Position numbers and translations under genes: made by a program. Shown in pieces: positions 1-64,000 of a stretch of DNA of 64,000 bases. The DNA is from Ptychodera flava. Taxonomy: Eukaryota > Hemichordata > Enteropneusta > Ptychoderidae. The number at the start of each line of letters is the position of its first letter. Position 1 is the first letter of the stretch. The notes below the pieces were generated by a model. The model was given only the letters and a program-made list of their open reading frames with translations. It made no database searches and was not told where the DNA came from. Location of the stretch: positions 4,348,501 to 4,412,500 of the forward strand of contig NC_091940.1 in NCBI RefSeq assembly GCF_041260155.1, given 5' to 3'.

Positions 1-2583
1 CGAATATTATAATGAGACGAAAGGCGACGAACAGAGCTGACGATTACTAATTAATTAGGTACCATCCAATCCCGTTACAGAATTAGCCACGAGACACGTA
101 AATGCAACGAAAGCTGACAAATGGTATGCTTGGAGTACGACGAATCGTTCGTTCTCGTTCGTCTTTAGTGAAACATCGCTAATTGGACGACTGTAACAGC
201 ATTATCGCAGGTTGTGAATTTTTAAGTTACGTTATTGAACAGCACTGAAATTGATAATGTCTTCACAATTTATCACAAAATACCAGGTGGTTGAACGTAA
301 ACGGTTGATATTTTCTACGTTGTCGACACTGTCTTTTGTGTGCGACGATATTATCAGGTTGCCTGAGTCAGTGTGAATTAAATACCTCTTTAGTACTCTT
401 ATGACCACAGGGTATTGCTAACAATATTCGTCTAGAAGTTATGAATATGAGAATGTCATGTATTAAACTTTTTATCATTATACAAGCCTCACCTGTGTCT
501 AGGGCACGGAAAAGCGTCGGAAATATAAAAATTTTTCGTCATTATCACGGCAGAATGTCATTTTTGAGAAGTTTCAACGCGAGGAAAACTTTACGAAATT
601 GATGATGGAAACACAGTGATTTGGTCATATATAGAAATTACACATTCTGCCTGTAACTTCATTGTTTACTTGATATGATGGAAAACGTAACAAAAAACAT
701 ATGTAAATGTATTTATCAGTTATTTCGATAAGGTGTAAAATGTCATGGTACTGGCTGTCGATTATAATACGGGATAGATGATAAAATGTAACTAAAAGTT
801 GTATTTGTAGGACAGTACACACAAATTACAGCAAAAGTAGTTCTATAATTCCTCTAATACGTTAACCATTAACATTAAAACGGCAACGAAAAGACGGATA
901 AATTACACCACAATTGTTTGTCCCAATTCATACGAAACACAATTAGGCTTAGATATCAGAATAACAGAGGCAATTTTTCGCATGCGACATAAATAGCAAC
1001 ATAAATTTAAAAAGCAGGGTACACAATCTGCAAAAGAGAAGTTACAGACATGATCGGGTTCGCTGCCCGCGGAGCCCTTTATTTCAACTAGGACAGGCAC
1101 ATCAAATTGAAAATACCACTCTAGTGCAAATTAGCAAACTCCTCTTACAATCATACGACGTACATGTAACTGAATGAATGAAAATGATCAAATCTAACAG
1201 TTGAGATTAAGTAAATAGATGGATTATTTGTACGAGACACTTTAGTCTCAATGAGTGTACAAGGAACGAATAGCCGTGTTCTTGCTATTCCAATACATAC
1301 TGGATACTACACGTATTTATTTGTCGCAAGTAATATTTCATGACAGTGGTTCAACGCAATACTTTACTTGCTCGGTGATGAGACACGCAATGACAGAAGA
1401 TTCAGTGGAAATCGACAGGCGTACAAATATCGTTCGCTGTATTCTCTGACAAGAAACGGGGGTCGTGACATTTCAGCCAAAATCTTACTCGGTCAAAACA
1501 TAATCTACTTAAAGTACCCTTGTTATGTGTGCGAAAACATAACCTATTTTGACAGTGGTTGCTTTTCTCAGGTTGCAGCTATGTGCATCAAAACTGGCTA
1601 TTTTTTAATTAGCTTAAAAGAGTATACTTCTTTCATAATCTTCACATCTATAGTTTTTATCTTTGAAACAGAAGATATTATCAACGATAGTTTGCCTTTC
1701 TGAGAGTGCACCTAGGGGCATAAATGGTTTACTTAATAAAAATATTTCTAAATTGCGTACTTTCCTCAGGGGGTACTTACCTGTTTTCGACTTTACTTTT
1801 CAAAAGAGGACATATTTCAGCAATTGCCTTTATGGCATTGCCTAAGGGCATCATAATTTATCTTCTTTTTTTTTCAAAATTGTCATCCGCTCCATCGGGC
1901 TTTTGCAGTGCATTTTTTTCCGCATATAACACATATTTCTCCCTGAAAAAATCTACCAGAAACCTTGTTGTTATAGTATTTTTCCGTTTTACATCCATTA
2001 GCCCAGTACAACAAAGGCGTAACTCATTCACCGAACAAAAAATGTCAAAATTTAAAAAGAGTTTACATAGTTTTAATTACTGACTTTTACCGTTAAGATT
2101 TGGAAGATAAAATATGCAGAGAAGACGCTGAAGCATTATCGATGAACAAATTATTATCGGTTCAAGTCAAAACTTAATTTACTTGGTTATACGTACTATA
2201 TTCCTCTGGATTTCGAAATATTAAATATCACATTGTCTCGGTGTATGTAGTACACCAATACGTTGTTTTAATTGGACGGAAGCTAATGTCAGTTGTGATA
2301 AAATAGAAATATATATTTACCAATACTAAAATTGACCCAAGAAGTAGCATCGAATGTTGGTGCCAAAACAACGAGCGTTCGGATACTAGGAAAGATCGCC
2401 GTTAGGACTTATTTAAAGATTAAACACACGGATAAAGATTGAATGGTGATAACTAACAGAGGACAAGTTTAGAAGTTTTGTTTGCTGAATTGCCTGATCA
2501 GAACATTTGCTTCCCATCATGCAAGCTTCTCATGTTTCTGTCTCACTAACACTGTCACGTACGCATGCTACTCGTCTTCCTTG
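1..2583. other. No supported gene
   Basis: This is AT-rich sequence with only short open frames of low-complexity composition. None has a recognisable domain or a convincing pair of splice sites. I see no RNA gene or clear repeat here. Confidence 0.5.
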
Positions 2584-2953
2584 TTAAGGTAGTACGCACC
2601 TGGAAAATTAGATGACTTCAATTTTGTTAGAACTTCCCCGTAAGGAAACTTCAAATCATTCCTTTGAAAATCCCTTTGAAAATCGAGCATAAATATCTGG
2701 GTCGTTGTGCATAGTTTGGTAGTGGAGTAACAAATTATCCAATATATTACCGACTTTTGTATGTCGATGGTCGGCATTCCTGAGTTAGCTCTACGGGCAA
2801 AATATAATTTTGGATTTTTACAAAAAGAAGCCCAGTAAAAACTTAAGTTACTCCAAGAGCTTAAAACTCAGCCCCGACAAGTGGTAGACCAAAATAGTAA
2901 GGTAAAATTTTAAGAGTCCGCATTATGTGTCCCTGTGGCGCATTCTACCTTAA
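2584..2953. mobile_element. Short inverted-repeat (MITE-like) element
   Basis: The left end reads TTAAGGTAGTACGCACC and the right end is its imperfect inverse, GGCGCATTCTACCTTAA. The element is about 370 bp and non-coding. A related, less complete copy follows at about 2950-3180, and another lies at about 19470-19875, sharing the motifs GCTTTAAAATGA, AGTCGTAGAT or AGTAGTAGAT, and GTCTGTCCC near the same end. The open frame over it on the - strand (2568-2777) is not a gene. Confidence 0.55.
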
Positions 2954-3182
2954 GGAAGTACATGTACGTGCCTCGAAAGAAAAAGAATTACCTTTGCTCA
3001 AACTTTCCTCAATGAAACTTTCAATCATTCTCTTACCAAATCAGGAATAAATATCAGGGGTCATCGGGCAAAGTTCTTACTCCAAGAGCTTTAAAATGAT
3101 CCCTCACAAGTCGTAGATCAGGAAAGAATTTTCAAAATTTGAGAGTGCGAATATCTGTCCCCAAGGTGCATTCTGTTCGATA
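2950..3182. repeat. Second, partial copy of the TTAAGGTAG element
   Basis: This repeats the interior and right end of the neighbouring element: CTCAAACTTTCCTCAATG, then AAACTTTCAATCATTCTC, then GAGCTTTAAAATGATCCC, ending near GGTGCATTCTG. Short stretches matching its interior also occur near 34600-34720. Confidence 0.5.
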
Positions 3183-4129
3183 GCTGTTGCTCGTAATTTC
3201 AAAGTCTTCTTTATCCTCTAAGAGGGCAAACTTGCAGATGCACTAGTAAACTCGAGAAACACAAACGCATACAATGTGATAGCAATAACCCTTTCCGCTG
3301 GTGTGTTATACACTATATATTAGCCCTCGTACAGCTTCTCGGGCTGTATGTCTCACATTGTCCCCAACTCCCTGTACACACAGATGCGGAGGGAGTTATT
3401 GAGCAGCTCCCAAAGGCTGGGTCATCATGTTGTTGTTTTACATTGACGGGGTGAGGTTGGAATTGTTATCGACGTCAACATCGGTGAAACAAATGTAGCA
3501 GAAATACTTCGACAAGGTTATTCTTGGAAATATGAATATATCTGTTTAAAATTCCAATATCATCGACAGTAAATCGAGTATACTGACTTTACAATAGAAC
3601 GATTCCTGCACCATCATCAGATTTGTTTCTGAAGTCTGGGGTATCGACCAATCACATATGTACACCTCTCGTCATACTGTCCTAATCTAATCACTGTGCT
3701 CACAAACCGTGAATAAATTGAAAATGAAGTAAATGGTAATAAATTTCAGTATAATAGAATGCACATGGGCGATTAACTTTAACGAGGCAATTTTTCTCCC
3801 AAAGGCACGAATTATTTAACCAATCAGACACTAGTCTTCGCAAATGATGTAGTCAAATTTTACTTGTAAAGTTCCTTTCGGTAACTGATAAAAATCGGCA
3901 CTATCACCAGTGTTAGCGAGACAAGCCAGAGGCTAGAGGAGACACACAACTCTTATCAGATTGATCAAAGAAGAATAAATAGGTGAGTTACAGCTTTCAA
4001 AACAAGCCTTGTTTTTAGCTCCGCTGTCAGCGACGCGGAGCTTATCAAACAGGTTGATTTTCCGTCGTCGTCCGTCGTCGTCCGTCGTCGTCCGACGTCC
4101 GTCAACAATTGCCTTCTCCTCTGAAACCA

Positions 4130-5560
4130 CAAGTCCACTTGCTTTGAAATTTTATATGCAGCTCACTTAGGGTGACCTCACTTAAGTTTGTTCAAATCGT
4201 GGTGAAATTTGCATATTTGTATTTTTGGGGCATTTTTTGGTGTTTTTGGTAAAAAAATCTTCTTCCTTGAAACCACTTGTCCGATTGCTTTGAAATCTAA
4301 TATGCAGTTTACTTAGGGTGACTTCAGTCAGATTTGTCCAAATCATGGTGAAATTTGCATATTTGTATTTTTAAGGCAATTTTTGTCATTTTTGGTAAAA
4401 AAATCTTTAAAAATCTTCTTCTTCAAAACTACCAGTCAGATAGCTTTGATATTTGGTACATATGTCCCTAGGGATGATCTATTTCAGATTTGTTCAAATT
4501 GTGCAGAAATATGCAAATTTGCATTTTTAAGGCAATTTTTGCCATTTTTGGTCAAAAAATGTATTTCTCTAAAAGTACTGGTCGGACAGTTTTGAAATTT
4601 GGTATACAGGTTTCTATAGATGAACTAAGTAATATACATTGAATTTCTGATGAAATCTGTAATTTTGTATTTTTGGGGCAATTTTTGCCATTTTTGGTCA
4701 AAAAATGTGTATTTCCAAAAGTACTCATCTGATAGCTTTGAAACTTGGTATACAGGTTTCTACAGATGAACTAAATAATATTTATTGAAATTATGCTGAA
4801 ATCTGCAATTTTGTATTTTTGGGGCAATTTTTGCCACTTTTGGTCCAAAAATGTGTATTTCCAAAACTACTCATCTGATAGCTTTGCAATTTGGTATACA
4901 GGTTCCTACAGATCACCTTAATGATATTTATTGAAATTATGATGAAATCTGCAATTTTGTAATTTTGGGGCAATTTTTGCCATTTTTGGTCAAAAAATGT
5001 GTTTCTCAAAAAGTACTGGTCTGATAGCTTTGAAATTTGGTATACAGGTTTCTACAGATGAGCTAAGTAATATATATTGAATTTCTGATGACATCTGTAA
5101 TTTTGTATTTTTGGGGCAATTTTTGCCATTTTTGGTCAAAAAATGTGTATTTCCAACACTACTCATCTGTTAGCATTGAAATTTGGTAAATAGATTTCTA
5201 TAGGTGAACTTAATAATATTTATTGAAATCATGATGAAATCTGCAATTTTGAATTTTTGGGTCAAGTTTTTCCATTTTTGGTTAAAAAATGTGTTTCTCA
5301 AAAAGTACTGGTCCAACAGCTTTGAAATTTGGTATACAGGTTTCTATAGATGTACTAAATTTGATCTTTTGAAATTATGATGAAATCTGCAATTTTTATT
5401 TTTGGGGGCAATTGTTGCCATTTTTGGTCAGAAAATTTTATTCTCAAAAAACTACTAATCAGATATAGCTTTGGTTGACATGTTCTTAGGGATGATCCGA
5501 TGTGATATATGCAAAGTATGATGAAATCTTCAATTGTGTATTTTTGCAGCTATTTTTAGC
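4130..5560. repeat. Diverged tandem array, about 150-bp unit
   Basis: About nine degenerate copies of a unit containing GATAGCTTTGAAATTTGGTA, ACAGGTTTCTACAGATGA, GATGAAATCTGCAATTTTG and TTTTTGCCATTTTTGGTC. The array is preceded at about 4060-4100 by a CCGTCGTCGT-rich simple repeat. Open frames across it simply follow the repeat. A diverged reverse-orientation stretch of the same type lies at about 39170-39440. Confidence 0.75.
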
Positions 5561-6329
5561 CACTTTTTTCTGGCCACTGCATTGAGCTATCAAAGATTTC
5601 CACCTTCTTCATCATCATGTGTCAAAAATAGTTATTCTCTACATAACACAGCGAAGCTATATCGGCCGCTAGGTCGCTTGTCATAAATATTCCTTTCTAA
5701 TCACGGGAAAGTAATTTAACTTGGCAATGTTAAAAATCAACTGAAATCGCTTGAAAAAAGGTAAGACGACAAAGGTAGAAGGTTTTATGATTATTTACTG
5801 CAAAAAGTCAACGATCAAAATTTCTGATATTATTCGTTGTATTATGTCTAAATTCGTCGATCTGGGAAGTTTGGCATACTGCTGCTGATTTCAGACAGAG
5901 TAGAGACTAACAAATTAGTTGAGTGATAATCGATGATGATTGTTAATTACTGAAGTGTAAAGTTTACACATCAGAAATGCCCAGCTAAAACTTAAGATGG
6001 TCTGTGTTCATCTCCTTTTAAAAGGAATCCTTTCATTTAGAAGAGTGATCCGAATAATCCTCCAATCTCTAATGAACTAATAATCCTTGATTGGTAAAAA
6101 GTAATTGGAATATTCTCTCGTTGGAAAATACACTATTTAACTTTCTCTCATTGGGCATCGAATATGATATTTAAATAATTTGCACTCTTATAAATTTGTT
6201 GAATAACTTTGTCACAACTATGTCACGTCTTTCCTTGTGTACTTTTCCCAGCGTCTTGAAGTGGGAATTAGGGTGTTAATGACGCAAATTCACTGTTTTA
6301 TACCCTTTAAAATTAAGTGTCAATGACGC

Positions 6330-7480
6330 CAATTCAATCAATGTCCCTGACAACGAAGTTTTCCCAAGATGAAGGTAAATTCTTATAGTTCACAGACGTT
6401 ATTGTATTTTTCGGGATAACAAAGTAATATTCAAAGGAAAATTTTCGGTCTGTAACAGTATATACTAAAAATGAAATTGGGCCCAGAATGGAAACCTGAA
6501 GTACACCGGCTTGTGATTTGTCTTTGACATGAAGATTGGACATCAACATATATGTTTCCGATTTCTTAGATAAATATAAAGTAATTCTAGTTGTTTACAC
6601 CTTCGCCTATAGAATTGTAATTTTTTAAAGAAAGATTTCGTTATTTATTGTGTGAAAAGCCTTTTTGAAATGAACAAAGATGCTCCAAGAGATGTTTGAA
6701 CCATTGTCTCCATCTTGTCAGATCGGCAACAATATCGCCAACTGTAGAACTCTACCTTTTTTCGAAAACCATACTGCGAGTCAGTGAGAATGTTATATTC
6801 ATGAATAACGAGACAAGCTGCCCGTAAATTATTGCTTTACGAGTTTCTGAAACACTGGCAAGACAGACAACAACTATGGCCCATAGTTCCGATATAAAAA
6901 GGAGACCCCATCTTTAAAAAGTAATTGTTTTAAATTTGGTGAGGATTGGGAAAGACACCATTTGAAATAGAAAGATTGATGATATATGAAATCAAACAGG
7001 ACAAAAAATATACACTCAGCTGCATGATTGGTCAATATTTGATGGATAAAATCATAACCAGTAGCTTTGACAGAATCTAAAACAGCTAGTTTTTTTGCTG
7101 CGTCCTCTTTTACGACAGGCCGAAAAAAATATGCTATGACTGCGTTTAAACATAGGGTCTTTTTAGGGTCTATGGTTTAAGATGATGGTGAGAGTTACTG
7201 GAAGTCGTAATCTCGTAATCTTTGAAGCCAGGTTGGGACTAATGACCAAGAAATACTCGCAGAAGACTTTGGCGATATCAGTACTTGCTGAACGCATGCT
7301 GTTGCCGTTGTTTTTATTTAAAATTTCAGTGGATTTATAGATTTTCAAGTTTTTGCCGAATTTACATCCGCAGATCCAAACTCTTTAGAGCAATACTAAG
7401 CTCTTATTTCTTTAGAAGTTTCAAAACTTTTTTATTTGTCATAGCTATATCTAATATCAACATTCATTGGATGTTTCCTT
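6330..7480 (-). pseudogene. Decayed LINE reverse transcriptase remnant
   Basis: Reading the - strand downward, three pieces keep the order of a non-LTR retrotransposon polyprotein. The region upstream of RT is seen near 7250 (STDIAKVFCEYF then PNLASKI). Then come fragments resembling the RT fingers and a YGFRK-type motif near 6790. The palm motif appears near 6490 as GVLQVSILGPISFLVY, corresponding to the canonical G-(V/L)-PQGSILGP block. The pieces lie in different frames and contain stops, so this is an old, inactive copy. The clade is not assignable by eye. Confidence 0.65.
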
Positions 7481-7497
7481 GTGTTTCAAAACAATGA

Positions 7498-9170
7498 GTA
7501 TTTTTAACGGAATAAGTATATCTATTACACATCATTGCTATCACATTGAATTTCTGCAATTTATTTTGTTAATTTTCAGTGGACAGCGTCTCACTGTTTT
7601 ATTATAGAATGTTTGGTACACAATTTGATAAGGCTTATTCTCATCAGTGCAGTCATAAACTGATTGCCATCAAATTTTGCTCAGATCAATAGATGAGTTA
7701 AGGTTGTAACCGGAAAAAATCGAAACTAACATTGACATGACAACATGTGAAGACGGCTTTCTGATAGTTTAAATATGGCGATGGTTTCACTTCAAACGCA
7801 TTATAAATAGTGATCTGTTATGCTGGTGATCACATGCCATTGCCGTGCTTATGGCATAATTGACCCTTGTGGGAGTACTAATTACGTGTTTGAAGTCATC
7901 AGAATTCAATCGAGTAAAATATGCAGCGTTCAAACGTAAAGGTCAGTTTGTTTCTATACTAAAATCACGAACAATTATGCAGTATCCGGCCAAGTGTTTG
8001 CCTCAACGATATTGATGATTGTGATGTACAATATTTAAATATTCTCATCAGTGCCATAATAACTAACAAATTTGATAAAAGTGACAGCAGATCAAGCATG
8101 CAAAATGAATCTATTTTTGTCTTCTAGTGACAGAAATAGCTTGACTGTGTTCATTCTTTACAGAGTCACATTATTATCTAGCAAGGTACATCTTATTTCG
8201 AAGTGGGTTTTCTTACATATCTTATTTTAATACATCTATCTAATAGTTGAACAATTGTCGAATTCACCAATACCACATCTTAAATTTCAAATTAGGGAAA
8301 GAGTCTTGCTTTCGGGGATGCGAAAAAGAGAGAGTCTCACATTTCAAAAAATACGATTATTGTGAGTCGCCATGGCCACATGTTACTAGAAAATGGAGAA
8401 TACGACACGCAAGTGAACCTAACAAGCTGACATCGTGACGTCAGTCATATCTTTATTGTGGTTCAACATCGCGTGTGACGTACTAGTCCTTATTATCGTA
8501 AGGTTAAAAATTCAAACCGTTTGATGTCTTTCATGCGTCATTTTATTATCGGGTGAATCAACTTTTGACAAAACTTATCCTTAAAAAATGGTTTAAATGT
8601 ATCTTTAAGGGCCGTAGCTTGTGATGCTGCTATTCAGAAGACGTCTTTTCATTTACAGAGAAATCGTTATGTCAAAGATGCTGGCGGGACCAATATCAAT
8701 AAACGCTTTGACTATGAATAACAGCGAAGGCCATAAATCGATCGTTTTTGGTTGTATTGAAGTTAATTTCATGGTTTGATTAAGTTTCTATTATCAGCCC
8801 GGAGAACTCTTTAAAAAGTTATTCCATGCGTACAAATATATCGCATAACATTAAAAGCTTTAAAATGATATCTAATGTAGTAGAAAACGAAAAGGTGCTG
8901 GTAGTTACTATATGATTTTGGAGCAAGACGAGATGAAATCAATATGGTAGGCACGAGAACGACTAGCTAAGGGAAAATATATAAACTGGTACAAGTGAAC
9001 ACCATGTACGTTTTCCCGTAATAGAGGTTTACTGTCGCTGTTGCGAGATCGAGGCATTAAGATGGAAATGATATGAGTGACCTGGAACAGATGAAACAGG
9101 AATGACAGTAATTCTCGTACTTGACAAGTAGATTTGGCAATTTAAAGGCATGCTAGGGAATACAGAAGCC
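7498..9170. other. Intergenic stretch without supported gene
   Basis: Only short open frames with no recognisable motif are present. Nothing here can be assigned beyond ordinary AT-rich intergenic sequence. Confidence 0.4.
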
Positions 9171-9177
9171 AATGTTT

Positions 9178-9178
9178 T

Positions 9179-9239
<61 letters not shown>
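9178..9239. repeat. (CT)n microsatellite
   Basis: An uninterrupted CT dinucleotide run of about 60 bp. Confidence 0.95.
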
Positions 9240-9241
<2 letters not shown>

Positions 9242-9538
9242 GTTTTTGCGGAAAATTAATACACAGTATAAGTAAGGCTCTTACGATGTATTATATTTCA
9301 TCAATTAAGGCAAAACTTCAAACTTTCAAAATTTCACTTAGCCTGAGGAAATAAGTTCGGACGCACTCACACGGATGACTGGTTCACACTTACAACACTG
9401 AGAGTTTCCTCGATATAGCGTAAACAGACATATAGTGGTCTTTATTTCTTATGTTAAAGATTTGGATAGGGTGTGACCTGCATAATTCTTTTTTGCTGAC
9501 AAGTGTTAGTTAATTAAAGCCATGAAGATTCGAAACCT

Positions 9539-9545
<7 letters not shown>

Positions 9546-9592
<47 letters not shown>
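9546..9592. repeat. (GA)n microsatellite
   Basis: A GA dinucleotide run of about 46 bp, about 270 bp before the lectin start codon. Confidence 0.95.
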
Positions 9593-9596
<4 letters not shown>

Positions 9597-9860
9597 CAAT
9601 AACTGACCTACAAGGTATTCGAAGTAGCCTACACCCTCATTAGAACGGCGATCGATTGCATCGAACCTGACAACCGTTCAGTGCATACTGCAGTTATTTG
9701 AGTCTCTTTGAACACGTCAAGGAAGTTTTTGTATGAAATCATTTCAAAGCTTTGAACGACAAAAATAAATTGCTTCTCATGTGATTTGGAGATGAAAAAA
9801 TTTTCTGTATATTTTATCATTTCAACAATTATTTTCTAGCTTCAACGGGACATACGCACG

Positions 9861-9953
9861 ATGAAATATTCGACAATTACGTGGTTAATGTATATTTTGG
9901 TCATCTCTGTGACATGCAGAACAGTTCTCGGAGCCTGTACTACAGGAAGACAG
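9861..9953 (+). CDS. Secreted C-type lectin, exon 1 (signal peptide); full gene description
   Basis: This exon starts a small secreted lectin assembled from exons 9861-9953, 11072-11096, 12086-12422, 12848-12921 and a terminal piece at 16891. The joins are in frame and give about 177 residues. Residues 1-24 form a signal peptide (MKYSTITWLMYILVISV core, cleavage near LG-A). A single C-type lectin domain covers about 38-176, with W105-I-G-L, E134-P-N136, Q146-D-C148, W160-D-D162 and C165/C173. By family rule the disulfides are C67-C173 and C148-C165. EPN is the mannose-type calcium-site signature, so a secreted carbohydrate-binding role in defence or adhesion is likely but inferred. One N-glycosylation sequon is at N137. 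The exon ends CAG|GTAATG in phase 0. TTATTTTCTAG just upstream (9839) could be an acceptor, so a 5' UTR exon may lie further upstream. Confidence 0.85.
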
Positions 9954-10730
9954 GTAATGTCACCATTGTGAATTTTCTTTACACGCTGTAAATACGATAT
10001 CATGTAAATAGACCATTACTGCTTTGCGAGACAATTTACTACATAATTACACAACTTTTCAGTGCTATCAGGAAGGACACCGATGATTACGAACAAAAGC
10101 GTGCGTCAGCAAGAGTTCTATAAAGTGGATGTTTTTCGAAAACTAAATTGGTGAAAAAGATTGATATGCAAATAATCTGCCAAAGTCAAGGTTTACCTTT
10201 CAGACGCTTGGTCATATATACATTAATCACGTTCAGTTTTTGAGTTTAAACTTACGTTTGTATCAAGCGTGATATTCTCAACACCTTCGATGAACATGTA
10301 TGTGTTTGACTATTCGTCTGGTTGTGCACCTTCGATATTTTGTGCAATTTTCATCTGTTCTTACTGTTAAAGTTTGTCATCTTTACCAAAAGTCTTTTGA
10401 TCATAAGTGATAAACAGTAAGTTTATGACAGTGTTCAGACCAACCAGCTTACGTCAGTCAATGTAAAACGCCGAAATCGAAATGTGCAATGATAATTGAT
10501 TTTTTCATGACCAAATAGAAAACCGTTTCCTCTTTTTACCAATTTTCGTTGATGTATGGGCTCATTCATATCGTTCGGCGTTTAGGAGCGAGCGAAAAGA
10601 GTGGTCCATACTGATAGTTTCATACCCTGCCTTCTGATAGACTGAACAGAGGGAAAAAAATAGATTTCTTGTATCTCCAGGAACGAGCTAACGAGGTTTT
10701 ACTTGGATATAAAAAACTACGACAGCACCA

Positions 10731-10806
10731 TTACGCGGTATTTCTCTTGCTGTCGCCTCTCACTACATGTATAGTTAGAGACGACTGCAAGATAAATACC
10801 GCGTAA
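10731..10806. repeat. Hairpin/fold-back in lectin intron 1
   Basis: Left arm TTACGCGGTATTT and right arm AAATACCGCGTAA bracket a roughly 76-bp near-palindrome, with partial inner pairing (CTTGC..GTCG against CGAC.GCAAG). It is probably a small fold-back element. Confidence 0.6.
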
Positions 10807-11071
10807 GTATAGACGTCGCCGTACTCTACGTCTGATTTTAATCAGATTGGTGACAATCGTCACAGAGCGCACATCAACATTACTAAGAAAAATGTCTTAA
10901 TTTATTTTCGGGGAATACATATCATTTTCTCTTGAAATGAAAATGTACCAATGAACGAAGATTTTTGTCTCTTTTTTAAGTGAATGCTTTCATTCATCAT
11001 AGTTGTAACAGTTGTAATGTGATTATACTCATCTTGGGGCTCACATCATCCTCTCTTTTCTGCAATTTTAG

Positions 11072-11096
11072 AAACGCGATGTTCCTGTCTGTAACG
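11072..11096 (+). CDS. C-type lectin, exon 2 (25-nt micro-exon)
   Basis: The exon lies between an acceptor GCAATTTTAG and a donor G|GTGAGT. It encodes KRDVPVCN plus the first base of the next codon, so it enters in phase 0 and leaves in phase 1. This matches exon 3, which needs one incoming base. It supplies the N-terminal cysteine (C38) of a long-form lectin domain. Without it exons 1 and 3 do not join in frame, which is the main support. Confidence 0.75.
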
Positions 11097-11598
11097 GTGA
11101 GTTATCTTTTTTGCTTCATGTCCGTCATTGCATGAAATTCTTGTTCTTGAATCTTTTGGTGTCATAATTGTCTAAATTTAATAAATTATCCAGAAGTATA
11201 TCAGCAACGTACCATAAATCAAACCGAATGAAAACATAATTTCTTATTATTTAAACTTAGTGCAACTAAGAGAGAATTGTTGAAATAATACTTGGCATTC
11301 AAAATGGATGAAACATTATCATTCGTGGTCATTTATTGATATGGTACGTCCCAACCATAGTAGTGAGAGTGTAGACCTATGGATATTTTTAGTTCTGTCC
11401 AAAGATTGCAGGATGCATGACACTTAAGTAACATACATTATTACTTTGTACTTGAAGTAATTTGTGTTATTATAAAAAGCTTTGCTTTTCGCACTGAAAT
11501 TGCACACGGAGACATCTGTATACTATGGAATGCATACAATGTCATACACATACATACCTATATACATACACAGACACAGACACAGACACCACCGCGCG

Positions 11599-11714
<116 letters not shown>

Positions 11715-11830
11715 TACTTCAAGTACAAAGTAATAATATTAATGTTATTATTTATTTATTTAATCGGAGTTATTATTTATAACGCTCTGCATTCGGCATC
11801 GAACACCGTAATTTCCCACGAGGATATCTG

Positions 11831-11932
<102 letters not shown>

Positions 11933-12085
11933 TAGTTTGATACCTCTTGCATCATCCGTAATATTTATCTTTACATAACGGAAATGCCTCATGAAGTGTG
12001 AGGCTTTGGAAATTACTTATTTACAAAAAAACTTAGGCTCCTCAATGATGTCGTTATATTCGATTCTTCTGGCTTTTGACCACAG

Positions 12086-12422
12086 TGTTTGGACCTCTCA
12101 GTCATGGTGGTCACGAGTTCAAGTTTTACACTTTGAAGGTGGACTGGCAGTCTGCAAAAGACCACTGCATCTCTGAAGGTGGCTTCCTAGCAGCATTAAA
12201 AGACGAAGCAACAACAGATGCGGTAACCCAGTATATTGAAGATCAGGAGCTTGGAGAGCTTGTTCAGGGAAATGGATTTTGGATAGGTCTAAACGACATT
12301 GAAACGGAGGGCTCGTATCTGTGGCAGGACGAAACAGAAGCCCAGTACGCCAACTGGGCACCAGGAGAGCCTAACAACAACACTAAGAAGAACCCGGATG
12401 GTCAAGATTGTACTCAAATGTG
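12086..12422 (+). CDS. C-type lectin, exon 3 (core of the lectin domain)
   Basis: After the acceptor TTTTGACCACAG the exon reads VFGPLSHGGHEFKFY, then WQSAKDHC, WIGLND, NWAPGEPNNN and DGQDCTQM. This is the first helix, the WIGL core and the calcium-binding loop of a C-type lectin. It ends in phase 2 at ATGTG|GTAGTA; reading through that donor would stop at once (TAG), which confirms the splice. The canonical GluAspCys after the loop is GlnAspCys here. Confidence 0.9.
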
Positions 12423-12847
12423 GTAGTATTGTAGTGATTGGACTATATCTATGTGGCTTTGTCTATCCAATCTGTGCCTGTTTGTCTGTCTATCCGTTTG
12501 CCCGATTATTGACGCTTAGTACACCTATGCACGCGCATTATCTCTGATCCTGTAATTCAACTGTTTATGATCCTCAAATAGATATTATCTAGGTGTATTC
12601 ACCACACACTGCCCTTTTCTACAAGTCAGAAGAAGTCGCCTAGTTTCCATTTTTATATAACGATCACTATTTTGCTCCTTTAACAAGAACGGGTGTCAGT
12701 GACAAAATCTACAGGCCACGCGTACTCTTGGCATATTTCATTCACTCATGTTCTCCAAGCCGCCAGGTTGCCATCAATAACGCTGCAAACGTTACCATTG
12801 GAAATGAATATGTATGAATATGAAACGTTTTTCTCTCTTCTATTAAG

Positions 12848-12921
12848 GTTTAAGAGACGAGGATGGAAGTGGGATGACGATTATTGCTTCAAGATGAAAT
12901 CCTTTATTTGTGAATTCACCG
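12848..12921 (+). CDS. C-type lectin, exon 4 (end of the lectin domain)
   Basis: After the acceptor TCTTCTATTAAG the exon completes W152 and reads FKRRGWKWDDDYCFKMKSF, then ICEFT. The usual WND calcium motif is WDD here, followed by the last two cysteines. The donor is CCG|GTAAGT. If the intron were retained, translation would add one Lys and stop, so either form makes a complete lectin domain. Confidence 0.88.
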
Positions 12922-13733
12922 GTAAGTGAATCTACATTAGAGATAGACTTTGCATGAGTCAGGATTTGCTCAACTGATTAATTTATTGTGTCATGCATCA
13001 CAATGGGATCTGTCGACATATTGATGCTAATGATCATTTTAAAGGGGCAGTCCTCAACTCCTGGTTCTAACATTAGTTCTTGTTTACATTGGATATTTAC
13101 ATGGTGTTAGTCGTTTGTTTTTATCGTAATTTTTACCAAATTGGTCAATTTGCTTTCAGATATAGCAGATAAAAAAACTGCCTCTTTAAAACTTGATCTG
13201 TGAGTCTTAAAACTTTCCGACGAATACGTTCAACAAAAATTTAGGGAATAATCGATGACGGACGGATTAATGATTCACATACTGCAAAACATCTGACAAG
13301 AATGCCAGGTTAAAAGCATGAGAATCATCGGCGGTATAAAGTGACTGGTCTATGATGGAGGTAACAGAAATTAACATCTCAGTACCAGGTATTTGTTGTG
13401 CAATGATTATCTCAGGGGGCAATACATTTGATCGCAGAAGACACACAAGGTGTTGAAATATTGTATAATGGTAAGCTAATGAACCCTTGACTATATAGAT
13501 TTCATAGACTAGGCCGGTCACAAGCTGCCGAGGCCTCTTGGCATGGTCGCTGATTACTAAATCCCGACGAGAACACATTTAACATTTGGCCTGGTAACAC
13601 ATCTTACACGGTAACATTCTTGGCCTATTGGTGCAAATTTTCATGAATTTATATAGTTAATTTTTAAGTACTACCGGGATTCAACTGTCTGTAAATATAG
13701 TCGATCACAGTATGTTGGCACCTTTGGTCCTTG

Positions 13734-13814
13734 TGTCATATGTAAGGAAGAAGCTGGAAGTGACCACCACGTCAACGCTCGTGGTCACTGCCAGCTTCTC
13801 CCTTATATATGACA
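13734..13814. repeat. Fold-back element, about 80 bp
   Basis: The arms TGTCATATGTAAGG then AGCTGGAAGTGACCAC pair with GTGGTCACTGCCAGCT then CCTTATATATGACA around a 13-base loop. It lies in the last intron of the lectin gene. Confidence 0.7.
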
Positions 13815-14911
13815 CTTGCTTGCAATTAAGTTATCTGTGAAAGTACTTCAAAAATGTGTACTGGCGTGGAATCATAAGAACACACTGCGAAAGACATCTG
13901 TATTTCTAAATTGCATCAGGCTCCAAAGAACATGTCGAGTTTGGTCGTATTTGAATTTTTCCCATGGAAACAGTTTCTGTCAGATGTGAAAAACAATGAA
14001 TGAGAAATTCAAAATTGCAGTCCTTTGCATTTTTGCGGAGAGTAGGAGTCATCGTAATGATGTGTGTTTGACAGATTACAGTGTTGTCAAAATGTCTTGT
14101 TTTTTTGCATCATATTCAATCATCTGTGTCGATAGGACGTGACAGCTGTACCATCCTATCTTGGACTGAATGACATCATAAGGTAGAAGTCATTGTACAT
14201 GAAAAGTTATCCTTCGCAATGCTGTGGCTGTATTATGTAGAGACCAGGGACACACTTTCCCTAAGGATATAAACAATGATAGCATTTCGGCCACGTTGTA
14301 TATTTAATCATCCTACCTTTCGATTTGGTAGTTTCAAGTAGTGACGATTTACGATGAATTTTCATTTCTGTAAAAAGAAAGAAAAGTAGCAAGTCGGTGT
14401 CACTCCCACTACATTCGTTAAACATCAAGTATGCAGACTCGCTTTAATAGCATTGTCTTCAATCCACACGTAATGCAAGCCAAACCATACATTAGTCTAC
14501 GAATTTTGTTTATTCAATAGTTCAATGCAGAGCCGATGGCACTGTTTGGTAGACGCTAATTGTAAAAGAAGTGAGTTACCATGAGTATCCAGACTTAATA
14601 ATCAGCGACTGGTCCTCTTACAATCTGTCACGTTATACTTTAAAACGTTTCTCTTCCACATTTAGCTCACCCATTCTATGACATTAAATTGCCAAAAGTT
14701 GTTGATCCAAGGCTTATTCGAATTCTCAAAATCCTATAATCCTTGCTGTTCTGCAGTATTTTAAGTTGATCTGATTGGTCGAGACGCGAAAAGAACTGTG
14801 GTATATATTCGCGATATACCACGAGTGGCACATGAGTGAGCTCACGGCAAGAGCCAAAATCCTTTTTTTGATGTTCTATGCCAGAATTTCAATATACTGT
14901 TATGATATAAT

Positions 14912-15070
14912 AGCGATAAATCACACCCCGCGTAGGTATACCACTCGATTTTGACCAGTTCACTTCACATGACCAGTTCACTTCATATGTGAACTCGCTA
15001 TCGCTCGTGCATATATGTCGTGAACTGGTCAAAATCTCTGGTATACCATCGCTGGGTGTGCTTTATAGCT
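14912..15070. repeat. Imperfect inverted repeat, about 160 bp
   Basis: Ends AGCGATAAATCACACCC and GGGTGTGCTTTATAGCT are inverted copies. Further in, TTTTGACCAGTTCA pairs with TGAACTGGTCAAAA. A smaller palindrome, GTGGTATA..TATACCAC, lies just upstream near 14800-14823. Probably a non-autonomous fold-back element. Confidence 0.65.
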
Positions 15071-15206
15071 TAAACATCTGACCGTACTTGAGATATTGCA
15101 AGGCTAACACACAGTTACACTTTAGGCAGTGGGGTAGAAGCATTCGACATATGAAAATGAAGTGAGCTCTAATAAGTATCAACACTTGACAACGGGACTT
15201 CGAAGA

Positions 15207-15210
<4 letters not shown>

Positions 15211-15274
<64 letters not shown>

Positions 15275-15357
15275 ACTGAGTTGATCAGGATAATCTAAAA
15301 TATTTAGCTCTACTCTAGTATTGAGCACTCTACTCCAGCTGATCTTGAACTAAACAA

Positions 15358-15419
<62 letters not shown>
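15211..15419. repeat. Two (TA)n tracts flanking 90 bp
   Basis: TA runs at about 15211-15272 and 15358-15419 surround a short unique sequence. Confidence 0.9.
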
Positions 15420-15422
<3 letters not shown>

Positions 15423-15706
15423 GTATATTGTGTGTGTGTATGTGAATATGAGAGGAATATATGCTTACATTGCACTCAATATACAATTCTGTTCTTTTTT
15501 AATTTTTGACATGGGCGCTCTAAGACACTAGGGACAAAATGAAATGAATGAGTGACGCTATCAGTGCTGTAATATTTTCACAAATATATAATGATATTCA
15601 CGATGAAACGAAGATGCTGATACATATTTAGTGAAAAAATGAAATATGACGATATAATAGCTATAATATTTTCACCGATTCTAATAATACTCACGATATA
15701 ATGAAG

Positions 15707-16667
15707 ATGTTATTTTATTTTATTTTATTTTATTTTATTTTATTTTACTTTGTTTTGTATTTTATTTGAAACACAGATCAACGGGCAAACCCACTAACAG
15801 ATCTGCGGAACAAAAAAGTCACACCATCACAAGACAAATGTACAAGACAACCATAAAAGTAACACGTTACATTAAATTGAAAAAACATACACGAATCAAA
15901 AAGGAGAACTGGAAAAATGACTGGATAAAATAGTTTTAAAACTACACAGCGTAGAAAAATATCTATATTACATTTAAAAGAGATATCATTAAAAACAGAC
16001 ATGCATCTGGGCACTGTCGAGAATTTTCTGCAATTAGCAGAACACAAGTCTTGTTTAAAAAGGGGTTTCTTGCGTAAATTTCTACTGGGGGCATAAAAGC
16101 AGATTTGATTTAGAATATTTGGTGAATCATAATGTGAATGGATTATTTTGTATAAAAAGCACATGTCAAGGGTTAGTCTTCTATTGTGTAACTTAGGGAT
16201 GTTCAGAATTCTGCAATAAAATGGGTAGCTGGATTTACTGCACTGAACATTGAGTTTGCGACAAATGTATTTCAAAAACTTAATTTGTACTTGCTCAATT
16301 TTTTCTGATCGGCCCTGCTGGTGGGGTGACCACACAACAGAGCCATACTCTAGAATAGATCTTACATAAACAAAATACAGAGAAATAATTGCTGAAATGT
16401 CATTGAATGGCTGGCAGAGACGCTTTAATAAAACCAAGAGATTTGAAGGCTCTAGAAACAATGTTATTGATGTGAAAAGAATAATTAAGGTTGGAAGTAA
16501 GGTAAATGCCCAAATCCTTGACAACAGAGACCCGTTGAAGAGGAGTACCATTGATGGAGTAATCAAGAGAGGAAATGATTCTTTTCTTAAGTGTAAAACT
16601 GATAAATTTACATTTACTGATATTAGGTGACAGCTTCCAGTTGTTACACCATTCAGCATATGTTGTT
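15707..16667 (-). pseudogene. 5'-truncated LINE, C-terminal RT domain, with (TAAAA)n tail
   Basis: On the - strand the copy begins near WCNNWKLSPNISKCKF, continues through VVKDLGIYLTSNLNY and AFKSLGFIKR, and then shifts frame near 16420 into RSILEYGSVVWSP and KIEQVQIKFLKYI. This is the thumb and C-terminal region of a Jockey/I-group non-LTR retrotransposon. It ends at 15707-15770 in a repeated TAAAA tail, the expected 3' structure. The frameshift and 5' truncation make it inactive. It sits antisense in the last intron of the lectin gene. Confidence 0.85.
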
Positions 16668-16890
16668 ACATATTAGGTGTGCTGGTATATGATAAAAGAA
16701 ACTTGGGAAAATAAAATTGGTACAAAGAAATCATGCAGAATATGACTGTATTAAAAACCCTTCAATAGCAGTCTGTCATTTCCCATATACATAGTAGCAA
16801 GATGGAACTATGTTCGAAATCTGTTGACGTTCTACTCATGGTTGACAACATTGGTATTAAGACTACCGTTTCTCTTTGTTCTATTTTCAG

Positions 16891-17330
16891 GCTAATAATT
16901 TCCGTGATGGCACAAACTCATCAGCACCTCATCAGCGATGGAAAAATTAATATGAAATACAATCCATTACGACAATGTGACTAATGAGTTGTAATAGAAT
17001 ACTATAAAAACAGCCATAATTGGAGCAGATGTCTCATTCTTTGTTACTTTATTTGAGTGTCATACCTTGATACAGACCTAGTTATCTTGACGTTAATGAC
17101 AAGAGCCATCAGGTCGGGTCATTTTGCATCGATAGTTATGAGTCATATTACCACAATTATTTATATGTTGTTACAGATCTCGAGAGCATGAGTCCTTTGG
17201 GCTAGGTGTTTTCATGTTTATTCTGTTTGAAACATAATATTGAATTTATTAATGGGTACAGAAGTCACAGCTTATTTATTTATTTTTTATTTTTTAATTT
17301 ATTGTCAAATAATAAAATGGCTGGCGTATT
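16891..17330 (+). CDS. C-type lectin, putative terminal exon with stop and 3' UTR
   Basis: A strong acceptor (TTCTCTTTGTTC then TATTTTCAG) is followed by GC TAA. With the G carried from exon 4 this gives one Gly codon and a stop in the expected frame. The remainder would be 3' UTR, with a polyadenylation signal AATAAA at 17311. The assignment rests on phase and splice-site fit only; the gene could instead end inside the exon 4 donor region. Confidence 0.45.
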
Positions 17331-18500
17331 AGTGGTTTAGTCAGTGGTAAAATAGACCACCTTTTAGGTTGTGTTTATCCTTCATTCATGGTCTAATATT
17401 TGGCCATGTTTACTTATGACACACAAAATAATGATCCGTCAATAATACAATAAATTCACTAACATTTTGTCCACGGATATAATTCTTTTGGCTTTTCGGC
17501 AAAAAAATAAAATAGACAGAGAATATTGGATGCTTGGTACGCGGGATGTTATAGGATATATTTAGAACTGACGAGTAATGAATGGCACATTAAAAATCAG
17601 GTTCCAACAATCACTTCTTCATAAAATTTACAAATACATAAGAAAAGAGGTCTTATTTACACAACTGATTTAAATATGGTTTAATTCGATGACGCCTAGT
17701 TGCACACAATGGACTGTGGTAAGTCGCAGCAGATGTCGACCTGGAGTTCTGCTAGTCGTGACGATGTAGGTTTGCTAGCTAAAATACAGACTACGTCAAG
17801 GTGCTCGTTAGTGACACAACAAACATTTTGGCTTCAAGCAATATATATCTGAACGCTGTGCTTCCAAAGTTGCCATTGTTATACTTCTATCACGCATTCA
17901 AAGAAATCACAGGTTACTAGATTTGCGTCTGACTACTTCGTCAGTGTAGGCACTGCATGAGGCACGATTTTAAGAGCGTAAAAAGACGATACGAAAGAAT
18001 TACGATTGAAACCCACCAAGATACAAAATGTACTACCCCGAGTGCTATTGTCACATACAAAATTCCCATGATCCTATCTCCACTGTATAAACTGAGTAAT
18101 TAGCGACACGAATGGTGTGTGATATACTGGAATTGAGAGAGACACAGCAACTTTAACCGTCAAGACGAGAACTAATTAATCGTTCAAAGATGCTTTGAAA
18201 TAATCCATTACACTTTAAAGCTCCACCAGCTGTAACTCTTGAAATTTGTTGACTTCAAAATATCTTCTTATTCTCTCCTGGTTTTGTCTGAATTCTACCC
18301 TATGTAGGGATATGGGCTTTACTGCATTAGGAAATCATTCCTTTGTAAAACATTTGACAAGTAGGCCTAATAACGGTCATTTTGATTTCCCACCATTTTC
18401 AAAAATTGGTAATATACATAGGAAACAGAACATACAATGTCACAGTTGAAAACATTCACCCCTATGCACTACATTGGACTACTCAGTGCACAGGGGACTC
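17331..18500. other. Intergenic gap between convergent genes
   Basis: No recognisable coding or RNA gene lies between the lectin 3' end (+) and the cyclase 3' end (-). Confidence 0.4.
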
Positions 18501-18506
18501 AGGCTT

Positions 18507-18520
18507 ATTGTTTGTTTGTT

Positions 18521-18559
<39 letters not shown>

Positions 18560-18592
18560 TTGTTTGTTTGTTTGTTTGTTTGTTTGTTTATG
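18507..18592. repeat. (GTTT)n/(GTCT)n microsatellite
   Basis: TTTG and TCTG tetranucleotide runs alternate over about 85 bp. Confidence 0.9.
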
Positions 18593-18617
18593 TGTTGATT
18601 TGTTAGTTGTTTATGAG

Positions 18618-18623
18618 TTTATT
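18618..18623 (-). promoter_or_regulatory. Possible polyadenylation signal of the guanylate cyclase gene
   Basis: AATAAA on the - strand, about 390 nt past the cyclase stop codon. It is the nearest clear hexamer I found, but no transcript end is visible from sequence. Confidence 0.3.
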
Positions 18624-18819
18624 TGTTACGTGTAATTATTTCCATGTATAATGAAGAACCAATAAAAGAGTTGTATTTGTGTTCATATTTGTTAATAAAA
18701 AACGATGTTTGGTTATTTGTTTACAAATATAGGCAATAAATGATACTTTAAAATGTTTCTAATACAATCCAACATAAGAAATAAAGTATATCCCGCCTTT
18801 GCTATGAGGAGCAAGCACC

Positions 18820-18889
18820 CATGTGTGTCCACCACTCTCTCTGAATCAGAAAGGGTGATGATGTATTCAGAGAGTGGTGGACACACATG
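18820..18889. ncRNA. Near-perfect 70-nt hairpin, candidate structured RNA or mini fold-back
   Basis: The left arm CATGTGTGTCCACCACTC (continuing TCTCTGAAT) pairs with ATTCAGAGAGTGGTGGAC (continuing ACACATG) over 25 bp. There is one 2-base bulge and an 18-base loop. It lies in the predicted 3' UTR of the cyclase, between its stop and a polyadenylation hexamer. The size resembles a microRNA precursor, but the perfect pairing also suits a small fold-back transposon. Function is unproven. Confidence 0.35.
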
Positions 18890-19009
18890 TGCTATCGTCA
18901 TTTCACATTCAAAAAAATTACCGTGTTCATATATATGTAATTGATAATTTAGAAAATACATATGTTCCATCCTCAGATTATCACATTCTGTACATTGAAA
19001 ACGCAAAGA

Positions 19010-19183
19010 CTAAATCTGTACATCACAGGAGGATAATAAGTCTACTTCGCTCGGTACATGTAAAAGCGGAAAAGGAGTTCGAGATTCTGGCATAGATCCA
19101 GTGTCCTGCGCGTCACGACCTTTGATTCCTTTAGTCTTCGATCTTTTGTGATTCAGCCAGTATGTAACCATAGTTCCCTTACC
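19010..19183 (-). CDS. NIT-domain guanylate cyclase, exon 6 (C-terminus)
   Basis: After the acceptor TTATTTCAG the exon reads GKGTMVTYWLNHKRS and ends in SSCDVQI-stop. The G-K-G-x-M-x-T-Y-W-L block is the standard end of receptor and soluble guanylate cyclase domains. The last roughly 40 residues form a short tail of no known motif. It enters in phase 0, matching exon 5. Confidence 0.92.
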   Translation of the reverse strand, partial: GKGTMVTYWLNHKRSKTKGIKGRDAQDTGSMPESRTPFPLLHVPSEVDLLSSCDVQI

Positions 19184-19469
19184 CTGAAATAACAAGCAAA
19201 AGAGAATTCTTTATATTTATGTCGAAACATCTAAGTTTTATCTTACGCCCAAGTAAGTAAATACATACCAACGGTTCTACAGCTGGACACTGTTACAGCC
19301 ATGCATTTACGTGTTATTTACACAAACAAACGTGATAAACAAATTGCCGAAAACAACATCTGTCATGAATGTCACATATAAATAAAAGAAAGATGAATGA
19401 TAGCTGTCAGTCTTTTCGAGTAAGTTTGAAGTTTTTCTTCCTTTAATTTATTTTAATTTACTGGTAAAC

Positions 19470-19875
19470 CAACAATACAACCAAAGTCTTGTGGTTACTT
19501 CAGTCTGTGGTTACTAGTATGCGCCTCGAAATTGAAAGATTTAAATTTGTGCTCAAACATTCCTCTTATCTAGGAATATTTCAATCATTCTCCTTCAAAA
19601 TCAAGAATAAAAATCGTGTCACCGTGTATATTTGGTACTGGAGATACAAATTACCCAAGATTTATTGGTATTTGAAATTCAAAATGGCTTCCATCCCTGT
19701 GTTAACTCTATGGAGAAAAATGAGATTTTCGATTCCCGAAAAAAACTAGGATAATGAAAAGTTTTCTTACACCAAGCGCTTTAAAATGAACCCCCACAAG
19801 TAGTAGATTAGAAAAGAATTGTAAAAGTTTGAGAGTCAGAATGTCTGTCCCTGAGGTGCGTTCTACCTTAAGTAG
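19470..19875. repeat. Copy of the TTAAGGTAG dispersed element in a cyclase intron
   Basis: It shares AAGCGCTTTAAAATGA, AGTAGTAGATTAGAAAAG, GTTTGAGAGTC and the terminal GCGTTCTACCTTAAG with the elements at 2.6-3.2 kb. It lies between cyclase exons 5 and 6. Confidence 0.5.
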
Positions 19876-19900
19876 TATGGTAGTGTAGCAGAAACTTTAC

Positions 19901-19992
19901 CTTAACTTCTACTTTGCCTCTCCGTTTCAAGCTGAACTGGTGAAAATCTAATAAAGCTCTGTATGTGGCGTCACTTATTTGAATCATCGAAG
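19901..19992 (-). CDS. NIT-domain guanylate cyclase, exon 5
   Basis: The acceptor TTGACTTCAG supplies two bases that complete Pro with exon 4. The exon then reads SMIQISDATYRALLDFHQF and SLKRRGKVEVK. This is the family's (K/M)IxxS...L...F...RG.V.(M/V)K stretch. The donor is AAG|GTAAAG, phase 0. Confidence 0.93.
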
Positions 19993-20315
19993 CTGAAGTC
20001 AAGAGAAAAATACGAAAGGTTTTTAACGGATGTATAAAGTTATAAAAATCTCCAAGTAGGCCTATATCCGCTTGTAAAAAACGTTTTCCATTTTCTCTAA
20101 ATCTTTTGAATTTCATGATTATCAATTTGAAATCGTGGTTTTTAAACTATTGAAGGAGTGATTCAATGAAAGTGCCTGCGCATTTAAAGTTTTCTTAATT
20201 ACTGAAAGGCATTTGGCACGACCATTAAATTACTTCAAGGGTGATGTTATTCAAATTGAATACATTTATGTCGGTCGTCCTCCAATTTAACTTAACTGTA
20301 TCGATGAACACTCAC

Positions 20316-20414
20316 GCTTGCCCGTCGACTCCATCCTCGATGCTGTGTTGACTGTATCCCCGAACAGACAGTATCTCGGCATTTTGAACCCAACAACCCC
20401 CGCGACACATGGTC
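20316..20414 (-). CDS. NIT-domain guanylate cyclase, exon 4 (base-specificity segment)
   Basis: The exon reads [20 protein letters not shown] then [12 protein letters not shown]. Cys527 of the YCLFGDT motif, with Glu455 in exon 2, is the pair that selects guanine, so the enzyme should make cGMP. Asn534 and Arg538 (NTASR) stabilise the transition state. Both boundaries are phase 1, with donor C|GTGAGT. Confidence 0.96.
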
Positions 20415-20865
20415 CTGTAATACAAATTTGCATTTCTATGCCATACCATAGTGATGTGAAAGTAATTTTTTACAAAATTATGCGGCACTTTTATTCATAA
20501 ACATACTGAGTACCCGGCAGCCTTTTGACAATACTGGTTATCAAATTTGGTCAGAGAACACAGAGTATTCGTAAAATGTTCGGTGATCTAAAAATCCCGG
20601 TGTAAATTATGTCAAATGTCAAATCTCATTACAGACAGTATTTTGAGAATATCTTGACTTGACTCCGGTAGTTACATGTTGGAAGTCATGGCACATGCAA
20701 ACTATGAAATACGTCTAAACAAAACTTTTGGACGCCGTAAATGAACCATGAGGCAATGTTTATAATGTATCCAGTATGATTTCGCCTTGATGCATTGGAA
20801 TGCATAGGTTTAATTTTGGATGTCGAACACTTTTTAACAAAAAATCAATCAATCAATGCAAATAC

Positions 20866-21003
20866 CTGTATGTATTCCGATGCGCAGCCTAAACTGTTGT
20901 CCTGGAAACTGTGGAATATCAAACTCGGTTAATGCATCGCGTATTTCTAGTGCCATATTTGCAATTTCAGAGGAGTGACGACACCCATTACGATTAGGAA
21001 GTC
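20866..21003 (-). CDS. NIT-domain guanylate cyclase, exon 3
   Basis: The exon reads LPNRNGCRHSSEIANMALEI, then FRLRIGIHT. It matches the conserved G-L-P-x-R-N-G-x-x-H...IA.MAL and L-R-I-G-I-H-T-G blocks of class III cyclases. The acceptor is CATACACCAG and the donor CAG|GTATTT, with phase 1 on both sides. Confidence 0.95.
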
Positions 21004-21984
21004 CTGGTGTATGAAAAAGTGAAAGAATGACAATATATATGACAAGAAATCAACAGAATCGTCATGTTATATTTACATTGCACAGCAACGGAACACCATG
21101 CGATAGTCGATTTAACATAGGCCCTGTTTAAAACGATCTGGAGGACACTAGATCGTTTGCTAGATACCAAACTTTACAAAAAAAATTTTGTCAACTCAAG
21201 TTCGTCCTTATTCGAGGTTTTATGAAAACGCAATAACATAGAAGTACATATCGAAGCAATTAGGAACTAAAAACCTTTCATCTCAAAGAAATCAATATCT
21301 CAAACTACTCTGGAGAAAAATGGGCGCACGGTGAAAGCGATCTCCTAAACTTGAAAAAGGACTTCGCATCTAAGAAGATGACTTGAAATATTACAGGAAC
21401 CCTTCTATACCAGTGAAAGCCCTAGACTTGATCGTTCTTCTTAAGCGTAAATACACACCTCTACGGGGGCGCGTAGGCACAGAGCGAAATTTTAGAGTCC
21501 AGGTAACTGTGGTAAAACCTTATAGTTCTTTTACCGGTTCCATGATGCAGTGCGCACCAGGGTATACAAAGCGTACGTTACGCATAGAACTTTTTAACCG
21601 TAGGCTACACGCAGGGTACGTTAATCATAGAACTCTATGGCAGGGTACATCCTGACCGATATTTTCGTTGCTGATGGTTAGATTATACACGGGGCATTAT
21701 TTGGCATTGCAAATTTGTGTCATTCTTCTATAACAATCCGTTGTACAACACAAATCAGCATGTTTTAGCTGTTTTGAGCTTATATACGATGTTTGATAAA
21801 GTCACTGCAATGCATTGTGGGATAACCGGGAAAAGGTCTATTCCGTCGACATCGGATTGACTCCGGAGAGATCCGCGCAATTCCGATCCATTGGAAAGCA
21901 CATTTCAGCAATTTGGCCAACATTCACTCTACATAAAAATTGACCGAGTTTAGACTGTCAGAAGATAGCGATCAACTTTCTCCA

Positions 21985-22500
21985 ATCTGTTGACTAACAA
22001 AATCGATTTAACATTATTATTAATAAACAAAAAAATTGTTCAGCCTTGGGCCATACAAACGTGGAATAGAAACTTCAGTTTGAATGTTAATTGCAAGAAA
22101 ATTTGGATTTCAAGAACTATCAATTTAACAAGAGAACGACGACTTTCTGTCTTTATGTATAAATTTTTACATACCATTCTGCCAAATCATGAAAAAATTT
22201 ATGAATGGAACAAGTCAGTAATTTGTGAAGGTTTTGTGGCATAGAAGAAACGCAGAAACGTTAAAAATTGGGATTGCTTGTGACTTACACATTTCTGGCA
22301 GAGAGTTAGCGATTTAATTTATACTGATGAAAATGTTATAACTGACTAACTTGTTTGTTGGATATTACAACTGTATCAACGATGTCTTAGTAATTGCAAT
22401 GTTTTCAATTACAAATCATGGTTACTTTGCCAAAGCAAGGATTTTCTACTGTTGAGAATTTCTGTCTATTTTCTCTTTTCAAACGAGAATTAATGTATAG
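21985..22500 (+). pseudogene. LINE C-terminal remnant, L1/Tx1-like
   Basis: The open frame from about 21990 reads WAIQTWNRNFSLNVNCKKIW, then RRLSVFMYKFLHTILPNHEK and IYEWNKSVICEG. This resembles the W...rl..F.yKiLH.iLptn..L..W region before the CCHC knuckle of L1-type retrotransposons. A frame change follows, and THFWQRVSDLIYTD appears further on (about 22286-22330), the expected next block. No tail or target duplication is visible, and the copy is inactive. It lies in the intron between cyclase exons 2 and 3. Confidence 0.6.
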
Positions 22501-23056
22501 AATGAGAATCGAAAATTCATAGCGAAATTGTTAAACAAAATGTGAAGGTTTTGGTAATCATGTCTTCAAGTACTTTTTCCGATTTATTAGCATAAATGTA
22601 GAATCGAGTGTCTTCTATGTAAGCCTTAACGCATGTAATTAAATGAAAATGTAAAAAAGTACGAAAAAAGGACACTGGAGATGCATACATTAAAATTTCT
22701 ATCATCCTATTTTAAGCAAGCAGCGAGTAAAGATACACCGAAGTTAAAATAGTGAGCGACATCACGTTTATTGCAAACACAGAAAGATCCGAACTTACTG
22801 TTTCGTAACGCTTGCAGTTTGTACTTGGGATTACAAGTGCCGATCTGGCACCGTGCGTGCTAACCTATCCCAATATGTCAATATATTTTTAAAATCATCA
22901 TTCATCGCCATATTTTGCTCAATTTTTTGTTATGCTTGAAGTTTACTTCCCTACTTATGTAACACATTGTCAATAAAAAAAATCTGGCTATGTAACTATT
23001 TCTGTGATTATACTGTATGTAATAATGGAACAAATAAATAGTAGGTGCTAGCTTAC

Positions 23057-23162
23057 CGGATACCATCATGTACGAATCTCCTATGGTCTCAACTTTATAT
23101 ACGTCATGTTTTTCTATCTTTGAATCAAAGCATTCATACAACACGTTCAACATTTCAACGAC
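23057..23162 (-). CDS. NIT-domain guanylate cyclase, exon 2 (second metal site)
   Basis: The exon reads [20 protein letters not shown] then [15 protein letters not shown]. It holds the guanine-binding Glu455 and the second metal-binding Asp459 of the ETIGD motif. The acceptor CTTTACAG (phase 0) joins directly to exon 1, giving the conserved SKPMQ-VVEML sequence without a gap. The donor is TCCG|GTAAGC, phase 1. Confidence 0.95.
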
Positions 23163-24501
23163 CTGTAAAGAATTTAAACAAATATTGGATGTGAAAATGT
23201 GTATGGTTAAATGGAAAGTTTCTTAACAAAGCATTCATGAAATATATTTAAATATGCACATATTTGGTTCATTAGTGTATGTCTATATATCGCAATGTAG
23301 TGTAATCTTACATGTTGAAAGTGCATTAACTTGAACAAGGTTTGGACGGTTTAAATAGAATTAATCTGAATAACGTTCGCAATCAACTGTGAACGGTAAA
23401 GATAAACCGTTTTTTGCAGAGATAAATCGAAGATTTGACATCGGTATGTGAAACCAGGACTGATTACGCCAGTTTCTAAGCTCTGAGTGGGAATGAAATT
23501 GGGATCACCTTGCTTTTCACTTTACGATTGACGAGAGTTGCCTCTTTGCTCTGCACTGTCTTATTTATGGGGTAAGCGGGGTTTTTTTGGGGGGCGTATC
23601 AAGTCGAGCACGTTTTCGAATTTTGAACCGTGAAGTGGCTAATCACAGGACTGGAAACGCTCCCCCGGCTATATTGCCAATGGAGGATTCAAAGGATGAT
23701 TGATTGTGAGAAATGATAGTATGAAATCATGGTGTCAAGAAACGGAACTAAAAGTCTTTACTCAATATTTCCTGTCCGGATTACAAAGAAGACAAATGCT
23801 GGCTAAATATATAGTGATTGCAACATTCACGTTTGCTTCGATGCCATACTGTGAACATGAAGGCTTAATGTCATTAAGCGTTCTTCTCTTGAAGCTGAGT
23901 TTAGGATGATTTTTTAATATGAGTATCAGGTGTGCTAATCAAGCGGTTACGTCTTTTCGCATGATATCATTTATTGTTCTTGATGTAGGAAATCCTTCAC
24001 AAATTATCAGATTGCCACCGATTAAAAAGAAAAAGATGAAAAATCTTCCGTGGCATTAAATCCACTTAAATTTATAGCCAATTACTATATATTACGTTTC
24101 GGACTTTCGACGGGTTTTCAAAAATAGGCTTGATTTATTTCATCTTTCAAGCGCCATTTCAATTTCCCATCTGCATCAATGTAATGGTGTTATCGCTGGA
24201 TTGTGGCTGCATGTTTGACAGAAACGCCATTGATTGAAATAATCTTGATTTCAAATGTGTCAGATGAAGTTCCTTTTTTATAAAGTACACAAGGTACTGA
24301 TATAAGTATTTCAAACATCTGTGTGTCACCGGAATGCTGACCAGCGCGTAAAAACGATGACGACGGAACCACTTTGAACTTAAGACATATGCATTTAAAG
24401 GTCATGAATGTTGACAGGTTCTGAAATATTCATGTAATTGATTGTGTTCAGACGTCACGATAACTATATTTGTCCCAGTAAAACAAATTTAATTAAGGTT
24501 C

Positions 24502-24505
<4 letters not shown>

Positions 24506-24566
<61 letters not shown>
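24506..24566. repeat. (GA)n microsatellite
   Basis: GA runs of about 60 bp with one irregular GG interruption. Confidence 0.95.
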
Positions 24567-24568
<2 letters not shown>

Positions 24569-24831
24569 TTCAACCAAAGTTAGAATGACCTCAGCTGCGA
24601 GACAAATGACTTTCATAGAAGATTTTAAGCTTACGACTTCACATGACAAAATTTTAACAGACATACCGAAAAAAACGAAGCAAGAAAGCTGATCGGCTTC
24701 ATCTCCGCATTCAATCGGAAGTGAAGTAACTGGACATGAGGAAAAGCTTTCCTGCACATTTTGTATTGAGAATAACAATTGCATTTTTATCACACCCGTC
24801 TTATCTTACAAATTTCTATACGCTCATGTGT

Positions 24832-25716
24832 ACAGTTTTGTGTCGTCAGGAAACTTTACTGTCAAAGGAGCATGGCGATAAACTTAATTTTAAAGCACAC
24901 GTTGACTCAATAAATAATAAATGTCAGTCACGAGTATATTGTTTACAGAAACTGCGCTCACTTGGTGTAAGTCTGGATACTTTAAGAAATTTCTATCGCA
25001 GCTTTGTAGAATCTGTCCTAACTTTTTTCATTTTTATGTTGGTTCGGGGTTGAAGTGTGAATTGTAAAAATGTTTTAGGCAGAGTTGTTCATGTGTGTAG
25101 TAAAGTCGTCGGTGAAAAGCAAACAAGCCTAAATGAATTATACACCTGTAGGATCAGAAAGAAAGCCAACACAATAATAGATGACAAGCGTCACATTTTA
25201 TCTGGATTTTTTGAATTACTTCCATCTGGTCGCCGGTTTCGTGTACGAAAGTCGAAAACAAAGAGAACAAAAAACAGTTTTATACACAGTGCAATTAACA
25301 TTTTAAACAATACAAAATGAGAACTTTTAAACTTGTCATGTGTTAAATTTATCAGTCTTGTAATTACTTTTATGTATTTTTATAACCACGTTTTAATTTC
25401 TCTGTACAGAGATAATAAAGTTGTCTTGAATCTTGAATCTTGAATACGCTACGGACCCTGGCGAAGCAAATACCCTAGTGATCAGACCAGCAATATCTTG
25501 TGTATTTCGTGTGCGCCAGAAAGTGGAACAGGGATCGGAATGGGAAAAGGTTTTCAAACGCAATTATTTTATTCAAAGTTTACAGACATTTACACAAGAC
25601 ATCGGCCTCAATATGCGTGAACATAGGCGCAAAGTCGAGATAAAAATAATTTATAAAATATTGTAATCCAAATAAGTAAACAGTTTTGTGTCGTCAGGAA
25701 ACTTTACTGTCAAAGG
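24832..25716. repeat. 37-bp perfect direct repeats bracketing the LINE fragment
   Basis: The same 37 bases, beginning ACAGTTTTGTGTCGTCAGG and ending CTTTACTGTCAAAGG, occur at 24832-24868 and 25680-25716. They lie at the 5' edge of the LINE fragment and about 240 bp past its tail. Confidence 0.85.
24869..25443 (+). pseudogene. 5'-truncated LINE (CR1/Rex/Jockey-like) with heptamer tail
   Basis: The first frame reads GDKLNFKAHVDSINNKC and LQKLRSLGVSLDTLRNFYRS, the RT thumb. After a frame change the C-terminal tail reads VVGEKQTSLNELY, then FELLPSGRRFRVRKSKTKR and SFIHSAINILN before a stop at 25320. The 3' end is ATAATAAAGTTG followed by a short TCTTGAA tandem tail, as in LINEs without poly(A). 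It lies in the large cyclase intron. Confidence 0.8.
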
Positions 25717-26354
25717 TGCAGTTTGGATAATGGTACTAAGGTTTTCCAAATGTGTCATTATTCTTATTCGTTACTCTCTAGTTTTTTTTTATATTTCGTA
25801 CTTCCAACGATGTTGTTTTTCATTTTAGTGCGAATATTACCGGAGGATGGTATTTAAATATACATTTAAAAGCGTTCACTTTCACCTAGATCTACATTCA
25901 TCGCCTCGAGGATGGTAAGTCAAGGCAACGCGTCATGATTACAGTTACCAGATATTGGGAAACCTACTCCATCGAAGGATATCGTCAGTATCTACTCGAC
26001 AATTACAGCTCAAGGGAATCATGTTTCCGGCATAAATAGGACTCCGTTCTTTGCAACTGAAAACTGAAATCCTCACAGTTATGTGAACGTAGGTTACAAT
26101 AGCTTCGGTTTGGCGTACATTATCATGAATATCTTTACATGCACGGCCACATTTGGCCTGGAAACTTGCTGGAAAATCATGCGTTACATTTGCACTATAA
26201 AATAGCATTTCGCGTGTTATGGCCTAAGTTTTTTCAGAATTCTCAACACCTTAAATACGATTTTTGCCATCTTGGCGAGTCTTAAAAGTCTCATGCAGTC
26301 GACCATATTTTCAGTATGGCGGATTTGTACTGGTAAAATACATAAGATTACTGC

Positions 26355-26560
26355 CAAAGTAAGGGAGCGTTCAGGTAACGTGTCCGGGGGGGGCGGCAAA
26401 ATCAAGAGAAGGAGCATTTGACTTTGGAAAACTGCAGTGGGTCTTGCAAAGCCAAAGTAAGGGAGTGTTCAGGTAACGTGTCCGGGGGGGCGGCAAAGTC
26501 AAGGAAGGAGCATTTGACTTTGGAAAACTGCAGGGGGGGTCTTGCTTTTTTCAAACAGCA
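26355..26560. repeat. Two tandem copies of a transposon-end-like sequence
   Basis: TAAGGGAGCGTTCAGGTAAC, then GTGTCCGGGGGG, then GGAGCATTTGACTTTGG occur twice about 97 bp apart. The start resembles the TAA/GGGAGC end of the element at 56767, but no matching right end was found. Confidence 0.6.
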
Positions 26561-27029
26561 CATAGGGGAGGGGTCACTTGATTTTCTAAATTATGCACCA
26601 TGTCACAAATACTTGTTTCAGTATACAAGAACATTCCTGGAAATTAAGTGATTCTCATTGTTTTCATTCTCACTGTGGTGCGAATACAAGTACATGTGCT
26701 TTCTGTCTGATAAACACGTTGTCGTGGCAATTCTATACAGGCTTGTGACATTTCTTACAACAGCTTTTACCAGCCAAGTGGCAATGGCAGGTTCTTGCCT
26801 TGCTGTGGCATCCTTGCAAGCTATACGTGACATGGTATAGCATGTACTTTACATATGAAGCCATACATAAACGCAAAACATGATACTCGGACACTACTAA
26901 AGCCTAAGTGAATCTGTAGCAAAATAGTTTTAAAAATCTCATTAGGCTAATGCATTATGGATCTGTATTAAAGTAAGCTCTATTTAGGATAATACATTTA
27001 GTGCACAATGCTTAGTTTAAGTTTCAACT

Positions 27030-27720
27030 GTTACAGCTTTCTACTTACAGTTTGAGAAGTGTTTACGTATGAGACACGGCATAGCCTGTACCTTCTACAT
27101 TGGGGCACAGACAAATAGAAACTGTTTCTTCTATTTGTCTGTGATTGGGGCTCATGACGGAAAAGATGCCTATACTTGACACAAAATTGATTTTTATCCA
27201 TGATCAATCCTAAGTAAAGAAAAAATATATTTACGATTTATTATATTTATTGCACTATATTGCTGCAAAGTTTCAATTTCAATAGCCTTCAAATAAAGTT
27301 TTGGGGAGTGTTTATGTGTGAGACATGGCTTAACCTATGACTCATGGATGGCATACGATAGTTGACACAGATTATATTTATTCCATGATGAATCTGTGTC
27401 AAAGTAGGGTCTATTCAGGACGATACATCTATCGGACTATATATTTACTCGAAGTGTATCAACAGCCATTAAGTCAAATTTTGGGTAGTGTTTACCTATG
27501 AGACATAGCTTATAAGGCTATACCTTATGAATTTGGGGGCACACAAACTTACAATGGTTAATGCAGTTTATTTACTTCCTGATGGATCTAAAACACAGTA
27601 AGATATATATAGGATAGCATATTAAGCACACTTTGTTAGTTTGAAGTTTAAATATTAACATCTTTCTAATAAAAGAAGTGTTTTTGGGACATGGTTGAGT
27701 ATGGGTGCCCTATACACGGG
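27030..27720. repeat. Diverged tandem repeats, about 180-240-bp unit
   Basis: About four copies share AGTGTTTA(C/T)..(A/G)TGAGACA, then a GGCATAGCCTGTACC-like stretch and GGGGCACA. A short perfect hairpin, CACAGACAAATAGAA / TTCTATTTGTCTGTG, sits in the first copy (about 27106-27142). Confidence 0.5.
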
Positions 27721-27999
27721 CCACGGTTGCGCAAAACATACCACAGTTGTCTCAATTTATTTTTACTTTTTAATACTTTATAATCTTGCCTCTAGTATAA
27801 TGTGTTGCTACTCAAGTTATACTGGCATATCTTGATGGTGACTATTTGCGTGGACAACTTACGTAATCAGCCACAAAAGCGACGGCAATCGACCTTCCTT
27901 ACGTCTAAACAACCTGCTCATACAGCGATGCACGGCCCCTTTCATGGAAGGGCCGCACAGAGTGGGTTTGGAAAGCGATGGCGGCTACCGTGACATTTA

Positions 28000-29900
28000 G
28001 TAATATCATTCCATGGTGTAGGACGATTCCACCAGTGCACAGCTTCAGCATTCACACTTTCAATATATGCTGCCAACGTAGGTTTTAAAATTTCGATGAT
28101 AAAGCTGATTACGACAGTAAAATTAAACACATATGAAGAAAATGAGGATGCTCAGCATTCTCTTAAAAGCCCACACACATTTCACGACCGACAACTAGTC
28201 ATTTAGTCCATCAAACATTGGGTCAAACTTTCGGTGCCTTGTTTCACACTTTGTAGTCACTGTTTTTTTACGAATGACAATGGTTGTAGACAGCCTCGTA
28301 TTCATTGGCATTGTCAGTCAATGTATTCGAATGAGTAGAATCTGAACACAGAACTGGTATATCCTTTTATTTCAAAAACTCAGGAAGAGCACAGCTTTCA
28401 TGCTCTCTGCTGTGCGAAATTTACTACTTCTGTGCGAAATTTACTACTTGAGAGAGAACTCCTGAACAGATGAGGAATACATGTGAAAATTCCATAACGA
28501 TGATCAAAGTAAGCATATAATATTCATTATCATACATGCTGTGCCTGTATTGCCATTCTTCTATTGTTCAGACGGTACTGATATGAGCCCATATTTTAAC
28601 TAGTGAAAATACGAATTATATTTTCACTGTAACCGAACTACTTATACGACGCGTACGCGTGACCTTCGCTGTATGCATGACCTCCGTTGGTATATGTACA
28701 TACAAAACAGCTGAGCGAATAAGACAAATGACAATCCGAAACGTCATTATGATTATGGTCAAAATTCTGTTGTTTGCAGTCACTTCATGGGCATTGCACT
28801 TAGGCACAAGTACAGTTGTACCAAAAACATACAAACAAACGTATTGAAAATTTGTATAATTTGCCGACACCTGTCAATTCACGGCCGGTCCCGTGGCGGT
28901 GCACGGTGCAGTGTTTTCGTGTCGTCTACGCTGCTGAAGATTACACCATGGATGTATGATTACACGCAATGATATCGGTTGACAGAGCATCATGATAGAA
29001 TCGCTTTACGACAAGTTTCCTGTTGATGAGCTTCAAGTATCTGGGCGGTGAATTACATCGTTTACAGTCGTAAATGAGCCACGAAAATCCAACCGCACTG
29101 AAAATACTCGCGACAGACAAGGTTGAAGGTGCACATGATATTTCCGATTTGTACCTGTCAGTGCACAGGTCATGATCGTCACGTGTCTGGTGGCACCGAT
29201 GCGGTGCGGGTTTCACATACAATGTACCATCTAGAGAAAGTCAAACTTTCGCTTGGGTTGTTAAAGGAAGCTTAGTTCTATTTAGGCAAGCCAGGAACGA
29301 AAATATACGAGCAGACGACGGAAATACCTTTGAAATGTTTTATTCGTACAGCAACAAAATCACGAACGAGTTGCGACATATACAGCTTACAGTGTACTCA
29401 CTTCATGTTTTCATTCATCCGCTTACTGAGATGGTAAATTCGGCAAATTTGACGTCTGGGAACATGTATAATTCTTCGAGATAAACTGACTGGTATGGGT
29501 ATTATATCCACTGTATGTGCATTCAATTCATAGATGTCGCAGAGTGCTCGCTCTCTGTGCTCTCAGCTGTTCATACTCGATAGAGTTTGAGCGTGGCGCG
29601 AGTATTTTGACCCGATTTTTGGGGCCTCACAACTTTCACGCAGGGATGAGGGTATGTATCAAAACACGAAAACACACCCATTTTATAAACTCCCGCCTAT
29701 GTTTTACATCCATCGTCATTTGAAACTAAAAATAAATCTTCTTCAAATTGTGAAAACCTGTGTCGACATCGTAATATCTAAATTGTTGGCTTTAAAAGTG
29801 CTCCATAAACCCTCCTTTGAAGTGGAATGGGCCAATAGCGGAATAATATCAAGAAGTGATACGGTTGTCATCACTCCTTAGCAACCAACTTTTTATAAGT
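28000..29900. other. Cyclase intron sequence without supported exon
   Basis: A locally GC-richer, CpG-containing patch lies near 28870-29230 with open frames on both strands, but no domain or convincing splice pair is visible. Confidence 0.35.
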
Positions 29901-30000
29901 ACAGCCTGGAGGAAGCAAGGTCGATTTCAAGTTGATTTCGTCGCTAATTTCGGAACGTCCGTAGGAAAACAGTCATAACCAAAGCATGCATGTATGATAA

Positions 30001-30149
30001 AGGGGTTATTACACGAAGTTAGGGCGATACCGCGTCGTATTCTCGTGATGTGTCCGTATTTTGACTCGTTGCTGCGCAACTCGTCAAAATACGGACACAT
30101 CACTCAATACGACGCGGTATCGCCCAAACTTCGTGTAGGATAACCCCTA
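30001..30149. repeat. Long fold-back, about 150 bp
   Basis: Arms AGGGGTTATTACACGAAGTT / AACTTCGTGTAGGATAACCCCT and GGGCGATACCGCGTCGTAT / ATACGACGCGGTATCGCCC, with TGTCCGTATTTTGACTCGTT and its inverse, pair over about 70 bp. The centre is GTTGCTGCGCAAC. It is probably a non-autonomous fold-back transposon. Confidence 0.8.
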
Positions 30150-32937
30150 AGTCTTGGCTAGATCCAAATATCGCATGTAGCTGATTAAAATTACACTTTT
30201 AGTATTTCCCATCTACAATTTTGTAGATCTACGTATATGAAGTATAGGAAATGAAGTGAAATGTAGTGCGTGCATTCTACTGAATAGAAACGCCGATTCT
30301 TCGATGTAAGGCGATCATAATTGAGTATATACGGTTGCTGAATCGATCGCGATTGTCAACAATCTCAACTGGATGTTTGGCTTATTTGAACTCATTTTCC
30401 ACATTTCATACATCTCCAGTCAGTTTCTGGACCGCCTACGTGATTAATGCATATTTTATGCACTGCACTTCTATGATACATGAAGGTCACGCGTAATAGG
30501 GAATTGAGAAGAATGGGCATCATGCATATTGCACGAGAGTTGTCGTCAAGGCCAAGAGTAAGATTACACAAAGCATTAAAGTAAAGAGAGGAAACAAGCT
30601 TGGAAAATCGAATCACTGTATACATCATGTGACCTTGATTCGGTGTTACAATGGAGAGATATCAAAATAATTTCATGAAAGACACGCTGTCTGCAGAACA
30701 AAATAATAGGCCTTTCATTTTAATGTCAGTCATTAAATATATCTTAACTTTGTTAAAGATTTCAGGGTCCGTGTATTACAATACAACTGGTAGAGTCTGA
30801 ATTTCATGCTTGTATCAATACCTGATACATTTCATAACGTCTGAAAATTTCTGAGAATGTAAAGACGACAGCGAACGATTCAACGCCCACGGTTAGGTTG
30901 CTGATGTTGAAAACGTTCTGGTGAATTTCTACTGTTTACGGAATACCAGCCTTTTCAATACGTTTGGATACTGTTTCATTCTCTTGGTTTTAAAACTGAT
31001 CGAGTGGCTAAGTTCAAATTTTATTCTACTGTGGTGAATTTAGACACCACCTTGATAAAACGAAGGCTACCAAGGGTTAAATTTCGAAATTCAGTAGACT
31101 TTGAGATATGGCGGATACTCTGATCCAACGAAATTACAAAAAACAAGATATTTGCTACTATCAGAAAGGTTGTCTGACATGGTTAGCCGTATGCTGATTA
31201 CAGACATATGTACAAACTCGTAAAGTTCCAGCTAGACGTGTTTGATAAATTTTGAGGTTTGTTTCATTTGTTTAATTGCTTACAATTAAAATTTAAAAAA
31301 TACGTGTTCTCGTGATCAATATGCATTTCCGTCGCAACTGTTGCTCTTCGTCATCGCCTAAAAACATTCTATCTTCCATACAGATTCACAGACCTAGTAA
31401 CAGATGCCGAGATCCAACAGTTGACAATCCCGTACACTCATGGTCACCTTTAAACAAGTGGTCACGCAATCAATTTTGTCGTAATTGATATGACGGAATA
31501 GCTCACTAATGCATATTAATACTGCTCCCTACAGTCTGACCAAACTTATGAAATACTGGTATGCCATGTACCAGGAACGGATCACGGACTGTTCTGTGTA
31601 CCTGGACATTCTTCTGCGAAATACCTAAAATGAATGATTGATGTAATGATGGGCTACATAAGATCTCGGTAAACACTGTATCTAGGATTGTTCAAGGTGT
31701 ATTCCTCCTGAATGTGTGAAATTCATATCAACCTGTCTGTAACTGAGCTTGACATGGAAGGTATACGCGTTTTATCGATAACTCGCACGATTAAAATTAA
31801 AGAACATGGCACCCCTGCTCAAGCAATGATATAGAAAATCGACAAAAAAATTATAAAATCAAGCCAGTCGTACGATAAAAATCGAATTTTCACCATCACA
31901 CCGAAATGACAAAATTTGTCCAAATCTTAGATCACCATAGATAATAAGCTATTTCTATAATAATAAATTGCATGACTATTCATTGAGTAATCTTTACCTT
32001 GATGGTTGATTTCAACCATGCGATTTTGTGTCCCTGGTATCCACCCTGCAGTGTAGGGATTAATAAAGATTGAAGAAAAGCTAATTACTCCTTCATTTTG
32101 TCGAAGATAAAACAACTTAGAATAGTGCAGCACATCTTTTTAATTAGTTGGGTGTAAAATATTCCCATGATTATCGCATGCATAGAATGGATTTCTTATC
32201 GACAGACCAGTAGTACAAAGGAAAAGACATAAATGCCTCAGTCATGCAATTAGTCTTTCGCATAGAACCGGTAATAACTACTATATATAGTATTGATTAT
32301 CATCCGACATTTCCGTAAGGTTCTCTGGCAAATTCATGGAAAAGATTTGATTAACGGGAACGTTTATGAAAATTGATATACAATGGCGTCTACGGTTACC
32401 CACAGTACAATTCGGCAGGTAGAAACGGTCATTGAGTATTGCACAACCGGGAATGTACTAAACATTCATAGCAGTAAGCCATACTCGTCACGTGACCCTT
32501 TATTCCTGTCGCGATAAGTTTACACACACCAAACTTCCAATTCATTTAGGTATACCGCTGGTGATGTTGTTGTATTCTTACATGTCTGTTATCACATCCC
32601 CCCCGTGAAGCCGTCGTTTTATGGAGGAAGTGAACGTCGTCATGGGGAGTCTACGAGATAAGCTCAAGGGGTCATTCATTTAGGCCCAAGGGGTTGGTAA
32701 CGGTCTGTGGGTTGGTGAAATAAAATGTGAACGGTACAACTACACTCTCATTTGTCTCACGTGTCATTTGTTTAGAATAATATATATTTTAACTAATTTC
32801 ATTTTCACATGCGGATTTTTCATCGGTGCTAGCCTTCCTCAAAAATGTCCACATAGAATGATTCCCTTTATAAAATGGTATCAACTGCAATCACTCCAAG
32901 CGCGAATATTGACCTGTAATGTTTCACAAACGTACAC

Positions 32938-33838
32938 CAGTCCGGGTCAGCTCCAAAATTGGAGATCATTATGATAATGTATTCCGGCATTCAGCCAATC
33001 ATCGACCAGATTACATCATTAATAAAGTACAGGTCACGCTGGGTCACAAATTACCCACCAAGTGTGATCGGCAGTTTTGGGCCGCTTATTAAGCCCCTGT
33101 CTTGTGAATTTCGACGAATTTCGACAGTCAACATAATCCACGTGTTCTGCAGAAGGTCATGTCGAACAAGGAGTCCGATTAGTGAACAAATATTCGAAAT
33201 ATTGACGATTCATTTCTACCCCCAGTTTATCGATTTCGCTCAAGTACCGAGAATCATTTTGTGGATGTTCGTCATCTCTATTAGAAATACTGTTATAAAG
33301 GTTATTTGTGTAGGTACGCGTATAACATTTTGCAAGAAAGAAGAGCAATGTCAGAGCTTTAAAACGATACCTGTTTTGTAGTTGTCAAACGCAGACTAAA
33401 AATGGTACGCGATTTTGAAAATGTGTTGACAGAGTGGCCACACAACTGTTCCCCATACGGTAGAATTTGTATCGCTGCCATCTCCGATACAAATGGGGTA
33501 TTCTGAACGATCTGTGTAGGTACACGATTTATATTTCGCAGGACTTCAAGCCAGAGTCTAGGAATCACAGCGATATATGTGGTTTGGTTGTCTTAGCCAG
33601 AATAAAACTGGTACGCGATTTTGAAATTGTGTTTTGACAGAGTAGCCACACAACTGTTCGACATTATGGCAGAATACGGCGCGGGAGTTCGACACAGTAT
33701 GGCGTACGTAACGAAGGACGCATGTGGAGGTTGCCAGGAAATACAATTTTTACTGATGGCGCGCTGGCCGCTGATTGGCTAATGAGAGGGGAAAATATTA
33801 TGGTATAGCGTCTCCAATTTTGGAGCTGACCCGGACTG
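32938..33838. mobile_element. Non-autonomous inverted-repeat element with TACAC duplication
   Basis: Both ends carry CAGTCCGGGTCAGCTCCAAA (continuing ATTGGAGA) in inverted orientation. TACAC flanks both sides (32933-32937 and 33839-33843). Inside, GGTACGCGATTTTGAAA with a following GCCACACAACTGTTC occurs twice, about 210 bp apart. The short open frames inside show no transposase motif. Confidence 0.8.
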
Positions 33839-33968
33839 TACACGCGCGCACTCTGTGCACTGACCAAGCGACATGTACCAATTTCAAGTGAAGTACTGCG
33901 GGACGAAAATACGTCACATTTATGGTGACGGCATTAAAACGTATTTTTAACTTGTGTGCCTGATTAAG

Positions 33969-34151
33969 GAAAATATCTCAAGTTTGAAAACGGCTGAATT
34001 TCAAATTCAGTATCGGAATGATGAAGAAGACACTATAAAGTTATCCAACAATGAACTCGATGTCAATGATTTGTATCGTTGCTCAGAAACTCTTCCGAAC
34101 GCGGAATACAAGCAGGTAAAATTAGAGGTCGTAGAAGATTCCTCTCACTAA
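33969..34151 (+). CDS. Candidate exon with PB1-like sequence
   Basis: The frame reads ISSLKTAEFQIQYRNDEEDT, then IKLSNNELDVNDLYRCSE and YKQVKLEVVEDSSH-stop. The pattern F-x-I-Q-Y-R-(N/D)-(D/E)3-D-T-(I)-x-L followed by V-K-L-x-V resembles a PB1 domain, an adaptor fold that pairs through acidic and basic faces. There is no ATG at the start of the frame. A weak acceptor, CTGATTAAG, precedes it at 33968, so it would be a last exon. I found no upstream partner exon. It could be a captured or orphan gene fragment. Confidence 0.35.
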   Translation, partial: ENISSLKTAEFQIQYRNDEEDTIKLSNNELDVNDLYRCSETLPNAEYKQVKLEVVEDSSH

Positions 34152-34415
34152 GTACGCGGCAAGCGACTCTCTTCGAAATGACGTGAGTTGGAAGAATATT
34201 CGTTCGCTTTCTCCCGGCTTCGTCGAAAAGTGTACTTGCAGTGGATCAAGGCTTGTAACCATGTCGATGTATCGAACGACACGTTCTATATTTTGCTCTG
34301 TAAGTTGTTCTGCAGGTACCTGCGATATCCTCTTGTAACTATAGTTCAAATCTCGTTTAAAGATGTCGTATATAGTTCTGTGGGCAGGGCAAGGAATCGA
34401 TGTCACAGATTTCAC
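34122..34415 (-). pseudogene. IS630/Tc1-like DDE transposase fragment, frameshifted
   Basis: The frame reads RTIYDIFKRDLNYSYKRISQ, then VPAEQLTEQNIERVVRYI and LDPLQVHF. This is the helix-turn-helix plus linker of an IS630/Tc1-type transposase leading into the first catalytic Asp. One base out of frame, the sequence continues FDEAGRKRTN, so the first D of the DDE triad lies just past a frameshift near 34232. The rest of the catalytic domain is absent. It is a dead fragment, overlapping the PB1-like frame by 30 bp on the other strand. Confidence 0.7.
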
Positions 34416-35539
34416 TATTTAAAAGCTCCGCGCGAACTCATTGTTGTTGTTTTCGTCCAGGCGCGTTAAGCAACAGGTTACTCACGATCACACCAATGGT
34501 AGTATAATATAAAACCAACCATAGTCATGGAAAGACAGCGTCCAGAAGGCCAATGCTCCGGGTACGCTTCATGGGTAGTGCAAGACTCCAATTGGAAAGA
34601 CTTAAACTTTTCACATACGTTCCTCAAGGTAACTTTCAATCTTTGTTCAAATCAATAATAAAAGAGGGGGTCGTCGTGTAAATTTTGGTATGGGAACCAA
34701 TTACCTTAAATTTAGCGATATTTGAATCTCAAAATGGACATCATCTCTTTATTTCTATATTTTATTGCTGTCTCTGCCGATTCTATTTTAGACTAGGGAA
34801 GAGTGACATTACGACGTGACAATACTACCGGCTTTACCGGCTGAGATTAATTGAGATTTGACGCTTTCAGCTTTAAAACTATTCAGTGACTATTCAGACC
34901 CCAAAAGGAGCAATTGATTTGGCTAGATCTGCTGAGATAGCAGCTTAATCTTCTCCATACTTTTGTATGATGAGAAGTGTGCGAAACAAGGATGTTGTCG
35001 TATGTTGTCTTCAAGAAAATTCAACGTACAGTAGGTGCAATCAGATTACACTGCAATCCTTAACTAAATTCCGAATCGCTACTCTAGATTCTGTAATGTC
35101 AACTTTAGGACCCTTGTAATTCTAAATAAACGGTTGAATCGGCTCTAGTCCATGATGCTAATATATTGTCAAGATGACGTAACACCGCAATTTTGCAGGT
35201 ATAAACACACTGCAAGGTCACCTATGTGGCCTACCAAACTAGCCGGCATACAAGACTTTGGAATTCGAACCTATTTGATATCTAATAGCAAATGTAACAG
35301 GTAAGCTCGTCGATGTTTTGTTCGACAAAATGCTGAGGACATCGGTCAAATCAATGTTTACCATACTCTGGAATTGCTGGGTCAGGCGGCGTGGACATCT
35401 TTCAAAAAATACAGAGACACTCGATGTTTCAAGTGAAAAGTCCTTCGAACCCGTCTCTCTGGCAATCTATCGTCTTGTGTAAAGATTCCAGACAAAGAGG
35501 ATACAAGGGATTAATGTTTCGAGATTAGTTGTTTCTTAC

Positions 35540-35806
35540 AATTATTTCGTTTCCTGGCCTACTAACATTTCTCAAAAGTTTGCCACAGATATGATTATTT
35601 GACAATCGCCTACATGAACCTTCTGATGACTTCGGACATCGTTCAATTATCGTCCCGTCATCGTAAAGAATCAAAGAATCATGCACAATCTTCACATACA
35701 AAGAGATATTTTCTTTCATGTGACATAGACCAATGGGAAAACATGTGAGAACTTGAGAGGAGTTTGTAAAATTATTAATGACCTCAATTCTATTTCTGGG
35801 AATTCC
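35540..35806 (-). CDS. Candidate 89-codon exon of unknown gene, inside the cyclase intron
   Basis: This open segment is bounded by an acceptor-like TTGATCAAG and a donor GTAAGA. It is exactly 267 nt, phase 0 on both sides. It reads GIPRNRIEVINNFTNSSQVL, then VKIVHDSLILYDDGTIIERC and HICGKLLRNVSRPGNEII. The cysteines, the DSLILYDDG stretch and the closing CGKL...GN-x-I weakly recall the second half of a CUB domain, which is extracellular. It lies on the same strand as the cyclase and could belong to a nested gene, be a cassette exon, or be chance. Confidence 0.25.
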
Positions 35807-36999
35807 CTTGATCAAGTTAACCAATAATACCCATAAAATGGACCTACACCTAGAGCACAATGAAAATACTGAATTACACAGATACAATTATCAACCATTG
35901 GTTGCCTTTTTCATATTCTACAATAAAGAGAGTCGATTTTGAGAGAAACATCAGGTTTAACGTCTACATTTGAAAATAATTATCTATTTATTGTAATCTT
36001 GGATACAAAAAGAATTTAGTATTGTTTTGATTTCTTGAAACATGCTGAAATACTGGTCAACTTTGCACAACCTTAATTCTGCTTGCAACCAAAGAAGATC
36101 GTTAATTTACGGTCTGTGCAAAAACTTTAGTTCAAAATTCAAGTCTACAGTTCTCACTATGCATGTATCGTTACATAAAGTTTTTGGACCTTAACCGAGT
36201 TTTTGTAATCTTAAATGGCGGTGTCTTTCATACAGATAAGGATATCAGCTTTCTCTCATATTGTGGTAATGTTTCTTTGTTATTTATAGAAAAGTCAGTC
36301 TGAAAAGGAAAATTCATTTTGCCTTGACGCTACAAACGAGATTAATTTGTTTGCATTCGTCAAAGGGACGAATTTTGATACTTTATATGTGCCGTCGTGA
36401 TCTTGTACTTTGACTATCTGTAAGTATTCCATGTTTCTTGATATCACAAAAAAGAGCGACTTTGTCCCTTTAAACAGGAATCCCCGACTCCATTGTAGTC
36501 TAGTCTAGCAGAATGGAGTTAAAATAGTGTCAAACGCTTTCTTTAAATCAAGGACTACTATCAACGATTTGACTCTGTGTAAAACTTCATATATTGATTT
36601 TATCTTAAATTTTGTTTGTGTTGTGTTTTCAAGCCCAGCTAATCATTATCTAATAAACGTATCTGGCAATACCAAGGTAGTATTAAGATAGAAAAAACAG
36701 TAATTGATTTGATGATGAAACCACTTTATAAAACTTTTTTCGTCATTTTACACTGCTATAATTTGAAAAGTAAAAAAAATTGTTTAAAGTACAGCTTTTA
36801 TTAATGCATTGCCAAGGCGTAGAAAAAATGTACGTTTCCGTTAGCATGCCCTCAGAAAATAGTGTAGGTCGATTGGTCGGGAACTTTTTGTGATTCTTTA
36901 TATTTATTTCAGTTTGACCCATAAAATACAACAAAATTCGGCAAAACCATGAGTGATTTTTGAAAACGAGAGAAATCGTTTAGGGTCGGAGGGTTTTGA

Positions 37000-37063
37000 A
37001 TAGGGTAGGTCGCGTTAAGAGGAACACATATTTTTTTGCTCACGTGAGCATAAGTCGCAGCAA

Positions 37064-37150
<87 letters not shown>

Positions 37151-37804
37151 GTGCTCAATATCTCAAAAACGGCTCATCAGATCAGAATCAAATCTGGTAC
37201 ATAGATTCAGTTTGCAAATGGCAAGAACTGATTAGTTTTTAGTGGATGTGGCTTGCTTACTTTTTGCTCATTTGCATAATTAATGATTTTAGAAAAACGG
37301 GATATACATTGAGAACGACTGCACACAATTTGATGAGATTTGCTACAAATGTTGATCACATCAAGATAAATCAGCTGTGAAAGTTATTAAGGGGTGACGT
37401 GAAAGATAATTACTAATTTGCATATTTAATGAAATTTCCTAATTAGGGGTATATATCTGAATTTACTTGATCAAAATTGAGGAAACTTGGTATGCATATT
37501 GAAGACACTATGATTTAACATTATTGAAAGTCATTAAGCATTTTTACTTCATCCAAATCGTAATTTGCATATTTAACGGCCTTTCGAAATTAAGGATATA
37601 TATTTGAATTTACATAACCAAAATTGATGAAACTTGCTATGTACATTAAAGATACTATGATAGAACATTATTAAATGTCATTAAGCATTTTTACTTCAGC
37701 CAATTCCTAATTTGCATATTTAATGAACTTTCCTAATAGGGGTATTTATCTGAATTGACGAGACCAAAGTTGACGAAACTGGCTATGTACATTAAAGATA
37801 CTAT
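37000..37804. repeat. Tandem array, about 155-bp unit, with (GTCT)n head; left part
   Basis: A GTCT microsatellite (37064-37151) is followed by degenerate units containing GAAACTTGCTATGTACATTA, AAGATACTATGATAGAAC, GTCATTAAGCATTTTTACTT and CCTAATTTGCATATTTAATG. The array continues at 41640-42440 beyond the inserted element. Confidence 0.8.
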
Positions 37805-38426
37805 ATGGCGCGTAATCAAGGCCAATATTCTAACTCCCAATTTTCAACTATACAACTCGACATTCAACATTCAAACTCCCCATTTTCAACTATACAAAGC
37901 GACATTCAACATTCAAACTCCCCATTTTCAACTATACAAAGCGACATTCAACATTCAAACTCCCCATTTTCAACTATACAAAGCGACATTCAACATTCTA
38001 ACTCCCCATTTTCAACTATACAACTCGACATTCAACATTCAAACTCCCCATTTTCAACTATACAACTCGACATTCAACATTCAAACTCCCCATTTTCAAC
38101 TATACAAAGCGACATTCAACATTCAACTATCGAACTCAACATTTGGGATTGCTATTCCCCATTTTCAACTTTCGAACTCCACATTTTCAACTCTCGAACT
38201 CAACATTTAGGATTCGCATTCTCCCTAGGCATCCCTAACTTGCTTCATTGTAGTTACCCACGTTTTTCCTTCTGGGCTATACTACGTCAGAACGCGTCAT
38301 AGATACGTCACATGACGTTTCGGAGTTTTAGAGTTATTCCTATGTGATGTTCTAGAGGGTCCAAAAATATGGACCGAAACACTTGTGATGCTATCAAGAT
38401 TTACCGCCGACCTCCGCCATCACTTA

Positions 38427-40498
38427 GGGACGGACCATTAGATCTTGGGAGGGGGGGTGGTCAAAAACAGAAAAAAAAAATTTTCAGAGCAGAAAGTTAG
38501 GAAAAAAAAAATCTTCAAACTAGTTTGCAAAATAAAAAAAAAATAAATAAGAAGACAAAGGCGTAAAAAAAAAATCTGCAAAAGTCTTTAAAATTTTGAA
38601 TTTTTTTAGATTTTACCCATAAAAAGCAACTTTCTGTATTTTTTAGTACATCCTCCCGGCACATTTTTAATTTTAATTTATACATTTAGAGTGACTGTAT
38701 CCCTTATACCGGAAGTTGTGATTATCTTATCTTTTCAGGACTTTTGTATTCTGATCACTTGAAAATTATGAAATTATAGAACCTGTTTTCTACTTGTTTC
38801 CTGCGTACAAACCAAGCAGGTACACTAGGTAAAACACTTGAAACTATGGTATGGTTGTCAAGACAGAAAGTTGTATTTGCCTTTTAAGATCAAGGTAAAC
38901 AGATGCAGGCCACATCAGTTTCATTTTTTTCACAGCATTTTATTGCAATGATGAATGCAAGAATGGGTGAACAAGTAGAAACACGTCAATAATGATAAAA
39001 CAACATATCAAGTCATTATGTATTATTTTGCTTTTAAAAAGGCATTTTCAATTCTTTTTTCTCAAAAAAACAGCCTCAAAAAACAACAGCAACACATGTT
39101 TTAACATTCAACAATACACTACGTAGAATGCCATCTATCCAACAAATCCCAACACAAAAACACACAAAAGGGGTTGAACTTTGAAAGTTTCTCGATAGCA
39201 AATACTGAATAAATCTGCATGAATGATCGTTTTTGTGTAGCAAATTTCAAAGAAATTGGACTAGCCCTTTCAGAGAATACAGATTTTTTGACCATGAATG
39301 GCATAAATTGCCCTAAAAAGACAAATATTGAAATTTCAACACATCTATACACATCCAATCAATTTGGACATGCTGCTACAGAGAAATAGATGTTTTGATC
39401 AAAAAAGGGCATCAATTGCTCTAAAAACACAAATATGCAAACTTAACTATATTATTAGCTTATTTTAGCTTTTCAGCTTGTCAAAATCAATTGTAAATCA
39501 TGAGATATGCATGATGTTTGGTGGGGTGAATGTAGGCATTTCACCACGCAGTAGAAAGGGAAGCCAGGAAACCAAAATAGTCAATTTTCAAAACTTTAGG
39601 AAGCTACTGAGGAGCAAGGAGACCATGTTTCAGAGGAAGATGTGTAATCCGAAAAAAATGCTCCCAAAGTGCCACCAAATAACACCATTTTAATCTCTAT
39701 TTTTCAAAAGCTCCAACGGCAGGAGGGGGACACCCCCTCCTGACCACCCCCTGCAAAAATACTCCCCAAGTGCCACCAAATAACACCATTTTAATCTCTA
39801 TTTTTCAAAAGCTCCAACAGTAGGAGGGGGACACCCCTCTCCTGACCATCCCCGCAAAAATATCCCCAAGTGCCACCGAATAACACCATTTTAATCTCTA
39901 TTTTTCAAAAGCTCCAACGGCAGGAGGGGGACACCCCCTCCTGACCACCCCCTGCAAAAATACTCCCCAAGTGCCACCAAATAACACCATTTTAATCTCT
40001 ATTTTCAAAAGCTCCAACAGTAGGAGGGGGACACCCCTCTCCTGACCATCCCCGCAAAAATACTCCCAAGTGCCACCAAATAACACCATTTTAATCTCTA
40101 TTTTTCAAAAGCTCCAACGGCAGGAGGGGGACACCCCCTCCTGACCTCCCCCCCGCAAAAATACTCCCCAAGTGCCACCAAATAACACCATTTTAATCTC
40201 TATTTTTCAAAAGCTCCAACAGCAGCAGGGGGACACCCCTCTCCTGACCTCCCCCCCCCCCGTGACCGCTTGCGTGGCCGCTTGTGGTGCTTGGCACCAC
40301 ATCTTTGCCCTCTTTATCTTCAGACAGCGACGAACTAAAAAAAAAAATTATAAATCTGAAAATTTACTCTGAAAAAAAAATTGCACAGCTAATCTCAATT
40401 GGAAAAAAAAAATTTCAGAAATTTACAATAGTAAAAAAAAAATTTTCACAATTTCATTGTGACCACCCCCCCCCTCCCAAGGTCTAATGGTCCATCCC
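38427..40498. mobile_element. Harbinger-like non-autonomous element (TTA duplication)
   Basis: The left end GGGACGGACCATTAGATCTT and the inverted right end GGGATGGACCATTAGACCTT both run into a G-rich stretch ending GGTGGTCA. TTA flanks both sides. A TWA duplication with a GGG-type end fits the PIF/Harbinger group. The interior is A-rich non-coding sequence plus minisatellites, and no transposase was seen. Confidence 0.75.
39660..40260. repeat. Minisatellite, about 100-bp unit with alternating variants
   Basis: About six copies of AAGTGCCACCAAATAACACC, then TTTTCAAAAGCTCCAAC. Odd copies carry GGCAGGAGGGGGACACCCCC and even copies AGTAGGAGGGGGACACCCC or similar, so the true period is a roughly 200-bp dimer. 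The GC-rich core GGAGGGGGACACCCCCTCC is itself a small palindrome. Confidence 0.9.
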
Positions 40499-40532
40499 TT
40501 AGGCCTAATTCGGTCGCTATCATGTCGTCTAA

Positions 40533-40630
40533 TAGCCCTGCGTACGATGCTGTGTGTTCCGCTACAGCTAATCGCCTGGTGAGCGGGGCGATTAGCTGTA
40601 GCGGAACACACAGCATCGTACGCAGGGCTA
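40533..40630. mobile_element. Hairpin element A1 (98 bp, perfect 44-bp stem)
   Basis: The element begins TAGCCCTGCGTACGATGCTG, ends in the exact inverse, and has a 10-base loop. It is flanked by an exact 9-bp duplication, GTCGTCTAA (40524-40532 and 40631-40639), so it inserted as a unit. It has no coding capacity. Confidence 0.85.
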
Positions 40631-40742
40631 GTCGTCTAATCAAGAGCATGCATGCGTGGCTCGCCATGGCTTATTTTAAAATTAACAACTCGCTTGTTAA
40701 TTTCCACACTATTACAGCCAAAACACAACTCAAACACTAAAC

Positions 40743-40962
40743 TAGCTCTGCATGGCAGGGCTTAGCCCTGCGTACGATGCTGTGTGTTCCGCTACAGCTA
40801 ATCGCCTGTTCCGCTACAGCTAATCGCCTGGTGAGCGTGGCGATTAGCTGTAGCGGAACACACAGCATCGTACGCAGGGCTGTGTGTTACCGGCGTTATA
40901 CGGCCTCCCACCACATGTAGTGGGAGGCCGTAAAACACACAGCCCAGTGCAATGCAGAGTTA
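40743..40962. mobile_element. Hairpin element B (first copy) with nested element A2
   Basis: The ends are TAGCTCTGCAT and the inverse ATGCAGAGTTA, flanked by an exact 9-bp duplication ACACTAAAC (40734-40742 and 40963-40971). The core hairpin GTGTGTTACCGGCGTTATAC then GGCCTCCCAC pairs with GTGGGAGGCC then GTAAAACACAC. A second A-type hairpin (A2) interrupts the left arm. Confidence 0.85.
40763..40880. mobile_element. Hairpin element A2 inside B
   Basis: It is nearly identical in sequence to A1, with one arm internally duplicated (TGTTCCGCTACAGCTAATCG repeated). The expected final A and 9-bp duplication are missing: its end GCAGGGC runs straight into the host TGTGTGTTACC. This is explained by collapse between its own GCAGGGCT and the identical host GCAGGGCT. 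Confidence 0.75.
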
Positions 40963-40969
40963 ACACTAA

Positions 40970-41326
40970 ACACACCAAGCACATACAAGGCGAGATGGCT
41001 GATGTGTGAAGCCACTTTCCCTTTATTACACCGTGACCACTATGTTCAACATCATGTATTTCACGTTGAGCGGCTTGCACCAGCTGGACAATACGCTCAC
41101 TACACATACCAATGCCACTTAACTGTGACAAAAGTCTAACAAGACTCTCACACCTACGTGACACATCTCCCCGTCTGTCAGGCTGGTCAAGGTCAAGTAG
41201 CAGCCTAGACAAACTACCACTGACGTGGTCACTAACGAACCCGGTGTCGTCCAAAATTAACTGCGAGGTCACCATATGTTTGGGACTCCCTAACAAAGTG
41301 ATAAGTAGTTTCATGTAAAATGACAC
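40970..41326 (-). CDS. Unidentified open frame in the 3.8-kb element
   Basis: The frame reads KLLITLLGSPKHMVTSQLIL, then SRLLLDLDQPDRRGDVSRRC and ESLVRLLSQLSGIGMCSERI. It is hydrophilic, helix-prone and protein-like, unlike the repeat frames nearby. The formal frame extends to 40844, but that end is hairpin B. It may be an exon fragment captured by the transposon. I recognise no family. Confidence 0.3.
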
Positions 41327-41639
41327 CGACGATTTTTAAAGTCGTATTTGACTATATGTATGCTAATTTTGGCTTGTGTTCGCTGGCTAGTGGTCTAGGG
41401 GGACCTATGACTTCGATAGTTGAAAATGGGGATACGAATCCAAAATGTTGAGTTCTAGTTCCATAGTTGAAAATGTGGAGTTCGAAAGTTGAATGTGTGG
41501 AGTTCGAAAGTTGAAAATTGGGAGTTCGAAAGTTGAAAATGTCGAGTTGTATAGTTGAAAATGGGGAGTTTGAATGTTGAATGTCGAGTTGTATAGTTGA
41601 AAATGGGGAGTTAGAATATTGGCCTTGATTACGCGCCAT

Positions 41640-42440
41640 AGATACTATGAAAGAACATTATTGAAGTCATTAAGCATATGAATTTTAGCCAATTCCTTAT
41701 TTGCATATTTAATGAACTTTCACAATCAGGGATATTTATCTGTATTGACTAGACCAAAGTTGACGAAACTTGCTATGTACATTAAAGATACTATGATACG
41801 ACGTTATTGAAAGTCATTAAGCATTTTTACTTCATCCAGCTCCTAATTTGCATATTTAATGAATTTTTGAAATTAGGAATATATGTTTGAATTTACATGA
41901 CCAAAGTTGATGAAACTTGCTATGTACATTAAAGATACCATTATGTAGGCTAACATTATTGAAAGGCATTTAGCATTTTTGCTTCAGCCAATTCCTAATT
42001 TGTGTATTTAATGAACTTTCCTAATTAGGGATATATACTTGGATTTATTTGATCAAAGTTGGCATAACATGCTATGTACATTGATGATTATACCAGGTTA
42101 TACCAATATTGGAAGTCATTTCGCACTTAAGTTTTCATGTCAGCTAATTTATAGTTTGCATATCTAATGAGCTTTCAAAGTTTGGAATATATAGTTTGAA
42201 GGACTTGACAAGAGGCAATTACACTTGCTATATAAAGAGGTGATACAATGACAGCAGTCAAAGAAATTAATTATTTCTATTTCAGCTAATTGCGTATTTG
42301 AATACTTAATGACCTATAGAGTTAATCTGTGGTGAATATTGTTCATTATGTTGATCATAATACTTTCAGTGAAGTTGCAAACATGTGGCAAAGGTTCAAA
42401 TTTACACATAACTGCAATATATAATGAAACACGTGAGCAT
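41640..42440. repeat. Tandem array, right part
   Basis: Continuation of the same roughly 155-bp units interrupted at 37804, decaying toward 42440. The two parts rejoin cleanly if 37805-41639 and one copy of its 9-bp duplication are removed. Confidence 0.8.
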
Positions 42441-42546
42441 TTACAGTTCATATATGGTTTTTTATTTGGGCTAATGCATAACGACCTCAATGCATGAAAT
42501 CAAACACGCATATATGAACGAACATGCATGCAGGCGAGCCATCATG

Positions 42547-42550
<4 letters not shown>

Positions 42551-42592
<42 letters not shown>

Positions 42593-42631
42593 TACACACA
42601 CACACATACATACATACATACATACATACAT

Positions 42632-42700
<69 letters not shown>
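42551..42700. repeat. (CATA)n/(CA)n compound microsatellite
   Basis: CATA and CA runs of about 150 bp lie just downstream of the cyclase exon 1 donor. The Thr-His and Cys-Val frames here are artefacts. Confidence 0.95.
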
Positions 42701-42704
<4 letters not shown>

Positions 42705-42730
42705 CAGCTTTATGTAGCTACATACATTAC

Positions 42731-44020
42731 CTGCATCGGCTTACTCCCTGCGCAGATTCTCGTAAAATCAACGATGTCTGAGAAGAATATTGTAACATCA
42801 TCAAAAGCCTCGGCCGGCACTCTGCCAGTGGTTTTCAATTGTTCAGCAACAGATACTGGTAACATCCGATACAACAACGTGTTCGTTTTTTCTTTTTCCT
42901 TTTCCAGCTCTTCCGTTTTACACATCAAGTCCACCTCGTAACGGTGAATCTTCAATGTTTGTACGCTGACTGCACGCACTATGATAACGCACAGTAGTAG
43001 AAATACAACAAGCAGACATGAAGAAAGGACAACATACCTATCGAGTCGCGCACCTTCACTTTCCAATATCACGAGAATGTCATCAGCTACTTGCAACTGA
43101 ATGGTGAGTAAAATGTCTATGTAGTCAGTCATGTTTAAAAACCACCATGTTCCCATTTCAACTGAAGGCTCTTCCGTTATATTGTTGTATCTGATTCTAT
43201 ATCGCATATCATCAAGTACTTCAAACAACTTACATCTGTCCCTTAACATCTTGTTGTACAAAGTATCAATGGTGGACGAATAGGCAGTTGCTCTCTCCAG
43301 AAATTCTTGGGCCAGTATGCTTTGCCTTAGAAACCAAACAAAGTCTCTGTACTCAGAGAATCCCCCAGATGCGAAATAGACACCTCCAAGTGCTCTCTCC
43401 ACACCCGCGTGTTCCTTGGCAAGGATAATCATTTCATAGCTGACTAGCGAACGCCAGAGTTGGCCTTCCTCGTAGCTACCGAAATCTCTATTAAGCCAAT
43501 GTATAATGTGATCTATGAAGGCGGTGTAAAAGTAGATCTCTTCGCGAGGATGTGTCTTGTTCGGATCAACACTATCTCGATAGACATTGAGACGATCTCG
43601 AAAAGCTTCTTTTGAAATGAAGGCTTCTGTGTGTCCGTCACTGAATGTGACCAACATTTCGTTCCAGTTCGTGATTGAATTTATGGCGCTGTCGGTTTTC
43701 TCATAATGTTCTTGCAGTGATAACAGTACTTCATCAGCGCCTTTAGAACTGATGTATAGTGCCGTCGTGCCTCGTTCAATCTGCAGTCGATGGACTAGCT
43801 CACCTGCATCGACAATACTCTCATGGATACGTTTGGTCAACGATGACTGATCTTTCTCGCTATTCATTCCCGTTATCAGATTTGCCAAAGTGTAGGTCAC
43901 AAGCGCCGCGACGGGTATTGTTGTCAGGCAGATCATAGAGAAGAGCTTGCGTTTTGTAACTGCTCCAAAGTCAGACGAGTGTCCTGGAAGTGATGCACGA
44001 GAATCCAATGGCTCCACCAT
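42731..44020 (-). CDS. NIT-domain transmembrane guanylate cyclase, exon 1; full gene description
   Basis: This 430-codon exon starts a 632-residue receptor guanylate cyclase (GTP to cGMP) with exons 44020-42731, 23162-23057, 21003-20866, 20414-20316, 19992-19901 and 19183-19010. From the N-terminus there is a short cytosolic segment, TM1 at 26-48, an extracellular NIT sensor at about 64-319 (signature LVHRLQIERGTTALYISS), TM2 at 329-351, a coiled coil TEELEKEKEKTNTLLYRMLP at about 370-389, and the first cyclase strand with metal Asp415 in FFSDIVDFT. Three sequons (N154, N280, N296) fit an extracellular NIT. NIT-GCs are known in marine invertebrates, and annelid members act in nitric-oxide signalling; the ligand here is inferred. 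The start is the ATG at 44020. The upstream GTG at 44038 is in frame but unlikely, and an in-frame stop lies at 44081-44083. The donor is CAG|GTAATG, phase 0. No kinase-like domain is present. Confidence 0.95.
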
Positions 44021-44160
44021 CGTTGATGGTGCTTCCACGCGAACGACACTGCGTTGAAAGTATAAAGCATTTGTCTTCGATCAAGGCCCCTTGCAAGTTT
44101 CCGTTTGTTAGTGTTATTCCCGACAGTCACCCGGTTAACACGTGATCACCGGACGACTTG
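44021..44160 (-). promoter_or_regulatory. 5' leader of the guanylate cyclase: possible acceptor or upstream ATG
   Basis: Just upstream of the start, ATACTTTCAACGCAG at 44049-44063 looks like a splice acceptor, so exon 1 may begin at 44048 with a non-coding exon further upstream. If unspliced, an out-of-frame ATG near 44072 would open an overlapping upstream ORF and dampen translation. Sequence alone cannot decide. Confidence 0.35.
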
Positions 44161-44648
44161 CGATGCTCTTCATTTGTACATCAAATAGCAGTGATCAGAA
44201 AAGGAAGTGACGATATAGTGACGCAAATATCAAATTTCGTGGAGTCAGGATTTGAACCGTGAAATACGGCCTAGTCTAGTTTGGTCTAGTTTCCAAGACA
44301 GAAAATCTTCATCGAGATACTGGACTCAACTTAATGCATTTTTCATAAACAACTCTCCAAAACTTCACATCCACGCACACATCAGAAGGACAGTCATCAC
44401 GAAGAATTGCTAAGTTCCAACTGCCAAACAATTAACATGCAGTTTTACAATACTAATAGCGTCTTCGGAAGAATTGTCTGGGCACCTGTTTCAAATATTT
44501 CCAGGGAAAGCTATGCCTTTACAATATGAATACTTTGGCTACAGAATTGGTGATAAGATATTATGCAAATCTTTACAATGATCAGATGAACACTGTCAAA
44601 AAAGATAAGAAAATTTGACGGTACCTTCAACTACATGTTTGGTATTAA

Positions 44649-46179
44649 GGCTGCGTTCACAAATAACAGTTGGGAGGGGGCTGGAGGAATCGCGATTGAA
44701 ATCTTATTTTTTTCAGATCCGCCCCATCAACACCCTCAAAAATTTTCAAGTTCCCCCGTCTATCTGATTAAAAATTTTCAAGTCCCCCCCAATTATCATG
44801 TAGCCGCTTATTTATTAGGGATGCACACAAAGAAAAATTAAACATGTATTGACATGTATATGTCTAGTAGATCAACACTACCTCTTATTAGCAGTTTGTA
44901 GACCCATATTCCTAAGGCAAAAAGTCCACTGATGTGTTTAAAATGAATCAGTGGACTTTTTGGATTTATCAGTCAAAGCCGACTTAAGTTAATCCAACTC
45001 GATCTGGTCAGACCAATGGCACCTGCTGAAGTGCACACAAAATGACGATCATGAGAGAGTATGCAAATTGTGAATTCCTGGCTACACTAGATGCTACTTA
45101 TAAGTTTTACAAAATTGACAATAATGGAAGGTTAAAATATTCCATCAAATAAACGTTTTAATCGCTCAAAATTTTGTTGTAATAATGGTAGATTTGGTAA
45201 AATTAAAATAATTCCATTTCACACATTTTCTTTCATTTAAATTAGAGTCTTTACTGTACAAAGTTTTACTTTTGTGTTATATGATGATGAGAATGTGAAA
45301 ATTTAGAAAATCAAACATGGTGACCCCCATCTTTTTTCTTTAATATTTGATTATTCTCGTATGCCAGAATTCAAAAATTCCTTAGTCTCCTGGTCTTCCA
45401 TGTGTTGCTTTGTGGCCTGATCTTGTGTACCAGTATGTTTCTCTGACATGAGCGTCACCTGACCCGAACTCTTTTTCAGCTCAGTACTTCATAGTCAGAG
45501 CTATCCCTGTCACTGCTAGTATGCAGTGACAGTGACACTGCCAGTAGGCAATAGCAGGGCAGTAGCTGTATTAATAATTTTGACAATAATTTTGTTCAGT
45601 TTATACAACTGCATTCCTGTTCTGTACTTCCTACAGTGTGTTGAACTATCCAGTATTCAGCTCGCCAACACAGCCTGTGAATATGTACCCCGCATTTGTA
45701 TCATTAACAAATGACTTTCAGTCCGGACTCTGTATCACCCGATATTCATATATGCAGGCTTTAATCGACAAACTGAATATTGTGTGTTTCAGCATGCTGT
45801 AGGGAGACAGCAAGAACCTATATTTGATATACTGCATAGAAATGTTGAAAAAATTATCAACAGTTGCAGCTTCTGCCCCGATACTAGGCCTACCTGTTTA
45901 TTTTTTACGAAAGTTCATACATTGTTATATTTTTTCAAGACCCTAGTAATGAAATCCGACAAAATGGTTCTAGTTCTCGTTTAATTATTACTAAAACTAG
46001 AACATGTTCATTTAATTACTCATGAAACCTTGGAATCGTAAAAAAGGGAACCATGAAATTTTCAGGTACCCCTATAGGCAGGGAAAAACTTTTATAAGTC
46101 CCCCCTCTACTACCCCCAAACTTTTCGAATTCCCCCGCTGAATTCCTCCAGCCTCCTAACTGTTTTTGTGAAGGTAGCC
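44649..46179. mobile_element. Harbinger-like non-autonomous element (TAA duplication)
   Basis: The left end GGCTGCGTTCACAAATAACA and inverted right end GGCTACCTTCACAAAAACA both continue into GGCTGGAGGAAT. TAA flanks both sides (44646-44648 and 46180-46182). The interior has C-rich CAAGTCCCCCCC-like stretches near both ends and a perfect 15-bp hairpin AAAAAGTCCACTGAT / ATCAGTGGACTTTTT near 44917-44961. No transposase is visible. Confidence 0.75.
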
Positions 46180-46393
46180 TAACGAAGCTTTTAAAATAAC
46201 GTTTACCGGCTACAGACGGTTGATGAATTTTGGTAAAATATGATAAGTTATGTTTTACTCCCGTAACGATAGAATTTCAGGACGGAGTAGAACCATATGA
46301 ACGGACACTGTGAATTTTAAATTATTTTCTGTTGATGAGAGTTATAAAGCTTCTATTTCTTTGTAATATTTGTGAATCCCTTTTCCTTTAGGG

Positions 46394-46460
46394 AGCTTTC
46401 AGCTATTATGAGGGGGTGGGCCGGAGGAATGGGGCAAGGGGCGTTTTACAAACCTAGGGG
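46394..46460. repeat. Lone Harbinger-like terminus
   Basis: TAGGGAGCTTTCAGCTATTA followed by GGGGGTGGGCCGGAGGAAT resembles the ends of the 44649 and 56767 elements. No inverted partner was found. Confidence 0.4.
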
Positions 46461-46534
46461 TCACTGGATCGTTACGTGTACAAACACAGTACTTAACGTT
46501 GCACCTACGTTTTAGTGTGTGCGCGTGCCCAATT

Positions 46535-46637
46535 ATGTGTAGTCTCGGTTTATCAGACTGTTCTGTAGGGCTATCTTCCGGTCGCCCCTACTCAGAGAGA
46601 GCTCGGCAGAGCAGTCTGAATAATCGAGACTACATGT
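46535..46637. repeat. Fold-back, about 100 bp
   Basis: TGTAGTCTCGGTTTATCAGA then CTGTTCTG pairs imperfectly with CAGAGCAGTCTGAATAATCG then AGACTACA. Confidence 0.6.
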
Positions 46638-47743
46638 AAATTATATGGTGTACATCCTCTCACTATGTCCGATACAACAGTCTTACAATTGTATGAACGC
46701 AAACACTAGTAAAACATGTATACGCACAAACTATAGACTTGAGTAATATGATATTCATGGATACTCGTCTTTTGTACCATCATTGCTTTACTCCCCTCAT
46801 ACTCCCTCCATGCCTTGCCTTCATGAACACTCTATATTCATAATTTATTCGTGAAAACGTCTATTTTTAGCATAGTTTCAAACACACAGAGCTTATATTG
46901 TTGATTCAATTTACAGGTGAACGCTGTTTCTTGCAAACACGGTAGGCCATCAATCTTAGTCGTGTGCATCATCAGTTCGCTTGGAATCTTTGCTGAATTT
47001 TTTATCTCTTGTACTCTCAATTTCTGCTATCATACTGAACACAAGATGGAGTTCTACTGAGAATGACCGTGCCACGTCAGCGTCATAATAATTTAATTGA
47101 AGCTTAGGTCCCCTGTCCCCCATCGTTCTTGCAATTTTGCACTAGTGTCTTGGAGATGGTAAAGAGTTTACTATGAATGATACTGATTATCGGACCTGTT
47201 TTGATGTCATATTGCAGTGTAAACCCTGTTACGCTGAGAGGTCAAATGGGGAAAATGAGTTTGTGTCAGAAACTGTGTTCAGATTATAGAAGGCGTGATT
47301 TACAATCAGGTATGGTAGCAGAGAATATAATATGTTGGTCAGATTAGAATGTGTTCTTAAAACGTATTATATTACCATGCCCTGCCCGTCGCATTTTGAT
47401 TGGTCGAGCAGAACCATGTGACTGACCACAAATACACAGTAATGGTTTGTTTACATGCCCGTGAATATGAATAATAAGATTAACAACTCAAAGTATCGTA
47501 ATTTTACAGCTCAAACACAAATCATAATCAATCACAAAATAAAATGGAGCACTTGTAGGTCAAGTTGAGATATTTTTTTCTGAAAACATCTCCGGATTTG
47601 CCAATTTTTTTCAGCGCGCGTGACAGTTCGTCGCGTAATGCTCAGTTTCTTGGGCCCAGTTGTCGTTCGCTCCTGAAATTTTCGGAAATTTTGACGGTTT
47701 TCTTGGGTTCGCTGATAATATAATGGAAATAACAGACTCCGCT

Positions 47744-47868
47744 CTGACCATTAACGTTTATTTGTGGGCGCGGGCTCGAGGAAAGCCAAATAAACGGCTC
47801 GGCAAGCCTCGCCCGTTAATTTTTGGCTTTCCTCTCGCCCTTGCCCACAAATAAACGTTAATGGTCAG
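47744..47868. repeat. Fold-back element, 125 bp
   Basis: Arms CTGACCATTAACGTTTATTT then GTGGGCGCGGGC pair with their inverse ending ATAAACGTTAATGGTCAG. An inner AACGG...CCGTT hairpin continues the palindrome. Weaker symmetry (AATAAC-type) extends outward on both sides. Confidence 0.75.
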
Positions 47869-48565
47869 CGCGCGCCCGTTATTCTATGGTATTCTATGCC
47901 GCCAAGTATTTATTTTCATCGCATACGACACGATTGGATTTGTTAATTTTCATCACTCCTGTGTGATCATACATCCGGGTAATTCGGCTGATGGCTCCTT
48001 CCAATATTCTAACTTGAGTGGCTGAAAATAACCATCGTTCTTCAGTAGCTGATTTGGAGAATCACTACATGCATCATATAAAGGCTTAACAGCACACGTT
48101 TGGTAAGTTTTGTCCCTCTGACACGTTTGTGACGTAAGATATGTTTGTAGTTCTAGGCAATTCTAGTTCTAATTCCAGAAATTCTAAACCTAATTCTAGG
48201 AAACCTTCAGCGGCCACCAGTGGCTCTGAAGACGAAATATTCACCTCTTCCCATCAATATCTGACCAAAAAAACAGTGTGATGCCGGGTTTGAAATAAGA
48301 CCATCTACGTATATGCACATACTGGATGTCATCCAATCAATGTTCAAAGATTGTAACAGATAGATTTGTACTGCTAAAATATGATACAAAATGATATACA
48401 AAACAAATAATACAATTAATGTTCAACTAGTAAAAGCTATAAGGACAAAATTTCTTATGACTTTTGTCGCTGAACTGGAAAGCACATGTACCAGTAAACA
48501 ATTTTAATATCGACATTTCAGCTTCGTGTTTTTTGAATAGAATAAGATTTTAAATCCTCGCTTAC

Positions 48566-48718
48566 ATTGTGAATCTTCCACGATCCATCCAATCCATGCC
48601 ATTGGGTGTCCTCCAAACGTTATAGCCCTCTCTTGCTTTAATTCCGACCAGGCTAAAACTGTAACCCTGCTCGCGCCGGATATTTTTGGAACACCGAAAC
48701 AGAGCTGCCTCAAGTTGT
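48566..48718 (-). CDS. Candidate orphan exon, 153 nt
   Basis: The segment is bounded by a good acceptor (TATATTTTCTCAG) and a donor GTAAGC. It is open in two frames, reading either SLVGIKAREGYNVWRT or VPKISGASRVTVLAWSEL. Length, splice sites and composition are exon-like, but I recognise no domain and see no partner exon. Confidence 0.25.
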
Positions 48719-48779
48719 CTGAGAAAATATACACAAACCTTGATATTACATCACAAAAAACATTCACTTGTTATATACA

Positions 48780-50120
48780 TGAAAATACAAAAGGGACATA
48801 GTTTCCATCAATGTTGTAAGCTTTCACTCAGCTCTTTTGTATAAACTACCCATGAAACAAGTGTTTCATGTTCACGTCAACAACATTTTGTACTAGTTGG
48901 ATTGTAAATATATTCAACAAGTTGTCAAAGTACAAGTAAAAACATCTAATTACAGTATATAAATAGAATTTACTGTTTCTAACATTTTCCTTTTGTTAAG
49001 AAGTATTATAATCTCCTGTACTGAATATTCTATTCCAGCAAGTGTTATAAAAATTGTAGCATCGAGATACAATTACTCATTGTATCAATGGTTACATCAA
49101 ACTTCCTCGATTTGTTTGTATGATACCTGCCACTGGTCATCAGAGTAACTGCATACAAGGGATTATCTTACCAGACCAAGTCACCCATCACACCAATGGA
49201 GTAGTAGTGTAGTGGTCCGATGCATTTTACTTTAACAACCAGTTACTAACATTTTGAGTAAGAGATTATGCAATCAAAACAGTTATTTCACATTCTTCAA
49301 TCTGGACAAAGCGTTGTCAAACATATATCCCTATTGTACCAATAATATGGGAGATATTACTTGGGCAGTCAACGGGGTATTCATGGAACTAATTATAAAC
49401 TAAATGCGTTCCCGTATTTCAGTGTTTGTAGTGGGTGCAATTATCTCTATACTTACATGTTTTTTCTTTCTGATATTTCACTTAAATATCCAAATGTTCA
49501 ATGACTAATTCATATGACAACATGCAAACTCCTCAAACGTGTCCGATGGAAGTCTCGTCGTGATCAACATCATGCACAACCATTCAAAAGATACATGCAA
49601 AATTTCAAAATGTCGTTCAAATGCAAATTTTAAATTATACAACATCAAGCTGTGACTTATTCGATAGTGTGGACAACATTTGTACCAATATTTGTACCAT
49701 CAACTTGGATGCGGTGATCGTGTATAAAAAACAGAATTGAAAACTTTGCTGAGTATGCGAATTGGCTGACAAGAAACTGCTAACTGTCTTTCGCTTCTGT
49801 GATACCTTTGGATGAGATCAATATCTTTAGCAAGTTTTACCAACTTTGGTCCATTCCTCCTATACACATGTCATGTGACTGTAAAATTTTCCGAAGTATA
49901 GAAGTAAGCAACATCCTTGACATGAAACTGCTAGATGACCTTGAAAACTATAGGTCACATGTTTGCAGGATGAATACGTGATCTGATCTGATGCAGACAT
50001 ATAGATCACGTGTTTAGCTCACGTGACCAGCTCACATGTCAGCTGGAAATTGTTCACAGGCGGCTTTTCTGCAGGGTGGGTATTTTGTCTCTTCTCATCA
50101 TGATTTGAAATTTTATTGTA
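48780..50120. other. No supported gene; diverged repeat near 49560-49720
   Basis: The stretch AACCATTCAAAAGATACATG then AAAATTTCAAAATGTC reappears in diverged, inverted form near 52340-52400, so this is part of a dispersed repeat. I see nothing else here. Confidence 0.4.
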
Positions 50121-50129
50121 TTTGAGACG

Positions 50130-50320
50130 GGAAACTTTTGAAAAGGCCAGCAGGTGAGCAGGCATGTGTTCTGAAAGGGAAATGAATTCTATCAGAGGGA
50201 TGTCACATTAACCACTGTGATCCTAATACTATAGGAATGTTAATTTTTGCCATGTTCTGAAAAACATTTTTCATTATCTTTGTCGTATTAGCATAATTTG
50301 CACTGTGTATTGTTCATCAC

Positions 50321-50353
<33 letters not shown>

Positions 50354-50856
50354 GTATTGTCTCTTCCATCAGTTTTAACTGTACATGACGTCCAATTCTG
50401 CGGTCAGTGACAAGAAACGTATCATACAGCTGTTCATGGTTTGTCTGTCCACTTGTCAGAATGTCTTCATGTTTGAGTTCTGAGTTCGTGGATTTATTAT
50501 CATTCGGACATTTTCCCCCAATTGAGATAAAAAATACGATCATTGTATACTTTCAGTCTTTCTCCTAGTCGACAAAATCATTCTGAACACATGTCCCTTT
50601 GTACACATTCGTATGATAGCCCATAGAAATTTTCTCATCTAAATCTTTTATATTTACTGCCAGTGAATATCAAATGTTGCATTTATGCTTAAATATCAAA
50701 TTTACCTTAAAATTCTTACCATTATGGTGTGAGACTAGACATTCTCTCGAGTCAGGGGTTTCTCACTAGTCAGCGATGAGAAATATAAACATACGTCGTA
50801 GCGCTACGAGTGGTGATAATTTCTAATTACACCGGTGGGAATAGGGTAGCCATACT
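50130..50856. repeat. Recent tandem duplication, copy 1 (about 727 bp)
   Basis: It starts GGAAACTTTTGAAAAGGCCA and ends before the next GGAAACTTTTGAAAAGG. Copy 2 follows directly and is nearly identical. It carries an 89-residue frame on the - strand. Confidence 0.9.
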
Positions 50857-51046
50857 GGAAACTTTTGAAAAGGTCAGCAGGTGAGCAGGCATGTGTTCTG
50901 AAAGGGAAAGAATTCTATCAGAGGGATGTCACATTAACCACTGTGATCCTAATACTATAGGAATGTTAATTTTTGCCATGTTCTGAAAAACATTTTTCAT
51001 TATCTTTGTCGTATTAGCATAATTTGCACTGTGTATTGTTCATCAC

Positions 51047-51082
<36 letters not shown>

Positions 51083-51588
51083 GTATTGTCTCTTCCATCA
51101 GTTTTAACTGTACATGACGTCCAATTCTGCGGTCAGTGACAAGAAACGTATCATACAGCTGTTCATGGTTTGTCTGTCCACTTGTCAGAATGTCTTCATG
51201 TTTGAGTTCTGAGTTCGTGGATTTATTATCATTCGGACATTTTCCCCCAATTGAGATAAAAAATACGATCATTGTATACTTTCAGTCTTTCTCCTAGTCG
51301 ACAAAATCATTCTGAACACATGTCCCTTTGTACACATTCGTATGATAGCCCCATAGAAATTTTCTCATCTAAATCTTTTATATTTACTGCCAGTGAATAT
51401 CAAATGTTGCATTTATGCTTAAATATCAAATTTACCTTAAAATTCGTACCATTATTGGTGAGACTAGACATTCTCTCGAGTCAGAGGTTTCTCACTAGTC
51501 AGCGGTGAGAAATATAAACATACGTCGTAGCGCTACGAGTGATGATAATTTCTAATTACACCGGTGGGAATGGGGTAGCCATACTGGA
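50857..51588. repeat. Recent tandem duplication, copy 2
   Basis: It differs from copy 1 by a few substitutions, single-base indels (for example GGGAAATGAATTC against GGGAAAGAATTC) and one extra ATC triplet. Confidence 0.9.
51000..51272 (-). CDS. Unidentified open frame retained in both duplicate copies
   Basis: The frame reads MIVFFISIGGKCPNDNKS, then HEQLYDTFLVTDRRIGRHVQ, an Asp run, and GDEQYTVQIMLIRQR-stop. The copy at 50274-50543 is the same except for one Asp. The ATC repeat differs by one full triplet, so both frames stay open. It has no recognised domain and could be a duplicated exon or simply young duplicate DNA. Confidence 0.25.
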
Positions 51589-52661
51589 TTCTCATCAAAG
51601 GCTTTACTTCTCACCGATGGTCGATCAGTGTGAATATTTTTTTTCGCCAGGTAGTGGCTAGAATGACAGTAAAGTAAAATCATTGATGAGAAAGTGGCAC
51701 CTCCTCATTATAGTCTCATATTTTTTCTATAGTGTGTTGACATCCAGATAAACTGAAACTTTTACTTCTGTGTGTGTCTACTACCCGTCCAAATAAATGA
51801 GGTAAACAGTTTCAGGTTACATTGAAAATTGATAGTGTGGGATCACACATAATTGATAGAGAAATATATAGCAGCAATTTGTAATTGGCGCTCTTTTGAC
51901 AAAGTTCTTGTTATGTTTGGTAAAACTCCAGATCGCTTTTCAGAAATTACTGAATTCTGGTTTTCATTGTTCTGGAGATTTAAATATCTAATTGACACTT
52001 GTTCAGTTTTCGATAACATTATGGAAAACTTGATATACGTATGATATTCTGCTTTGTTGTCAAATCTTACTTGAAATGACCACCCCAGCTACGCGTTTAC
52101 GTGATTTCGAATCAAGTTACTTAGTTGATATTGTACTATTCGTAAATGATTCAAGGTCAGATCTTGTCGGTACTCTATCGTGTCAATGTCAATGTCACAT
52201 TTGATGAGCTGTGTTGGTAACTATTTGGTCATTGAAACTTAATGTACCCTCGGTACAAATATTGTTTATACTATTAAACAACGCATCAGTAAAATAAAAC
52301 ACATATTGCAAGTTAATTTCAAATAATTTGCAATTAGAATATGTTAGTGAAATTTTGAAATTTTTCATGTATCTCTGGAATGGCTGCATCCAATTTGCTG
52401 AATTTGGTGGGTGATGTTGATCATAACAATAGCGGATCGGGTACATTGAAAGAATTTTCCATTTTCATGTCAATTATTGGTGGCATATTCTATTTTCAGT
52501 ATGACCTAAACTTCAGGTTTGTGGGAAAATTTCTCAGAAAACGAGTGTCCGTTTACAGACACTTGCTTACACAACATACACTTAATGCGGCAGCATATTC
52601 ACTTTAAATGTCTTTCTTTTTCTGCCTGTCTCAATCCCTCCCTTTCCCACCCCTTAGTCTA

Positions 52662-52783
<122 letters not shown>

Positions 52784-53535
52784 AACATGTGGTATAATCT
52801 CTGACTAAAGAACGTTTCCATATTTTTACTAACTGTTCGGATTCGATATTCTGTTCGTTCAGAAAATCACAGTGTTTTTATGTTTGTTGTTGCTGAGCGG
52901 TTATTGACTAAAAGCTATAAGGGTACCATGTTCATTTTGCTAGGGTTGCCGTCCTTGAAGAAACGATGCCATATTTCAGCTACAGTTACGATTGTCTTTC
53001 GTTTTAATACCGATACATTGAATGATACATTTTACAAAGAGAGCGTTTTTACAAAACAAAGTTATAAAGTTTTTCCCTAATTTTATAATTAAATTTCATG
53101 AAATTAGCATCGTCGTTTTACAACAAGGCCAAAGTATCTGTGACAAACGGAAATGTTATAACACAAAGAATCCACTGTTGTGGGATATCAGACTTGGAAT
53201 TTATCATTGCTCTGGGTGATCAGACCTACAGTATATTATTCATCGCCCATAAAAATTCACACATAGTCAAGAATAGCACTCGCATTTGCCATTTTGTGTT
53301 ACTCATGGTCACTTCATGTATAAACAAAATGCAAAACAAAAAAGTAAGATCGACGAATCCAAGCTTCTTCTTCATATCGTGTGAAATAATTCATACTTTA
53401 CTCGCTTTCATTTGTCAATTTCGTATTTCATAAAGATCAGTTATTAACAACAACAATACTTTCAACCTAGCCTACGATGGAACAGATGACACAAGTAATG
53501 ATGTCATTTCTATAGTATCTAACAGCAAAAGAAAC

Positions 53536-53840
53536 TGAAAGCTTTGACATACAGTACAGCAAAATCACCCTTGCCATTAATGATAAAATAAACACAGATA
53601 TTAGGCAATGCATGAACAGGCAAAGTTTTTGTATCTTTACGTGCATTGCATATGGACTATATTTGAAATAACGATGTTCAGTTGTGCGGTATTCAGTAAA
53701 ATTATTTTAAATATTAACAAACTTTAGGACTTTTGTCATGAAGGTAAAACATAGAAGCGATCATACATGAGACGGAGCAACTCTGAAAGCTGATGTACTA
53801 GCGTTTCATTTATTCCATGGAACGCCGATCAGAACTCAAT
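53536..53840. repeat. Dispersed repeat, copy 1
   Basis: It shares AATAAACACAGATAT, GGCAAAGTTTTTGTATC, TAGGACTT.(C/T)GTCATGA and GGCGGAGCAACTCTGAAA-like blocks, in order, with 62430-62720. Confidence 0.65.
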
Positions 53841-54707
53841 ACGTGAGCTTTCAATGGTTTTCAGCGGCAAGTTGATGCAGTCATTTTCCTACCTCATGGT
53901 GGAAGTCACATCGGCATCGATGTATATTTGGTGTGTACCTATATACGTCGCTCTATACATGGATAGAGAGGTAGATACGCATAGATAGATACATGGATAG
54001 AGAGGTAGATACGCATAGATAGATACATGTAGATGAGTGAACGGTAATTAATCTGTTTATTTTTGTTGATGTAAAATGTTATGTTTCTGCAGTCATTTCT
54101 GCCTTTAATTGTCTGTTGGTGGAATATTTGTGTGTCAAATTTAATCAATTATAAAGAATTTGGTGTTTATGGCCCCTCGACCTCGACAAATCTGATGATA
54201 TCTGTCATACGTTGGGATAATAGTTGGTACCCATGGTCTTTACTTTATGCCTCAATATAAATGCTATAAGTAATAGGATAACCATGGGGAATTCTCTAAT
54301 AACTTGTAGTCTCTGTGAGAAGCATAGGTACCGACGCGAGGAAGTCACGTTACGCACTGAAAGGCGACTCCAGAGAAGAGTCAATCATAGCATTTTGAAC
54401 ATCCTGTAGAGAACCGAAGCAATTAGTATCGTAATCACGTGGTGATGGTGAAGGTTTTCTAGGGCACAGCGTATTAAACATCACCAGTGCAACCAAACGT
54501 CAAACACAAACTCTTCTCACCTTCCTTTACTTGCCTTATCACTTTTGTTGTAATTTAACCCTTGAACAGCTAGCTCTCTGTGGGGCAAACGTCTATTTTA
54601 GTAGCAATAGTGAGACAGATCATTGTATAAGACCCAATCCATGTATTTGTGCTCATTTCACCTTTTTGAAGGAATTTCAACAATAGCATATTTTGATGGC
54701 CTTAGTT

Positions 54708-54816
<109 letters not shown>

Positions 54817-55192
54817 CACAATGCTAAAGCTTTATGGAATATACCAACTCCAAACTTCTGAGTGACTCTTTTATCTTTTCACACAATACCTGAACATCAT
54901 CTGCTTTATAACGACTAACTCTCATCCTACTTTGGACCCCTCTGTTACAGGTAATCATTTTTCTGCTACGGGTGGTCCTGTAAACCTCCATTTGTATGAT
55001 TGCATTGCAGAATTCACAGCTATCATGCTTGAGCAGTTGAATGATCCGCCAACATATATTTCAAAGGCAGACAACAACCGAAGAGTTTACTCCAAGATAA
55101 TGTCCATTTCTTAATGAAAAAGGTCACTAGTAGCAGAGAGGAGATAAAAAATATTATGAGAATATTTGGTGTCCTCGGCTTACTTTTTGAGA

Positions 55193-55198
<6 letters not shown>

Positions 55199-55276
<78 letters not shown>
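55199..55276. repeat. (CT)n microsatellite
   Basis: A CT run of about 78 bp. Confidence 0.95.
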
Positions 55277-55280
<4 letters not shown>

Positions 55281-56338
55281 ATGTACATACACACACTAAC
55301 ACACATGTACAACTAATTCACAAGGATAGAGCAACTTGCGTTCCCAATAATTAGTTTCGTATGGGCTTCACAGGACCGCGTAACCATGGAAACCGGTCAG
55401 TACATCCTTCACCGGCCCGCTAACTCCCCGGATGTTTCCTCAAATCAATGCACTGATTTTCACTCACATCGAGGCATGTAATAATATATAATGTGACACC
55501 ACTACGTTTACAACTGCATGTAAATGCTTGCAGAACAGAAATTTCTTTCTGTGTCTGCAGGTTGAAAGTAGATCATTTCTCGCTTTGTTTGGGATCATAT
55601 CAGTGTTCTCTTGTTGTTAGTCAAGTACTGGCTTTTTTGAGTGATGACATGATTTTTATGTTCGACATACAACTGCCAGTTCCGCTGACTTGCAATTGGA
55701 ATGTAAACTGGTTTATTCTTGTAAAAATAGTTGTTTATCCAGCTTAACTTCGGTATCTCGATTTCGAGCTCTGATCTTAATATGAAGTTACTTTCTTTTG
55801 CTTGCATCCTTAGTTGCACTCTGTTCTTACTATGAACGGCATTGGGGCCCGTTCAACATTACGATAAAAAATCTACGGAAAGCCTGTCTAAGCCCGTCAA
55901 GTTGGTATGTTCATTGCTGATCAGTGTAAGAATTTTTTCACTCTTTAATACTCTTCATGAATTTGCTTTCCTGTTTTATAAGCATATTCTCTGCCCTGCA
56001 TTTATAAATTAGTTTAAAAGTGCCATCCAAACTTTACATGCTAATTTTGCTTTTCTCTGTGTCCTCACAGTATCGATTATTCCTCCCCACCGTTCATATC
56101 TTATTATCCTTAATCTAATTTGTACATCTTACAAAAATCGTTCACATAAATTTGTCCATGTACAGCCTTATTTCTAAATAATTCTCTTCTTGATCAAAAG
56201 GGCCACATGAGAGTATAAAGCGCAAAAAGCAGCGACCTGCTCGCTGATAAAATGAAACTACATCGAGGTTAACTGAGCTCTTTAACCTAGAAAAACCCAC
56301 TACGGTTCCATATAGTCTGCCGTAACAGCATATTGACA

Positions 56339-56497
56339 GCGAGAAAAAACACAAAATTTCGCTGCTTGATTACGAGAATTTTGCTTCGCTCAGATTCATG
56401 GCGAGAAAATAGATTCTCGCCCATTGAGTGCGAGAAAAAAAATGAAATTTCGCAGCCAGCATTCTCGCAAAAGAGCGAGCAAGTGTCCATTTCTCGC
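56339..56497. promoter_or_regulatory. Cluster of six GCGAGAA / TTCTCGC motifs
   Basis: Exact heptamers occur near 56339, 56401, 56414, 56430, 56462 and 56491 in both orientations, including one palindromic pair GGCGAGAAAATAGATTCTCG. The spacing is irregular, so this is not a tandem repeat. It could be a transcription-factor site cluster or a decayed fold-back. Confidence 0.4.
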
Positions 56498-56979
56498 TAT
56501 TTTCTTGCAATTATTATCTACTAGTGCGAGGCGATTAAATGATCTCCTCGATACTACCTCAAACAGTCACCTATAAGGTACCACAGTCCCTTGTGGAGGG
56601 ACCGTGAAGGTGCCCTGACGATGTTAGATGAGCCTCATAGCCGATGATAGAGATAACAATAAACATTTTTATGCATCTTGTGGATTCAGTGGATTCTACA
56701 GTCAACACGAACAATATGAAATCCAGTCAACCATTGAAGTGCGTGATCTTATGTAGAAGACAATAAGGGAGCCTTCAGTAATTACAGGGGGGCGGGGGAA
56801 TTTCGCGCACACCTGTACCGTAAAAAATGACCCTCCCCTATCCTCCTGCCTAAAATGTGACCCTCCCCCTTATCCGACATTCTAAAACTCGACCCCCCCC
56901 CCCAAACCACTGCGGTATTCTCCCCAGGAATAACTGAAACAGTATCAGCTAATTTACATCACTTTTTGCTTTTTATTTT

Positions 56980-58197
56980 TTGCACATTTATCACTTTGTC
57001 AAGAATTGTAGACAAAGTGGTATGAGAGGAGGAGGTGTCGCAGCATATGTACACAGTTCCTTGAATTTCACAGTTTTAAATGGGGTTGATTTACCTTTCA
57101 GTGAATGTCTTTGGTTAGAATTTCACCTGAGTTCTGGAAAATTTACTTTAGGGATTATTTACAGAAAACCGGGTTCATGCATCAATGCTTTCCAATGTGC
57201 TTTGTATAATTATCTTTTGAACAGAAATTCAACAAACTCAAAATATCTCCTTGTTGGCGATTTTAATATTGACTTTGATAGCCACGATTCGCCACCGATA
57301 AGAAATTATTTTAATACGCTTGCTTCACTTAATTTCCGTCAAATTATTGATATTCCCACACGTGTTACTGCAACCACTTCTACTATCATAGACCATGCTT
57401 ACTGTAATTTTACAAACCACTTCATTCACTCTGGCACCATTAGCACTGATATTACAGATCACTTGCCTATTTTCACCTTTATTGAAAATATTGACAATAT
57501 TTTTACCAGGGATAAGCCTTCTTTTTCAAGAGATTATTCACGTTATAGTATCCATAAGTTTCATGAAATTTTAGCAAACACTGACTGGTCAGATGTGTAT
57601 CATCTAACTGATGTCAATTCTGCATATAATTTATTTAGTTCTATTTTTGATAAGGCATGCACTCAAGTGGCTCCACTTTGTTTTGCGAAAAAAAGATCAA
57701 ATGTCCCGAAAAAGCCTTGGATTACGCATGCCCTCCTAAACTCCATCAAGCATAAGCATCGTCTTTACTCTAGACTGATCAAGAGCAACTTTGAGCCTGT
57801 TCTCCATAACCATTACAGACGTTACGCAAATCTCCTGACAAAGCTTATTAAGACGTCAAAGAAGACCTACTATTCAAATAAAATCAAGCAAAATCACGGT
57901 AATTCATCCAAGCTATGGAGTACTATCAACGAGTTGACTGGGAAAGTTCACACCAATCGCACAAGGCTACCAAAACACCTGGATATCAGAAACAGTAACA
58001 ATGTTACAGAGACTATCTCTGATCCACAGCAAATTTCTCACTGTCTCAACAGTTTTTTCTCTCAAATAGGTTGCGATCTAGCCAGTAAAATTAACAGTTC
58101 TGTCAATTACACTTCTTTCCTAGGTCCTTCAAACCAACATTCTTTCTTTCTTCTCCAGTTTCTAGAGAAGATACTGAGGCTGAGTTACGAAATTTAG
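56980..58197 (+). CDS. LINE endonuclease and linker region (5'-truncated)
   Basis: The frame reads MRGGGVAAYVHSSLNF, then LLVGDFNIDF, TTSTIIDHAYCN and DITDHLPIF. These are the middle and C-terminal motifs of an apurinic/apyrimidinic-type endonuclease (GDFN and S/TDHLP). A basic linker follows, ending ISHCLNSFFSQIGCDLASKI, which precedes RT in CR1/Jockey-group elements. The N-terminal strand with the first catalytic Asn and Glu is missing. The frame is lost near 58150 (the true continuation is REDTEAELRNLDQHKSCGHD one frame over), so ORF2 is broken. Confidence 0.88.
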   Translation: MHIYHFVKNCRQSGMRGGGVAAYVHSSLNFTVLNGVDLPFSECLWLEFHLSSGKFTLGIIYRKPGSCINAFQCALYNYLLNRNSTNSKYLLVGDFNIDFDSHDSPPIRNYFNTLASLNFRQIIDIPTRVTATTSTIIDHAYCNFTNHFIHSGTISTDITDHLPIFTFIENIDNIFTRDKPSFSRDYSRYSIHKFHEILANTDWSDVYHLTDVNSAYNLFSSIFDKACTQVAPLCFAKKRSNVPKKPWITHALLNSIKHKHRLYSRLIKSNFEPVLHNHYRRYANLLTKLIKTSKKTYYSNKIKQNHGNSSKLWSTINELTGKVHTNRTRLPKHLDIRNSNNVTETISDPQQISHCLNSFFSQIGCDLASKINSSVNYTSFLGPSNQHSFFLLQFLEKILRLSYEI

Positions 58198-58199
58198 AC

Positions 58200-59640
58200 C
58201 AACATAAATCATGTGGCCATGATTTCTTTACTGCACGCCTTCTACGTGACGCAGCCCCCTCATTAGCCACCCACTTGCATACATTATCAATTTATCTTTT
58301 GAAATGGGCGTTTTCCCAGATCAGCTGAAAATTGCCAAAGTTACACCCATTTACAAGAAAGGTTCTCCCTACAGTCCAAATAACTACCGGCCTATTTCTG
58401 TTCTTTCTTTATTCAGTAAAATAACTGAGAAAGCCGTCAATAGGCAACTGTTGTCATTTCTTGAGCGTTTCAATATCCTACATAAGGACCAATATGGGTT
58501 TAGAAAATCTTTCAGTACTAAACTTTCACTTATTGATTTAGTCGGTGATCTTTTTGCAGAATTTGAGAAAGGTAACTTTGTTCTTGGTATTTTTCTCGAT
58601 CTTACCAAAGCGTTCGATACCATAAACCACAAGATACTTCTTTCAAAACTTTCACACATTGGTATTCGGGGTCCTCCTTTAAACTGGTTCCATAGTTATT
58701 TGTCCAACAGACATCAATACGTTTCTGCAGCAGGATGCAACTCTTCTATTCTTCCTGTCAACTGTGGAGTCCCACAGGGATCTATCCTTGGCCCCATTTT
58801 GTTTCTTATCTATATTAATGACTTCCCGAACTGTTCTTCCTTCTTCAACTTTAAACTCTTTGCTGACGATTCAAATCTTTTCCACTCTTATAATAAACAG
58901 AGCTTTGATGTAAATCAGGCAAACGCAAACCTCATGGATGTTGAAAATTGGTGCAATGCAAACAAACTGACAATTAGCTACTCCAAAACCAACTACATGT
59001 TTCTTTCATCTCGTTATAATCCATTTAATAATACTGGTCAGTTAGGTATTAATAATGTTTTACTCGAAGAAGTCGCCAATACCAGTTATCTGGGAGTTGA
59101 CATTGATAAAAATATTACATGGAAACAACAGATTAAGAAGGTTCTTGATAAAATTGTTCCCAAGATTGGTATTATTTCCAAACTGAGGCATTATCTCCCC
59201 AAATCCACTCTGTTACTTCTTTACAATGCTCTTATTCTCCCACATATTTCATACTGTTTGGAAATAGGGGCAGTACTTACCGCTCATCTCTTGATTCAGT
59301 TTATAAGGCACAAAAGAAACTTGTTCGCATCATTTGTTTTAAGGATTCTTTTACTCATAGTAGGCCACTTTTTCAATCTCTCGGTATTCTTGACATTTAC
59401 AGCCAGTTTAAATACCAACTCTGTACATTTATTCATGATCTTTTTCACAACAGATTACCCAGACGTTTTGATGAGTATTTTTCTTTCCCACAACACCATT
59501 ACCAAACAAGATTAATTACAAAAAGGGATGTTCTCATCCCTAGAAGGAATTACACTTTGGGCAAATTTTCCTTTGACTATCACGGTGGCAAAATATGGAA
59601 TGAGATACCACATGATATTCGTAACATACCTAACTAGAAA
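58200..59640 (+). pseudogene. LINE reverse transcriptase, frameshifted (CR1/Jockey-like)
   Basis: The main frame (58304-59515) reads PIYKKGSPYSPNNYRPISVL, then GIFLDLTKAFDTINH (motif A Asp), GVPQGSILGPILFLIYIND (motif B) and KLFADDSN (motif C Asp-Asp), so the catalytic residues are intact. Breaks lie near 58285 and near 59265, after which another frame gives YKAQKKLVRIICFKDSF, FHNRLPRRFDEYF and PRRNYTLGKFSFDYHGG. At least three frameshifts in a well-preserved sequence suggest a fairly young but dead copy. Confidence 0.9.
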
Positions 59641-60115
59641 CGGCTTCAAAGCGAAATTAAAGATTACTTGATAACCAATCAGTGATCCACCAAATTTACC
59701 TTGCTACATTTTTTCTTTTTCTCCTTGTTACGTGTTTATTGTTCTTTCTGATAGCTCATTTTTTCGCCTCAGTTCTCCACATTAATCTGTTTTAGTCAGT
59801 ATACACTGTGCATTTTACCGTGCGTTAATTTACAAGTTTATTTTGTTTACTTATTGTAAAAGCCCTCTGTATTTTACGTTTGCTTACTTTCTGTACAGTT
59901 AAATGGGAAACAGATGATGCAAGCTTCACTTAAGCTTTTCTGTTTTCCAGCCATAGATCACATTCCAATGATTATATAGCATTACCTTTTCTGCAGAAAT
60001 GTCACTATTACATTTTTTTTTTAGATATATTTTAAATATCGCACCACTCTTGACATTCTGTACATAATACGTCGTATTTCTATGGCAAATAAACATAAAC
60101 ACATAACAATAGGTT
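59641..60115 (+). other. 3' UTR of the LINE
   Basis: AT-rich non-coding sequence after the LINE stop, ending near GGCAAATAAACATAAACACA. Harbinger-like sequence resumes at about 60130 with GAGGGGAGGG-type stretches. Confidence 0.5.
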
Positions 60116-60379
60116 CAATTGTTATGTAAGGGACAAATTACAGAGGGGAGGGCTGGTGTTTTTGGAGGGACAGTCGCAATTTATCACGCAAAATTTTTTT
60201 GGAAGAGATATGGTATCATACATTTGAGGGAGGGTCACCATATTTTGTGCAACTATAAGAAGGCAAGATGTGGCTGATTTAGTGCTTCATCCAAAAATAT
60301 CAAATCATAATACATAGAGTCTATCAGGCAAAATATTGACAATTTTCCCCTACAAAACATGCTATATCTGTATATTATA

Positions 60380-61100
60380 TATGTTTGATAATGTATTTAA
60401 ATCATTTGCTTGAGTTAGAAGTAAAATGTGCATTTTCGTACAAGAAATTGATTTCTAAATTTCATCTAAAAAGTTGGTTCACTATCCATGGTGTCTATGA
60501 TGAAACTATGAATAGTTCTTTCCCATACAAAAATAGGTAATTCCTTGCATTTGTGTACTCTTGATTATTGATATTAATGTTCTTGATTAGACTAGAGTGG
60601 TTACAAGTCTATGGTTGTGTAAGAAATTTGATTTTGGAATTTCACTGAAATGTGATTCACTATGCATGGCGGTCTATGATGAAACTATGGATAATTTTGT
60701 TTCAGCACAAAATTAGATAAATCTGTGCATTTATGTATGCTTGATTATTTACATTATTGTTCTTGATTAGACTAGAGTGGTTACAAGTCCAAGGTTGTCC
60801 AAAAAATTTGATTTTGGAATTTCCCCGAAATGTTGATTCAATATGCATGGCGGTCTATGATGAAACTATGAATAATTTTTTTTCAAATACAAAACTAGGT
60901 AAATCTGTGCATGTATGTGCGCTTGATTATTTATATTAATGTTTTTGATTAAACTAGAGTGGTTATAAGTCCATGGTTGTGCAAGAAATTCGATTTTGGA
61001 ATTTCACTGAAAAGTTGATTTACTGTACATGGTAGTCTATGAGAGAAATATGCACAATTTTTTCCAATATAAAACTAACAATATCTTTGCATTTATGTAC
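60380..61100. repeat. Tandem repeat, about 180-bp unit, four copies
   Basis: ATTAGACTAGAGTGGTTACA, then GAAATTTGATTTTGGAATTT and GGCGGTCTATGATGAAACTA repeat with spacing of about 180 bp (for example 60591, 60771, about 60953). It lies inside the Harbinger-like element. Confidence 0.85.
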
Positions 61101-62429
61101 ATTTGATAATTGATATACACTTTTCCACCGGTTGCATATGTTTTTGTCTCTTGTCGTTTATCAGTTTTAACTGTCCAAGGTGTTTAATGTAGGATACCAC
61201 TGCATCTTCTTTGCTTGTGAAACTTGTTGATAATGAGTACGTATTTTGTTGGTGATTTCCTATTCAGGAAATATCACACAGACAATCAAAGTTTTGGCCA
61301 TAAAATCAGCTTCTGTCAAAAGTGACCCTCCTCCCAAAATAGGTTTATAAAAAGTGACCCTCCCCCTTGAACTGTTTTCTAAAAAGTGACCCTCCCCCAA
61401 TTCCCCTGGCCCACCCCCCTGTAATTACTGATTCCCTAATCCATCCCAGTTTATAATTGATAATAATCTATTTCTGTTTCACGCTTTGTTAAACACATTG
61501 AAATTACAAGAGGTAAACAGTCAGATCTCAGCGAGAGAAACAATCATAGAAACTATTTCTAACGCTCGCTGAACTCTTTATTCTCCTATGAGATTTGTTT
61601 TTTATGGTAAAAATGGCCTTACATCAGTTGTTTCAATATTTACTATAAACATTTAGGTATTCTCAAATTTGTTACATGGTCTTGAAATGATGCTAACTTA
61701 AGCTGACCTTGACGTCATTGGAATATACTTAAAGCTATTGTCGTTCCCCTTCAAACCAACGTTTTTGATTCTATTCCGCATCTTTTACTTGACGCTCTGT
61801 CTACAATGGCCAAATTCCATACGAAAGTTGTAACTACTTTCTATTATGCTTGCATTGACAATAATTCACTTGAACATCAAATCTTATAAGAAGGCAGAAT
61901 GCAATATAATCAGCGGGGAAACATAGATAGTTCGTATTTGCACGAAAATGCCTTAATTTTTACCTTCTGTCCATGAAGGCGGCATTTAAAAACACGTGGA
62001 ATTCGAAAGGGATCCAAAACAACTAACAATATTGGACTATTGATCTTACTGTCCCATTGGAATTCTATCCCTGTTTACAAATACCTGGGTTAGACTTTTT
62101 AAATCTGTCTGTTATTAGGCATCCTATCCTGCAATCTCGAAAATATCATCCAATGCACGTGATTTGCAGCACCTCTGTAATCGTTTGCCCTTACTGACTG
62201 CAATATTAACGTTACAAGCAATTCAACTAATACCAGATCAACCCTCCGAGAGAACACAAACGTCTCTTCCTCTCAAGTCGTGCAGCTTTAGAGGATCATT
62301 TCGGAATTATAGAATATTTCATTTATTACCAGTTACTGTCTGTTTATAATTTTCAGCACCAGTAGCGACATTTTTATTCGATGGCGACAGTCTCACCCAT
62401 AAGCCGGCTCCAACAAACTGAAGACTTTG

Positions 62430-62720
62430 ATATAAGTCACAGCAAGGTCATCCTTGCTATTACTAATAATGATCGAATAAACACAGATATAAGGTAACAC
62501 ATAAACCGGCAAAGTTTTGTATCATGACGTGCATATGCATGGACTTTATTTGAAATAGCGGTTTTCGGTTGTGTTGTATTATAGTGATATATGAAATATT
62601 GACAAATTTTAGGACTTCCGTCATGAGGGTAAGGCAAATACTCGATCAGACGTGAGGCGGAGCAACTCTGAAAACTGATATTTTATTCCATGAAATACTG
62701 ATCAAGACTCCATACGTTGT
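62430..62720. repeat. Dispersed repeat, copy 2
   Basis: Same blocks in the same order and orientation as 53536-53840, visibly diverged. It ends about 240 bp before the DPM1 start codon. Confidence 0.65.
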
Positions 62721-62941
62721 CACTTCAAGTTCCTGAAATTGGGCTAATCTTTTGACAGAGGTGTTGTTGTTGATATAATATCAAAAACAATTAAATATGC
62801 AGTTTTACAAAATTTTCTTCACACATTTACATTCAAATAAGATGTGTTCAAGAGCCACACAATCCCTTCGTTTGCATGCCCGACAGGCATCATACTTCAA
62901 TCATGAAGAGCGCCGCCTATGGATTGGTACAAACTTTTTAA

Positions 62942-63070
<129 letters not shown>

Positions 63071-63171
63071 TAAGGATATGGATATTATGCTGTGTTACCA
63101 ACAGAAATACGTTCTGTGGATTTGCGCGCGATGTTTTCAAGATTACCCATTCATTATGCCACGTCGATGGC

Positions 63172-63298
63172 TAGCTGCAGTACAGCAGTAGCTCGAGGTT
63201 TTGCCTGAGTATTTGGATCGGACGGGAAATCTGGAAATCTGGTCTTGCCGTCGGACCAAAATACCCAGGCAAAACCTCGAGCTACTGTACTGCAGCTA
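63172..63298. mobile_element. Hairpin element C1 (127 bp)
   Basis: The ends are TAGCTGCAGTAC and the inverse GTACTGCAGCTA, and the arms include AGCTCGAGGTTTTGCCTG and its inverse. It is flanked by exact 9-bp GTCGATGGC (63163-63171 and 63299-63307). The inner part is also mostly self-complementary. Confidence 0.85.
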
Positions 63299-63307
63299 GT
63301 CGATGGC

Positions 63308-63539
63308 TAGCTCTGCGTTGCAGGGCTGTGTGTTACCAGCGTTATACGGCCTGTGGTGGGCGGCCGTAACGCCGGTAACACACAGCCTAGCTGCAGTACT
63401 ACAGTAGCTCGAGGTTTTGCCTGGGTATTTGGGTCGGACGGCAAAACCAGATTTCCAGATTTCCCGTCCGATCCAAATACTCAGGCAAAACCTCGAGCTA
63501 CTGTACTGCAGCTACACACAGCCCTGCTACGCAGAGCTA
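63308..63539. mobile_element. Hairpin element B (second copy) containing C2
   Basis: The ends are TAGCTCTGCG and CGCAGAGCTA, flanked by GTCGATGGC on both sides (63299-63307 and 63540-63548), sharing one copy with C1. The core GCTGTGTGTTACCAGCGTTA then TACGGCC pairs with GGCCGTAACGCCGGTAACAC. It is homologous to the copy at 40743 but has a different loop. Confidence 0.85.
63388..63514. mobile_element. Hairpin element C2 (127 bp), inverted, nested in B
   Basis: It has the same length and sequence as C1 with a few differences, in inverted orientation. It is flanked by an exact 9-bp duplication CACACAGCC (63379-63387 and 63515-63523) of the stem of element B. Confidence 0.88.
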
Positions 63540-63805
63540 GTCGATGGCTTGTTCAAAGTGCAAAATTATAATAAATAACCTGAACATGAATATGGAAGTT
63601 TTTCAATAGATATGACAAGTTTAAAGCCCAGCTTGACCCTCGTTAATATGAGAAACAAGGTACAAGCTGGTACCGTGTGGCGACCGTAAATATCAGGTGT
63701 AGTGCTTGCTGCAGATCCGTAGGGCTACGGATCCGCGGCACGCTTGTGTAGCGCAAACACGGCATTGACCGTGTCAAGGTATAAACGTGACGATTTGGAT
63801 ATTAA

Positions 63806-63838
63806 AAACATAGACAGTCGTTTCTCGACTGTCTATGG
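63806..63838. repeat. Small perfect hairpin
   Basis: CATAGACAGTCG / CGACTGTCTATG with a 5-base loop, 12-bp stem, in DPM1 intron 1. No terminator-like or RNA-gene context is visible. Confidence 0.6.
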
Positions 63839-64000
63839 ATAAAGTTTGGGTTTTGACTAGTATATTACTCTATCCCTATCTAACCCGAACAACTCCCTAG
63901 GTCACAGTCGATTAACGATGAATGATTTCCGTCACAGGGGCACAAGGCATTATCAGTAATAGCAAGAGTGTAAAAAAATTAATAAATTTATGATTGTGAA

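Follow-up and report, generated by a model that had tools for sequence, protein, structure and literature searches.

How do two different transposable elements come to share one and the same 9-bp target site, and why does a third lie within the stem of one of them? The question is raised by a cluster of hairpin elements in the acorn worm Ptychodera flava, which we analysed together with the surrounding stretch of DNA, 64 kb in all (hereafter the window). The window contains six such elements, A1, A2, B1, B2, C1 and C2, arranged in two clusters (40524-40971 and 63163-63548; Table 1). They are 96-127 bp long when the inserts in B1 and B2 are excluded, non-coding and almost fully palindromic, and five of the six, all except A2, are bounded by exact 9-bp target duplications. 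A preliminary description of this DNA had given the order of the second cluster as GTCGATGGC-C1-GTCGATGGC-B2-GTCGATGGC, and this order proved correct to the base. Because GTCGATGGC stands on both sides of C1 and on both sides of B2, one 9-bp site was indeed used by two different elements. This 9-mer occurs exactly three times in the window, at 63163, 63299 and 63540, where 0.21 occurrences are expected. C2 was likewise confirmed to lie within the right arm of B2 with an exact copy of CACACAGCC on either side, coordinates and scan being in agreement.

Table 1. Elements, target duplications and the neighbouring exon, in window coordinates
Feature	Coordinates	Strand	Basis
A1 (40533-40630), 98 bp, 44-bp perfect stem, with GTCGTCTAA duplications	40524..40639		scan; DNA fold
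B1 (40743-40962), 101 bp without insert, with ACACTAAAC duplications	40734..40971		scan
A2, within the B1 left arm; one arm holds a 22-bp tandem duplication; final base lacking, without target duplication	40763..40881		comparison with A1
Putative first coding exon of DPM1 (dolichol-phosphate mannosyltransferase)	62963..63069	+	translation; donor GTAAGG at 63070
Target duplication, copy 1, GTCGATGGC	63163..63171		exact match
C1, 127-bp hairpin MITE, ends TAGCTGCAGTAC / GTACTGCAGCTA	63172..63298		scan; DNA fold -49.3 kcal/mol, z -13.8
Target duplication, copy 2, GTCGATGGC, common to C1 and B2	63299..63307		exact match
B2, 96 bp without insert (63308-63387 + 63524-63539), split by C2 and the second CACACAGCC	63308..63539		scan; similarity to B1
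C2 duplication, left copy, CACACAGCC, belonging to right arm of B2	63379..63387		scan
C2, 127 bp, inverted relative to C1	63388..63514		scan; DNA fold -58.7 kcal/mol, z -17.0
C2 duplication, right copy, CACACAGCC	63515..63523		scan
Target duplication, copy 3, GTCGATGGC	63540..63548		exact match

The whole window was scanned for exact 9-bp direct repeats bounding 14-nt inverted ends with at least 11 matches, 50-1200 bp apart. This blind scan returned five matches, namely A1, B1, B2, C1 and C2, and nothing elsewhere; these are exactly the five duplications that had been claimed over both clusters. The same scan gave three matches in total on 100 dinucleotide shuffles (0.03 per window), and a complement-only control gave none at 9 bp (two at 5 bp, none at 6-11 bp). 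When the duplication length was set to 5, 6, 7, 8, 10 or 11 bp, 2, 6, 2, 1, 0 and 1 matches were found in the window, respectively. The lone 11-bp match is B2 read one base inward, and the lone 8-bp match, at 37434, lies outside both clusters; at 5-7 bp the matches were recorded as counts. Furthermore, blastn of five of the six elements, A1, B1, B2, C1 and C2, against the window revealed nothing convincing outside the clusters, where the best match had an E-value of 0.20 and the longest covered 29 bases. Therefore, the six recognised copies are confined to stretches of 448 and 386 bp.

The elements are short and non-coding, they have inverted ends and a fixed 9-bp duplication (five of six), and A, B and C are each present in two copies. 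These are the features of MITEs, and we regard A, B and C as non-autonomous hairpin MITEs that form one family or two related ones. Ten of the 12 element ends begin with TAGC; the right end of B1 reads TAAC and that of A2, whose final base is missing, reads AGCC. A and B have in common an outer TAGCYCTGC, apart from the TAAC of B1, and an inner GCTGTGTGTT. What C has in common with A and B is confined to a terminal TAGC(T), so a single transposase for all three is putative. The outer 20 bp of the ends of B (63308-63327 and 40743-40762) and of C (63388-63409) look by eye like imperfect palindromes, e.g., AGCTCTGC/GCAGGGCT, and are possibly paired transposase-binding sites.

Copies of the same element are similar to each other to different degrees. 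A1 and A2 are identical at 96 of 97 aligned positions (23 gap columns), C1 and C2 at 121 of 124 (6 gap columns, that is, two 3-bp gaps), and B1 agrees with B2 at 81 of 89 (19 gap columns), the central difference between the two B copies being mainly about 10 bp that are absent from B2. Each C copy has its own 3-bp insertion, unlike that of the other, some 12 bp from the left end as written in the window. B2 is a near-complete palindrome, TAGCTCTGCG...CGCAGAGCTA. Folded as single-stranded DNA, the whole of cluster 2 is predicted to form one giant hairpin in which C1 pairs with C2 (-186 kcal/mol, z -34.8). Two more small hairpins, at 63704-63743 and 63809-63837, lie less than 300 bp from this cluster and have no clear target duplication.

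A2 is the one element that lacks a duplication. Its right junction falls in GCAGGGCT, an 8-bp repeat that is present both at the A end and inside B, and a deletion between these two repeats would remove the A2 duplication. The missing duplication can be explained by a single 10-bp deletion between the GCAGGGCT repeats, in which case the target would have been GGCAGGGCT. Two losses of 5 bp can also account for it; the target would then have been GGCTGTGTG, the same segment of B that was used by C2. At 41409-41609 there is an array of AGTTCGAAAGTTGAAAATG-like tandem repeats of about 22 bp.

The nesting gives an order of insertion. C2 interrupts B2 and is therefore younger than B2. C1 closely resembles C2, which suggests that C1 probably came late as well, taking as its target the left copy of the duplication that flanks B2. 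The inferred order also allows the opposite, namely that C1 would have come first and B2 would then have inserted on C1's right duplication, with the roles swapped. Arm divergence proved of no use for dating: within C1 and within C2 the two arms differ by 11-12%, as against 3 of 124 aligned positions between the two copies, which indicates that most of the arm mismatches were inherited. We also rejected a composite hop, in which C1, the shared target and B would have moved as one unit, because the target duplication made by such a hop would have to be, by coincidence, the same 9-mer as the internal one.

Is the clustering more than the chance outcome of many insertions? Three of the six insertions (C1, C2 and A2) lie in or exactly against another member of the group. 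In a simulation of uniform insertion of six elements, in which insertions were assumed to be independent, 1 run in 1,000,000 had at least three nested or abutting elements, and a site was re-used exactly at least once in 471 of 1,000,000; these values overstate the case, since the window was picked for its nested look. A genome rich in such elements would yield some nested clusters with shared sites anyway, and it was a reader who selected this window for its appearance. Against this, all six recognised copies lie in two separate clusters of a single 64-kb window, and the uniform null gives about 1e-6 for at least three nested elements. We therefore consider chance combined with selection of a striking window unlikely as the explanation; clustering in this window, itself picked for clustering, is real and goes beyond chance. 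Strong foldback DNA is hard to sequence, and the junctions might be suspected of having been created in the assembly or the library. The elements here carry substitutions and small gaps relative to each other, and an artefact is not expected to flank them with exact 9-bp duplications; we regard this explanation as very improbable. The published P. flava assembly, which may not be the one from which this window comes, was made with PacBio reads and Illumina polishing (PMC11175523).

The preliminary description had proposed a preference for existing hairpins or for family ends, possibly through recognition of cruciform DNA. Sequential insertion, re-use of a site, insertion into a stem and clustering all stand; recognition of hairpins or cruciforms as such is conjectural, and none of the eight other hairpins of the census described below bears such an insertion according to the scan, in what is a weak test. 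The idea is that any palindromic DNA, once extruded, is recognised by the transposase whatever its sequence. It agrees with two late insertions in the stem of B and one at the stem base, and with the very strong folding of the family elements as single-stranded DNA (A1, -61.6 kcal/mol, z -20). We took a census of hairpins, which was ungapped and understates some of them, and found 14, six being pieces of the family and eight others. None of these eight carries an insertion with a 9-bp target duplication by the scan, or a convincing match to A, B or C. When hits are distributed by hairpin length, three of three in family hairpins corresponds to P = 0.033, a weak test with few hairpins from one window. 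Three of the eight were folded, and one of them, at 47740-47872, is nearly as strong as the family elements (-55.2 kcal/mol), the two others being weaker (-27.6 and -30.8). In addition, palindrome scores centred on the target duplications of A1, B1, B2, C1 and C2 were 3, 0, 4, 3 and 3, against a background mean of 2.1 with 14% of positions reaching 4. These scores cover four distinct sites, B2 and C1 having the same 9 bp in two states, and a target palindrome of the P-element type gives no clear signal at them. Hence targeting of hairpins or cruciforms in general is quite unlikely, and the balance leans, on a weak test with P of about 0.03, to targeting of family ends or local hopping. Strong hairpins with no evident 9-bp duplication are found at 47740-47872, 10731-10806, 13733-13815 and 30045-30103, possibly representing other hairpin families; the flanks of the last are themselves inverted repeats.

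Local transposition may act with no special target, in which case short hops would pile up copies and some of these would land in each other. Within the window both A copies lie in cluster 1 and both C copies in cluster 2, close together and similar, as such hopping would predict. Even within a few hundred bases an exact hit would however have a chance on the order of 1 in 100, by estimate rather than computation, so exact re-use of the 9 bp needs more than proximity. Plain local transposition is unlikely as the whole explanation.

We favour an account in which B inserted first and later copies of A and C were drawn to transposase-bound ends of existing copies, with short-range hopping in addition and a Mutator-like transposase as the source; we rate it about evenly between right and wrong. 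It builds on the anatomy of the elements, their duplications, their clustering in the window and the arrival of C2 after B2, and its evidence comes from six elements, one of which (A2) has no duplication. A DDE-type transposase with a 9-bp stagger, encoded elsewhere and, judging by class, most likely Mutator-like, would insert B first. Later copies of A and C would then insert into B or exactly against it. C1 would take the left copy of the B2 duplication as its target, the strands being joined at the boundary between B2 and the target and 9 bp outside it, and C2 and A2 would land within the inverted arms of B, at most 25 bp from its ends. We infer, as the simplest cause of the clustering, that the incoming complex docks on the transposase-bound end of an existing copy and joins at the boundary of element and target. 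Short-range hopping would assist, bringing A together with A and C with C. C1, C2 and A2 each lie at most 25 bp from a B end, which is weak evidence as to the position inside B, since about half of a 96-101-bp element is within 25 bp of an end.

What kind of transposase might this be? A cut-and-paste enzyme with a 9-bp stagger probably mobilised A, B and C, and its class is most likely Mutator-like. A survey of MULEs gives target duplications of 8-11 bp (PMC6446971), and the exact 9 bp on five of the six elements fall in this range. The same survey reports limited evidence of MULEs in chordates, and the words hemichordate and Saccoglossus are absent from its main text (PMC6446971). This silence, together with the limited chordate record, leaves a MULE source in this animal without independent support, unlike Merlin. 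Merlin elements have 8-9-bp duplications and ends that begin with GG, and hundreds of matches are reported in P. flava (PMC8101967). They are similar in duplication length to the elements studied here (9 bp on five of six), but none of the 12 ends begins with GG, and membership in Merlin was thus rejected. P or hAT membership was also rejected: duplications are 7-8 bp for P and 8 bp for hobo according to PMC3276498, as against 9 bp here, and the single 8-bp match of the scan, at 37434, lies outside the family.

Nested and clustered MITEs are already known, and A, B and C are a further example. The Drosophila P element makes nested or double insertions, at the site of an existing copy or beside it, and shows local hopping, a behaviour similar to that seen here. 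Its duplication is 8 bp and not 9 (PMC3276498). Tm1, a Mutator/Foldback element of root-knot nematodes, likewise has 9-bp duplications, is rich in inverted repeats and has MITE-sized non-coding members, and nested elements are reported; it differs in its composite tandem-repeat ends and other terminal motifs, whereas A, B and C consist of hairpin and little else (PMC3169594 for Tm1). The M1-M2 units of pithoviruses are palindromic, MITE-like and found in tandem or clusters, and adjacent units share a duplication as here, but the shared duplication is 2 bp, which is easily obtained by chance, instead of 9 bp (PMC10664404, where the rice MITE multimers of Jiang and Wessler 2001 are cited). Nested insertions are said to be common among maize and rice MULEs (PMC3903597). 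A mosquito MULE has little or no target sequence preference (PMC5225508), and re-use of a 9-bp site is therefore not expected from such sequence preference. Plant LTR elements show a slight preference for palindromes, non-significant in the nested subset, and some nesting within the same family (PMC6911290). A study of tandem TE insertions (PMC12368964) uses neither 'TSD' nor 'target site duplication' in its main text.

The detail that distinguishes these elements from known nested MITEs is the exact shared 9-bp site. It is conceivable, though rather doubtful, that a hemichordate transposase prefers the ends of its own hairpin elements, joins exactly at the boundary of element and target, re-uses the 9 bp and so builds arrays of the form T-X-T-Y-T. 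If the preference holds genome-wide, such arrays would be a clean record of target choice by a transposase, as nesting orders the insertions and 9-bp duplications mark most of them. Self-directed insertion would also spare host genes some damage and open a path by which MITEs could become tandem arrays. Should the preference fail genome-wide, the locus is a nested MITE cluster of the usual kind within an intron. A literature search limited to titles and opening abstract lines of the top-ranked records found no description of such elements in Ptychodera. The C core, the B arm and the A/B end were sought as exact patterns among viral contigs (viral_contigs), and the A/B end also among bacterial and archaeal contigs (genome_contigs); there were 0 matches, which says little for this animal.

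Cluster 2 starts 93 bp downstream of the splice donor that closes the exon at 62963-63069, and had been placed in intron 1 of DPM1. This setting is plausible, with an ATG exon, a donor and a best PDB match to dolichol-phosphate mannose synthase (5mlz, the first of four weak matches), and at E = 0.1 the identification is tentative. The PDB search with the peptide of this exon gave no match below 0.001, and Pfam and NCBIfam gave sub-cut-off matches only. A search of the whole window against Rfam revealed no RNA family at gathering scores. Elsewhere in the window, a reverse transcriptase ORF (PF00078) is found at 58250-59512 on the plus strand, presumably as part of a non-LTR retrotransposon. On the minus strand, a 456-residue ORF at 42713-44080 contains NIT, HNOBA and guanylate cyclase domains and is 100% identical to a P. 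flava protein over 95% of the ORF.
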